A stretch of 40,317 nucleotides of DNA from a virus: IMG/VR virus record IMGVR_UViG_3300049796_000011, positions 1 through 40,317 of that record. The stretch is one strand, 5' to 3'. Of this stretch, positions 1 through 40,317 are shown in pieces. Position numbers and translations under genes: made by a program. Position 1 is the stretch's first letter. Every line of letters starts with the position of its first letter. The notes beneath the pieces were generated by a model. It was not told where the DNA came from and searched no databases. It saw nothing but the letters and a program-made list of their open reading frames with translations.

Positions 1-31
1 GGTGACCGGCCGGACTTCGCCGCCGGTCACC
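1..31. terminator. Strong hairpin at the left edge
   Basis: Positions 1-10 (GGTGACCGGC) and 22-31 (GCCGGTCACC) form a perfect 10-bp stem with an 11-nt loop. There is no T-tract, as is usual for actinobacterial terminator-like hairpins. It may end transcription from a gene left of the window; the gene it serves is not visible. Confidence 0.4.
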
Positions 32-57
32 ACCACGAACCACCAGGCGGCAGCGTC

Positions 58-258
58 GTGACCGCCGAGGACCCGTTGCGCGTGGCGTTGGTGGCCGCGC
101 TGGTCGAGGTCATGGAGTTGATCGCGAAGCCGGACACCAAGGGCGCCGAGGAGTACCTGCTCGAAGTGAAGCGGGCTGCGGGACAGCAGGCGCATGACGT
201 GCTGTGCGACATGATCGCCACCGCGACGGGTTCGCCCATGTGGGTGTACTTCGGATGA
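58..258 (+). CDS. Small hypothetical protein (66 aa)
   Basis: A GTG-started frame of 66 codons begins 26 nt after the left-edge hairpin. The product looks protein-like: an amphipathic helical first half (residues about 5-50) and a short aromatic C-terminus ending WVYFG. No family is recognised and no clear ribosome binding site precedes the start. It may belong to the prophage margin or to the host. Confidence is moderate because the frame is short and lies in GC-rich DNA where spurious frames are common. Confidence 0.45.
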   Translation: MTAEDPLRVALVAALVEVMELIAKPDTKGAEEYLLEVKRAAGQQAHDVLCDMIATATGSPMWVYFG

Positions 259-261
259 ATG

Positions 262-324
262 CGACACTCAGGTTGGGTAGTGTCGTTACGGCCCGTATGG
301 GTACTTGTAACCGCAATTATGCGG
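262..324. promoter_or_regulatory. Two inverted repeats in a short intergenic stretch
   Basis: CGACACT (262-268) pairs with AGTGTCG (279-285) across a 10-nt spacer, and CCGCA (311-315) pairs with TGCGG (320-324) around ATTA. The stretch is less GC-rich than its surroundings. A TTGGGT/TATGGG pair (from 273 and 296, spacer 17) is a weak promoter candidate for the gene at 365. This could be an operator region or simply a promoter with dyads. Confidence 0.3.
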
Positions 325-364
325 ACAGACGGCCGAGACCTGACCGCCGGGGACGGCCGCGCTC

Positions 365-556
365 GTGACAGTGGCCGTCGTCTGGTGGTTGGTAACCGAC
401 GACGGCGCCGTGCACGCGTTCCCGAAGATCGTCGTCGGTCAGAGGCGTGAGCTGCTGACCACGGTGTGCCAGCGCGACGTGTTCGCGTTCAACGTCGAGC
501 GCACCGATCGCGGACCGCGCTGCCTGGCGTGCCGGTTGATGGTCGGACCGAGCTAG
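365..556 (+). CDS. Small hypothetical protein with a CxxC motif (63 aa)
   Basis: A GTG-started 63-codon frame. The product has a hydrophobic beta-like start, a central stretch around KIVVGQRRELLTTVCQRDVF, and a C-terminal CLAC pair that could bind zinc. Small proteins of this general type are common in actinobacteria; I assign no function. Its stop overlaps by 4 nt the end of the convergent gene on the minus strand. Confidence 0.5.
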   Translation: MTVAVVWWLVTDDGAVHAFPKIVVGQRRELLTTVCQRDVFAFNVERTDRGPRCLACRLMVGPS

Positions 557-816
557 CTGGCCCTGTTCCTGCGCCGGGCTTCGTGGCTGGCCAACGCCAG
601 CCGCCGGAAGTGCGCGGCGCGCGCGCTCTGCGCAGCCTTGGCCCGATCCGCAGGTCGCATCGTCCCGTTCGGGTCTACCAGCCTCTCGAACCGGGCGTCG
701 GCGGCCTCGCGCGCGGGCGCGGTCCGGCGGGCGCGGTCCGGAGTCTTGGCCCACGACTCGTGGGCGGCGATACGGGCCTTGGTGGTGCGCTGGGCTGCGT
801 CCATGCGGGCGAGCAC
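553..816 (-). CDS. Actinobacterial conserved hypothetical protein (87 aa)
   Basis: The 87-aa product is basic and helical. It carries the pattern SWAKTPDRARRTAPAR near residues 22-37, then a region around RLVDPNG, and ends in a run of Ala, Arg and Lys. I recall this pattern (SWA.T.DR..RT.P.R, then a VDP motif) from a widespread small actinobacterial protein of unknown function. The GTG start at 816 lies 16 nt after the integrase stop; an in-frame ATG at 804 is an alternative. Neither has a Shine-Dalgarno. On the minus strand, TGACAG (831-826) and a short ACAG/CTGT stem directly precede GTG 816, resembling the late-gene start elements. Confidence 0.65.
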   Translation of the reverse strand: MLARMDAAQRTTKARIAAHESWAKTPDRARRTAPAREAADARFERLVDPNGTMRPADRAKAAQSARAAHFRRLALASHEARRRNRAS

Positions 817-832
817 AGCGCACCACTGTCAC

Positions 833-1762
833 CTACACCCGATCGCCGCGGCTGAGGTTGCGGGCGGTCTTGCGCGCCCGCTCGTCCTGGAGCGACGACC
901 CGTACCGCTTGACCATCTTCGAGCCGGGGGACCAACCGCCGAGGCGCTCGACCGCGCCTTCGTTGGCGCCGTTGTCGAGCAGGTCGTGCGCCCACGTGTG
1001 GCGGAGTTGGTGGGGCCAGCGGTGCTGGATCCCGGCGAGTCTGCACCGGCGGTCGACCATCTCGCCGACGCCGTTACCGGACAGCCGGATCTCGCCGCGG
1101 TCCGACGGCCGGATGGCCTGGAACAGGGCCGGGTGCTCGGCGTAGGGGCGGCTGGCGCGGGCGCGCTTGTACTTGCGGAGCGCAACCGCCGTCTTCGCGC
1201 CGAACGGGACGACACGCTGGTTGCCGCCCTTGCCGGTGACGGTGGCCTCCTGGCGGCCGAGATCGAGGTCTGCGAGGTCGATGCCGACCAGTTCGGCCCG
1301 ACGGATGCCGGTGTCGAGCATGAGGCGGAGCATCGCCTCGTCGCGCCGGTCGGTGAACGCTCCGGGCTTGCAGGTGGCCAGGAGCGCGATCAGCTCGTCG
1401 TCGGGAATGACGGGGACGGGCTTCTCCTTCGGCACGGGCAAGGCGACGGCGTGGCAGGGGTTGGTGGTGACGCCGCTGTCGACCTCGCCGCGCATGTAGT
1501 CGAACCAGAAGGTGACCGCGAGGAGCCGCACGCGGCGGGTGGCTTCGGAGCGACCCACCGTGGTGAGGTGTCCGAGCCATCCGGCGACGTGGAGCCCGGT
1601 GACGTGTGCCGGTTCACCCACCTGAGGGTTACTGTCGAGTAGCCAGGTGAGAAACTGGCGCACGCCGCGCATGTAGACGACGCGGGTGCCGTCGACGACG
1701 GTGCCCGATCGGAGGATGAGGTCCCACTCGTCGATCCACTCGTCAAACGCGGCAGTTGTCAC
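833..1762 (-). CDS. int: Tyrosine site-specific recombinase (phage integrase)
   Basis: Catalyses integration and, with a directionality factor, excision of the prophage. The 309-aa product has an N-terminal core-binding (SAM-like) domain (about 1-110) and a C-terminal catalytic domain with the full set of family residues: R154 in TGIRRAE, K178, H251 and R254 in HQLRH, W277 in LGGW, and nucleophile Y287 in KRYGSS. GTG 1762 is preceded by GGAG at an 8-nt spacing, and GGAG-AAAA-CTCC could also fold. The frame extends upstream to a TTG at 1816 without an SD, although a GGTGACAC word lies just before that TTG. Lying at the prophage edge and facing outward is normal for an integrase. No excisionase was recognised nearby. 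Confidence 0.95.
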   Translation of the reverse strand: MTTAAFDEWIDEWDLILRSGTVVDGTRVVYMRGVRQFLTWLLDSNPQVGEPAHVTGLHVAGWLGHLTTVGRSEATRRVRLLAVTFWFDYMRGEVDSGVTTNPCHAVALPVPKEKPVPVIPDDELIALLATCKPGAFTDRRDEAMLRLMLDTGIRRAELVGIDLADLDLGRQEATVTGKGGNQRVVPFGAKTAVALRKYKRARASRPYAEHPALFQAIRPSDRGEIRLSGNGVGEMVDRRCRLAGIQHRWPHQLRHTWAHDLLDNGANEGAVERLGGWSPGSKMVKRYGSSLQDERARKTARNLSRGDRV

Positions 1763-1919
1763 GGAGTTTTCTCCACTCGTAGCGCTGTGCGAAACAGGAC
1801 GACCACAGGAGAGCAACCGCGTGTCACCGGAAACCGCAGGTCAGGCAGGAGTTCTGCCCCTCACCGGCGAGCGGACCGTGCCCGGCATCGTCGAGGAGAA
1901 CTACTGGTTCCGAGTGGGT

Positions 1920-1950
1920 AGTGCGCTGTGCACTCCCTGGTAGAGCCAGG
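1920..1950. promoter_or_regulatory. Tandem inverted repeats upstream of integrase
   Basis: AGTGC-GCTGT-GCACT (1920-1934) is followed directly by CCTGG-TAGAG-CCAGG (1936-1950). Both are 5-bp dyads with 5-nt centres. They sit in the 228-nt gap between integrase and the 108-aa gene, both leftward. They could be operators, arm-type integrase sites or a hairpin. No convincing -35/-10 pair was found beside them. Confidence 0.3.
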
Positions 1951-1990
1951 ATAGCGGCTTGCACTGTGCTCGGAGTTTCGTCCGGTGAAT

Positions 1991-2317
1991 CTAGACGAGC
2001 CGCAGCGGCGGTCGGGGCGGTTCGGCTTCGCAGGCGGCGACGTACTCGGCGCCGACGGCGTGCGCCCACGCGGTGCCGCCTTCCCCGTCGTCGCGCTCGA
2101 CCACTGTGGCGCCGCGACACAGGGCGTCGACCCCGGCTTGCATGATCAGCACGAAGTCGATGAGGTCGAGCCCGCGTTGGACGTGGACGGTGCAGGTTTC
2201 GCGGTCGATGATCGCTGGGACGTCGAGTTCACCGACGGTGATCGTGATGTGTCCGAGCTGGTGTAGTACGGCGTAGCCGCGGGCGAGCATGGCGGCGGGA
2301 TCTGCGGCGGCTGTCAT
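1991..2317 (-). CDS. Hypothetical protein beside the repressor (108 aa)
   Basis: A 108-aa product with alternating beta and helical segments: a helical start, a central ITITVGELDVPAII strand pair, then DRETCTVHVQR and a hydrophobic helix. The position, next to an XRE repressor in the lysogeny arm, and the strand-then-helix layout recall ImmA-type partners. There is no HExxH zinc-protease motif, so catalysis of that kind is not supported. It could be a degenerate ImmA-like protein, a repressor cofactor or unrelated. The ATG start at 2317 has only a weak upstream purine stretch. Confidence 0.6.
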   Translation of the reverse strand: MTAAADPAAMLARGYAVLHQLGHITITVGELDVPAIIDRETCTVHVQRGLDLIDFVLIMQAGVDALCRGATVVERDDGEGGTAWAHAVGAEYVAACEAEPPRPPLRLV

Positions 2318-2431
2318 GGTGGTTCAAACGCTTTGGATCTTTAGCCCGTTACGGGTGGAATGACGGGGTCACTCGATCGGCCCAACTTGCTTGCCATGGC
2401 TAAGGAACTGCGTCCATACTCGTTACCCCTA

Positions 2432-2447
2432 TCGAACGGGCGTTCGA
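2432..2447 (-). terminator. Short hairpin just after the repressor stop
   Basis: TCGAAC (2432-2437) and GTTCGA (2442-2447) form a 6-bp stem with a 4-nt loop immediately downstream of the repressor stop codon at 2448-2450. It is a candidate terminator or 3' processing structure for the leaderless repressor mRNA. There is no T-tract. Confidence 0.4.
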
Positions 2448-2867
2448 CTACTTCCGCGCTTTCCTGGTGCTCGCGTCCGGCTTGCCGATGACCTCGTACC
2501 GGCCGGGGTCCGCCGCGACCTGGTCGGCCGTCGGCGCGGACGGCGCCCGCTTCAACCGGCGTCCGAGCTCGGCCACGAGCGCGTCATCGGGTAGCGCGGT
2601 GATGTCCGGGGTCACGACACTGGCCCCGACTTCGTCTGGGGTGAGCAGGCCAGCGACGACCAGCACTTCGACGAGCGGCACGTCGAGTGCGTCGGCGAGC
2701 AGGCGTGCGTTGTCGATGCTGGGCAGGGTGGTTCCTTTGATCCACCTGCCCAGGTTACTTTCGGAGATGTTGGAGTCGCGCGCGAGCATGGCGGCGTTCC
2801 AGCCACGGCCTTCGAGCGCGCGAACCAGGTAGTCCCCCAGCGCGGTGGTCCCCCGATTTTCGGTCAT
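2448..2867 (-). CDS. CI-like phage repressor, XRE-family HTH
   Basis: The 139-aa product has an N-terminal Cro/CI-type helix-turn-helix (about residues 9-65; key stretch ARDSNISESNLGRWIKG) and a short, charged C-terminal tail. No LexA-type S24 peptidase domain is present, so induction by RecA-stimulated self-cleavage is not expected. ATG 2867 was chosen because a -10 hexamer TAGCAT (2880-2875, minus) ends exactly 7 nt upstream of it, which predicts a leaderless mRNA. ATG 2876 lies inside that hexamer, and the open frame further upstream runs across the operators. The gene diverges from a Cro-like gene with three operator copies between them, the classic immunity layout. Confidence 0.85.
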   Translation of the reverse strand: MTENRGTTALGDYLVRALEGRGWNAAMLARDSNISESNLGRWIKGTTLPSIDNARLLADALDVPLVEVLVVAGLLTPDEVGASVVTPDITALPDDALVAELGRRLKRAPSAPTADQVAADPGRYEVIGKPDASTRKARK

Positions 2868-2874
2868 GGCACGC

Positions 2875-2904
2875 ATGCTACTTGCACCCGTGCAAGCCAG
2901 CCAA
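2875..2904 (-). promoter_or_regulatory. Repressor promoter, predicted leaderless
   Basis: On the minus strand, TTGGCT (2904-2899) and TAGCAT (2880-2875) are separated by 18 nt. Seven nt after the -10 hexamer comes the repressor ATG, so transcription would begin at or next to the start codon. Operator O1 fills the spacer, so the repressor would autoregulate. Confidence 0.65.
2881..2896. promoter_or_regulatory. Immunity operator O1
   Basis: CTTGCACCCGTGCAAG is a perfect 7-bp inverted repeat with a 2-nt centre. It is the best-matching copy of the operator set and lies within the spacer of the repressor promoter. Confidence 0.8.
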
Positions 2905-2937
2905 GGGCGACCTAACACACTCCGCCCGATCGGCGTA

Positions 2938-2953
2938 CTTGCATCCGTGGGAT
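2938..2953. promoter_or_regulatory. Immunity operator O2 (half-degenerate)
   Basis: CTTGCATCCGTGGGAT keeps the left half and the central CGTG of the operator but loses the right-hand GCAAG. It lies 3 nt before O3, suggesting cooperative occupancy of the pair. Confidence 0.6.
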
Positions 2954-2956
2954 TCC

Positions 2957-2972
2957 CTTGCATTCGTGCAAC
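2957..2972. promoter_or_regulatory. Immunity operator O3
   Basis: CTTGCATTCGTGCAAC matches the operator consensus except at the last base. It covers the -35 hexamer of the rightward early promoter, so bound repressor would exclude RNA polymerase. Confidence 0.75.
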
Positions 2973-2986
2973 CCATGTCGTAGTGT
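2958..2986 (+). promoter_or_regulatory. Rightward early promoter, predicted leaderless
   Basis: TTGCAT (2958-2963), a 17-nt spacer and TAGTGT (2981-2986). The Cro-like ATG begins at 2994, 7 nt after the -10 hexamer, the same spacing as on the repressor side. This predicts a leaderless early transcript controlled by O3 and O2. Confidence 0.7.
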
Positions 2987-2993
2987 TTCATGC

Positions 2994-3254
2994 ATGCCAG
3001 CAACTCCCACCCACGCCAGACAGCAGTCAGTCCGACTCCGCACCGACGAGCTGACCAGACGGCGCATGGACGCAGGCCTCACCACCAACAGCGCGCTGGC
3101 CCTCGCGGTCGGTGTCGCCGAGTCGACCATCGGCCGCGTGCTGACCGGTCAGGTCGAGGTGTCGGCCGCGTTCATCGCCAGTCTGCTCGGCGCCTTCCCC
3201 GGCACCCGGTTCGACGACCTTTTCGAGGTCGTGGCCAACCCGCAGCAGCCGTGA
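2994..3254 (+). CDS. Cro-like transcriptional regulator
   Basis: The 86-aa product is mostly a single helix-turn-helix of the Cro/CI fold (about residues 12-75; recognition region VGVAESTIGRVLTGQ). It is the first gene of the early operon and diverges from the repressor, so it probably competes for the same operators at the lysis-lysogeny switch. ATG 2994 is chosen because the early promoter's -10 element lies 7 nt upstream; the frame also runs back to a TTG inside the operator. There is no Shine-Dalgarno, as expected of a leaderless message. It could alternatively act as an excisionase-like or early activator protein. Confidence 0.75.
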   Translation: MPATPTHARQQSVRLRTDELTRRRMDAGLTTNSALALAVGVAESTIGRVLTGQVEVSAAFIASLLGAFPGTRFDDLFEVVANPQQP

Positions 3255-3265
3255 CCCGCACATGC

Positions 3266-3308
3266 GGAAGCCCCGCTCACCAGGCGACCAACCCGGAGCG
3301 GGGCTTCC
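3266..3308 (+). terminator. 13-bp stem hairpin between cro-like gene and early operon
   Basis: GGAAGCCCCGCTC (3266-3278) pairs perfectly with GAGCGGGGCTTCC (3296-3308) across a 17-nt loop. It lies 12 nt after the Cro-like stop, with no T-tract. It could be an attenuator limiting read-through into the recombination and replication genes until an antitermination or anti-hairpin event. Confidence 0.6.
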
Positions 3309-3337
3309 AAGGAGACGACACCCCCGAAGGAGCACCG

Positions 3338-3616
3338 ATGACCACAGCATACGCACTACCTGTCACCGCCTTGGCTTTCCTCGCGGACTCGTGGGGTGTC
3401 GAGGTGTTCCCCGCCAACGACATCCCCCGCGTCGAGTGCCCGCGGTGCGACGCCGTGGGTGCCGTCACGGTCGCCCGGATCACCGGGCCGCGTGAGGACG
3501 GCAGCAGCGAGACCGCCGAGTGCTGCATCGGCTGCGTGGAGCGCGAGGTCCGCGAGGCGCACGCCGCGCAGAAGGACCACGGGTACCACCCGATCCGGCT
3601 GGAGCTGGCGTCATGA
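3338..3616 (+). CDS. Small zinc-finger-like protein (92 aa)
   Basis: The 92-aa product carries two Cys pairs, CPRC near residue 33 and CCIGC near residue 63, the usual look of a small zinc ribbon. The start ATG has a strong AGGAG 5-6 nt upstream, the first gene of the operon with a clear Shine-Dalgarno. Its stop overlaps the next ATG (ATGA). Function unknown; binding to nucleic acid or protein is a guess from the Cys pairs. Confidence 0.65.
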   Translation: MTTAYALPVTALAFLADSWGVEVFPANDIPRVECPRCDAVGAVTVARITGPREDGSSETAECCIGCVEREVREAHAAQKDHGYHPIRLELAS

Positions 3617-3897
3617 CCTTACTGCTGCTGGCCGTTGCCGCCGGGCTCGTGGTCGTCGCGTTCTTCGTCCATGCGAACCGGACCGTGCGCGACGCGCAGG
3701 CGGACGTGGCCGAGCGCCCCAAGGTCGTGTGGGACAAGGACGGGTTCCCCTGGCACGTGAAGGCGAACGGCCGCTACCGGCTGGCTGACAAGAACACCGA
3801 CGGCTGCCTCGACGACTGGCCGCTCGACGCCTTGGAGCGCGTGTTTGGCCCGCTCTCCACCACCCCGCCCGAGATCAACGAGGAGCTGAACGACTGA
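3613..3897 (+). CDS. Small single-pass membrane protein (94 aa)
   Basis: Residues 2-20 are a continuous hydrophobic segment (LLLLAVAAGLVVVAFFV) followed by basic and acidic residues, so it is anchored with most of the chain on one side. The soluble part contains WDKDGFPWHVKANGRYRL, a pattern suggesting a small beta domain. It is translationally coupled to both neighbours by ATGA overlaps. Unknown function; early membrane proteins in phages often affect superinfection or host physiology, but nothing here shows that. Confidence 0.6.
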   Translation: MTLLLLAVAAGLVVVAFFVHANRTVRDAQADVAERPKVVWDKDGFPWHVKANGRYRLADKNTDGCLDDWPLDALERVFGPLSTTPPEINEELND

Positions 3898-4667
3898 TGA
3901 GCACCCCGAACACCGACCTCGCGCTGACCGAACAGTCCGCGCGCGGCAAGGCCGTCAGCTTGGCCGGGCCGCAGGCCGATTTCGACTCGGCGTACCGGCT
4001 GGCGAAGAACCTCGCCATGGCGATGATCATCCCGGACGCTCTGCGGGGCAAGCCCGCCGACGTGCTCGTGATCGTGCTCTACGGGCAGGAACTCGGCCTC
4101 GCCCCGATGCAGGCCATCAACACCATCGACGTCGTCAAGGGCAGGCCCAGCCTGCGCGCGAACCTCTGGGTCGCGCTCGCCCGGAAGGCCGGGCACAAGG
4201 TCAGGGTCATCGAGGAGACCGCCGACTCGTGCACGGTGCAGGTCGAGCGGTCCGACGACCTCGGGCACCCGACCACCGTCAAGTACACGATCGACCAGGC
4301 GAAGGCCGCCGGGCTGCTGGCCAACAACGTGTGGAAGAACCACCCGGCCGCGATGCTTTACGCCCGCGCCGTGTCGACCGCGTGCCGCCGGGCGTGCCCC
4401 GAGGTCGCGATGGGGTTTGTCGATGAGTTCGAGATGGCTGCTGGGGAGCAGGCGCGGCCGACGCTCGCGCAGATCGCGGCGGAGCGGGCCGACCAGCCCG
4501 CCGCCGTCGCGCCGCCGGTCGCGGTCGAGGAGGACGACGCGGCGCTGCTCGCCGAGGTGGCCGCCATCGCCGCCGAGCAGGAGCAGCCGCTGGAGGCCGA
4601 GGTCGTGGCCGACCCGGTGGACGTGTCCGGCTGGCCCGAGGTCGCAGAACCCGGCGGTGCCCGATGA
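3897..4667 (+). CDS. recT: RecT-like single-strand annealing protein
   Basis: Anneals complementary single strands after exonuclease resection, for phage recombination and genome circularisation or concatemer handling. The 256-aa product has the pattern I associate with actinophage RecT-like recombinases: YGQELGLAPMQAINTI (about 61-76), KGRPSLRANLWVALARK (about 81-97), and WKNHPAAMLYARAVSTACR (about 145-163). The last 70 residues are an acidic, Ala/Glu-rich tail. It is followed three genes later by a RecB/Cas4-like nuclease, the expected partner. The exact subfamily was not verified. Confidence 0.8.
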   Translation: MSTPNTDLALTEQSARGKAVSLAGPQADFDSAYRLAKNLAMAMIIPDALRGKPADVLVIVLYGQELGLAPMQAINTIDVVKGRPSLRANLWVALARKAGHKVRVIEETADSCTVQVERSDDLGHPTTVKYTIDQAKAAGLLANNVWKNHPAAMLYARAVSTACRRACPEVAMGFVDEFEMAAGEQARPTLAQIAAERADQPAAVAPPVAVEEDDAALLAEVAAIAAEQEQPLEAEVVADPVDVSGWPEVAEPGGAR

Positions 4668-4864
4668 CCGAGCCAGCATGGAAGTTCGAGTCAGTTGTCA
4701 CCACGCCTGACGGCGTGCGCACCGGAGTGGTCGTGACAGTGCCGTCGGGCGGAGCGTGGCCCGACGTCGGCGAAGTGGCTGAGATCGCGCAGATGTGCGC
4801 CAGCCAGGCGTCCGCCCGGTTGGCGAAGATGCTGCAAGCGAGGGCCGAACGGGTGCCGTTCTGA
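4664..4864 (+). CDS. Small hypothetical protein between recombinase and nuclease (66 aa)
   Basis: A 66-aa frame linked by ATGA and TGATG overlaps to the recombinase and the next gene. The first half is beta-like (KFESVVTTPDGVRTGVVVTV) and the second is a helix. No family is recognised. The tight coupling argues that it is a real, co-expressed recombination-operon gene. Confidence 0.6.
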   Translation: MTEPAWKFESVVTTPDGVRTGVVVTVPSGGAWPDVGEVAEIAQMCASQASARLAKMLQARAERVPF

Positions 4865-5271
4865 TGGCGGCCACGGGGAAGGCGCTCGTCGGCCCGCTGC
4901 GCCAGCACCTGTTCGGCAGCTTCCCGCACACCGTGACGCTGACGGCGAACCTTCCGCGCAACACGGCGGACATCCGGTCGGTGGCGTGCGTGGACCACCG
5001 GTTCGCGTGCGACTGCCGAGAGGCACTGCTCGCCGAGAACACCGCCGAGTACCGCAGCGAGTTGCAGAGCTGGTACGCCGCGGCGAGCAAGGTGTTGGCG
5101 GGGCATCGCACCTGGGACTGGTCGGACAACAACGACTGGCGGGGGAACGGCCCGCTGGCGTGCCAGTGCCACGGTTGCCAGCTCGTGCGCGCCGCTGGTC
5201 CGCCGGTGTCGATGTGTCAAGGCGACTACGAGACCGGCGTGATCAACCCGCCCGGTGGTGTGACGTGGTGA
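4864..5271 (+). CDS. Hypothetical Cys-containing protein (135 aa)
   Basis: The 135-aa product has several Cys and His residues (CVDHRFACDC near residue 39; CQCHGCQ near residue 101) that may bind metal, plus aromatic patches (TWDWSDNNDW). ATG 4864 overlaps the upstream stop (TGATG), and its end overlaps the nuclease start (GTGA). No function is assigned. Its place between the annealing protein and the exonuclease suggests a recombination accessory, which is inference from position only. Confidence 0.6.
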   Translation: MAATGKALVGPLRQHLFGSFPHTVTLTANLPRNTADIRSVACVDHRFACDCREALLAENTAEYRSELQSWYAAASKVLAGHRTWDWSDNNDWRGNGPLACQCHGCQLVRAAGPPVSMCQGDYETGVINPPGGVTW

Positions 5272-6260
5272 GCGCCGAGCGCACGACGGCGGACCTGCTG
5301 TTGGAGTGGGACCGGCAACGGCCGCGGTCTCGGCAGCGTCAGCTCGGCTGGTCGGAGATCGGCGGGTGCAAGCGCCGCGCCGGTTACCGGCTGGCCGGGG
5401 TCGAGCCGTCGAACGCCGGGGGTTCGGTGCAGGCCGTGATGGGCACCGCGATCCACGACGCGGTGCAGCGCGTGCTGAACGAGATCGCGAAGCCGGACGA
5501 CCTGGTCGAGTACGCGGTCGTGTTCGCCGGGATCCCCGGCCACCTGGACCGGTACGAGGCCGACACCGCCACGTTGGTGGACGTCAAGACCACCTCGTCG
5601 CGGTGGCTGGAGCACATCAAGCTCCACGGCCCCGACCGCAACCACCTGTGGCAGCTCGGCGGCTACGGAGCAGCGCTCATCCAGCAGGGCAAGAAGGTCC
5701 GCCGCGTTGTGATCGACTACTTGGCGCGGGACACCGGCGAGCTGCACCGGTGGGAAGGCCGGTTCGATCCGCAGTGGGTGCGAGACGCGTTGGCGTGGCT
5801 GGAGAACGTGCGCGGCACGGACCTGGAGATGCTGAACCGGGACTACGCGCCGGACAGCGCGTTCTGTGGGCATTGCCCGTTCCTGGACACGTGCTGGGAG
5901 GGCGCGGTCCCGAACCGCGACCCGCGCTCGGTGCTGCTCGTCGAGGACGGCGACGCGCTGAAGTGGGCCCGGCAGCTGGCCGGGGCCCGCGCGACGAAGA
6001 AGGCTGCTGAGGCTCTGGAAGCCGAGGCGAAGGGCGCGCTCGATGCGTTGCGCCCCAACGACGACGGCAAGTCGGACCCGGTCGACGTCGGCCTCGACAA
6101 GCTTCTCCAGTGGTCGGTGACGAACCCCGAGTACCTCGACGGCGACGCGGTCAAGATCGAGTACAGCAAGGCCGGGGCGAAGCCGCCGATGAAGCCAGGC
6201 AACAAGCGGGTCGAGCTGAAGTTCGTACCCAAGCCGAAGCCGAAGAAGTCCGGGCCGTGA
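5268..6260 (+). CDS. Cas4/RecB-like Fe-S PD-(D/E)XK exonuclease
   Basis: Predicted to resect dsDNA ends for the RecT-like partner. The 330-aa product shows the RecB-family nuclease motifs in order: GTAIHDA (59-65), GHLDRY with D94, VDVKT with D105 and K107, and the QLGGY motif (129-133). It also has the four-Cys arrangement of Cas4/AddB-type iron-sulfur nucleases: C34 near the N-terminus and C200, C203, C209 in CGHCPFLDTC. The C-terminal third is Lys-rich. GTG 5268 overlaps the preceding stop (GTGA). In phages this pairing of nuclease and SSAP replaces lambda Exo/Bet or RecE/RecT. Confidence 0.85.
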   Translation: MSAERTTADLLLEWDRQRPRSRQRQLGWSEIGGCKRRAGYRLAGVEPSNAGGSVQAVMGTAIHDAVQRVLNEIAKPDDLVEYAVVFAGIPGHLDRYEADTATLVDVKTTSSRWLEHIKLHGPDRNHLWQLGGYGAALIQQGKKVRRVVIDYLARDTGELHRWEGRFDPQWVRDALAWLENVRGTDLEMLNRDYAPDSAFCGHCPFLDTCWEGAVPNRDPRSVLLVEDGDALKWARQLAGARATKKAAEALEAEAKGALDALRPNDDGKSDPVDVGLDKLLQWSVTNPEYLDGDAVKIEYSKAGAKPPMKPGNKRVELKFVPKPKPKKSGP

Positions 6261-6535
6261 GCAGCCCGGCGGAGATGCCTCAGCGGCGGCCGGTGCACCC
6301 GGTCCGGCCGCCGCTGGAGCACCGCGACCGCCGCCCGGTCCCGCAGTGGCACTGCCCGAAACGGCCGTACCGCACGCAGGCGGAGGCGGACGAGGCGCTC
6401 ACCGAGATCTGGTCCGCCTTCGGCCGACGACTCGGCGGGCGCCCGATGGAAGCCCACACCTACCGGTGCCCCCGCCACGGCACCCGAACCGTGTGGCACC
6501 TCACCAGCCAAGACCAGGAAGGACGCGCCTCATGA
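6257..6535 (+). CDS. Small zinc-ribbon-like phage protein (92 aa)
   Basis: A 92-aa product with WHCPKRPYRTQAEADEAL followed about 30 residues later by YRCPRHGTRTVWHLTS. One Cys plus basic and aromatic residues at each end, with a final WHLTS, is typical of a small phage/plasmid zinc-ribbon protein seen near recombination genes. The GTG start overlaps the nuclease stop. Molecular role unknown. Confidence 0.65.
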   Translation: MSSPAEMPQRRPVHPVRPPLEHRDRRPVPQWHCPKRPYRTQAEADEALTEIWSAFGRRLGGRPMEAHTYRCPRHGTRTVWHLTSQDQEGRAS

Positions 6536-6984
6536 ACGAGCCGCCCACCGCCCAGGAGTCCATGGAGATCGCCTGCCGCTTCATGGAGATCGTCGACACC
6601 TTGCAGGACGGAACCGACGCGGCAGCCGACGCGCTCACCGACTACCTCGGCGAAGACCCCGAGACCGGGACGCTCCGCGCCTGGTACCTCGCCTCGTGCG
6701 GGCCACTGATCGCCAGCGCTGCACTGAAGTCGCTGAACAAGGGCGAGCCGTTCAAGGGCGGGTTTTGGGGCCTGGTCCAGATTCCCGGCTCACCGCTCGG
6801 CTCCGAACCCAGCCAACTCGCGATGATGCGGTCCCTCACCGCGTACCTGAACGAGGACGCCGAAGCCGCCACCGACGTGATAGCGGCCCACCACGCAACT
6901 CACGGCATCGAAGGCCTGTTCGGGATGATCTGCGCGGCGCTGATCCTGACGGCCTTCCTGAAGAAGGAAGGGGCGTTCGCGTGA
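6532..6984 (+). CDS. Hypothetical helical protein (150 aa)
   Basis: A 150-aa acidic, helical product with a hydrophobic C-terminal segment (GLFGMICAALILTAFL) that could be a membrane anchor or a buried helix. ATG 6532 overlaps the previous stop. No family is recognised. It lies among small early genes whose order suggests accessory roles. Confidence 0.6.
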   Translation: MNEPPTAQESMEIACRFMEIVDTLQDGTDAAADALTDYLGEDPETGTLRAWYLASCGPLIASAALKSLNKGEPFKGGFWGLVQIPGSPLGSEPSQLAMMRSLTAYLNEDAEAATDVIAAHHATHGIEGLFGMICAALILTAFLKKEGAFA

Positions 6985-7223
6985 ACGCGACCGAGCACTA
7001 CCAGGCGGCTGAGAAACTGCTCTCCGAGGCCAGCTACACGACGCGGTACGGCGTGCCGGTACGGCCCAACGGCGAACCGATGCTGATCCAGCACCACACG
7101 CTCCTCGTGGCCCGCGCCCAGGTGCACGCCACGCTGGCGTTGGCCGCCGCGAACGGCGCCGACGACCCGGCCCTCGTCGAAGGCCTGCGCAACCTCGTCG
7201 CCGAGGGAGTGGAGTCCCTGTGA
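6981..7223 (+). CDS. Small hypothetical protein (80 aa)
   Basis: An 80-aa helical product from a GTG overlapping the previous stop (GTGA). The helix-turn-helix-like spacing (AAEKLLSEASY, then a second helix HTLLVARAQVHATLALAAA) resembles a tetratricopeptide-like helical hairpin common in small actinophage proteins. No function is assigned. Confidence 0.55.
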   Translation: MNATEHYQAAEKLLSEASYTTRYGVPVRPNGEPMLIQHHTLLVARAQVHATLALAAANGADDPALVEGLRNLVAEGVESL

Positions 7224-7852
7224 CCGCGACCGCCGTCAACGGGCACACCGTCGTCACCGACGAACCGACCGCGTTCGACCTCGGGAACCGAGTCCAGTGG
7301 AACCCGACCGCTGACGTGTGGCTGTCCGGCACCGTCGCCGGTGTCCTCAGCGACAACGCATGGATCGTCCTCGACGACCAACTCCAAGGGCTCACGGTGT
7401 CCGCGAAGCAAAAGCACCTGCGGCACCTGGACACCGTGCGGGCACTCACCGTCCGGCAGCCGTGGGCGTGGGCCATCGCCAAGGGACACAAGGGAGTTGA
7501 GAACCGGTCCCGCCCCGTCTCCTACCGGGGACCGCTCGCGATCCACGCCGCGAAGCAGTGGGACGACAGCGGCATCGAGGCCCTGCGCGAGGTGGTGCAC
7601 CAGGTCCGCGCGCAGGGCGGCACTCTCCCACCATCGCTGCGTAAGGACGGTCCGCACAGCGGGTTCGGTGTGGTGATCGCCGTGGTGGACCTGGTGGACG
7701 TGTGCGTCGACGGGCGTTGGGACGACTGCGACTGCGGCCCGTGGGCGCGGCCCGGTCAAACCCACTGGAAGCTCACCAACCCCCGGCTGCTCGACCCGTT
7801 CCCCGCCACCGGTCGACTCGGCCTGTGGGAAGTGGAGGTACCCCGTGCCTGA
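7220..7852 (+). CDS. ASCH-domain (PUA-like fold) protein
   Basis: The 210-aa product has an N-terminal beta-rich domain (about 1-70, WNPTADVWLSGTVAGV) resembling SH3/KOW-like folds, then an ASCH domain opening with LTVRQPWAWAIAKGHKGVENR (from about residue 75) and YRGPLAIHAAK. ASCH proteins are PUA-like; several bind RNA or modified nucleosides, and some hydrolyse modified cytidine. In phage genomes they are common and mostly uncharacterised. The start overlaps the previous stop, and the end overlaps the next GTG by 8 nt. Confidence 0.8.
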   Translation: MTATAVNGHTVVTDEPTAFDLGNRVQWNPTADVWLSGTVAGVLSDNAWIVLDDQLQGLTVSAKQKHLRHLDTVRALTVRQPWAWAIAKGHKGVENRSRPVSYRGPLAIHAAKQWDDSGIEALREVVHQVRAQGGTLPPSLRKDGPHSGFGVVIAVVDLVDVCVDGRWDDCDCGPWARPGQTHWKLTNPRLLDPFPATGRLGLWEVEVPRA

Positions 7853-8156
7853 CGTGTCCCGCCACCACCTGGTCGTGCTGACCACAGAGGCCATCACCAC
7901 TGACGACCTGGCCGACAAGGCGTTCGAAGCCCTAGAAACTTCAGGGCTCAAGATCGCCGACGTCTACAGGGCAGGCGCCGGGCGGTCCAGAGGCGACCGG
8001 GCAGCGGCCTGGGCAAAGAAGCTCACCGCGCAGCAGGTCGCCGAGATCCGCGCATCCAAGGAGTCGTCCCGCTCTCTGGGCCAGCGGTACGGCGTCAGCC
8101 ACACGACAGTGCTGGGCATCCGCCATGGGAGTCTATGGAGGTGGGTCGGTGCCTGA
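7845..8156 (+). CDS. HTH DNA-binding protein (103 aa)
   Basis: The C-terminal 45 residues (LTAQQVAEIRASKES through VSHTTVLGIRHGSLWRWV) form a compact helix-turn-helix of the kind found in phage homing-nuclease accessory domains and resolvases. The N-terminal half has a beta-strand start (HHLVVLTTEAITTDDLADK). Probably a DNA-binding regulator or nuclease-related protein; no catalytic residues are visible. Confidence 0.6.
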   Translation: MPDVSRHHLVVLTTEAITTDDLADKAFEALETSGLKIADVYRAGAGRSRGDRAAAWAKKLTAQQVAEIRASKESSRSLGQRYGVSHTTVLGIRHGSLWRWVGA

Positions 8157-8802
8157 AACCACCGCGCCGCAACGGATCCAGCGGAAGCGCACCGCCGGGT
8201 GGCGGATGCCCGACAACACCGTCTACGTCGGACGCCCTACCAAGTGGGGCAACCCATACAAGGCAGGCGGCACGTTCGAACACCAGACGGGCGGCAAGCC
8301 GTGGCCGGTCTACGACCACCGGCACGCCGTCGAACTGTTCCGGCAGCTCCTCGACCGCACACCCAACCTCGTCACCGAGATCCGCGACGAGCTCAAGGGC
8401 AAGAACATCGCGTGCTGGTGCCCACCGGGCCAATCGTGCCACGCCGACCTACTGCTGAAGCTCGCGAACGAACGCCCCGCACCACCACCGCTCGAAGCAC
8501 GCTGCCCGGACTGCTCGATCTGCGGCAACGAGACGCACTACTCCGACGAGCAGTTCGTGTGCGAGCACTGCGAATGCGGCTGGCCCGCCGACAACCGGGC
8601 GTACAGCGACGAAGGCGAGTGGAACGACCCGGACGCCGAGCAGTGCACCGAGCGCGTACAGCCGTGGCTCGACAACAACTGGGTGACCGACCCCGAGCTG
8701 AAGCGACAGGTCGTGCGGTGCCTCCTCAACGCCGACCACACCGAGCACGAGGTGGCGCACCGCAACCCCGAGATGACCGCGCTGATGAAGGGGTGGGACT
8801 GA
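8149..8802 (+). CDS. DUF4326-domain protein with C-terminal Cys cluster
   Basis: A 217-aa product. Residues about 8-115 match the DUF4326 pattern: VYVGRPTKWGNPYKAGG, then DELKGKNIACWCPPGQSCH followed by ADLLLKLAN. A Cys-rich segment follows (CPDCSICGNE, CEHCECG), likely a zinc ribbon. GTG 8149 is favoured because GGAGG lies 7 nt upstream at 8137-8141; an in-frame ATG at 8125 would add 8 residues. The biochemical activity of DUF4326 is unknown to me. It overlaps the previous gene by 8 nt. Confidence 0.75.
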   Translation: MPETTAPQRIQRKRTAGWRMPDNTVYVGRPTKWGNPYKAGGTFEHQTGGKPWPVYDHRHAVELFRQLLDRTPNLVTEIRDELKGKNIACWCPPGQSCHADLLLKLANERPAPPPLEARCPDCSICGNETHYSDEQFVCEHCECGWPADNRAYSDEGEWNDPDAEQCTERVQPWLDNNWVTDPELKRQVVRCLLNADHTEHEVAHRNPEMTALMKGWD

Positions 8803-9176
8803 TGGCCGACCAACTCGAACTGGCGTACGGCGACCGGCACGCCGGGCAGGAAGCCAACCTCGCCGCCGGAACCACCGGACACCGTGACCACCGCACCATC
8901 GTCGAGGTCGCCATCGCCGTCTGCGCCCGCAACCACCGGCCGTTCACCGCCGACGACGTCCACCACCTGGTCGCCCACGAAATCCCCGGCGGGTACGACC
9001 GCAACCTCGTGTCCAGCGTCATGGGCCAGTGGGCCGCACAACACCGCATCCTCCGCCAACCCGGCCTCACCCCCAGCACCAACCGCGCCCGCAAGGGCTC
9101 CCGCAACGGGTGGTGGCTCGGCAACCGCAGCGGCGACACCGGGACGGCACCGTTACCGCGAGCAGCCAGCGCCTGA
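8802..9176 (+). CDS. Winged-helix-like hypothetical protein (124 aa)
   Basis: The 124-aa product has a helical core (TIVEVAIAVCARNHRPFTADDV, residues about 30-51) and SSVMGQWAAQHRILRQPG, an arrangement like a winged-helix DNA-binding domain in which the last strand reports on substrate. The C-terminus is basic (KGSRNGWWLGNRSG). It ends the first early block; a strong terminator-like hairpin follows 20 nt later. Confidence 0.6.
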   Translation: MADQLELAYGDRHAGQEANLAAGTTGHRDHRTIVEVAIAVCARNHRPFTADDVHHLVAHEIPGGYDRNLVSSVMGQWAAQHRILRQPGLTPSTNRARKGSRNGWWLGNRSGDTGTAPLPRAASA

Positions 9177-9196
9177 CCTCCACCACCCAGCAGACC

Positions 9197-9233
9197 GCGG
9201 ACCCGCGCCGGCTTCCCCCCGGCGCGGGTCCGC
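9197..9233 (+). terminator. Perfect 15-bp hairpin ending the first early block
   Basis: GCGGACCCGCGCCGG (9197-9211) pairs perfectly with CCGGCGCGGGTCCGC (9219-9233) around a 7-nt loop. It lies in the 80-nt gap between two early genes, the largest gap in this part of the operon. There is no T-tract. Likely a terminator or attenuator splitting early from replication genes. Confidence 0.7.
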
Positions 9234-9256
9234 ACCGTCCACACAGGAGCACCACC

Positions 9257-9754
9257 ATGGACAACCCCAAAGCACCACGCACCAAATCCCGCTACGCCGC
9301 TCAGCTGCTCCCGCTCGCGACCCGCATCGTCGAGTCTGTCCACGACGGCAGTCATCAAGAGCTGCTGGGGCTCATCGGCCGTGCCCGCGCGCTCGACACC
9401 CGCCCCGACGACATCGACCCCGACGTTGCCCTCATGACGATCCTCGCCGCCATGGTCAACCCGGCCAGCAGCCTCGACACCATGCTCGGCTGGGTCCGCA
9501 CCATCACCCCCGTCCAGATCACCGCCACCCCGGACGGCGACTACGAGGTGCAGCTCAGCATCGAAGGCGCACTACCCGCGGCCGCGCTCACCACCGCGCA
9601 GCGCCGCCAGGTCGTCGCGACCCTCCACCACCGGGGCCTCAACACCGTCCAGATCAGCGACCGCACCGGCCTGCAACCACGGGTCATCGAACGCGACCGC
9701 CACACCCTCGGGTTGACCAAACCACGCCCGCAGGCCACCGAGGAGGCAGCGTGA
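9257..9754 (+). CDS. HTH-containing phage protein (165 aa)
   Basis: The 165-aa product has a helical N-terminal domain and a C-terminal sigma-like or resolvase-like helix-turn-helix (about 118-155; RRQVVATLHHRGLNTVQISD then RTGLQPRVIERDRHTLGL). It has its own Shine-Dalgarno (AGGAG 9-10 nt before ATG), consistent with a restart after the terminator hairpin. Probably a DNA-binding regulator of the replication block, immediately upstream of a WhiB-like gene. Confidence 0.65.
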   Translation: MDNPKAPRTKSRYAAQLLPLATRIVESVHDGSHQELLGLIGRARALDTRPDDIDPDVALMTILAAMVNPASSLDTMLGWVRTITPVQITATPDGDYEVQLSIEGALPAAALTTAQRRQVVATLHHRGLNTVQISDRTGLQPRVIERDRHTLGLTKPRPQATEEAA

Positions 9755-10005
9755 ACGACGACTGGATGACCGAAGGACTCTGCACCCAAACCGACCCCGA
9801 CCTGTGGTTCCCCGGCAAGGGCGTCAACGCGACCGTGGCCAAGACGATCTGCGCCGCCTGCCCCGTCATCACCCAGTGCGGCGACGCCGGGCTGCACGAG
9901 ATCCACGGCATCTGGGGAGGCCTCACCCGCCACGACCGCAAGAACCTCCTCCGCCGCCAAGCACGCGCAGCACTCGCCCAGCAGCTCGACACCGACGCGG
10001 CCTGA
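9751..10005 (+). CDS. WhiB-like Fe-S transcription factor (phage, first copy)
   Basis: The 84-aa product has the four WhiB cluster ligands C11, C34, C37 and C43 (ICAACPVITQC) and the GIWGG turn (53-57), followed by a basic C-terminal DNA-binding stretch (RHDRKNLLRR). WhiB-like proteins hold a 4Fe-4S cluster and act with the principal sigma factor in actinobacteria; phage copies can compete with host WhiB regulators (for example TM4 WhiBTM4). The GTG start overlaps the previous stop. A second, longer WhiB-like gene lies at 16626. Confidence 0.9.
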   Translation: MNDDWMTEGLCTQTDPDLWFPGKGVNATVAKTICAACPVITQCGDAGLHEIHGIWGGLTRHDRKNLLRRQARAALAQQLDTDAA

Positions 10006-10047
10006 CCAACCGCCTCCACTCCCCCGAACACCGGAGGCAGCACCACC

Positions 10048-10956
10048 ATGACCGACCTCTCCTACCGGGCCGCAGGGCTCCTCGCACACCTCCGTGCGCT
10101 CCCCGCCGGGCCCATCGACACCGCCGGCCTTGCCCGCCCCGAACGCCGCGAAGGCCGGGACGCCGTGCGGTCGATGCTGCGCGAGCTGGCCGCCGCTGGG
10201 CACGTCGAGGAACGACGTGCCCAAGATCCACACGGGCACTGGCGCACCACAACACACCTGGTCACACCGGGAACGGAAAAGCCGGGCCCGGTAGACCTCG
10301 ACAACACAAACCAGCAGGTCACACCGGAACCGGGAAATCCGGCGCCGGATCAACCGGCCCCGGAAAAGCCGTTCCCGGTCAAAACCGCATCACCGCAGGT
10401 CGCACCGGAAACGGATTGCCCGGCGCCGGAAAAGCCGGGCCCAAGTACTTGTACTCCCGTAGGGAGTACAAGTTCCTCTACCAGCGTGGTTAACCAAAAC
10501 CAAAGCGCTACGCGCTTTCCCGCGCGCACACACACGCGAGGCACGACCGCAGCCGAACTCAACACCACCGCCGTCCAACCCCACACCTACGCCCTCGTCA
10601 GCACCTGGAACAACACCCTCGCCGTACCGCTCCGCCCCGAAATCCAACGCCAGCTAGCCAAAGCCGTCGACAACCTCCTCGCAGCAGGCCGCATCGACCT
10701 CCACGTCCTCCGCACAGCACTCGACGACTGGGCACGCCGAGGACACTCACCAGCCTTCCTCAAACACTGCTACGACGACGCCGCAACAACCGCCCGAGCA
10801 GCACAAACACTGGACGTCCCAGGGTCGCGTGTGCATGGGCGCGGGGTGTCGCGGCCGTCCACAACGGATCAGCGGTTGGCGGACATCCAGGCGTTGAAGC
10901 ACTCCGAGCCCGAGACCGGGCGTCACCTTCGAGCACTCCCAGGAGCCACAGGATGA
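10048..10956 (+). CDS. Replication initiator-like protein with iteron-bearing linker
   Basis: The 302-aa product has an N-terminal winged-helix DNA-binding domain (about 1-68), a low-complexity Pro/Glu/Lys linker with repeated PEKPGP-like motifs (about 71-150), and a helical C-terminal domain (about 178-252; LVSTWNNTLAVPLRPEIQRQ) of the kind seen in actinophage replication proteins. The linker DNA holds three spaced repeats and two hairpins, a probable origin as in lambda O. The downstream partner overlaps by ATGA. GGAGG lies 10 nt before the ATG. No helicase or primase gene is present, so the phage probably loads host DnaB here. The initiator role is inferred. Confidence 0.65.
   Translation: MTDLSYRAAGLLAHLRALPAGPIDTAGLARPERREGRDAVRSMLRELAAAGHVEERRAQDPHGHWRTTTHLVTPGTEKPGPVDLDNTNQQVTPEPGNPAPDQPAPEKPFPVKTASPQVAPETDCPAPEKPGPSTCTPVGSTSSSTSVVNQNQSATRFPARTHTRGTTAAELNTTAVQPHTYALVSTWNNTLAVPLRPEIQRQLAKAVDNLLAAGRIDLHVLRTALDDWARRGHSPAFLKHCYDDAATTARAAQTLDVPGSRVHGRGVSRPSTTDQRLADIQALKHSEPETGRHLRALPGATG
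10260..10440 (+). repeat. Iteron-like repeats inside the initiator gene (putative ori)
   Basis: The unit GGTCRCACCGGRAMCGG begins at 10260, 10317 and 10398 (one copy has an inserted or shifted base). GGAAAAGCCG follows the unit or lies between units at 10275, 10362 and 10428. Several CCGG-centred palindromes occur, including the perfect ATCCGGCGCCGGAT at 10337-10350. The encoded residues are low complexity, which suggests that the DNA rather than the protein is constrained. Confidence 0.6.
10447..10518. repeat. Hairpin and AT-richer segment beside the iterons
   Basis: ACTTGTACTCCC (10447-10458) pairs perfectly with GGGAGTACAAGT (10462-10473), leaving a 3-nt loop. A GGTTAACC palindrome (from 10488) and AACCAAAACC follow, the least GC-rich stretch of the operon. 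AAAGCGC (10502-10508) pairs with GCGCTTT (10512-10518). This fits an unwinding element and accessory structures of an origin. Confidence 0.55.
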
Positions 10957-11450
10957 ACCGCGACGACACGATCGACCTGTTGACAGCTGTGGCTGCGCGG
11001 GACCAGCGAACGGTTGGGCAGGGTGACGTGGCTGCGTGGTCGGTGGACCTGGCGGACGTGACCCTGGTGGAGGCGTTGGACGCGGTGTCGGCGTTCCACC
11101 AGTCGGAGCGGGCGTTGGAGCGGCGGGTGCAGGCGGCGGACATCGTCCAGTGGGCGAAGTGGTCGCGGCGGAAGGCGGTCGAGCGGGATCACACGGCGCG
11201 GGAGCTGGGACGGGTGCGGGAGCCGCAGCGCGCGTTGCCGCCTGGTGGTGCCCTGGTCGGTTCGGACCCGACGGCTGGTCGGGGCGAGTCGGCGAGCCTG
11301 CGCGAGCTGTGGGACGAGGTGATGCCGTTCGACTGCCAGCAGAAGCCGAAGGGGTGCGGTCAACCTGCTGGTCAGCGGTGCATCAACCCGCACACGCTGA
11401 CGTGGACGAAGATCCCGCACCCGATTCGTCTGCTCGACGCGGGGATCTAG
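10953..11450 (+). CDS. Replication partner / helicase-loader-like protein with zinc finger
   Basis: The 165-aa product begins with the pattern LLTAVAARDQRTVGQGDVAAW and VEALDAVSAFHQSER, which I associate with an actinophage protein lying next to replication initiators. The C-terminus has a zinc-finger-like set of Cys and His (CQQKPKGCGQPAGQRC, then NPHTLTW). Its ATG overlaps the initiator stop. Helicase loading is inferred only from position and domain style. Confidence 0.6.
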   Translation: MNRDDTIDLLTAVAARDQRTVGQGDVAAWSVDLADVTLVEALDAVSAFHQSERALERRVQAADIVQWAKWSRRKAVERDHTARELGRVREPQRALPPGGALVGSDPTAGRGESASLRELWDEVMPFDCQQKPKGCGQPAGQRCINPHTLTWTKIPHPIRLLDAGI

Positions 11451-11461
11451 CCTGCCATCCT

Positions 11462-11496
11462 CTTGCATGCATGCATGAAACTTGCTAGCGTGATGG
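11462..11496 (+). promoter_or_regulatory. Second early promoter overlapped by a distal operator copy
   Basis: TTGCAT (11463-11468), a 17-nt spacer and TAGCGT (11486-11491) form a good promoter. CTTGCATGCATGCATG (11462-11477) matches the immunity operator consensus at 13 of 16 positions and covers the -35. A weaker second match, CTTGCTAGCGTGATGG (11481-11496), covers the -10. The 13-mer GCATGCATGAAAC is also present, inverted, at the Cro promoter. The leader (about 35 nt) carries GGTGACACC and a GGGAG Shine-Dalgarno. Confidence 0.65.
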
Positions 11497-11533
11497 CTAC
11501 ACCGCAAGGTGACACCACAGCTTGGGAGACGAC

Positions 11534-11761
11534 ATGACCAGCACCACCAGCCGCCTGACCAGCGGCGCGAACGCGAGCTACACGCCCCGCGTCCGCGACT
11601 TCGTGATCTACCAGGGCAGCCAGACCCGCTACAACGGCTGGTCGATGCGTATCACGTCCGTCAGCCGCGACGGGCAGCGCCTCAACCTCGAAGAGGCCGG
11701 AACGCGGCTCACGAACGTCCGGCTCGCCAGCGTCCGCTCCGACATGCCGGTCGGTGCCTGA
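11534..11761 (+). CDS. Small beta-rich protein, first gene after the second promoter (75 aa)
   Basis: A 75-aa product, rich in beta strands after a disordered start (VRDFVIYQGSQTRYNGWSMR, SRDGQRLNL, TRLTNVRLASVR). ATG 11534 is chosen over an upstream GTG because GGGAG lies 7-8 nt before it. It is directly controlled by the operator-bearing promoter, so it should be silent in the lysogen. Unknown function. Confidence 0.65.
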   Translation: MTSTTSRLTSGANASYTPRVRDFVIYQGSQTRYNGWSMRITSVSRDGQRLNLEEAGTRLTNVRLASVRSDMPVGA

Positions 11762-12027
11762 TGAGCGCGCACGCCAAGCAGACCGCACACCCCACCCTCA
11801 CCGGGCTCCTCGACCTCGGCGCGGCGCTGCTGCTCCCCATCGTCGAGTGGCTCGACGACCTCACCCGGTGGGAGCGCACCTTCCAGCTCATCCGCGCCGG
11901 GCTCCTGCTCATCGTCGCCATCGCGGCGATCACCGCGCTCGCCGCGTGCGGGCCGGACGGCAGCACCAGCACGACGACGAACCCCTCGGCCGTGAAGATC
12001 GCAACCGGAATGGCGGACGCACGATGA
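11761..12027 (+). CDS. Small membrane protein (88 aa)
   Basis: An 88-aa product with a hydrophobic stretch at about 15-30 and a clear transmembrane segment at about 44-62 (LIRAGLLLIVAIAAITALAAC), then a short polar Ser/Thr tail. LAAC resembles a lipobox but lies too far from the N-terminus for a lipoprotein signal. Coupled by TGATG to the gene before and ATGA to the gene after. Unknown function. Confidence 0.55.
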   Translation: MSAHAKQTAHPTLTGLLDLGAALLLPIVEWLDDLTRWERTFQLIRAGLLLIVAIAAITALAACGPDGSTSTTTNPSAVKIATGMADAR

Positions 12028-12482
12028 CCAACACCACCTCGCCGACCGCAGCCGAGCGCCAGATCGCCGCACTGACCGCCGTCATCGCCGTCCTGCGCGA
12101 CCACCCCGACGTCGCCGAGTACATCGACATCCCGCTCCGGAACCTCGGAACCCACGTGTTCGCGGCCCCCGACGTCGACCCGCGCGCCCTGTTCGCGGAG
12201 TTCATCAGGGGCATGAAAGCCAAAGGCGCGAAGATCACGAAGGACTTCAGCGAGACGTACGCCAACGTCTACGCCGACTTCGGCGCAGTCCGGATCGGCG
12301 TGCAGGCCTACCGCAACGAGGTGTGCGACTTGGTCGTCACCGGCACCCGCGAGGTCACCGAAGAGATCCTCGACCCGGTCGCGCTCGCCGCCGTCCCGAC
12401 GACCACGGTGACGCGCACCGAGGACGTCAAGGAGTGGGTCTGCACGCCGTTGCTCGCCGACACCACGGCGGTGACGGCGTGA
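12024..12482 (+). CDS. Hypothetical protein (152 aa)
   Basis: A 152-aa product: an N-terminal helical region (ERQIAALTAVIAVLRDHPDV), then a beta-rich half with FGAVRIGVQAYRNEVCDLVV and TREVTEEILDPVAL ending KEWVCTPLL. I recall similar proteins in actinophage early regions without a known role. It is ATGA-coupled upstream and GTGA-coupled downstream. Confidence 0.65.
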   Translation: MTNTTSPTAAERQIAALTAVIAVLRDHPDVAEYIDIPLRNLGTHVFAAPDVDPRALFAEFIRGMKAKGAKITKDFSETYANVYADFGAVRIGVQAYRNEVCDLVVTGTREVTEEILDPVALAAVPTTTVTRTEDVKEWVCTPLLADTTAVTA

Positions 12483-12730
12483 GCGACACCCAGCCGCGGT
12501 TCACCGACCCGGACAACGACCCGCCCGCCGAGGTCACCCAACTCACCGACAGCACCGGAGACCTGCTGATCCGACTCGCCGACGACACCTGGGTGTGGGC
12601 TCGCATCGGCACCCAGACGTTCCACCACTTCCCAGGTGAGGGCAACGGCTACGACTGGCAGGACGTCGTCGGCGAGCTGGCCGAAGGTGACGCCTTCGTC
12701 GAGGCCCCAACGACGCAGGTCGCGCTGTGA
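12479..12730 (+). CDS. Small acidic hypothetical protein (83 aa)
   Basis: An 83-aa acidic product with a beta-hairpin-like core (DLLIRLADDTWVWARIGTQT) and an acidic tail. Small acidic proteins of this size can be DNA mimics or inhibitors in phages, but nothing specific supports that here. GTGA overlaps join it to both neighbours. Confidence 0.55.
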   Translation: MSDTQPRFTDPDNDPPAEVTQLTDSTGDLLIRLADDTWVWARIGTQTFHHFPGEGNGYDWQDVVGELAEGDAFVEAPTTQVAL

Positions 12731-13389
12731 TCGGGAAGCCGGGCACCGACACCGGACCCGAACTCTCCGACGACCCCGCCGAGTGCTGGGAAGCCCGCCA
12801 AGACGACTACGCAGCCACCTGCGGGCAAGCAGCGGGCGACCACTGCGCGTCATGCGAACTCTGCCCCGGCCACCACGCCGACGACTGCCGCGAAACCCCC
12901 GTCGAGCGCCTCGACCAGCTGGAGCTGATCGTGTGCGAGGCCCAGCCGCCGCACTGGGAGCTGTGGACCCGCCACGACCCCGGCGCCTGGTACCCGCCCG
13001 GCTGCCCGCTGTGCTGGCACGCCCAGGCCCGCGCCGAGCACGCCGGATGCGAGCACTCCCACCACCGAGCGTGGCGCCGATGGAAGCTCACCCACCGCGT
13101 CGTCGGCTGGCTGTACGTCCTCGGCATCACCTCCACCGGAGGCGGCTGGGCCTACAGCTCCGAGTGCGCCGGGTGCATGTACAGCCTGCCGCACCTGCGC
13201 GGCCGCCGGGTGTACGTCCTCGGCTGGCCCGCCTGGAAATGGGGGTGCCTGATCAAGAACCGGCACTGGCCCAGCAGCGAGTACATCGGGTTCGGGTGCT
13301 GCACCAAGTGCGCGCCCTGCCCCGAATGCGGCTCCATCGAGCCCAACCACGACGTGTTCCACCAGGCCGAGGAGACCCACGATGCCTGA
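12727..13389 (+). CDS. Cys/Trp-rich hypothetical protein (220 aa)
   Basis: A 220-aa product with some 20 Cys residues in CxxC-type pairs (CASCELC near 39, CPLCWH, CAGC, CCTKCAPCPECG near 200) and many Trp and His residues. This strongly suggests several zinc sites. The middle (about 115-185) has aromatic, partly hydrophobic strands. No catalytic motif is recognised. It overlaps the next gene by 8 nt. An early-expressed multi-zinc protein of this size is unusual for a phage. Confidence 0.65.
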   Translation: MIGKPGTDTGPELSDDPAECWEARQDDYAATCGQAAGDHCASCELCPGHHADDCRETPVERLDQLELIVCEAQPPHWELWTRHDPGAWYPPGCPLCWHAQARAEHAGCEHSHHRAWRRWKLTHRVVGWLYVLGITSTGGGWAYSSECAGCMYSLPHLRGRRVYVLGWPAWKWGCLIKNRHWPSSEYIGFGCCTKCAPCPECGSIEPNHDVFHQAEETHDA

Positions 13390-13891
13390 GATCACCCGCG
13401 AGGCCGTCGAGGCAGCCGCCCGGAAGATCCACACCCTCTACGACACCGCCACGGCGGACGAGCAGATCAACGCCCGCGAAACCGCCGTCGACGCGCTCAG
13501 CGCCGCCGTACCCCTCCTAGTCGACGCGGCCGCGCTGGTGCTGGACTTCCACCTCGCCTTCCGCCTTCCGATCGGCGACACCACCCGCACCCACAACGAG
13601 CTGCGTGCGAAGCTCATCCGCGAGGAAGCAGAGGAAGCGGCCGACGCGGTCGAATACCTCGGCCTCACGGAGCAGGCCAAGGAGCTGGCCGACCTAGTGA
13701 TCGTCGCCTACGGGGCAGCGCTCACCCTCGGCATCGACCTCGACCAGGCCGTCCGGCTGGTGCACGCATCGAACATGACCAAGCTCGGCGCCGACGGCGA
13801 GCCGGTGATGCGCGCCGACGGGAAGGTCCTGAAAGGCCCCAACTACACGCCGCCGAACATGGTCGCCGCGCTCCCGCGAGGTGGCGCGTGA
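13382..13891 (+). CDS. MazG-like nucleotide pyrophosphohydrolase
   Basis: The 169-aa product carries the all-alpha NTP-PPase (MazG/PRA-PH-like) signature: KLIREEAEEAADAV (about 79-92, the ExxE metal-binding helix) and ELADLVIVAYGAA (about 102-114, the second acidic helix), then HASNMTKLGADGEPV and KGPNYTPPN. Such enzymes hydrolyse NTPs to NMP and PPi, cleaning nucleotide pools or lowering alarmone levels during infection. The N-terminal 60 residues are an extra helical region. Substrate not determined. Confidence 0.8.
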   Translation: MPEITREAVEAAARKIHTLYDTATADEQINARETAVDALSAAVPLLVDAAALVLDFHLAFRLPIGDTTRTHNELRAKLIREEAEEAADAVEYLGLTEQAKELADLVIVAYGAALTLGIDLDQAVRLVHASNMTKLGADGEPVMRADGKVLKGPNYTPPNMVAALPRGGA

Positions 13892-14160
13892 GCTACGTCC
13901 CGTTCCGCGACAACCCGGACCTCGAAGACCTCCCCGCAGGCACCTACCTCCGCCTGGTCCCGCTCGCCGAGCAGATCGAACGCTCTAGCGCGATCGGCAA
14001 CCACGGCGACCAGTGCGGATGCACCGACCCCGCGTGCACGGTGCTCCGCAAGTACCTCCACGGTTGGGCACCCACGACCGTCGCTGAAGCCCTCGGGTGG
14101 CTGGTCGCGAAGGGGCTGCTCGACCTCGACGCAGCACGCGCAGCCGGATGGCCCACATGA
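13888..14160 (+). CDS. Small hypothetical protein (90 aa)
   Basis: A 90-aa product with a beta-like start, a GDQCGCTDPAC motif near residue 40 that may bind metal, and a helical end (VAEALGWLVAKGLLDLDAARAA). GTG overlaps the MazG-like stop, and the last codons overlap the methyltransferase ATG. Unknown function; position suggests an accessory to nucleotide or DNA modification genes. Confidence 0.55.
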   Translation: MSYVPFRDNPDLEDLPAGTYLRLVPLAEQIERSSAIGNHGDQCGCTDPACTVLRKYLHGWAPTTVAEALGWLVAKGLLDLDAARAAGWPT

Positions 14161-15224
14161 CCCGCGTCGGCAGCCTGTTCACCGGCTACGGCGGGCTCGA
14201 CGCCGCCGTCCGGTCAGTGCTCGGCGGCGACCTCGCCTGGGTGTCCGACAACCACCCCTCCGCAGTCAAGCTCCTCGCCCACCGGCACCCCGACGTGTCC
14301 AACCTCGGCGACATCACCGCCATCGACTGGACCACGGTCGCCCCGGTCGACGTGCTCACCGCCGGGTTCCCCTGCCAGGACATCAGCAACGCCGGACGCC
14401 GCGCCGGGATCGAAGGGGAACGCAGTGGGCTCTGGTCGTACGTGGTCGATGCCATTCGCGTGGTTCGACCCCGACTCGTCGTGCTGGAGAACGTCTCAGC
14501 CCTCGTTGTTCGGGGCCTCGACCGAGTCCTCGCCGACCTTGCCGCGATCGGGTTCGATGCGGAGTGGACGACTCTTCGAGCGTCCGACGTCGGAGCCCCT
14601 CACCGCCGCGAGCGTTGGTTCGCCGTCGCCGTCCCGTCCGTCGCCCGCGGGGTTGCTCCCAACCCCGCGGGCGACGGACGGGACGAAGGGCGGGCCGCAC
14701 CAGCACGGCTCGTCGGGGGACTTGATGCTGCCCTCAGCGGTGGCAACGCTCCTGCCCACGCCCACGGCGCGGGACGGGAAGGGATCGAACCAGCGCGGGG
14801 ACACGACCTGCCTGCACGGGGCGCTGCTACCGACACCACAAGCTCGGGACGGCGGCGGGCACTCCCCGTCACACCCGGCGCGACGCAAGGGGCTGAACTC
14901 GAAGCGGGGGGCCGGGCAGTTGGACGAGGTGGCGGTGCATCTGCTGTCGCCTGGGGCGACTACGAGCCCGCCATCCGCCGCTGGGAAGCCACCCTCGGCA
15001 GGCCAGCCCCCGCGCCCACCGAGCCCGGACGACGCGGCCAGCCCGTCCTGAGCCCTGATTTCGTCGAGTGGTTGATGGGTGTCGACGTCGGGTTCGTCAC
15101 CGGTGTGCCCGGTCTGTCCCGCAACGACATGTTGCGGCTGCTCGGCAATGGAGTCGTCCCGCAGCAGGGAGCCATCGCCGTCGACTACCTGCTCGACCAG
15201 TTCGAGGAGGTGCGGTGTGCCTGA
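14157..15224 (+). CDS. C5-cytosine DNA methyltransferase
   Basis: Transfers methyl groups from S-adenosylmethionine to cytosine C5, probably shielding phage DNA from restriction; no cognate endonuclease is nearby. The 355-aa product has motif I (FTGYGGLDAA), motif IV with catalytic Cys73 (GFPCQDIS), motif VI (ENV, 111-113), motif VIII (APHRRERWF, 147-155) and motif X (LLGNGVVPQQ, 328-337). Residues about 165-265, where the target-recognition domain should be, are low complexity (Gly/Ala/Arg-rich) in this frame. In the +1 frame the same DNA encodes LLPTP-type repeats (separate entry). ATG 14157 overlaps the previous stop (ATGA). Confidence 0.9.
   Translation: MTRVGSLFTGYGGLDAAVRSVLGGDLAWVSDNHPSAVKLLAHRHPDVSNLGDITAIDWTTVAPVDVLTAGFPCQDISNAGRRAGIEGERSGLWSYVVDAIRVVRPRLVVLENVSALVVRGLDRVLADLAAIGFDAEWTTLRASDVGAPHRRERWFAVAVPSVARGVAPNPAGDGRDEGRAAPARLVGGLDAALSGGNAPAHAHGAGREGIEPARGHDLPARGAATDTTSSGRRRALPVTPGATQGAELEAGGRAVGRGGGASAVAWGDYEPAIRRWEATLGRPAPAPTEPGRRGQPVLSPDFVEWLMGVDVGFVTGVPGLSRNDMLRLLGNGVVPQQGAIAVDYLLDQFEEVRCA
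14425..15051 (+). CDS. Overlapping +1-frame ORF with LLPTPxAxDG repeats
   Basis: A 208-codon GTG-started frame lies wholly inside the methyltransferase gene, in its +1 frame. It reads as a coherent Pro/Ser/Thr-rich protein: SSCWRTSQPSLFGASTES (18-35), LPRSGSMRSGRLFERPT (39-55), and three LLPTP repeats (77, 109, 134), each continuing x-A-x-D-G. This resembles a phage protein type I recall (TWPRSG..RNG and LLPTP motifs) often annotated with DNA methylases. Across the repeats the +1 frame is conserved by synonymous changes that alter the methyltransferase frame. It could be an overprinted gene, a relic of two compensating frameshifts, or a shadow. Expression is unproven; no Shine-Dalgarno is clear. 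Confidence 0.4.
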   Translation: MGSGRTWSMPFAWFDPDSSCWRTSQPSLFGASTESSPTLPRSGSMRSGRLFERPTSEPLTAASVGSPSPSRPSPAGLLPTPRATDGTKGGPHQHGSSGDLMLPSAVATLLPTPTARDGKGSNQRGDTTCLHGALLPTPQARDGGGHSPSHPARRKGLNSKRGAGQLDEVAVHLLSPGATTSPPSAAGKPPSAGQPPRPPSPDDAASPS

Positions 15225-15372
15225 CGTGATCCGGCTGCACGGTGTCGCGTGTGGACGGTGCGGCCACCCCGGCCACACCCACAACGTGCGCACCGGCCAA
15301 ACCACCCACGTAGCCGCGGGCCTGCGCCCGTGCCAGACCAAACCACTCATCACCGCGCTGGAGGCGAAGTGA
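15217..15372 (+). CDS. Small Cys/His protein (51 aa)
   Basis: A 51-aa product with CGRCGHPGHTHN near residue 12 and a lone Cys near residue 39, a likely small zinc site. GTG 15217 is preceded by GGAGG at 6 nt and overlaps the end of the methyltransferase gene by 8 nt. Unknown function. Confidence 0.55.
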   Translation: MPDVIRLHGVACGRCGHPGHTHNVRTGQTTHVAAGLRPCQTKPLITALEAK

Positions 15373-15740
15373 GCACCATCGTCGAGCGGGCCACCCAGGT
15401 GATCCGCGAAGCCGTGTCCGACAGCGCCGCCGCGCTGGTGCCGCTCGGTGTCGCGGTCCGCGCGTTGCTCGACGCGGGGATGCTCCGCACCCCGCCAGCA
15501 CCCGCCACGGTCAAGATGCCCGAGCGGTTGCGGGGCAGGCAGGTCGAGTGCCTGCTCCTCGTCGAGGCCGGGCTCACACAGCCCGAGATCGCCGCCCGAC
15601 TGTTCCTGTCGTTCGAAACGATCCGCACACACCTCACACACGCCCGGCAGCTGCTCGGCGCCCGCACGAGCGCGCAAGCCGCCACGATCGCCCGCAACGC
15701 GGGCCTGCTCCCCGAGGCGGTGCGCCGTGCCCAGCTGTGA
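15369..15740 (+). CDS. LuxR/GerE-type HTH protein
   Basis: The 123-aa product ends in a LuxR-type DNA-binding domain (about 52-112): RLRGRQVECLLLVEAGLTQ, EIAARLFLSFETIRTHLTHA and a final helix with ARTSAQAATIARNAGLL. There is no receiver or ligand domain, only a 50-residue helical start. A stand-alone HTH near the end of the early operon is a good candidate for a late-gene activator. That role is inferred from position. GTGA coupling upstream. Confidence 0.75.
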   Translation: MSTIVERATQVIREAVSDSAAALVPLGVAVRALLDAGMLRTPPAPATVKMPERLRGRQVECLLLVEAGLTQPEIAARLFLSFETIRTHLTHARQLLGARTSAQAATIARNAGLLPEAVRRAQL

Positions 15741-15906
15741 AACCTGCAAGTGCCCGTTCTGCGGGCGCCGCGCCATCCCGGTCGACCAGCGCACCGGGCA
15801 CCGCAAGGAACACCGCCGCCGCGCCGGACGGAAGGGCCCGCAATGCGCGGGCAGCAACAGGCACCGCAACACCCAACCCGAGCCGAAGCCTGAGGCCGTC
15901 GCGTGA
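15727..15906 (+). CDS. Small Cys-rich basic protein (59 aa)
   Basis: A 59-aa product beginning with CETCKCPFCGRR (Cys at 4, 7, 9 and 12) and rich in Arg, Lys and His, so probably a zinc-bound nucleic-acid-binding miniprotein. It overlaps the LuxR-type gene by 14 nt and the RusA-like gene by 4 nt. Function unknown. Confidence 0.55.
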   Translation: MPSCETCKCPFCGRRAIPVDQRTGHRKEHRRRAGRKGPQCAGSNRHRNTQPEPKPEAVA

Positions 15907-16295
15907 CCGCGCCCGCCGCCGAGCCGGTCGTGTTCGAGGTGGACATCGACCTCATCGCCAACCGGCCGCCGCTCAACCACAACCAACGCCTCACCTGGCG
16001 CCCGAAGAGCAACCGCACGAAGCTCATCCGCCACACCACCGGGTGGCGAGTCAAGGGCCTGAACCTCGTCCCGGCCAGGTTCCTCACGGTGCAGCTGCAC
16101 TACCGGCCCGGCGACAACCGGCGAATGCGCGACCCGATGAACCTCACCGCGTCCAGCAAGCCTGCGATCGACGGGCTCGTGGACGCCGGGCTCGTCCCGA
16201 ACGACACGGACGAGTTCGTGCACGAGAACACACCCGTCATCCACTACGGCCCCGGCGACCGGCGGCTCTGGATCACCGTGGAGGTGACCGCGTGA
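15903..16295 (+). CDS. RusA-like Holliday junction resolvase
   Basis: The 130-aa product has the RusA-family pattern of acidic residues around a conserved helix: RRMRDPMNLTASSKPAIDGL (about 74-93, with D78, K87 and D91) then VPNDTDEFV. RusA-type enzymes are dimeric endonucleases that cut four-way junctions, needed to resolve recombining or concatemeric phage DNA before packaging. It follows the recombination genes in the same operon. Family assignment from motif and size only. Confidence 0.75.
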   Translation: MTAPAAEPVVFEVDIDLIANRPPLNHNQRLTWRPKSNRTKLIRHTTGWRVKGLNLVPARFLTVQLHYRPGDNRRMRDPMNLTASSKPAIDGLVDAGLVPNDTDEFVHENTPVIHYGPGDRRLWITVEVTA

Positions 16296-16450
16296 TCCCG
16301 GAAATCTGGGTGGTTCCAACGACGTGGACAGACGAGCAGGTCAGGCAGGCGGTCGACGCATGGGAAGCCGGGGAGAAGATCCCGAGCTTCAGACCGGTGG
16401 ACATCGGACCGTGCTGCGACGACTGCGTCACTACGGAGCAGGGGAGGTGA
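16292..16450 (+). CDS. Small hypothetical protein (52 aa)
   Basis: A 52-aa product with a Trp-rich start (EIWVVPTTWTDEQVRQAVD) and a C-terminal CCDDC cluster. It is joined to both neighbours by GTGA overlaps. Short but supported by coupling and amphipathic helix. Unknown role. Confidence 0.45.
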   Translation: MIPEIWVVPTTWTDEQVRQAVDAWEAGEKIPSFRPVDIGPCCDDCVTTEQGR

Positions 16451-16629
16451 GGCGGGTGCTCGCGCTCATCGAGTGCCTCGTGCTCGCCGTCATCGCCCTG
16501 CTGGTCATCGCAACCATGCACGACCAGCAACCCGAACCTGAACCGGAAGGCCCGGACCTCCTCGACTGGGCAGCCGAAAACCCCGGCCGCACGACGTGCC
16601 CCGACAACCCGGCAGAGGAAGGCCTGTGA
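16447..16629 (+). CDS. Small single-pass membrane protein (60 aa)
   Basis: A 60-aa product with one transmembrane segment at about 4-24 (VLALIECLVLAVIALLVIA) followed by an acidic, Pro-rich tail (DQQPEPEPEGPDLL). GTG overlaps the previous stop. Unknown function. Confidence 0.5.
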   Translation: MRRVLALIECLVLAVIALLVIATMHDQQPEPEPEGPDLLDWAAENPGRTTCPDNPAEEGL

Positions 16630-17180
16630 CTGACCTCGGCATCCCGCGCGTTCAGCGCTCCGTGCCGGACTGGCACGAGCTGGGGAACTGCCGCATGTTC
16701 CCCGAGCTGGACTTCGTCGAGGCGAAGCCCGGCACCGCCGAAGCGCTCGCCTGTCGGGCGTTGTGTGCCGCGTGCCCGGTCGCTCTGGAGTGCGCGACCG
16801 GCGCCCTCGAACGCCGGGAGCGTTGGGGGATTTGGGGTGGGCTCGACTACGCCGACCGCAAGGCCGTCGCAGCCGAGTTCGGGTACGAGCAGCCCGGCGA
16901 CCCACCCGAACACGGCACCAACTCGCGCCGGGTGAAGTGGGGTTGCACCTGCCCCGACTGCAAAGCCGGGCACGCCCTGTACGAAGCCGAACGCCGCGCC
17001 AACGCGAGGCGGGCCGCGCTGCGCCGCAACGTGTGGAACTCCCCGCTGCTCGTGCTCACCGTCCCGATCAGGTACCGGCGGGTCTGGATCGGCGCCGGAC
17101 AGCTGCTGCTCCCGCTGCCCGGCCTCCCCGCCCCGGCGCACACCGCGCCAGACGAACCCGCGCTACCCACCGCAGCCTAA
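16626..17180 (+). CDS. WhiB-like Fe-S protein with a C-terminal Cys extension
   Basis: The 184-aa product has WhiB ligands C22, C47, C50 and C56 (RALCAACPVALEC) and GIWGG (68-72). Unlike the short copy at 9751, it continues with a GCTCPDCKAGH motif (C107, C109, C112), a basic helix, and a hydrophobic/proline-rich C-terminus (WIGAGQLLLPLPGLPAP). About 100 residues beyond the WhiB core is unusual and may add a second metal site. Probably a regulator acting at the early-to-late change. Start by GTGA coupling. Confidence 0.85.
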   Translation: MTDLGIPRVQRSVPDWHELGNCRMFPELDFVEAKPGTAEALACRALCAACPVALECATGALERRERWGIWGGLDYADRKAVAAEFGYEQPGDPPEHGTNSRRVKWGCTCPDCKAGHALYEAERRANARRAALRRNVWNSPLLVLTVPIRYRRVWIGAGQLLLPLPGLPAPAHTAPDEPALPTAA

Positions 17181-17190
17181 GGAGCCCGCC

Positions 17191-17538
17191 GTGTCCACAC
17201 CGGATCCGACGATCGTCGCGTGGCTGCACCACATCGCCACCAGCCCACCCGGCTCCACGTTCGCCATGCTCGGCGGGTCCAGCCGCCGCGCGCTCGACCG
17301 CACGCTCTACGACATGCGGGCGCTCGTGCCCGAAGCCGTGCGCTACTCGACCAGCGGGCCGTGCCTGGTGTTCGGTCGCCGCGTGCACCTGCTCCGCACC
17401 GACCGGCCCGAGCAGGTGCGCGGACTAGGCCAGCTCGCCGGGGTGTACGTCCACCCACACGCCGACGTCTCGGACGACCTGCTGCTGGAGCTGGAACACC
17501 GGGTCGCGGATGGCGCGAAGTGGTTCCGAGAGGGGTGA
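17191..17538 (+). CDS. Hypothetical protein (115 aa)
   Basis: A 115-aa product, GTG start with AAGGAG upstream. The first half is helical with a winged-helix-like layout (IVAWLHHIATSP, SSRRALDRTLYDMRALVP) and the second has strands (GPCLVFGRRVHLLR). Possibly a small DNA-binding protein. It begins the last early block before terminase. Confidence 0.6.
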   Translation: MSTPDPTIVAWLHHIATSPPGSTFAMLGGSSRRALDRTLYDMRALVPEAVRYSTSGPCLVFGRRVHLLRTDRPEQVRGLGQLAGVYVHPHADVSDDLLLELEHRVADGAKWFREG

Positions 17539-17726
17539 CGGCTGTGGTCGAGACTGGTTGGTTCGCGGACCTGGACTCCAGCGTGTCCGACGGGCGAGCG
17601 CCATGGCGGCCGTACCTGCAAGCGGACGGCGTCTGCCTGCCGCTCCGGATCTGGTTCGACACCGAGCCCGAATGCGCCGCCTGGATTCGTGAGCACGTGC
17701 TCGGACAGACCGAGCTAGGCGGGTGA
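17535..17726 (+). CDS. Small hypothetical protein (63 aa)
   Basis: A 63-aa product with a Trp/Cys-containing centre (RPYLQADGVCLPLRIWFDT) and C-terminal ECAAWIREHVLG. GTG overlaps the previous stop. It is the last gene before the terminase operon; its stop codon is part of the TGACAG start element of the next gene. Confidence 0.5.
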   Translation: MTAVVETGWFADLDSSVSDGRAPWRPYLQADGVCLPLRIWFDTEPECAAWIREHVLGQTELGG

Positions 17727-17753
17727 CAGCGGGAGCGCACGCTCCCGCACGTG
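17724..17753 (+). promoter_or_regulatory. Start element of terminase small subunit gene
   Basis: TGACAG (17724-17729) includes the upstream stop codon. GCGGGAGCG (17729-17737) pairs with CGCTCCCGC (17740-17748), and the GTG start follows 2 nt later. No separate Shine-Dalgarno is present. First and strongest member of the late-gene start-element set. Confidence 0.6.
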
Positions 17754-18359
17754 ACGCCCCCGCAGCGCATCCCGGACCACACCCGCGAGGAGATCGCGGA
17801 CTACATCCGCGCGCACGCAGGCACCCCCGAGGGCACCGTGCGCGCCATCGCCAACCGGTGGGGAATCGCCAAATCGTCCGTCGGCCGCATCGCCGACCTC
17901 CACGACCTCACCGACGCGTGGGCCGACGGCGTCGCCCAAACCCAAGCCGCCACCGCCGCCCGCTCCGCCTACATCGCCAGGCAGCGCGCGACCCTTCAGG
18001 AAGACCTGCTCGACACCGCAGCCGACCTGCTCGACCGGCTCCACGACAACGTGGTGCACCTCAACGTCGTCAAGTGCCTGGCGTCCTCGGACCAGGACGA
18101 CGAGCGGCCGCCGAGCCCGTTCACCCCGACGATCGAGATCGTCGAGCAGACCGTGCTGCCCGCAGGCCCGGCCGAGTGGCGACAGACCATGAACGCCGTC
18201 CAAGCCGCCGTCGCGCAGGCCGTGAGCCTCGCGAAGCTGGACAACGACACCAGCACCACCGCCTCGGTTACGGGCCTGCTCGACCAGTTCGCCGCCGACC
18301 TCGCCCGCGACCTCGGCGACGAGGAGGAGGAGCCGCCGCCCTCGGGCGAGCCAGCGTGA
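17751..18359 (+). CDS. terS: Terminase small subunit-like HTH protein
   Basis: The 202-aa product has an N-terminal helix-turn-helix (about 10-52; TREEIADYIRAHAGT, VRAIANRWGIAKSSVGRI), a long helical centre (TAARSAYIARQRATLQED) and an acidic C-terminus (EEEEPPPSG). This domain layout and the position immediately upstream of the large terminase fit a small terminase that recognises packaging DNA. The GTG start sits directly after a hairpin. Sequence alone does not prove the family; it could also be a regulator. Confidence 0.7.
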   Translation: MTPPQRIPDHTREEIADYIRAHAGTPEGTVRAIANRWGIAKSSVGRIADLHDLTDAWADGVAQTQAATAARSAYIARQRATLQEDLLDTAADLLDRLHDNVVHLNVVKCLASSDQDDERPPSPFTPTIEIVEQTVLPAGPAEWRQTMNAVQAAVAQAVSLAKLDNDTSTTASVTGLLDQFAADLARDLGDEEEEPPPSGEPA

Positions 18360-19645
18360 CCGCGGCGGCCCGCCTCTCCGCCAAGCAGAAGAAGTCCATC
18401 CTGGACGCCGTCTGCCGCATCAACCTGTGGGAAGGCGCCGTCAGATCCGGCAAGACCATCGGGTCCATCATCGCCTGGCTGCTCTACGTCCGGAAAGCCC
18501 CGCCCGGCGCGCTCGCGATCATCGGCAAGACCAAGGACAGCATCGCACGGAACGTGCTCGACGTCATCGCCGACGTCGCCCCCGGCGGGATCATCTACAC
18601 CCGCGGCGCCACCACCTGCCGCATCCTCGGCCGCCTCGTGCACATCATCGGCGCCAACGACGCGAAAGCCGAGAACGTGCTGCGCGGCGTCACCCTCGCC
18701 GGGGCGTACGTCGACGAAGTCACCGTCATCCCTGAGGCGTTCTGGCGGCAGCTCCTCGCCCGGTGCTCGGTGCCCGGCGCCCGGATCTTCGGGACGACGA
18801 ACCCGGACACCCCGACGCACTGGTTGATGAAGCACTACATCAAGAAGCTTGACCTGCCGGTGGGCGACCCGGCCCGGCCGAACATGGTCAGCTTCCACTT
18901 CCGGCTGCCCGACAACCCGTCGCTCGACCCCGAGTACGTGCGCTCCCTGATGGCCGAGAACACGGGCCTGTGGTACCAGCGCAACATCGAGGGGAAGTGG
19001 GTCGCCGCGACCGGCGCCATCTACGGGATGCTCGACGAGCCGGTGCACACCCGGACAGCGCCGCCGAAAGACCGGTGGATCGCGGCGTGGATCGGCATCG
19101 ACTACGGCACGTCCAACTCCACGCACGCGGTTCTGCTCGTGCTGGCCGCCGACGACCTGGGGCGTGAAGCCCTTTGGGTGGTATCCGAATGGGAACACGA
19201 CGGCCGCGAGAAGGGGCAGCTCGCCACCCCTCATCAGTCCGAACGCCTCATGGCATGGGCTGGCAAACAGTTCGAGGACAGCCCGGTCGCGTTCGCCACC
19301 ATCCTCGACCCCTCAGCCGCACCACTCCGCATCCAACTCCGCTCCGACGGCTGGCCCAACGTCCGCTACGCCGACAACCGCGTCGATATCGGCCTGCAAG
19401 CGTGCGCTGCCCTGTTCGCCGGGCTACGCCTGTTCGTCGACAAGACGACGTGCCCGGTCCTGTGGGATCAGCTGTGCTCGTACGTGTGGGACGAGAAGGC
19501 ACTGGAACGCGGACAGCCCGAGCAGCCGTCGAAGCAGAACGACCACGGGCCGGACGGGCTGCGGTACGCGGTCATGGCCGCGCGCTCGGTGTGGCGGCTG
19601 TGGCTGCCTACGCTGGCCGAGGCGACCGCCCGCCAAGCTGCCTAG
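18356..19645 (+). CDS. terL: Terminase large subunit
   Basis: The ATP-driven DNA packaging motor and nuclease. The 429-aa product has Walker A GAVRSGKT (27-34), a Walker B with acidic pair in AYVDE (about 117-121), the coupling motif region FGTTNPD (about 143-149), and the RNase H-like nuclease with GIDYGTSNSTHAV (about 245-257) and NDHGPDGLRYAV near 394. Length is normal for a PBSX/SPP1-type terminase. GTGA overlap with terS. The stop TAG lies in a CTAG shared with the stop of the convergent minus-strand gene. Confidence 0.95.
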   Translation: MTAAARLSAKQKKSILDAVCRINLWEGAVRSGKTIGSIIAWLLYVRKAPPGALAIIGKTKDSIARNVLDVIADVAPGGIIYTRGATTCRILGRLVHIIGANDAKAENVLRGVTLAGAYVDEVTVIPEAFWRQLLARCSVPGARIFGTTNPDTPTHWLMKHYIKKLDLPVGDPARPNMVSFHFRLPDNPSLDPEYVRSLMAENTGLWYQRNIEGKWVAATGAIYGMLDEPVHTRTAPPKDRWIAAWIGIDYGTSNSTHAVLLVLAADDLGREALWVVSEWEHDGREKGQLATPHQSERLMAWAGKQFEDSPVAFATILDPSAAPLRIQLRSDGWPNVRYADNRVDIGLQACAALFAGLRLFVDKTTCPVLWDQLCSYVWDEKALERGQPEQPSKQNDHGPDGLRYAVMAARSVWRLWLPTLAEATARQAA

Positions 19646-19663
19646 GCAGGCTGCGCGGGCGGT
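19625..19663. terminator. Bidirectional hairpin over two convergent stops
   Basis: ACCGCCCGC (19625-19633) pairs perfectly with GCGGGCGGT (19655-19663). Inside lies a perfect 12-bp palindrome CTGCCTAGGCAG (19638-19649) whose CTAG gives the stop codon of terL on one strand and of the membrane protein gene on the other. A likely bidirectional terminator. Confidence 0.6.
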
Positions 19664-19959
19664 GTGCTCTCGTCGCGCGCGGCCGTCTTGACGAACAGGC
19701 CGCCCACCAGGGTCAGCGCGCCAAGACCGAGCAGGCCCCACGCCCACGCCTGCCGGGTGCTGACCGCGCTGTCGCACTGGGTACGCCAGTCGTCCGGCGC
19801 CCCGATCGGTTTGGTGGCGACCACGCCGAACCCGGTGCCGCACTCGACGCTGTCGATGACGACGCTGTCGGCTGGGATGCTCACCGAGAACACGAGGGCG
19901 AAGAACCCGACAGCGGCAAGCACGCCGCCGATGATCAGGGCGTAGATACGCGGGGACAT
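19642..19959 (-). CDS. Two-pass membrane protein on the opposite strand (moron candidate)
   Basis: The 105-aa product has transmembrane segments at about 5-28 (IYALIIGGVLAAVGFFALVF) and 73-92 (WAWGLLGLGALTLVGGLFV), with a 45-residue loop holding two Cys (VECGTG, RTQCDS) that could form a disulfide outside the cell. ATG 19959 is chosen because GAGAGGA lies about 6 nt upstream. It is the only minus-strand gene in the 21-kb late region, between terminase and portal, with a terminator-like hairpin at its end. This is the layout of a moron expressed from the prophage, for example for superinfection exclusion or host surface change. Function not shown. Confidence 0.75.
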   Translation of the reverse strand: MSPRIYALIIGGVLAAVGFFALVFSVSIPADSVVIDSVECGTGFGVVATKPIGAPDDWRTQCDSAVSTRQAWAWGLLGLGALTLVGGLFVKTAARDESTPPAQPA

Positions 19960-20028
19960 GTGGTTCCTCTCCGAGGGGTGTCTCCCTGTCAAGAGTAGGT
20001 CGCCCGCGCGCAGATACGCGTTACCGAG

Positions 20029-20057
20029 TGACACCCCGCGCGCACGCTCGCGCGGTG
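20029..20057 (+). promoter_or_regulatory. Start element of portal gene
   Basis: TGACAC (20029-20034) is followed by CCGCGCG (20036-20042) pairing with CGCGCGG (20049-20055). The last stem base is the first base of the GTG start at 20055. A TTGACA-like word on the minus strand (19992-19987) lies just left and may belong to the moron promoter. Confidence 0.55.
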
Positions 20058-21599
20058 CTGATCACCCCCGGAGGACAGTGGCCCCCGCCCGGTCACCAGA
20101 CCATGCGCCGCTACTGGGAATCCTGGGGCGCCTGGTGGAGCGGCGACCTCACCGCGCTCAAGACCTACGCCCCGCTGACCGCGCCCGGCGGGTACTGGGC
20201 GCGCCGCGCCGCCGCGATCAACGACGGCGACCGCGAGATCCACCTCCCGCTCGCCGCGGACATCGCCCGCACCAGCGCCGGGCTAGTCGCTGGCGACACA
20301 CCGGTCATGAACTGGGAAAACGACACGGCCGTCCAGAACCCGTGGGACGCGGCGTCGCAGAAATTCGGGTGGTCCAACCGGTTGCTGGAGATGGAAGAGA
20401 TCCGGGCCGCGACCGGTGGCGCGTACCTGCGCCCCGCGTGGGACACCCGGCTCGCGAAGCACCCGCTCCTCACGGTGGTGCGCGCCGACGAGGCGCTGCC
20501 GACGTTCAGGTTCGGCATGCTCGCGTCGGTGACGTTCGTTCAGGTGCTGCCCGCGCCCGACGGGTGGAAGACCATCGAGTCCGGCGAGAAGTGGCGGCAC
20601 CTGGAGCACCACGAACCCGGCCAGATCCGCAACGAGTTGTGGCTCGGCAACACCGGCAGTATCGGCCGCCCGCTTCCATTGTCCGACCACCCGACAACCA
20701 TGGACCTGCTCCCGACCATCAACACGGTGCCGATCCGGGCGGACGGTGGGCTGCTCGCCGAGTACATCCCGAATGACCTCCCGCAGCCGCTCGACATGCT
20801 CCCGTTGGGGCGCAGCGACTTCCAGGGCATCGAGCCGATGCTCGACGGGCTCGACACCGCCTGGGATTCGTGGATGCGGGACATCGACGACGGCGTGAAC
20901 CGCATCCTCCTTAGCGGGGAGATGCTGGAACCGGTCGGCCGCACGTCCAGCGGAGGGTTCCTGTCGAAGGTGCTCGGCAACACGCAGCCGGTGAAGGGGT
21001 TCGACCGCAGTAAGCGGGTGTTCACCCCGCTGAACATCCCTGCGGAGGATGGCGGGAAGGTCTCGCCGATCACACAGGTACAGTTCAAGATCCGCGTGGA
21101 TGAGCACGAGCGGACGACCGCGGCCCTGTTCGACGAGATCGTGAGCAGGGCGGGTTACGCCCCGCAGACGTTCGGGAAGCACGTCGAAGGCCAGTTGTCC
21201 GGCACGGCGATGCGCAGGCGCGAGCAGCGCTCCTACTCGACGCGCAACAGAAAGCGCCGGTACGCGCGCCCGCCGCTGGAGCGGGTCGCCGAAACCCTGA
21301 TGCTGATCAACAACGCGGTGTTCGGCGGCCCCAAGCCTGCTGGGACACCGACGTTGGAGTGGCGCGAGACGGACCAGGCAGACCCGAAGGAAGCAGCCGA
21401 AACCCTGGAGCTACTCGACCGCGCGCGTGCAATCTCCACCGAGGTCAAGGTGCGCATGGCCCACCCGGAGTGGGACAAGACGCAGGTCTCGGATGAGGTC
21501 GTCCGGCTGGAGAAGCAGCACGCCGCCGAGCAGGCCCCGCCGATGACCGGGTTCGAGCCGATCCACCCGCCCGCCCAGCAGCCGCCGAGCGGCGGGTAG
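20055..21599 (+). CDS. Portal protein
   Basis: Forms the dodecameric DNA channel at the head vertex. The 514-aa product has the SPP1 gp6-like portal layout: an N-terminal WESWGAWWSGDLTALKTYAP region, a central beta/alpha wing, a long helical part with RAGYAPQTFGKHVEGQLSGTAMRRREQRSY, and a charged, Pro-rich tail. GTG 20055 is preferred over GTG 20028, which would overlap the start element. It follows terL, interrupted by the minus-strand membrane gene. Confidence 0.9.
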   Translation: MLITPGGQWPPPGHQTMRRYWESWGAWWSGDLTALKTYAPLTAPGGYWARRAAAINDGDREIHLPLAADIARTSAGLVAGDTPVMNWENDTAVQNPWDAASQKFGWSNRLLEMEEIRAATGGAYLRPAWDTRLAKHPLLTVVRADEALPTFRFGMLASVTFVQVLPAPDGWKTIESGEKWRHLEHHEPGQIRNELWLGNTGSIGRPLPLSDHPTTMDLLPTINTVPIRADGGLLAEYIPNDLPQPLDMLPLGRSDFQGIEPMLDGLDTAWDSWMRDIDDGVNRILLSGEMLEPVGRTSSGGFLSKVLGNTQPVKGFDRSKRVFTPLNIPAEDGGKVSPITQVQFKIRVDEHERTTAALFDEIVSRAGYAPQTFGKHVEGQLSGTAMRRREQRSYSTRNRKRRYARPPLERVAETLMLINNAVFGGPKPAGTPTLEWRETDQADPKEAAETLELLDRARAISTEVKVRMAHPEWDKTQVSDEVVRLEKQHAAEQAPPMTGFEPIHPPAQQPPSGG

Positions 21600-21605
21600 C
21601 CGGTG
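21582..21605 (+). promoter_or_regulatory. Hairpin before the minor capsid gene start
   Basis: CCGCCG (21582-21587) pairs with CGGCGG (21590-21595) over the end of the portal gene. GTG 21603 follows 7 nt later. It shares the hairpin-then-start layout of the late elements but lacks TGACA(C/G). Confidence 0.35.
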
Positions 21606-22667
21606 CGCGGCGTCAACCCCGCCGACGCGGCCCGCACCCTCAAGACCCTGCTCGACGTGTGGGACGTCGCGTCGGAGCGGATGCTCGCCACCGTCGCGAA
21701 ACGGCTCGCGCGCGGGATCACCGAGCCCGGTTGGGCGGAGACGAAAGCCCGCGAGGTGCTGCTCGTCCGCGCCGAACTGCGCGCCATCGTCGACCAGTAC
21801 CTCGCCACAGGGCTGGAGGACCAAGCGCTCGCCGCGCTGGCCGAGGCGTACGACATGGGCGCCAACGTCGCCGCGGTGCTGGGACACCCCATCGGCACCC
21901 AGCCCGGAAAGGTAGCGCGGCTGGTGGCTCGGTTCGTGGCGCAGATGCGCGGCACGTTCCTGCCGGTGATCCGGGCGCACGAGGACCTGTACCAGCGCGC
22001 GGTTGGTGACTCCGAGCTGCTGATGCAGACCGGCACCATCATCCGGCGGGACGCCGTCGCGCAGGCTGTCGACCGGCTGCTCGCCGACGGGGTGGACCGG
22101 TTCGAGGACGCCAACGGCCGCCGCTGGCACCTGGACTCGTACGTGCGTATGGCCGGGCGCACTGCGGCGCTACAGGCCTCTGTGGAGGGTCAGCTCGACG
22201 GGATGACCGCGCGCGGCAAGGATCTCGTGGTCATCTCGGACAGCGCGCGCGAGTGCGAGAAATGCCGTCCGTGGGAGGGCAAGCTCCTTTCGATCAGCGG
22301 GGCGACCCCGACCGGGACCGAGGTCGACGGGCACCGGGTGCACGGCACGATCGCTGAGGCCGTCGCCGCCGGGCTGTGGCACCCGAACTGCACCCACCGC
22401 GCCGACCCGGTCACGCCGGGCCTGACCGACGTTCCTGAGCCGAAGGCCGACCCCGAGGGGTACGCGGCGGCGCAGAAGCAGAGGCAGTTGGAACGCGACC
22501 TCCGCGCGCTCAAGCGCGAAGCCGCCGCGGTGCAGGCGCTCGGCGACACCGCGACCGCGCGCGAGCTGCGCCGGAAGATCCGGGCCAAGGGCGCCGCGCT
22601 ACAGGCGCACGTGGACGAGCACGGCCTCAACCGCAGGCGCGACCGCGAGAAGCCCGTCGGCGGATGA
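21603..22667 (+). CDS. Minor capsid protein (phage minor capsid 2 / MuF-like)
   Basis: The 354-aa product is a mainly helical minor head protein. Its signature is a Cys pair and downstream His/Cys motif: CEKCRPWEGKLLSISG (about 218-233) and GLWHPNCTHRADP (about 257-269). The C-terminus is a charged coiled-coil-like region (KQRQLERDLRALKREAAAV). Position straight after portal is standard. Such proteins are injected with, or organise, the portal vertex. No toxin domain is attached. Confidence 0.85.
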   Translation: MRGVNPADAARTLKTLLDVWDVASERMLATVAKRLARGITEPGWAETKAREVLLVRAELRAIVDQYLATGLEDQALAALAEAYDMGANVAAVLGHPIGTQPGKVARLVARFVAQMRGTFLPVIRAHEDLYQRAVGDSELLMQTGTIIRRDAVAQAVDRLLADGVDRFEDANGRRWHLDSYVRMAGRTAALQASVEGQLDGMTARGKDLVVISDSARECEKCRPWEGKLLSISGATPTGTEVDGHRVHGTIAEAVAAGLWHPNCTHRADPVTPGLTDVPEPKADPEGYAAAQKQRQLERDLRALKREAAAVQALGDTATARELRRKIRAKGAALQAHVDEHGLNRRRDREKPVGG

Positions 22668-22693
22668 CACGGCGCGACCACGGTCGCCTCATG
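22665..22693 (+). promoter_or_regulatory. Start element of a 39-codon gene
   Basis: TGACAC (22665-22670) contains the upstream stop codon. GCGACC (22674-22679) pairs with GGTCGC (22682-22687), and ATG follows at 22691. No Shine-Dalgarno. Confidence 0.5.
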
Positions 22694-22810
22694 TCCAACG
22701 AGAAACACGTGAAAACGGTCTACAGCACCAAACCGGGCCACAAGGTGCTACGCCGAGAGGCGTGTAGCTGCCCGGTCGGGAGCGATCACAGCGTGTACGA
22801 AACCCCGTAG
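22691..22810 (+). CDS. Tiny late protein (39 aa)
   Basis: A 39-codon frame running from ATG 22691 to TAG 22810. The product begins MSNEKHVKTVYSTKPGHKVL and has a CSC pair near residue 25. A longer start at 22664 (48 aa) would overlap the upstream stop. The preceding start element and the exact fit between two late genes support it. Unknown function. Confidence 0.4.
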   Translation: MSNEKHVKTVYSTKPGHKVLRREACSCPVGSDHSVYETP

Positions 22811-22839
22811 TGACAGCCGGTCGGCACGGTGAGCGGATG
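22811..22839 (+). promoter_or_regulatory. Weak start element
   Basis: TGACAG (22811-22816) directly follows a TAG stop, with a short GCCG/CGGC stem (22816-22825) before ATG 22837. The stem is only 4 bp and sits 11 nt from the start, so this is the weakest member of the set. Confidence 0.35.
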
Positions 22840-23136
22840 AGCAACCTCACCGACGGAACCACGCCCGTCCCCGCGCCGAGCATCGGCCGCATCGTCCACT
22901 ACCGCCTGTCCGAGTACGACGCCGAGGCGATCAACGGCGTGCGGAACGACCCCAACGGCCACGACAGGGGCAACACCGCCGCCGCTGGCCAGGTCTTCCC
23001 GGCCGACGTCGTCCGCGTCTTCGGCGGCCCGGCCGTGAACCTCCAGGTGAAGCTCGACGGCACCGACACCTACTGGGCCACCTCGCGCACGCCCGGCGAC
23101 GGTGAGGGCGAGTGGTTCTGGCCGCCGCGAGTCTGA
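22837..23136 (+). CDS. Conserved phage structural-region protein (99 aa)
   Basis: The 99-aa product has GRIVHYRLSEYDAEAIN (about 17-33), a Gly/Asn stretch, then VFPADVVRVFGG and an aromatic ending EWFWPPRV. I recall this pattern from a common actinophage protein located in head genes, without known function. ATG 22837 was chosen over GTG 22810, which lies in the start element. Confidence 0.7.
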   Translation: MSNLTDGTTPVPAPSIGRIVHYRLSEYDAEAINGVRNDPNGHDRGNTAAAGQVFPADVVRVFGGPAVNLQVKLDGTDTYWATSRTPGDGEGEWFWPPRV

Positions 23137-23142
23137 GCCGGG

Positions 23143-23178
23143 TGACAGCGTGCCGTGACCCTCGCGGTCATGGCACGC
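23143..23178 (+). promoter_or_regulatory. Start element with a 13-bp hairpin
   Basis: TGACAG (23143-23148) lies 6 nt after the upstream stop. GCGTGCCGTGACC (23148-23160) pairs with GGTCATGGCACGC (23166-23178) with a single G-U pair and a 5-nt loop. Both possible starts, GTG 23155 and ATG 23170, are inside the stem, so folding would block initiation. Confidence 0.55.
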
Positions 23179-23511
23179 ACCCTCATCGCAGCCCTGGACA
23201 CCACCCCTTCGGGCTCCGAGCCCACCATGACCAACGTGGACGCCAGCGCGTCCCCGAACGGGATGTACTTCCCGTGGACCGAAACCGCCCGCCTCATGGT
23301 CGTGACCGCTGGCACCGCGACCGCGCCGACCTTCGACATCCCCGTGCTCGTCGCGGGCCAAGCCGTCACCGACCTCGTCGGCGCGGTCCAGGCCACCACG
23401 CCCGTGGGCAAGTTCTTCGGCCCGTTCCCGACCGCGTACCGGCAGGCGGACGGCAACGTGTACGTGAACTTCTCCGTGGCCACCGCCGCGAAAGCCTGCA
23501 TCATCGACTGA
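23170..23511 (+). CDS. Beta-rich head-region protein, paralogue of the gene at 25285
   Basis: A 113-aa product starting MART, with repeated beta strands. Its C-terminal third (VGKFFGPFPTAYRQADGNVY) resembles that of the protein at 25285 (VQWIGPLESGRFMQADGSIN). It lies just upstream of the scaffold and capsid genes, so a capsid decoration or head-associated role is plausible but unproven. ATG 23170 chosen by similarity of the two N-termini; GTG 23155 would add five residues. Confidence 0.65.
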   Translation: MARTLIAALDTTPSGSEPTMTNVDASASPNGMYFPWTETARLMVVTAGTATAPTFDIPVLVAGQAVTDLVGAVQATTPVGKFFGPFPTAYRQADGNVYVNFSVATAAKACIID

Positions 23512-23515
23512 CCGG

Positions 23516-23545
23516 TGACACGGTGCGGCGACCGTGTGCCCTGTG
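23516..23545 (+). promoter_or_regulatory. Start element of scaffold gene
   Basis: TGACAC (23516-23521) lies 4 nt after the upstream stop. ACACGGT (23518-23524) pairs with ACCGTGT (23531-23537), and GTG follows at 23543. No purine-rich Shine-Dalgarno. Confidence 0.55.
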
Positions 23546-24262
23546 ACGACCCCCGCAGCGCCACAGGGCGCACCCGCAACCCCGCCAGCACCGACCGCCG
23601 GTGACCCGGCCATGCCTCCCGCCGCGACCCCGCCGGTTCCCACTCCGCCGCCGTCCGGCGCGCCCACAGCCCCGGCCGTGCCGACCGCGCCCACCGGACA
23701 GCAGCCCACCGCTCCTCCGGACGCCCCCAAGACGTTCAGCCAGGAAGACCTGGAACGGATCCTGACGGACCGGCTGGCCCGGCAGGAGAAGACGTTCACC
23801 GACAAGTTCGCGCAGGCGCTCGGCATCACCGACCCGAACGCGGCAATCGACCCGGCCAAGGCGCTCGCCGACTCGCAGGCCGCCGTCGGTGTCGCGCAGA
23901 AGCTCGCGCAGTCCTCCACCGCCGAAGCGCTCGCGCTCGCTGCCGGGATCAAGCCCGACAAGGTCGGCGACTTCGTCCGGCTCGTCGACCTCAGCACCGC
24001 GCTGGCAGGCATCGACGCCAACGACCCGGCGAAGGTGCGCGAGGCGCTGAAGACCGCCGTCGACGCCAAGGCCGCGTCATACCCCGAGTGGAAGGGCACC
24101 ACACTGCCCGCCGCATCCGGCGGCGACCGTGGCCAGCCCAACGCCAACGGCAAGCGGACCTACACCAAGGCCGAACTTGAGGGCATGAGCCAGGACCAGT
24201 TGGCCGCGTGCGCCGAAGACCTCACCGCTGCGTACGCCGAAGGCCGCATCACCGGCTACTGA
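23543..24262 (+). CDS. Scaffolding protein
   Basis: The 239-aa product has a Pro/Ala/Thr-rich disordered start (1-60), a helical acidic middle ([20 protein letters not shown], about 61-80) and a helical C-terminus with [20 protein letters not shown]. This composition, and its place directly before the major capsid gene, are those of siphovirus scaffolds that guide procapsid assembly and then leave. GTG 23534 three codons upstream is possible but overlaps the hairpin. Confidence 0.75.
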
Positions 24263-24417
24263 CCAGGCGGGTCGGACGGTGACACCGCCCGACCAAGGTC
24301 AACCCCACGCCCCTCGCGGGCGGGCATCACGGAGGGAACGCCCGACGACTCCACGGGCCGCCACGGCGCGAAGCCGGATCCACCCAAGGCGAGCCACGAG
24401 GAGAAGGGAACACCACC
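24263..24417 (+). promoter_or_regulatory. 155-nt leader of the capsid gene with a hairpin
   Basis: GGTCGGACGGTG (24270-24281) pairs with CACCGCCCGACC (24283-24294) with one mismatch, around TGACAC (24280-24285). The remaining leader has further GC-rich dyads and ends in a strong Shine-Dalgarno (GAGGAGAAGGGA) before GTG 24418. It is the longest gap in the late operon, as expected for separate high-level capsid expression. I see no clear -35/-10 pair. Confidence 0.5.
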
Positions 24418-25266
24418 GTGGCGTACGACCGTATGGTCCCGCAGATCTGGTCGGCAGCACTGCTGTCCGCCCTGCGGAAGGCGCTCGTTTACGCGCAGCC
24501 GGGCGTCATCAACCGGAACTGGGAAGGTGAGATCGCGCAGGCGGGCGACACCGTCCGCATCAACAGCGTCGGCCGCCCCACCGTCAGCACCTACACCGCG
24601 GGCGGCACCATCACCCGCGAGCACCTGACCGACGCGCAGCGCATCCTCACCGTCGACCAGGCGAAGTACTTCGCCTTCGACGTGGACGACATCAACCTTC
24701 GTCAGGCACAGGGCAACATCGTCGCCGCGACGATGGACGAGGCCGCGTTCGCGCTGGCCGACACCGTCGACCAGTTCATCGCTGGCCTGTACACGCAGGT
24801 CGCGTCCGCGAACAACCTCGGCACCATCTCGGTTGTCGCGGCCACGCCGACGGACTTCTACGACAAGATCCTTGTCCCGCTGAGCGTCGCCCTGGACGAG
24901 GCGAACGTGCCCCGCACGGGCCGCTACTGCGTGATTCCGCCGTGGCTGCACGGACGCGGGCTGCTCGACGCGCGGTTCATCAAGGTCAACGAGTCCGGTA
25001 CGGATCAGGGCCTGCGCAACGGCCAGGTCGCCAGGGCTGCGGGCTTCGACATCATGGTGTCGAACAACTGCCCGAACCCGACCGGTGACGACTTCGTGGT
25101 GCAGGCCGGTACGAACCAGGCCATCACGTTCGCCGAGCAGATCAACAAGGTCGAGGGCTACCGCCCCCACGACACGTTCGCGGACGCGGTCAAGGGGCTC
25201 GCGTTGTACGGCGGCAAGGTCATCCGCCCCGACTGCATGGCCGTCGCGACCGTCTCGAAGACCTGA
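24418..25266 (+). CDS. Major capsid protein (P22 coat-like)
   Basis: The 282-aa product matches the P22-type coat family common in actinophages: a helical N-arm (PQIWSAALLSALRKALVYAQ), GDTVRINSVGRPTVSTYT (about 42-59), KYFAFDVDDINLRQAQ (about 81-96), RYCVIPPWLHGRGLLDARF and a final domain with FADAVKGLALYGGKVIRPD. It self-assembles into the icosahedral shell with the HK97 fold. A strong Shine-Dalgarno precedes the GTG. Confidence 0.9.
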   Translation: MAYDRMVPQIWSAALLSALRKALVYAQPGVINRNWEGEIAQAGDTVRINSVGRPTVSTYTAGGTITREHLTDAQRILTVDQAKYFAFDVDDINLRQAQGNIVAATMDEAAFALADTVDQFIAGLYTQVASANNLGTISVVAATPTDFYDKILVPLSVALDEANVPRTGRYCVIPPWLHGRGLLDARFIKVNESGTDQGLRNGQVARAAGFDIMVSNNCPNPTGDDFVVQAGTNQAITFAEQINKVEGYRPHDTFADAVKGLALYGGKVIRPDCMAVATVSKT

Positions 25267-25284
25267 TCGGAGGACTGACCACTC

Positions 25285-25653
25285 ATGGCACGCACTGTTG
25301 TTCCGAAGTCGAACTTCGTCGGGAACGGCAACCTCGCCGACCCGGCCGGTACCGCGGTGGACATCACCAACGACCACTACATCGCGGCGGCCCCGACCGA
25401 CCGCTTGGTGCTGCGCGTGACCAACACGCACGGCTCCGCGCACAACGTCGTGGTCAAGGCGGGCGCCTACCCGCCCGCGGTCGCGGCTGGTCAGGGTGAC
25501 CTGACCGTGTCCGTCGCGGCCACCACGGGTGTGCAGTGGATCGGTCCTCTGGAGTCCGGCCGGTTCATGCAGGCGGACGGGTCGATCAACGTCGACATCG
25601 AGGCCGCGCACACGGGCACGATCACGGCGTTCGTGCTCCCGAAGGCCGTCTGA
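25285..25653 (+). CDS. Beta-rich head-region protein, second paralogue
   Basis: A 122-aa product starting MARTVVPK, all-beta in appearance, with VLRVTNTHGSAHNVVVKAG and TTGVQWIGPLESGRFMQADG. It shares its N-terminus and C-terminal strand pattern with the protein at 23170; the pair flanks scaffold and capsid. Likely a capsid-associated or decoration protein. GGAGG precedes ATG. Confidence 0.7.
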   Translation: MARTVVPKSNFVGNGNLADPAGTAVDITNDHYIAAAPTDRLVLRVTNTHGSAHNVVVKAGAYPPAVAAGQGDLTVSVAATTGVQWIGPLESGRFMQADGSINVDIEAAHTGTITAFVLPKAV

Positions 25654-25656
25654 GCC

Positions 25657-26013
25657 ATGGCTGAGACGGTGCACCTTCGTGGTGAGGGTGGCGGCGTGTT
25701 CGCCTTCGATCTGCCGCTGTCCGAGGACATCGGGAAGCGGTTCGAGGCGGGCGCGCTCGTGCGGGTGAACGAGGACGGCTCGGCGTGGTCCGAGACCGAA
25801 GCGGTCGTCAAGCCGCTCACCCCGAAGGAAGCGCTCCAGGAGCAGGCCACGCTGCTCGGGCTGGACACGGCAGGCACTATCGCCGAGCTGACCGACCGGA
25901 TCGACGCCAAGGTGGTCGAGCTGCGCGAGCAGGCGGCCGAGCTGGAGATCGACGACGACACGCTGTCGGCTGTCGACCTGGCTGCGGCGATCGAGGCGAA
26001 GCTCGCCGAGTGA
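25657..26013 (+). CDS. Head-region protein with a C-terminal helical domain (118 aa)
   Basis: A 118-aa product: an N-terminal beta part (MAETVHLRGEGGGVFAFDLP) and an acidic helical C-terminus (TIAELTDRIDAKVVELREQA). It starts 3 nt after the preceding stop with no Shine-Dalgarno, implying translational coupling. In comparable phages small proteins of this kind lie between capsid and connector genes. No function assigned. Confidence 0.65.
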   Translation: MAETVHLRGEGGGVFAFDLPLSEDIGKRFEAGALVRVNEDGSAWSETEAVVKPLTPKEALQEQATLLGLDTAGTIAELTDRIDAKVVELREQAAELEIDDDTLSAVDLAAAIEAKLAE

Positions 26014-26017
26014 GACC

Positions 26018-26088
26018 GGGTGTCCTCGGGGACGGTGGTGGTCGCGCCGTCTGCGGGGAAGGTGGGGCTGCTGGCCCCGAGGACACCC
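26018..26088 (+). repeat. 14-bp perfect inverted repeat between head genes
   Basis: GGGTGTCCTCGGGG (26018-26031) pairs perfectly with CCCCGAGGACACCC (26075-26088) across a 43-nt G-rich loop. It lies between the last capsid-block gene and the lysis/spike block. It may be a terminator or attenuator, a processing site, or the edge of an inserted module. Confidence 0.6.
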
Positions 26089-26123
26089 ACCTGCTGCCAT
26101 CATGAACCCGGAGAGGACGACGG

Positions 26124-26450
26124 ATGCCCTGGTACGCGCCCTTCGCGGACGCCCCGGACACGCATCGGATCTGGGCTGATCCTGGGTCCGAGCACGAGCG
26201 TGTCCTGTGTGCGGTGAAGTGGTCGCATGAGGTGTCCGCGCCTGGCAGTACGCCGGTGGATGACGACGAGCCGCTGTCCGAGGATGAAGTGGTTCGCGCC
26301 CGCGCGCTCGGCTTGCCGGTGGATGACCCGGACTGCCCTGCGGCGCCCGCGTGGGTGCGCTCCGAACTGCGCGCCGACGACGTTGACCCGCCGGTGCTCC
26401 CGCAGGCGCCCGCGGTGACCTCGCCGAGACGGGGGACGACCGGTGTCTAG
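26124..26450 (+). CDS. Hypothetical acidic protein (108 aa)
   Basis: A 108-aa acidic, Pro-rich product with an aromatic start (MPWYAPFADAPDTHRIWADP) and DDDEPLSEDEVVRARALGLP. GAGAGGAC precedes ATG. It overlaps the next gene by 8 nt. First gene of the block inserted between capsid and connector genes. Unknown function. Confidence 0.6.
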   Translation: MPWYAPFADAPDTHRIWADPGSEHERVLCAVKWSHEVSAPGSTPVDDDEPLSEDEVVRARALGLPVDDPDCPAAPAWVRSELRADDVDPPVLPQAPAVTSPRRGTTGV

Positions 26451-26820
26451 CTGGCTCACGGACCTCAATCTCGGGCAGATCATCGTCGCCGTCGGCAGCG
26501 TCGTGACCGTGGTCGGCTTGTGCGCCAAGGCGTGGAAGACGATCCGCCCGGTGTGGCGCGGGATCCGCGAGTTCCTGGAGGACTGGCGAGGCGAACCCGC
26601 CCGGCCTGAGGCTGGTGTGCCCGAGCGGCCCGGCGTGCTGAAGCGGCTCTCAACGATCGAGACCGACGGCGCGGACACCGCGAAAAAGCTCGACGAGACG
26701 GCGAAGAAGCTCGATGCCATCGACCACGAGCTGCACCCGAACTCGGGGAAGTCGTTGCGAGACCAGGTCGACAACATCACGCGCACGCTGGACGAGCACA
26801 TCGCGCAGCAGCAGGGGTGA
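26443..26820 (+). CDS. Membrane-anchored coiled-coil protein, holin-like (125 aa)
   Basis: The 125-aa product has one transmembrane segment (about 9-27, LGQIIVAVGSVVTVVGLCA), a basic juxtamembrane part (KAWKTIRPVWRGIREFLEDW), and an amphipathic helix rich in Lys, Asp and Glu (ADTAKKLDETAKKLDAID). This matches DUF2746-type actinophage proteins near lysis genes. A holin or holin-regulator role is plausible given the endolysin-like gene next to it. GTG start. Confidence 0.65.
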   Translation: MSSWLTDLNLGQIIVAVGSVVTVVGLCAKAWKTIRPVWRGIREFLEDWRGEPARPEAGVPERPGVLKRLSTIETDGADTAKKLDETAKKLDAIDHELHPNSGKSLRDQVDNITRTLDEHIAQQQG

Positions 26821-26847
26821 CACCCCGGCCGCACCGTGTGCGGTGTG
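26818..26847 (+). promoter_or_regulatory. Start element of the lysin gene
   Basis: TGACAC (26818-26823) includes the upstream stop; GGGGTGACACCCC is itself an odd palindrome (26814-26826). CCGCAC (26829-26834) pairs with GTGCGG (26838-26843), and GTG 26845 begins 1 nt later. Confidence 0.6.
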
Positions 26848-27711
26848 CGGACACTGTATGACAGCACCAACCCGTGGGCCATTCCCGCCGACGCGCAGAT
26901 GGTCGCTGGCTACGTAGACGGCAAGTACGCCTGGCCCGCCGAGGCGTGGGCGCGGTTCCCGAACGCGGTGAAGGTGACCCTTTCCGCTATCGGTGTGGCT
27001 GTCGCGCACGCCGTGGACGTGGAAGACGGTTGCGTGTGGCCACCGGAGAACGCGGTTCCGTGGGTGCTGCGCGCGCGGGCGGCCGGGTACGACCCGACCG
27101 TCTACTGCAACCGGCAGAACGACCTCGGCCCGATCCGTGACGCGTTCGACCGGGCTGAAGTCGCGCAGCCACATTACTGGGTGGCCGAATATGACGGCGT
27201 GCGGGAGATCCCGCCGGGCACCGTCGGCAAGCAGCACACGGCCCCAGAAGCGCCCGTACACGCGCCTGCGCCGGGGCACTACGACATCAGCAGCATGCTC
27301 GACTTTTGGCCGGGCATCGACAATGGAGACGACGACATGCCGACAGCAGACGAGATCGCGGACGCGGTCTGGGCCAAGCGGTTCAGCGGAGTCCTCGTGG
27401 GCGACAGCCCGGAGCACAACGCAGACGGCCAGCCCGTGTGGTCCACCAGCGCGGCCAACGCACTCGCGTCGATGTGGGGCAACGCCTTCAACCCGACCGA
27501 CCAGTACGCCAGCGTGAAGGCGTTGGCTGGCCAGAACGCGGGGTTGCTCGCGGCGCTGAACGCCATGGCGGAGCGGCTCGGCGACGGCGGTCAGGTCGAT
27601 CCGGCTGTGATCAAGCAGACCGTGCTGGATGCGCTGCGCGAGGGCACGGTGCACGTGACGGTCGCCGTCGAGCAGGCGCACGCGCAGGCCGACGCTGCGG
27701 CGGATGCCTGA
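26845..27711 (+). CDS. Putative endolysin, glycoside-hydrolase-like (DUF1906-type)
   Basis: The 288-aa product has an N-terminal TIM-barrel-like domain (about 1-165) with LYDSTNPWAIPADAQMVAGY, AHAVDVEDGCVWP, YDPTVYCNRQNDLGPIRDAF and HYWVAEYDG, a pattern I associate with actinobacterial phage lysins related to DUF1906. D65 and E67 in VDVED are candidate acidic catalytic residues. The C-terminus is helical with EIADAVWAKRFSG and a coiled end. Flanked by two membrane proteins, as in a lysis cassette. GTG 26845 follows a hairpin. Confidence 0.65.
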   Translation: MRTLYDSTNPWAIPADAQMVAGYVDGKYAWPAEAWARFPNAVKVTLSAIGVAVAHAVDVEDGCVWPPENAVPWVLRARAAGYDPTVYCNRQNDLGPIRDAFDRAEVAQPHYWVAEYDGVREIPPGTVGKQHTAPEAPVHAPAPGHYDISSMLDFWPGIDNGDDDMPTADEIADAVWAKRFSGVLVGDSPEHNADGQPVWSTSAANALASMWGNAFNPTDQYASVKALAGQNAGLLAALNAMAERLGDGGQVDPAVIKQTVLDALREGTVHVTVAVEQAHAQADAAADA

Positions 27712-27935
27712 TGGGCGCCTGGCTGGCCTCGTTCTGGGGCAAGGCAAAGGCCACCGAGCCCGCGCGCCTCGCGGAGTTCGCCCGCACTGTCCTGGTTGGA
27801 CTGGTGGGGCTCGGGTGGATCACTGTCGACGACACCACGATCAACACCGCTACCTCAGTGGTCGGGTTGCTGGTGTCGTGGGCGCTCACGCGGTTCGTGC
27901 GCAACCGGGTCGCCCCGGTGGCCAAGGGGGAATGA
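27711..27935 (+). CDS. Small membrane protein, holin candidate (74 aa)
   Basis: A 74-aa product with two hydrophobic segments (about 27-40, VLVGLVGLGWITV, and 47-62, TATSVVGLLVSWALTR) and charged ends (KAKATEPARLAE, RNRVAPVAKGE). Two-pass size and placement after the lysin fit a class II holin. It overlaps the lysin stop by TGATG coupling. Confidence 0.65.
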   Translation: MGAWLASFWGKAKATEPARLAEFARTVLVGLVGLGWITVDDTTINTATSVVGLLVSWALTRFVRNRVAPVAKGE

Positions 27936-27938
27936 CCG

Positions 27939-29888
27939 ATGGCGCTGCCCGGCAACGTTGACCTGATCACGGTCACCGGCACGTTCCAGTTCATCGACAG
28001 CACGTACCCCGGCGGGACGTCCACTGTGGAGTTCAGCCCGTCGGGTAACCCGTGGTTGAAGGACGCGTCAGCGGACGCGATCTTGCTGCCGAAGACGGTG
28101 GTGTGCACGGTAAACGCGACCGGGCAGTTGGTCGGCCCTGCTGGCGCTGTGGGTGCGGGTGGACTGGGTGTGAAGCTGCCCGCGACGGACGATGCTGACC
28201 TCGCGCCGACGGGGTTCGTCTACAACGTGGTCATCAAGATCACGGGTCTGGCTCCGTTGGCGTACTCGATCAGCCTGCCGACGAGTGACTCGACTGTGGA
28301 CCTGGCGGACCTCGCCCCGGTGTCCCCGGTGGAGGGTGGCGGCGACCCGCTGGTGCTGTCGGTCAACGGGAACCTGCCGAACTCGTCCGGCGCGGTGACG
28401 CTGGACGCGGCCGACGTCGATGCGCTGCCGTCGTCCTACACGGCGCCGGTGCTGTCGGTGAACGGCGCTACCGGCGCGATCGTCATCGACACGGAGTTGC
28501 CGCGTCCTGCGGTCGGGCTGACCAACGCGGGTGCTCTGGCCGCGTACTCGGCGGGCCCGTACGTGATCGACGCCCCCGGTCTGTACCAGAACCTTGACGT
28601 CGATTCGTTCGACGTGCGGGCGGGTGACGTGACGATCCGGAACTGTCGGCTTCGCGGCACCGACGCGGGCGGCAACCTCTTGGGGCGCGCGGCGAACTTC
28701 CACGCAGGGTGGGACTCCGAACCCGTCCTGCGGCGCAGAACGATCGAGCACTGCGAAATCAAGGGAACCCTGATCGGCGGCGGGTTCACCGCACGGTACA
28801 ACGACTCGCACCACATGGTGGAGGACGGGGCGACGCTGACACGGTCAGACGAACCGACCGTCATCGAGTGGTCAGACTTCCGCGACTTCACCCCCAGTGA
28901 AGGCAACCACGCCGACGGCATCCAGCTCATCCAGGCACCCTCGGCGGACGTCGTGATCCGGCACAACCGGGTCATCTGCGACCCGCCCGGCGACTACAGC
29001 ATGCCGCCGATCAACCCGTTCAACGCAGCCATGTTCGTCGGCACGGCGGACGTACCGATCCCTGACGAGGACCCGAACCCCGCCAAGATCGGGCACATCT
29101 ACGTCGAGGACAACCTGCTGCTGTCGCAGTACTCCGCGTACGTGGTGCGCGTCGGTGGCCCGAACACTCACCTGGTGGGCAACCAGGTCGGGCCCGGCAC
29201 GACGGGCCGCACCTACCTGACCGTCACGACCGAGGGGTCAGGCAACCGGCAGGTCACCATCGCCGGTGTCGACCTTGCGCTGCCGGTGCTGGACGAGGCG
29301 CTCATCGGCGACTCGTCGCCGTACCTGACGCAGGCCACCGCCGACAGCCTGTACGGCGCGGACTCCAGCCTGTACCCGCTGGCCGCGTATGGGCTCAAAG
29401 CGACGAGCGTCGCTATCGAGGACGGCACGGTCAACGGTGCCCCCGGCGCTGGGGTTGCTGTGTGGCAACGGGTGCGGGTGCCACAGGGCACCCCGATCAC
29501 CGGTGCGGCCATGTTCGTCGAGTCCGCGGGCAGCACCCCCGGCGGCGGTATCCAGGGGTTCGCGGTGTACGAGGAGGACGGCACCCTCGCCGGGTCGTCC
29601 ACAACGGACAACGCGATTTTCACCAGCACTGGGTGGCGGTCCAAGGCGCTGACCACTCCGATCGCCGCGCAGCCCGACGGCCGGTTCGTGTACGTCGCGT
29701 TCGTCTCCAACCTCGGCTCCGCGCCGACGTTGACCTCGGCGGCGGACGCGAAAGCCCTGAACGGCGCGGTCGGCGGCGGCAACCGGAGGTGCTTCTACGC
29801 GGCGTCCGTGACCTCCTGGCCGGGCACGATCACCGTGTCCAGCCACGGAACCCTGTCGACGCAGACCAACCTGATCGGGGTGTACTGA
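27939..29888 (+). CDS. Tail spike / right-handed beta-helix protein
   Basis: A 649-aa product. The N-terminal 120 residues are beta-rich with a TVTGTFQFIDSTYPGGTS start, and ALPSSYTAPVLSVNGATG follows. A parallel beta-helix spans about 200-430 (IRNCRLRGTDAGGNL, IEHCEIKGTLIGGG, IRHNRVICDPPGD), typical of polysaccharide-binding or -degrading spikes. The C-terminus (about 475-649) is a beta-sandwich-like domain. GGGGAA precedes ATG. Likely the host-surface adhesin. Its place between lysis and connector genes, rather than at the tail end, is unusual. Confidence 0.8.
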   Translation: MALPGNVDLITVTGTFQFIDSTYPGGTSTVEFSPSGNPWLKDASADAILLPKTVVCTVNATGQLVGPAGAVGAGGLGVKLPATDDADLAPTGFVYNVVIKITGLAPLAYSISLPTSDSTVDLADLAPVSPVEGGGDPLVLSVNGNLPNSSGAVTLDAADVDALPSSYTAPVLSVNGATGAIVIDTELPRPAVGLTNAGALAAYSAGPYVIDAPGLYQNLDVDSFDVRAGDVTIRNCRLRGTDAGGNLLGRAANFHAGWDSEPVLRRRTIEHCEIKGTLIGGGFTARYNDSHHMVEDGATLTRSDEPTVIEWSDFRDFTPSEGNHADGIQLIQAPSADVVIRHNRVICDPPGDYSMPPINPFNAAMFVGTADVPIPDEDPNPAKIGHIYVEDNLLLSQYSAYVVRVGGPNTHLVGNQVGPGTTGRTYLTVTTEGSGNRQVTIAGVDLALPVLDEALIGDSSPYLTQATADSLYGADSSLYPLAAYGLKATSVAIEDGTVNGAPGAGVAVWQRVRVPQGTPITGAAMFVESAGSTPGGGIQGFAVYEEDGTLAGSSTTDNAIFTSTGWRSKALTTPIAAQPDGRFVYVAFVSNLGSAPTLTSAADAKALNGAVGGGNRRCFYAASVTSWPGTITVSSHGTLSTQTNLIGVY

Positions 29889-29890
29889 CC

Positions 29891-30355
29891 ATGATCTGGG
29901 CGACGGTGACCGAGGTGCGGGCCTGGTGGGAGAACCAGCAGACTGCGCTCGGGGTGACGTGGACTGACCTGCCCAGCTCGGACCCTGCGGTGCAGATCCT
30001 CATCGACTCCGCCGCACGCACCCTCGGCACCCGCGTCATCCGGTGGCCGGTGCTCGACGACGCGGGCGAACGCGCGGTGGACGCCGTCCAGCGCGGGCAC
30101 ATCGTCGTCGCCGTCGGCGAGGTGATCCGGGCGCGCCGGGAGGCGGTCGAGGTGACCGCGGCGCTCGGTGGTGCTGGTGCTGCTGCGGTGATCGCTGGCG
30201 GTGGCAGCATCACCGCCTCCAAGCTCTCCGTGTCGGGCAGCAAGCAGTCCGGCGGCGGGGTGCAGGTCGGCGAGTCCGCCGTGACGGTGCCGCTGGCTGC
30301 GTACGACGCCTTGTCCGCCGCGAACCTCATCGGCGGGTCGGTGGCGTCGTGGTGA
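29891..30355 (+). CDS. Head-tail connector (adaptor)
   Basis: The 154-aa product has a helical N-terminal part (TEVRAWWENQQTALGVTW, DPAVQILIDSAARTL) and GHIVVAVGEVIRARREAVEV, with a Gly/Ser-rich C-terminal loop. This is the style of actinophage head-tail adaptors (gp6/gp15-like). It begins the connector series after the spike gene, 2 nt after its stop. Confidence 0.65.
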   Translation: MIWATVTEVRAWWENQQTALGVTWTDLPSSDPAVQILIDSAARTLGTRVIRWPVLDDAGERAVDAVQRGHIVVAVGEVIRARREAVEVTAALGGAGAAAVIAGGGSITASKLSVSGSKQSGGGVQVGESAVTVPLAAYDALSAANLIGGSVASW

Positions 30356-30693
30356 GCCTCCTCGGCGGGCTCATCCCCGCCACGCACACCGTGCGGAAGG
30401 GCAACCCGGTTGGGCACCGTCCGCAGCTGGGCGACGCAGGCGACGGCGCCCGTTGGGGCGCCCCGGTCGACATCGGCGATCCGGGCTGCCGGGTGGAGAA
30501 GACGTCACGCCAGTACCAGAACGCGGACGGCCGAGTCGTCACGTTGACCGCGCTGGTCGTCACCCCGGCTGTACCGGAGGTGCACGTCGGCGACCGGCTC
30601 GTGGTCGACGGTAACGAGCGCCGGGTGGAGAAGGTCGACGAACTCGTGTGGCTCAACGGGTCTGTGATGCACCGCGAGTGCTGGACGGCCTGA
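30352..30693 (+). CDS. Head-tail stopper-like protein
   Basis: The 113-aa product is mostly beta: THTVRKGNPVGHRPQLGDAG, RVVTLTALVVTPAVPEVHVG, DRLVVDGNERRVEKV and ending HRECWTA. Compact beta-barrel proteins of this size following the adaptor typically close the portal. GTGA overlap with the adaptor gene. Confidence 0.65.
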   Translation: MSLLGGLIPATHTVRKGNPVGHRPQLGDAGDGARWGAPVDIGDPGCRVEKTSRQYQNADGRVVTLTALVVTPAVPEVHVGDRLVVDGNERRVEKVDELVWLNGSVMHRECWTA

Positions 30694-30694
30694 G

Positions 30695-31036
30695 GTGGAC
30701 TTCGACGAGGTGCTGCTCGCGGCCGAGGTGAAGGTCCGCGACGGCACCCTCGAACGCACCGGGGAGGCGACCGAGCAGCTCCTCGCCGACTCGCAGGTTG
30801 TTGTCCCGTACCAGGAGGGTGACCTGTCACGGGCAGGCTACGCGCAGACCCGCGATACCGGCGCAGGCGCTGAGGGAATCGTGAAGTTCGACAGCGTGTA
30901 CGCCCGCTACCAGGAGCTGACAGAGGACCTGCAACACCAGGATCAGGGGCAGGCGCACTACCTCGGCGGCACGCTGCGCGCGAACTCCGTGCGGTACATC
31001 GACCACATCAGCAAGGTGATGGACGACCTCGGGTGA
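30695..31036 (+). CDS. HK97 gp10-like / tail-completion protein
   Basis: The 113-aa product combines helix and strands in the gp10-like order: GTLERTGEATEQLLADSQVV, VPYQEGDLSRAGYAQT, VKFDSVYARYQEL and YIDHISKVMDDLG. The VPYxEGxL...YARYQE pattern is typical of tail-completion or minor capsid connector proteins. GTG begins 1 nt after the previous stop. Confidence 0.75.
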   Translation: MDFDEVLLAAEVKVRDGTLERTGEATEQLLADSQVVVPYQEGDLSRAGYAQTRDTGAGAEGIVKFDSVYARYQELTEDLQHQDQGQAHYLGGTLRANSVRYIDHISKVMDDLG

Positions 31037-31062
31037 CACCTGCGTCCGATCGTGGTCGCGTG
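31034..31062 (+). promoter_or_regulatory. Start element of tail terminator gene
   Basis: TGACAC (31034-31039) includes the upstream stop. GCGTCC (31042-31047) pairs with GGTCGC (31054-31059) with one mismatch, and GTG 31060 begins at the next base. Confidence 0.5.
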
Positions 31063-31491
31063 CTGTCGAAGGCGTTGGCGTTGCACCTCGCTGCGTTGGG
31101 GTTGGTCCGCTATCCGGCGACCGAGCCCGGTAGCGCTGTGCCTTGCTACGTCGAAGACATGCCGGGCGACGCGCCCGACGACCTCGTGCTGATCCGCACA
31201 CAGCAAGGGTTTCCGGCCACGGACATCAGCGGCTACGAGAACCCCGAGCTGGAGATCATGCGCCGCACAGCGGCGGATGCTGGTGTCCAGGCGGGGTTTG
31301 ACGGCGCGGAGGGCGTGCGCCGTGCCGTGAAGGACACCGGCCAAACCGTGTGGGCGGCCAGCACCCCGCACGAGGTGCACATCGCTCTCGTCAACGCGGA
31401 CGCCACCCCGACCCGCAAGGGCGTGGACCCGAAAGGACGGCCGGTCTGGTCGTTCTCCGTCCAGACTCACGCCTTGGAGGCACCAGAATGA
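31060..31491 (+). CDS. Tail terminator-like protein
   Basis: The 143-aa product starts with a helix (VLSKALALHLAALGLVRYP), followed by strands VPCYVEDMPGDAPDDLVLIR and a C-terminal WSFSVQTHALEAP. Such alpha/beta proteins between connector and major tail genes cap the tail tube. GTG 31060 is preferred over GTG 31033, which overlaps the upstream stop and lacks a Shine-Dalgarno. Confidence 0.7.
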   Translation: MLSKALALHLAALGLVRYPATEPGSAVPCYVEDMPGDAPDDLVLIRTQQGFPATDISGYENPELEIMRRTAADAGVQAGFDGAEGVRRAVKDTGQTVWAASTPHEVHIALVNADATPTRKGVDPKGRPVWSFSVQTHALEAPE

Positions 31492-31952
31492 CCGCCATCA
31501 AGAAGAGGATCGCGCGCTTCAACCGGATCCTCGTCAACATCGGCTCCGAGGACGTCCCGAACTACACGCTCGTCAAGGGCCTCTCGAAGATCGAAATGCC
31601 GTTCTCGGAGACCGAGGTCGACGTGTCCGACTTCGACAGCGGAGGCTGGGATGACTCCCTCACCACGCACCGCGGCTGGACGGTGAACCTCGAAGGGTTC
31701 GACGGCTACACCGGTCCCGACTCCGCGCAGATCGACGACCCCGGCCAAGCTTTCCTGAAGGCCAAGGGTCTGCTCAGCGGGCCCGAGGCGTACACGCAGG
31801 TGCAGTTCTACCGCGCCGACAACAACAAGGGCTACCAGGGCCGGGTGTCGGTGAACTACGCCGGTCCGGGTGGCGGAGTGAAGGACGCCGAGCCGTTCAA
31901 GTGCACCCTCAAGGGCTCGGGCCAGCTGTCCGCCTTCACGTACACCCCCTGA
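31488..31952 (+). CDS. Major tail protein
   Basis: The 154-aa product is a beta-rich tube protein: RIARFNRILVNIGSEDVPNY, KIEMPFSETEVDVSDFDSGG, WTVNLEGFDGYTG, and KCTLKGSGQLSAFTY. GGAGG lies about 7 nt upstream, and the ATG overlaps the terminator stop. Its place between terminator and tail chaperones is standard for the tube subunit. Confidence 0.8.
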   Translation: MTAIKKRIARFNRILVNIGSEDVPNYTLVKGLSKIEMPFSETEVDVSDFDSGGWDDSLTTHRGWTVNLEGFDGYTGPDSAQIDDPGQAFLKAKGLLSGPEAYTQVQFYRADNNKGYQGRVSVNYAGPGGGVKDAEPFKCTLKGSGQLSAFTYTP

Positions 31953-31969
31953 CCGGAGGACTGACCCGC

Positions 31970-32467
31970 ATGTCCACCTTCCCCGAACTGTCCGGCTTCA
32001 AGTCCGAAGTGGACGGCGACAAGCTCACGTTGCCGATCCGCGGTGTCGAGTACCGGTTTTCCAAGTCCATCCCGATGCGTCTGGGTTTGGCGCTCACCGA
32101 GGCACGCGAGCAGACGAGGGCCATCGCCGAGGCCGTGAACGCTGGCGCCGAGCCGGAGGTTCCTGCTGCGCTCGCGAGCCTTTCTGAGCACGAGGTGATG
32201 CGGGCGCTGATCGGCGACCAGTGGCAGCGCATGCTGGACGACGGCGTGCTCGACACGGAGTTCCGCCACGTCTACATGGTCCTGTTCACGTGGCACATGG
32301 GAGGCGAGGATGCCGCCATGCGGGTGTGGACGGGCGAGGTCGGAGAGGGTGATGCTCGCCCCCCAGCCCGTTCGTCGTCGAAAGCGCGGACGACATCCCG
32401 GAGTACATCGACGCGGAAACCCTCCGCGAGTACCGGTCGCCGAGCCTCGGGTGGCAAGACTTCCTGA
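31970..32467 (+). CDS. Tail assembly chaperone G
   Basis: The 165-aa product of the zero frame, with GGAGG upstream. Residues 1-130 form the chaperone core (FKSEVDGDKLTLPIRGVEYR, KSIPMRLGLALTEAREQT, EHEVMRALIGDQWQRML). The last 30 residues are an Arg/Ser/Thr-rich run, an ordinary consequence of reading past the frameshift site. Binds the tape measure protein during tail assembly; made in excess over the GT fusion. Confidence 0.85.
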   Translation: MSTFPELSGFKSEVDGDKLTLPIRGVEYRFSKSIPMRLGLALTEAREQTRAIAEAVNAGAEPEVPAALASLSEHEVMRALIGDQWQRMLDDGVLDTEFRHVYMVLFTWHMGGEDAAMRVWTGEVGEGDARPPARSSSKARTTSRSTSTRKPSASTGRRASGGKTS

Positions 32468-32688
32468 CCCACTGGGATCTCATCGAGCCGGACTTCCACC
32501 GCGAGTACTCGGTGGACCTCGCTGACGCGGCGGTGCTGGACGGCCGCACCTGGCGGTGGTTCACCGTCAGGTTGTTCGGGCTGTCGTTGGAGTCGCGCAC
32601 GTGGCAGCGGCTGCTCGGTGAGAGGCAGCAGCCGGAGGAAGCCAGCCTCGACGAGGCGGACGAGGCGTTCGGCGTGGACCGCGAGTGA
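31970..32688 (+). CDS. Tail assembly chaperone GT, made by -1 frameshift
   Basis: The zero frame is read to 32365, then the -1 frame from 32365 to 32688, giving 239 aa. The -1 frame has a stop at 32350-32352 just upstream and no start codon placed to make T alone, so T requires shifting. The T part begins SPFVVESADDIPEYIDAETL and contains PSLGWQDFLTHWDLIEPDFH and RTWRWFTVRLFGLSLESR, which are typical of T-domain sequences. G-to-GT frameshifting in front of the tape measure gene is conserved in long-tailed phages. Confidence 0.85.
32359..32365 (+). other. Slippery heptamer for -1 frameshifting
   Basis: C-CCC-CCA, read CGC CCC CCA in the zero frame, allows both proline tRNAs to re-pair after slipping one base back (to CCC CCC). 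It lies 7 nt after the -1-frame stop at 32350-32352 and before the G stop at 32465-32467, the only window compatible with fusion. Confidence 0.75.
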
Positions 32689-32714
32689 CACGCCGAACGC
32701 ACTGTTGACGGGTG
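32686..32714 (+). promoter_or_regulatory. Start element of tape measure gene
   Basis: TGACAC (32686-32691) contains the T stop codon. CCG-AAC pairs with GTT-CGG (with a 2-nt bulge) over 32693-32711, and GTG 32712 begins directly after. No Shine-Dalgarno. Confidence 0.45.
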
Positions 32715-35636
32715 TCGACCACGACCGGCCACATCAAGGCCATCATCACTGCGGAGAACGCGCAGTACATGGCCAAGAGCCGGGAGACGCGCGCCGACTC
32801 CAAGGCACTCAAGGCCGAAGTCGAGCGCAACAAACCGGAAATCGACGCTGACGAGAAGCCGTTCGTCGCCGCGGTGGCTCGGGCGGAAGCTGCACAGGCC
32901 AGCCTCTCCGACAAGGTCAAGAAGACGGTCGCCGACCTACAGGCACAGGTCAGCAAGGCCGGTGACGCCGAAGCGACGGCGATCGGCAAGGTCCGGGTCG
33001 CTCAGGCCGCGCTGGACGAGTTGCGGGACGGCGACAGCACCCCGTCGGCGCTGCAACTAGCCGTCGCCGATGAACGACTCGCCGTCGCGCAACGCACCCT
33101 CGTGCAGGCTCAGCAGCGCACCGAGACCCTGACCGGGCGCCTCGCTGAGGCGAACACCAAGCTGGCGGCCACCACCGAAGACGTCGTCGCGGTCACCGAC
33201 GACGCGGCCAAGTCGCACGACACGGCGGCGAAGTCGGCCGACAAGCACGGCAGCGCGATCGGGAAGTTGGCTCTCGCGTTCGTCGTGGCGAACGCGGCCA
33301 TGCTCGCCGGTGGGCTCGCGGCCGGTGCCGCGGTGGGTGTCCTGCCTGTCATGGCGGTAGCTGCGGCGGCCTTCCTGTTGTCTGCGAACGAGAAGGTCGC
33401 TGACTCGTTCAGTGGTCTCGCTACCACAGTGGTCACGGACGCGCGGGCGATGGCCGCGCCACTCCAAGACGACTTGGTGCAGGCGTCGAGCGACCTGGCA
33501 GCGACGTGGATCAAGCTGCGGCCCGCTATCCACGGCCTGTTCGAGGAGTCCCAGCCTGCTGTCCGCGAGCTGACGCGCGGGGTGTCGGAGTTCGCCGAGA
33601 ACGCGGTGCCGGGCATGCTGACGGCGGTCAGCCGCTCCGAGCCGGTGATGGTGGGATGGCGCAAGTTCCTGTCTGACACGGGTGCCGGGTTCGGTGCTTT
33701 CTTCCGCAACGTGTCCACGGACAGCGAGTCGACCGGCCGGGATATCGCTGCGTTCGGCTCCGTGATCCGCACCGTGCTCGCCGCGGCTGGCACGGTTCTC
33801 CAGCAGCTGTCGACGGCCTTCGCGCCGTACGCCGAGGACTTCGCGCGTGTGTTCCAGAAGTTGATGGACGTCGTCACGCGGCTCACCGCTGGTGCGCTGC
33901 CGGTGCTGGCATCGTCGCTCGGTATCGCGCTGGACGTGCTGGAGGCTCTGCTCAATGTGCTGGAGCCGATCTCGGGGTTCCTGGGTACGACCGTCGGTGT
34001 GGTCCTGTCGGCTGCCGCCGCGTGGAAGGTCTACGGCGCGGCGATTGCTCTGGTCGCGCGGGTGCCGCTCACGGGCGCGCTTACCGCGTCCGTGGCTGCT
34101 GCGGCTCCGGCGGGCGGGATTCTGTCCAGGTTGGGTTTGGGGGCTGCGGGCGCGGCCTCGGGCACGGGTGCGTTGGCGGGCGCGTTGTCGCCGCTCGGGA
34201 TCGCGCTGGCCGCTACGGGTTTGATCATGGGCGCGTACCTGCTGGAGCAGCAGGGGATCAACAAGGGCGCCGACGCGTTCGTGCAGGGCGTCACCAAGGG
34301 TGGCGACGCGGCGAAGAAGGCTGTCGACGACTACTCGGCGTTGAAGAAGGGTCTCGCGGACCTGACCGCGCAGCGCGACGCCTATCTCGCGCAGCAGGGC
34401 GCGACGCCGGACGACGCGAGCCTCGGCGCGATGAACGACCAGATCGCAGGGCAGACCGAGAAGGTCGACCGGGCACGTGAGAAGTGGGACGAGTACCTCG
34501 CGTCCGTGGGCCCGGTTGAGCAGGCGCAGGCGAAGCTCAACCTCGCGATCGCTCAGTTCGGGAAGGACTCCCCGCAGGCGACGTCTGCGGCGGCCGCATA
34601 CCGGGGCGAGGTGTCCAAGCAGGAGGCCGCGTCACGAGCTGCGGCGGACGCGGTGAAGACGCACACCGACCGCATCAACGAGAACCTGGCGATGCAGTTG
34701 CACGCCGTCGGGGCGAGCCTCGACTACGACAGCGCCCTGCTGTCGCTGGAGCAGTCGCAGAAGGCCCTCACCCAAGCGGTGAAGGATCACGGTCCGGCGA
34801 GCCTTGAGGCGCGCACGGCGGACAACCAGTACCAGCAGCAGCTGCTCGCCACCGTGGACGCCATCGGGGTGAAGGTCAAGGCGGAGAACGCGAGCAAGAC
34901 GGCCGCCGAGGTCTCGACTGCGGTCACGCAGGCGCAGTACGGGGAGATTCTGCGGCTGGCTTTGGCGGCGGGCGACGACGCCCCTGCGGGTCTCCAGAAG
35001 ATGATCGCTGGCATGGACGGTGCCGCGCTCGCGGCGATGGGCGTCACCGTGAAGGTGAAGGACACCGGCGAGGCAATCGTGACCATGCCTGACGGTAAGG
35101 AGATCGTGATCAACGGCGACAACGCCGACGCGATGAAGAAGATCGAGCAGGTCAACGCGGCGACCGTCCTGAGTAAGACGCTGTGGATCGATGCGGTGAT
35201 CCGCAACGACGCCAGGGTGGCGATGAGTAACGGTGTCGGCGGCATGAACGACGGCGGTTGGGTTCCGGGGAACGGCCCGGATGCTGACGACCGCATGGTT
35301 CCGGTGACGTCGAAGGAGTTCGTCGTCAACCGGCGGGCTGCGGCGAAGTGGGGCCCCTTCCTGGAGATGATCAACAGCGCGAACGGTGGGGACATCAGGC
35401 TGCCCGAGTCGGGGTTGAAGACGGGTGCGCTCGGCATGGCCGATCCGTCGATCCCGCGCGCTCGCATCCCGGCCTCGTCGAGCAGTTCCGCTGCTGGCGT
35501 CGGCGGGAGCATGGCCGCGTCATCCGGCCGGACGGTCATCATCGAGAGCCTGCACATGCACCAGGTGCGGACCCTGCCGACGGCGGAGGAGTTGCAGAAC
35601 GTGCTGCACGACGTCGAGGTGCAATATGCTTCGTGA
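32712..35636 (+). CDS. Tape measure protein
   Basis: Determines tail length and is ejected during DNA entry. The 974-aa product is mainly helical: a coiled-coil start (1-180), hydrophobic stretches at about 184-225 (LALAFVVANAAMLAGGLAAG), about 400-450 and about 493-513, and further helices with Gln/Ala-rich heptads. The C-terminus has GGMNDGGWVPGNGPDADDR (from about 841) and KEFVVNRRAAAKWGPFLEMI, a common tape-measure ending. At about 1.5 angstrom per residue, the tail would be near 145 nm. No lytic transglycosylase or peptidase motif was recognised. Confidence 0.9.
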   Translation: MSTTTGHIKAIITAENAQYMAKSRETRADSKALKAEVERNKPEIDADEKPFVAAVARAEAAQASLSDKVKKTVADLQAQVSKAGDAEATAIGKVRVAQAALDELRDGDSTPSALQLAVADERLAVAQRTLVQAQQRTETLTGRLAEANTKLAATTEDVVAVTDDAAKSHDTAAKSADKHGSAIGKLALAFVVANAAMLAGGLAAGAAVGVLPVMAVAAAAFLLSANEKVADSFSGLATTVVTDARAMAAPLQDDLVQASSDLAATWIKLRPAIHGLFEESQPAVRELTRGVSEFAENAVPGMLTAVSRSEPVMVGWRKFLSDTGAGFGAFFRNVSTDSESTGRDIAAFGSVIRTVLAAAGTVLQQLSTAFAPYAEDFARVFQKLMDVVTRLTAGALPVLASSLGIALDVLEALLNVLEPISGFLGTTVGVVLSAAAAWKVYGAAIALVARVPLTGALTASVAAAAPAGGILSRLGLGAAGAASGTGALAGALSPLGIALAATGLIMGAYLLEQQGINKGADAFVQGVTKGGDAAKKAVDDYSALKKGLADLTAQRDAYLAQQGATPDDASLGAMNDQIAGQTEKVDRAREKWDEYLASVGPVEQAQAKLNLAIAQFGKDSPQATSAAAAYRGEVSKQEAASRAAADAVKTHTDRINENLAMQLHAVGASLDYDSALLSLEQSQKALTQAVKDHGPASLEARTADNQYQQQLLATVDAIGVKVKAENASKTAAEVSTAVTQAQYGEILRLALAAGDDAPAGLQKMIAGMDGAALAAMGVTVKVKDTGEAIVTMPDGKEIVINGDNADAMKKIEQVNAATVLSKTLWIDAVIRNDARVAMSNGVGGMNDGGWVPGNGPDADDRMVPVTSKEFVVNRRAAAKWGPFLEMINSANGGDIRLPESGLKTGALGMADPSIPRARIPASSSSSAAGVGGSMAASSGRTVIIESLHMHQVRTLPTAEELQNVLHDVEVQYAS

Positions 35637-36531
35637 GCTGACCTGGTACCCGCCCGCGCACCTCGGGATGGACCCGTTGGTGCTCACCGATCACGCCACC
35701 GGGCGGAGGGTCCACAAAGGATCTCGCGGTCTCGGTGCGGTGAAGCGGGAGGTCATCACCCAGGACTCGCCATGGTCGGACGGGACGTCGGTCGAGGAGG
35801 ATTTCGCGCTGCCCCGGTCGATCATGCTGCCGATGTCGATCAGCGGCGCGGACCGTGCCGAGTTCCTGACTCGGTTGAGGACGTTCGAGCGTGCGATGCG
35901 GACTCGTGCGCCTGGCGGTGCGCCGGTCCCTGGCGAGCTGGAGCTTGCGCAGGCGGACGGCAGGCGGTTCCGGCTGCGCTGCTTCTACCGTGATGGGCTG
36001 CCGGACGAGGAGACGGTCGACACCGGCGGCGACACGACTTGGTGCCGGTTCCAGTTGCAGCTGCTGGCGCCGGACCCGTACTGGTATGCGGCCGAGCCGA
36101 CGGTGCTCAGCTGGGTGTTCGCCGACCCGGTGGCGTTCCTCGGGACGAACTTCTTGCCGTTGCGGATCAGCCCGTCGAACACCATCGGGGCTGCGACGAT
36201 CATCAACGACGGCACCGAGTCCGCGCTCGGCACGTGGCGGATCACCCGGCCCGGCACAGACCTCGTGTTGCTGAACAACGACACCGGCCAGCAGGCTCAG
36301 GTCACCGGGACTATCCCGGTGGGTCAGGTGCTCACCATCGTGACCGACCCGGCCGCGCTGGACATCGTGCTGTCGCCGTCCGGTGTGGACTGGTGGGACC
36401 ATCTCCAGGATGGTTCGGCGTTGTGGGAGATCCCGCCGGGCACCACGTCGGCGAGCCTCACCCTGACCGGGGCGACTTCGGCCAGCCGGATCGAGTTGGA
36501 GTTCACGCCGAGGTTCGGTTCGCCGTGGTGA
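35626..36531 (+). CDS. Distal tail protein (Dit-like)
   Basis: The 301-aa product begins MLRELTWYPPAHLGMDPLVL, then HKGSRGLGAVKREVITQDSP and LPRSIMLPMSISGADRAEFL, with WCRFQLQLLAPDPYWYA in the middle and a galectin-like beta C-terminal part (ATIINDGTESALGTWRIT). This is the siphovirus Dit architecture that links tube to baseplate. ATG overlaps the tape measure end by 11 nt. Confidence 0.8.
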   Translation: MLRELTWYPPAHLGMDPLVLTDHATGRRVHKGSRGLGAVKREVITQDSPWSDGTSVEEDFALPRSIMLPMSISGADRAEFLTRLRTFERAMRTRAPGGAPVPGELELAQADGRRFRLRCFYRDGLPDEETVDTGGDTTWCRFQLQLLAPDPYWYAAEPTVLSWVFADPVAFLGTNFLPLRISPSNTIGAATIINDGTESALGTWRITRPGTDLVLLNNDTGQQAQVTGTIPVGQVLTIVTDPAALDIVLSPSGVDWWDHLQDGSALWEIPPGTTSASLTLTGATSASRIELEFTPRFGSPW

Positions 36532-37709
36532 GCCAGCGCCCGCCGGTGGCGTACCCGATCGATCCGGCTGGGGTGCGGCATCGGCCGATCCCGTACACGT
36601 CGGCGGTGCTGGTGCCTCGACACCTGGCGGTCGGCCGGTGGTCGCTCACGGCCAAGCTCAACGGGACGGTGCTCGATGTGCTCGATGGCGGGTGGCGGGT
36701 GGTGTTCGACGGGGGCCCGATGCCGGGCTACGGCGGGTATGTCGACCGTGCGGAGATCGCGCTGGGCAGCGACTCGGACACACGTTCGGTGCCGATGATC
36801 ACCTTGTCGGGTCCGGACGACATGACCATTTTGGCGGAGCGGTTGGCGTATCCGGATCCGACGTCGGTGGCGACGGATCAGGACGCGCAGGCGTACGACC
36901 GGCGCAGCGCGGCGCAGGCGTCGACCGTGATCCTCCAGTACATCCAGCGCAACGCGGGGCACCTCGCCATCACCGGCCGCTCGGCACCCGCGTTCTCCAC
37001 TGCCATCACCGACCCGCTTGTCGGTGGCCCGATCGCGGCGCAGGCGAGGTTTTCGCCGCTGCTGTCGGAGATCGTGGCTCCGCTGGCCGAGCAGGCGGGG
37101 CTGCGGGTGTGGATCACCTCGACCACCGCAGGCCAACGGACTCTGCAAATTGCGGCCGTGCGGGACCTCACCGGCAAGGCCCGGTTCAGCATCGCGCTCC
37201 GGAACCTCAGGTCGTTGAAGTACGAGCTGACCGCGCCGACTGCGACCTACGTTGTCGGTGGCGGACGCGGCGAGGAGACCGCTCGCATGTTCAAGGACGC
37301 CAACAACTCTGGCGCGGCGGCGACGTGGCGGCGGATCGAGGGGTTTTACGACTACCGGTCGGCGCGGGACGACGACAGCGGGGTGGAGTTGCAGGCGGGC
37401 ACGGACAAGCGGCTCGCGGAGGCGGCTGCGCGCGAGCAGGTCGACGTCGTGCCGATCGACACCGAACGCCTCCGGTTCGGTGTGGACTACGGAATCGGAG
37501 ACCGGGGTTTGGCGGAGGTGGGTTTCGGCACGGGGCTGAAAGTGGTCGCGACGATCCGGGAAGCGGAGATCACGATCAGCCGCCAGTCGGACCGGGCGAC
37601 GGTGCAGGTGAAGCCCAAGGCGTCCACTGTGGCCGTGACTGGCCGCCTGCGGTCTGACCGCGCACTGCTGGACCTGCTGGGACGTGTGGGCAGGCTCGAA
37701 CGCAGGTGA
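36528..37709 (+). CDS. Tail hub protein, ReqiPepy6 Gp37-like
   Basis: The 393-aa product opens VSQRPPVAYPIDPAG and carries WSLTAKLNGTVLDVLDGG, MITLSGPDDMTILAERLAYP, AQASTVILQYIQRNAGHLA and LRNLRSLKYELTAPTATYVV. This order of beta-domains and helices matches the Gp37-like tail-associated family of actinophages, positioned after Dit. Probably the hub at the tail tip. GTGA overlap with Dit. Confidence 0.8.
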   Translation: MSQRPPVAYPIDPAGVRHRPIPYTSAVLVPRHLAVGRWSLTAKLNGTVLDVLDGGWRVVFDGGPMPGYGGYVDRAEIALGSDSDTRSVPMITLSGPDDMTILAERLAYPDPTSVATDQDAQAYDRRSAAQASTVILQYIQRNAGHLAITGRSAPAFSTAITDPLVGGPIAAQARFSPLLSEIVAPLAEQAGLRVWITSTTAGQRTLQIAAVRDLTGKARFSIALRNLRSLKYELTAPTATYVVGGGRGEETARMFKDANNSGAAATWRRIEGFYDYRSARDDDSGVELQAGTDKRLAEAAAREQVDVVPIDTERLRFGVDYGIGDRGLAEVGFGTGLKVVATIREAEITISRQSDRATVQVKPKASTVAVTGRLRSDRALLDLLGRVGRLERR

Positions 37710-37735
37710 CACCCTGGTCGCAGGGTTGAGGTGTG
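37707..37735 (+). promoter_or_regulatory. Start element of the terminal tail gene
   Basis: TGACAC (37707-37712) includes the upstream stop; ACCCTG (37711-37716) pairs with CAGGGT (37721-37726), and GTG 37733 follows 6 nt later. The downstream TGAG is a weak Shine-Dalgarno at best. Confidence 0.5.
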
Positions 37736-38740
37736 GCGGAGTACTCCTACCCGTACGACGCGGGCGCAGGCACGACGGTTGACGAGGCGTTCTGGCGCGC
37801 GATGACGGCGCGGTTCCTCGGGTCCGGGGTCATCGGGTCCGGGGTGCGTGACGCGACCGACCCCAGCCTGAAAGTCACGCTCGGCAGCGGCGGCGCGGGT
37901 CCCACGTTCCAGATGGCGTCGGGCGAGGCGTGGCAGCAGGGCATCAAGTACGTCAACGACGCGGCGCTATCGAAGGTCGCGGCGAACAACGCCAACAGCT
38001 CACCGCGGATCGACCGGCTCGCGCTGAAGCTCGACACCACGGCCAACACCATGGCCGCGGTCATCGTCCAGGGCACCCCGTCCGGGACCCCTGTGTCGCC
38101 TCTCCTGCCGGACACCGCGTCGGCGCTGCACCTGCCGATCGGGCGAGCAACCTGCCCCGGCTCGGCGAGTGCCCAGAACTACAGCAACTTCGTCGACGAA
38201 CGTAGCTTCGTCGGCACCCGGCACTTCGTCGGACCGTCCACCGCAGTCCTGCCGCCGATGCAGCAGGGCGACACCTGGTTGCAGTCCGATACCCGCGAAG
38301 CGCTGGAGTGGGTCGGCGGCAAGTTGGTCGGCACCCGGCAGAAGGTGTACGGCGGGGTCACGATCGGCTCGACCGGCACCTACTCCCCGCCCGCGAACGT
38401 CATCAGCACGTTTGCGCGGATCGACATCGATGCGTTGCCCTACGACTATTGGGTCACGTTCTCCGCGCACCTCCAGGTCGGCGGGCTCGGGAACGGGAAC
38501 TACGTCGTCGGCACGGTCCGTGAGATGGACGTCGGCACGGGCACGATCCGGGCGGAGGGCACAGCGTTCGCGATCGGTGCGCTCGACGCCCCGCTGATCC
38601 TGCCGTCCTCCAAGCCGGTGTTCGTCCCTGCTGGCACCCTGAGGACGTGGTGGTTCAACGTCGTCCCGAACGTGGCTGGATCGTTCAGCTGGACCGCGGT
38701 GTCGAACTGGTTCGCCGCCGAGCTGACTCCGGCCTGGTGA
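37733..38740 (+). CDS. Minor tail / baseplate protein (335 aa)
   Basis: The 335-aa product starts MAEYSYPYDAGAGTTVDEAF and has SGEAWQQGIKYVNDAALSKV, PRIDRLALKLDTTANTMAAV, LPDTASALHLPIGRATCPGS and a beta-rich C-terminal domain (about 210-335). The N-terminal part resembles upper baseplate proteins of actinophages that carry a receptor-binding C-terminus. It is the last gene of the tail operon; a weak hairpin follows. Confidence 0.75.
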   Translation: MAEYSYPYDAGAGTTVDEAFWRAMTARFLGSGVIGSGVRDATDPSLKVTLGSGGAGPTFQMASGEAWQQGIKYVNDAALSKVAANNANSSPRIDRLALKLDTTANTMAAVIVQGTPSGTPVSPLLPDTASALHLPIGRATCPGSASAQNYSNFVDERSFVGTRHFVGPSTAVLPPMQQGDTWLQSDTREALEWVGGKLVGTRQKVYGGVTIGSTGTYSPPANVISTFARIDIDALPYDYWVTFSAHLQVGGLGNGNYVVGTVREMDVGTGTIRAEGTAFAIGALDAPLILPSSKPVFVPAGTLRTWWFNVVPNVAGSFSWTAVSNWFAAELTPAW

Positions 38741-38745
38741 CGCAG

Positions 38746-38776
38746 CAGCCCCGAACGCTGGGCGTCGGAAGGGCTG
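38746..38776. terminator. Weak hairpin between convergent genes
   Basis: CAGCCC (38746-38751) pairs with GGGCTG (38771-38776) across 19 nt, which itself holds short dyads. It lies in the 48-nt gap between the rightward tail gene and the leftward DUF397 gene. A plausible bidirectional terminator and a candidate phage-host boundary. Confidence 0.35.
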
Positions 38777-38788
38777 GCTCTGCTCGGA

Positions 38789-38974
38789 TCAGCCCAAGTG
38801 ACCAGCCTTCACTGCGGCGAGCAGGCTCCGATGGCCTGGGAACGCCAGGTGTGGCCCGGCAGGGTTTTTCGAGTCGCGCACAACAAGCCCTGCCGGTGTG
38901 CACGCCAACTCGACGCACTGGCCGTTGTCGCTGCTTCGGGTGGACTTGCGCCAGTGCTGCGGGGTCGCGGACAT
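38789..38974 (-). CDS. DUF397-domain protein
   Basis: The 61-aa product has the DUF397 pattern: WRKSTRSSDNGQCVELAC (about 7-24), GLVVRDSKNPAGP, and an FPGHRSLLAAVKAG ending. DUF397 genes are paired with XRE-DUF5753 regulators in streptomycetes and relatives, where such pairs (Scr1/Scr2-like) affect antibiotic production and may work as toxin-antitoxin-like modules. ATG 38974 has GGAG 6 nt upstream and is preferred over ATG 38980. It lies 16 nt after its partner. Confidence 0.85.
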   Translation of the reverse strand: MSATPQHWRKSTRSSDNGQCVELACTPAGLVVRDSKNPAGPHLAFPGHRSLLAAVKAGHLG

Positions 38975-38990
38975 CAGCATCTCCGTGGGT

Positions 38991-39842
38991 TCAGCTCAGC
39001 TCGCTGATCAGTGACGTGATCAGGAGGTTCGTGTCGTGCCGGTTGAGCGCGTCACGACGAAGGCTCTCCGCACTCATGGTATACGTCGCCACTTCGTCCT
39101 GATCTTGCAGGTAGACACCTCCCTCCTGCATCTCAACGAACCCAATGCTGCGGCTGCCGTTGAACTCCAGCAGGGTGAACCTGCCGCCGAGGCCCGCGTG
39201 CGAAGGCAGGCTGGACGGGAGCACCTGGAAGGTGATGTTCGCCCGCTCGTTCAGCTCGAGCAGGTAGCGCCACTGCGCGAGGCGCGTCTCGACTGACCCG
39301 ATGGGTCGGCGGAGCGCGGACTCCTCAGCGATAGCGGTCAACGTCAGCGGTCGGTCGGAGTCCGCGAAGAGGCGTGCCTGTCGGCTGAGCCGGAACTCCA
39401 CGAACCGGTGAGCCCGGTCCGGGCGGACTCGCCTGGAAGAGGCTGTGAGCGCGGCGGCGTAGTCCTCGATCTGGAGCAGACCGGGCAGTACCAGCGGCTC
39501 GTAGGTGAACTCGGAGTCCGCCAGGTGCTCAAGGCCGACGAACGTCTGCAACCAGTCCGGGACAATGTCGCTGAACGGCGCCCACCAAGTCGACTCGTCA
39601 TCGCGTGCGGCAAGCGACACGAGCCGGTCAGCGTCGACCTGCCCAGCCTTGTAGAAAGACATCAGGGCTGCGACGTCTTCGGGGCTCTGCCGATAGCGAC
39701 CGCTCTCCATGTGGCTGATCTTCGATTCGGCGCAGTTGAGCAGGGCGGCGGCTGCGCTGGCGGCGAGCGAGGCGCTGCGCCTGTAGCGGCGCAGTTCGGT
39801 GCCGATGAGCCAGCGCAGCGCGGACGGCGAGTGAACGTTCAT
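38991..39842 (-). CDS. XRE-family regulator with DUF5753 (Scr1-like)
   Basis: The 283-aa product has an N-terminal XRE helix-turn-helix (about 8-65; LGTEL-type helix IGTELRRYRRSASLAA, SESKISHMESGRYRQ-like recognition) and a DUF5753 ligand-like domain (about 85-280) with LVLPGLLQIEDYAAALTA, VEFRLSRQARLF, ITFQVLPSSLPSHAGLGG and GFVEMQEGGVYLQDQDEV. It is transcribed away from the right edge toward the DUF397 gene. AGGAGG precedes ATG. This family is abundant in Pseudonocardiaceae and Streptomyces chromosomes; it may be host DNA or a lysogenic gene of the prophage. Confidence 0.85.
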   Translation of the reverse strand: MNVHSPSALRWLIGTELRRYRRSASLAASAAAALLNCAESKISHMESGRYRQSPEDVAALMSFYKAGQVDADRLVSLAARDDESTWWAPFSDIVPDWLQTFVGLEHLADSEFTYEPLVLPGLLQIEDYAAALTASSRRVRPDRAHRFVEFRLSRQARLFADSDRPLTLTAIAEESALRRPIGSVETRLAQWRYLLELNERANITFQVLPSSLPSHAGLGGRFTLLEFNGSRSIGFVEMQEGGVYLQDQDEVATYTMSAESLRRDALNRHDTNLLITSLISELS

Positions 39843-40115
39843 GGTCCTCCTGTAGGCGTAGTCAGAGTGTCCCCCGCACGTCCGAGTGGCCGATACTCCC
39901 CAATCGGGCTATGGCATCCGCTAATTGTTTAGCGTTACCTTCTGCGGACGGTCCTCCGGGGCCGTGCGGTCGAGGCTCATGGTGTGCGAGCGGTTCAGCA
40001 TCCCGCGCGCTGCCGGGGCGCCCGAGTGACGTCGGGGCTGCCTCCGAACGGCCGCGGCGGCTGGCCGGGCAGAGCCGGTCAGCCGCCCCGCGAACTTCGT
40101 TGTCGGAGGTGCTCG
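39843..40115. promoter_or_regulatory. 273-nt intergenic region with a strong dyad
   Basis: CGCTAA (39919-39924) and TTAGCG (39929-39934) form a perfect inverted repeat around TTGT, about 77 nt upstream of the XRE-DUF5753 start. It is AT-richer than the rest and probably a self-operator. The remainder of the region holds only short GC-rich dyads; no tRNA or repeat of the left-end sequence was found. Confidence 0.5.
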
Positions 40116-40317
40116 ATGGGCCTACTCGTTCTCGCTTTGCTCGCTGCCGCCGCGGGCGCGTGTTTCGTGGATGCGGCCCGCGTGTCCCGCAGATGGCACG
40201 CCCGCGCCGAGGCAGCCGTTGCGCGCCGGACCGGGTGTGTCCTCCAGTCGCCGACCAGCGCACCTCCCCCGACGCTGGTCGGCCCCCTTCGCGTGGTGGG
40301 GGGCGGGCCCGCCGACC
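40116..40317 (+). CDS. Partial small membrane protein, cut by the window edge
   Basis: An open frame from ATG 40116 to the edge (67 codons, no stop). GGAGG lies 6 nt upstream. Residues 2-18 are hydrophobic (GLLVLALLAAAAGACFV), followed by basic residues (RVSRRWHARAEAAVARR), so an N-terminal anchor is likely. The Pro- and Gly-rich end of the visible part may be non-native, as the edge is GC-palindromic. Its layout resembles the early gene at 3613, without clear homology. Could be host or phage. Confidence 0.4.
   Translation, partial: MGLLVLALLAAAAGACFVDAARVSRRWHARAEAAVARRTGCVLQSPTSAPPPTLVGPLRVVGGGPAD

Follow-up and report, generated by a model that had tools for sequence, protein, structure and literature searches.

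Organization of the methyltransferase locus

The window analysed here, the whole 40,317-base stretch of an IMG/VR virus record (71% GC), carries genes for a terminase, an SPP1-like portal and a ReqiPepy6 Gp37-like protein, and comes from a tailed phage, most likely one with an actinobacterial host. The features of the methyltransferase locus are as follows.

14157–15224, + strand: gene A (alpha), C5-cytosine DNA methyltransferase; frame 0, 355 aa; motifs I–VIII, spacer, motifs IX and X
14413–14427, + strand: putative internal start of B, AAGGGGAA followed by GTG 14425; from the sequence, at a position conserved in relatives
14425–15051, + strand: gene B (beta), nested +1 gene; 208 aa, GTG start; match to phrog_1008, +1 constraint and conservation in relatives
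14425–14645, + strand: apparent dual-coding region, motifs VI–VIII of A (frame 0) with the N-terminal domain of B (+1); frame-0 third-position conservation rises here in relatives
14485–14505, + strand: WRTSQPS motif of B over LENVSAL (motif VI) of A; from sequence comparison
14646–14942, + strand: spacer of A, predicted to be disordered, over the LPTP array of B (+1); from pLDDT and the +1 wobble pattern
14952–15224, + strand: WGDYEPAIRRWE helix and motifs IX (FVEWLMG) and X (GNGVVPQQ) of A; frame 0 here, the frame of B in split relatives

The ORF of gene A runs from ATG 14157 to the stop at 15222–15224. In profile searches A matched PF00145 (E 1.6e-36) and phrog_363 (1.6e-66), and its PF00145 catalytic domain contains the PCQ, ENV and GN motifs in order, identifying A as a C5 methyltransferase. 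Motifs IX and X, like all the other motifs of A, lie in frame 0. The AlphaFold2 model of A gave a pTM of 0.75, most of the chain apart from the spacer scoring a pLDDT above 90, and the closest solved fold to the folded part was that of M.HhaI (Foldseek E 4e-15). Target recognition is normally located between motifs VIII and IX in C5 methyltransferases. The corresponding spacer of A (residues 174–260) was modelled with pLDDT of only 32–47, and no ordered target-recognition domain was detected between VIII and IX within the A chain, as judged from pLDDT and from the lack of constraint in frame 0. A shares the catalytic fold with the monomeric enzymes M.HhaI and M.HaeIII but, unlike them, seems from its model to be devoid of an ordered recognition domain. 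The frame-0 spacer was also considered as a conserved recognition domain in its own right, and was rejected because the frame-0 peptide found 9 loci versus 44 for the +1 peptide and because the mismatches fall at the +1 wobble position. Two genes 5' of the methyltransferase gene, a PRA-PH/MazG-like pyrophosphohydrolase gene is located at 13382–13891 (PF01503, E 7e-12).

Gene B lies wholly within the ORF of A. The preliminary description had proposed a 208-codon +1 frame inside a C5 methyltransferase gene, with three repeats near 14653, 14749 and 14824; this ORF was recovered exactly at 14425–15051, and the LLPTP units begin at those three positions. From its N-terminus, B consists of a WRTSQ/LPRSG domain, the three LLPTP repeats and an unconstrained tail. 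The element 'PPSxAGKPS' of this tail was rejected as a conserved domain, the substitutions there tracking frame 0. The database search of both frames, as the same description had advised, assigned A to PF00145 and phrog_363 and B to phrog_1008 ('DNA methyltransferase', E 3.4e-23, model positions 64–214). The C-terminus of A also matched phrog_1008 (model positions 226–322), indicating that one family is divided between two frames in the window and that the LPTP segment is continuous with motifs IX–X in relatives. The phrog_1008 model represents the split form, in which IX–X are attached, whereas the window has these parts in different frames. The model of B was of low confidence (pLDDT 57, with only the N-terminal strands confident) and gave no fold match among solved structures, and its sequence found no relative in the PDB. 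A role of the LPTP array in target recognition is therefore argued from its position.

Gene layouts among relatives

By scanning, at least 459 relatives were confirmed. Both ends could be placed in 76 loci. Relative to the N-terminus, 34 of these have the C-terminal motifs in frame 0, 42 have them in +1 and none has them in +2. The split class includes phiBT1, Samy, Upyo and IMG/VR contigs; here A ends shortly after motif VIII, and B is open in +1 from far upstream, in the order SWRTSQ, WPxSGM, ELPTS, LPTP repeats, WGxYxxAIxRWE, EWLMG and GNGVVPQ. The window resembles most other frame-0 loci in that A continues in frame 0 to IX–X, with the SWRTSQ/LPTP protein still encoded in +1 and ending before motif IX. 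In L065, L078, L083, L089, L092, a Leptospira plasmid, an Acinetobacter phage and others, motif IX is in B (+1) and motif X in A; the B protein of such divided-motif loci (L065, L078, L083 and others) terminates in LNPxWVEWLMGxPxGWT, a form of motif IX. On the tree of A, these layouts require at least 12 changes, indicating that switches of the C-terminal frame recurred.

In L033, frame 0 encodes the entire LPTP array, placed between motifs VIII and IX; the LPTP units of PFR1 and prophi104-2 are also found partly in frame 0 at this place. The LPTP segment of B therefore sits at the target-recognition position. Homologues with LPTP repeats in frame with the methyltransferase motifs, which the preliminary description would have taken as pointing to indels, thus do occur, but as natural alternative layouts with no sign of errors in the window. 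Its two readings, a true overlapping gene and a recognition insert displaced by two frameshifts, are both close to right. Two compensating indels of sequencing or assembly would indeed give such a picture in the window contig, which also carries a perfect 26-bp palindrome of its own. The same layout is, however, found in independent relatives, namely L008, L018, the L010–L017 group, L009, L027 and a Rickettsiales plasmid; an artificial displacement is hardly conceivable, and indel errors are excluded as the source of the layout.

The palindrome, located at 14630–14685 within the A/B overlap, has a 4-nt loop and keeps both frames. With a fold z of −7.7, it exceeds every other hairpin of the window by a wide margin; the second in strength, at 9197–9233, has a 15-bp stem and a 7-nt loop. 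All the relatives examined lacked the 26-bp inverted repeat, the next best being 10 bp, and it is possibly a product of template switching.

Open frames, internal start and motif spacing

The length of the 208-codon frame alone was not significant when frame-0 codons were permuted synonymously (p=0.33), and the openness of +1 in the window is within chance at 71% GC. B might then be untranslated, with the +1 similarity only reflecting conservation of the methyltransferase in GC-rich DNA. In fact, the +1 similarity over motifs VI–VIII and IX–X partly mirrors frame 0, and the tail of B follows the constraint of frame 0. The confirmation of the overlapping gene accordingly comes from relatives and the substitution pattern, and not from the length of the open frame.

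Among 27 nested loci, no stops were found in either frame 0 or +1 over 3,858 spacer codons; in split loci, frame 0 gathers 2.65% stops after the end of A. For 80 bacterial loci (15,615 B codons), we counted 19 stops in frame 0, 29 in +1 and 774 in +2. B lay inside the frame-0 ORF of A, with no frame-0 stop, in 73 of the 80 loci examined in bacterial genomes; these come from Acinetobacter, Pseudomonas, Paenibacillus, Planctomycetota, Patescibacteria and others, down to 40% GC. This openness of both frames in low-GC genomes is difficult to reconcile with an untranslated B. The low-GC +1 frames of an Acinetobacter phage, a Megaera plasmid and a Paenibacillus plasmid exceeded those after synonymous permutation (0/500), and that of the Leptospira plasmid was longer than permuted ones with p=.006.

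An ATG or GTG preceded by a Shine–Dalgarno-like site was found 18–26 codons 5' of W-x-T in 25 of 39 non-redundant loci, and this conservation goes beyond the synonymous null for an untranslated frame (mean 6.8 and maximum 16 of the 39 loci in 200 permutations of frame-0 codons). The position of GTG 14425 in the window agrees with that of the conserved ATG/GTG lying 20–24 codons ahead of W[RK]T in relatives. The +1 W-x-T motif overlies LENV (motif VI) in 60 loci; in ten others it overlies [LVM]GD, part of an insert that separates VI from VII. Its distance to WP is 18–20 residues in +1 with few outliers (32 in four loci), while the frame-0 distance from ENV to the same +1 point changes from 17 to 39–42 codons. 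The +1 spacing of W-x-T is maintained even though the motif has moved across frame-0 peptides unrelated to one another, again contrary to an untranslated frame.

The +1 segment might instead be fused to frame 0 by programmed frameshifting after motif VIII, without a separate start for B. A ribosome moving to +1 close to where A ends in split loci would produce a single chain running from I–VIII into LPTP–IX–X. Yet both the +1 constraint and the conserved start begin well 5' of motif VIII, no slippery sequence is shared by split loci where A ends and the codons before the stop vary, and nested loci would require two shifts. We thus consider frameshifting highly improbable.

Constraint on the two frames

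Position 1 of frame-0 codons corresponds to the wobble position of the +1 frame. The three LLPTP units of the window differ at 8, 8 and 22 sites at +1 codon positions 1, 2 and 3, in agreement with the earlier claim that the repeats vary at the +1 third position. The accompanying claim, that +1 and not the methyltransferase frame is constrained in the repeats, was supported by frame-neutral blastn of the LPTP region of the window against ten relatives, which gave 145, 59 and 40 mismatches at frame-0 positions 1, 2 and 3. The other three regions of the window showed frame-0 wobble, with 0.48–0.49 of the mismatches at position 3.

The same switch was observed among relatives. For frame-0 loci, the share of substitutions at frame-0 positions 1, 2 and 3 was.26,.20 and.54 in the N-terminus,.55,.24 and.22 in the LPTP region, and.22,.22 and.56 in motifs IX–X; for the LPTP region of split loci it was.69,.17 and.15, the pairwise counts sharing branches and thus not being independent. 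The L012/L013 pair, 94.5% identical, gave 21, 6 and 3 substitutions in LPTP, and since the switch to +1 constraint is visible in such close pairs, it appears to be current. Within this region frame 0 is unconstrained and wobble falls in +1, opposite to what an untranslated B would leave. Judged from these comparisons, that explanation is already contradicted for the family, and for the window we regard it as extremely improbable.

In the overlap with motifs VI–VIII, frame-0 synonymous conservation increased, split loci showing a rise from 1.30 to 1.69 times expectation (p 1.3e-7) and nested/N2 loci one from 1.13 to 1.51 (p.019), indicating that this stretch is dual-coding at the level of sequence. 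On the evidence of relatives and substitutions, the +1 frame represents an overlapping gene that is conserved and appears to have its own start, as had been envisaged in the preliminary description.

B could still be a relict that stopped working in the window phage after IX–X regained frame 0, leaving A as the sole enzyme, which may have lost activity or gained another recognition segment. A indeed has all the catalytic motifs in one frame, and the LPTP repeats of the window and its closest relative L008 are without clear +1 wobble (23, 23 and 16 at the codon positions), the repeat units probably having been shuffled. Against a relict stand the +1 wobble of the window LPTP in the ten-relative comparison, the +1 constraint still acting at 92–95% identity in nested relatives sharing the window layout, and the modelled disorder of the A spacer, which suggests that no recognition fold is left in A. 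Loss of B function in this phage is therefore unlikely.

Comparison with two-polypeptide enzymes and proposed model

Two-polypeptide C5 methyltransferases are already known, M.EaeI being one, and in the 1995 EcoHK31I paper the small-subunit gene reportedly overlaps the large one in another frame. Our literature search for the A/B overlap returned general or two-polypeptide statements only, that paper being outside its reach. M.EcoHK31I is a natural two-polypeptide enzyme with motif IX on the small subunit and X on the large one (PMC3404938). When a C5 methyltransferase is divided, naturally or artificially, between motif VIII and its recognition domain, the two parts work by associating with each other (PMC3404938, PMC5944983).

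The large subunit of M.EcoHK31I carries motifs I–VIII, and its small subunit the rest needed for activity. The motif partition of L065, L078, L083, L089 and L092 corresponds to the one described for M.EcoHK31I in PMC3404938. As reported for M.EcoHK31I, the window appears, from constraint, openness and start, to have a second polypeptide in an overlapping frame. Division of IX and X between subunits was not found in the window, where both are in frame 0; A of the window has motif IX, unlike the large subunit of M.EcoHK31I, and B is composed of the N-terminal domain and LPTP array only. M.AquI is split between VIII and IX, and likewise the 42 split loci have I–VIII followed by IX–X in the next gene; this separation of I–VIII and IX–X onto different genes was not observed in the window. 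In contrast to M.AquI, the second gene of the split loci starts about 200–300 bases before the first ends, overprinted on motifs VI–VIII.

Overlap, joint openness, +1 constraint on LPTP, the conserved internal start and the alternative placement of IX–X are all apparent at the sequence level. We propose, with a probability of about three in four, that the locus encodes a two-polypeptide C5 methyltransferase in which the second subunit, encoded by overprinting in +1, contributes the part located between VIII and IX. In frame 0, A would provide the catalytic domain of motifs I–VIII, followed by a structureless spacer and finally by motifs IX and X. B would be initiated inside A at GTG 14425, downstream of the Shine–Dalgarno-like site, and read in +1, with its N-terminal domain overprinted on VI–VIII and its LPTP array taking the place of target recognition between VIII and IX. 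B would be expressed in the window phage. By analogy with C5 methyltransferases split between VIII and the recognition domain, which work by association, A and B may form a complex and assemble into a single enzyme. Since A seems to be without an ordered recognition domain and B has the segment that single-frame relatives hold at this place, B would give or complete recognition of the DNA target, and its LPTP array, from its position, may read that target. The copy number of LPTP varies widely among relatives, which is unusual for a specificity domain and counts against recognition by the array. As a likely origin, a frameshift after motif VIII would have moved the recognition segment and C-terminus to +1, to be expressed from an internal start, and later indels would have returned IX–X (window phage) or X alone (M.EcoHK31I-like layout) to frame 0.

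It also appears fairly probable that an overprinted recognition subunit, widespread, ancient and mostly unannotated, exists in hundreds of C5 loci of phages and of several bacterial phyla, with IX and X shuttling between the two proteins through frameshifts and at least four layouts. As far as our searches show, the breadth of this overlapping class, the frame-resolved evidence of selection, the shuttling of IX–X between frames and the window layout, in which B is the overprinted domain plus LPTP array only, are new. Long same-strand overlapping genes are rarely accepted in prokaryotes; A and B overlap by 200 codons with two constrained frames, and the evidence is replicated in viral contigs and in genomes of several phyla. 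If the model is true, many 'orphan' or 'truncated' phage methyltransferases would be complete two-gene enzymes, the annotated gene cloned alone may give no activity, and the variable LPTP array may explain changes in specificity. The shuttling of IX–X between frames could be regarded as a natural experiment in protein splitting.

Annotation mostly omits B or labels the pieces truncated, and plasmid and phage copies are annotated as one cytosine methyltransferase. In phage phiBT1 (L004:1230-2280), gp9.1 is annotated 'DNA methylase may be inactive', and an unannotated +1 gene with motifs IX–X comes next; the phiBT1 methyltransferase is probably complete, in two pieces. An E. coli prophage copy of the A/B pair (L097:1200-1961) is disrupted; its annotation is that of a pseudogene interrupted by an internal stop, and each of the two reading frames contains a stop at almost the same place. 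Five copies of one locus, tens of kb apart on a single uncultured Roseovarius chromosome record (L162–L166), match the B profile.
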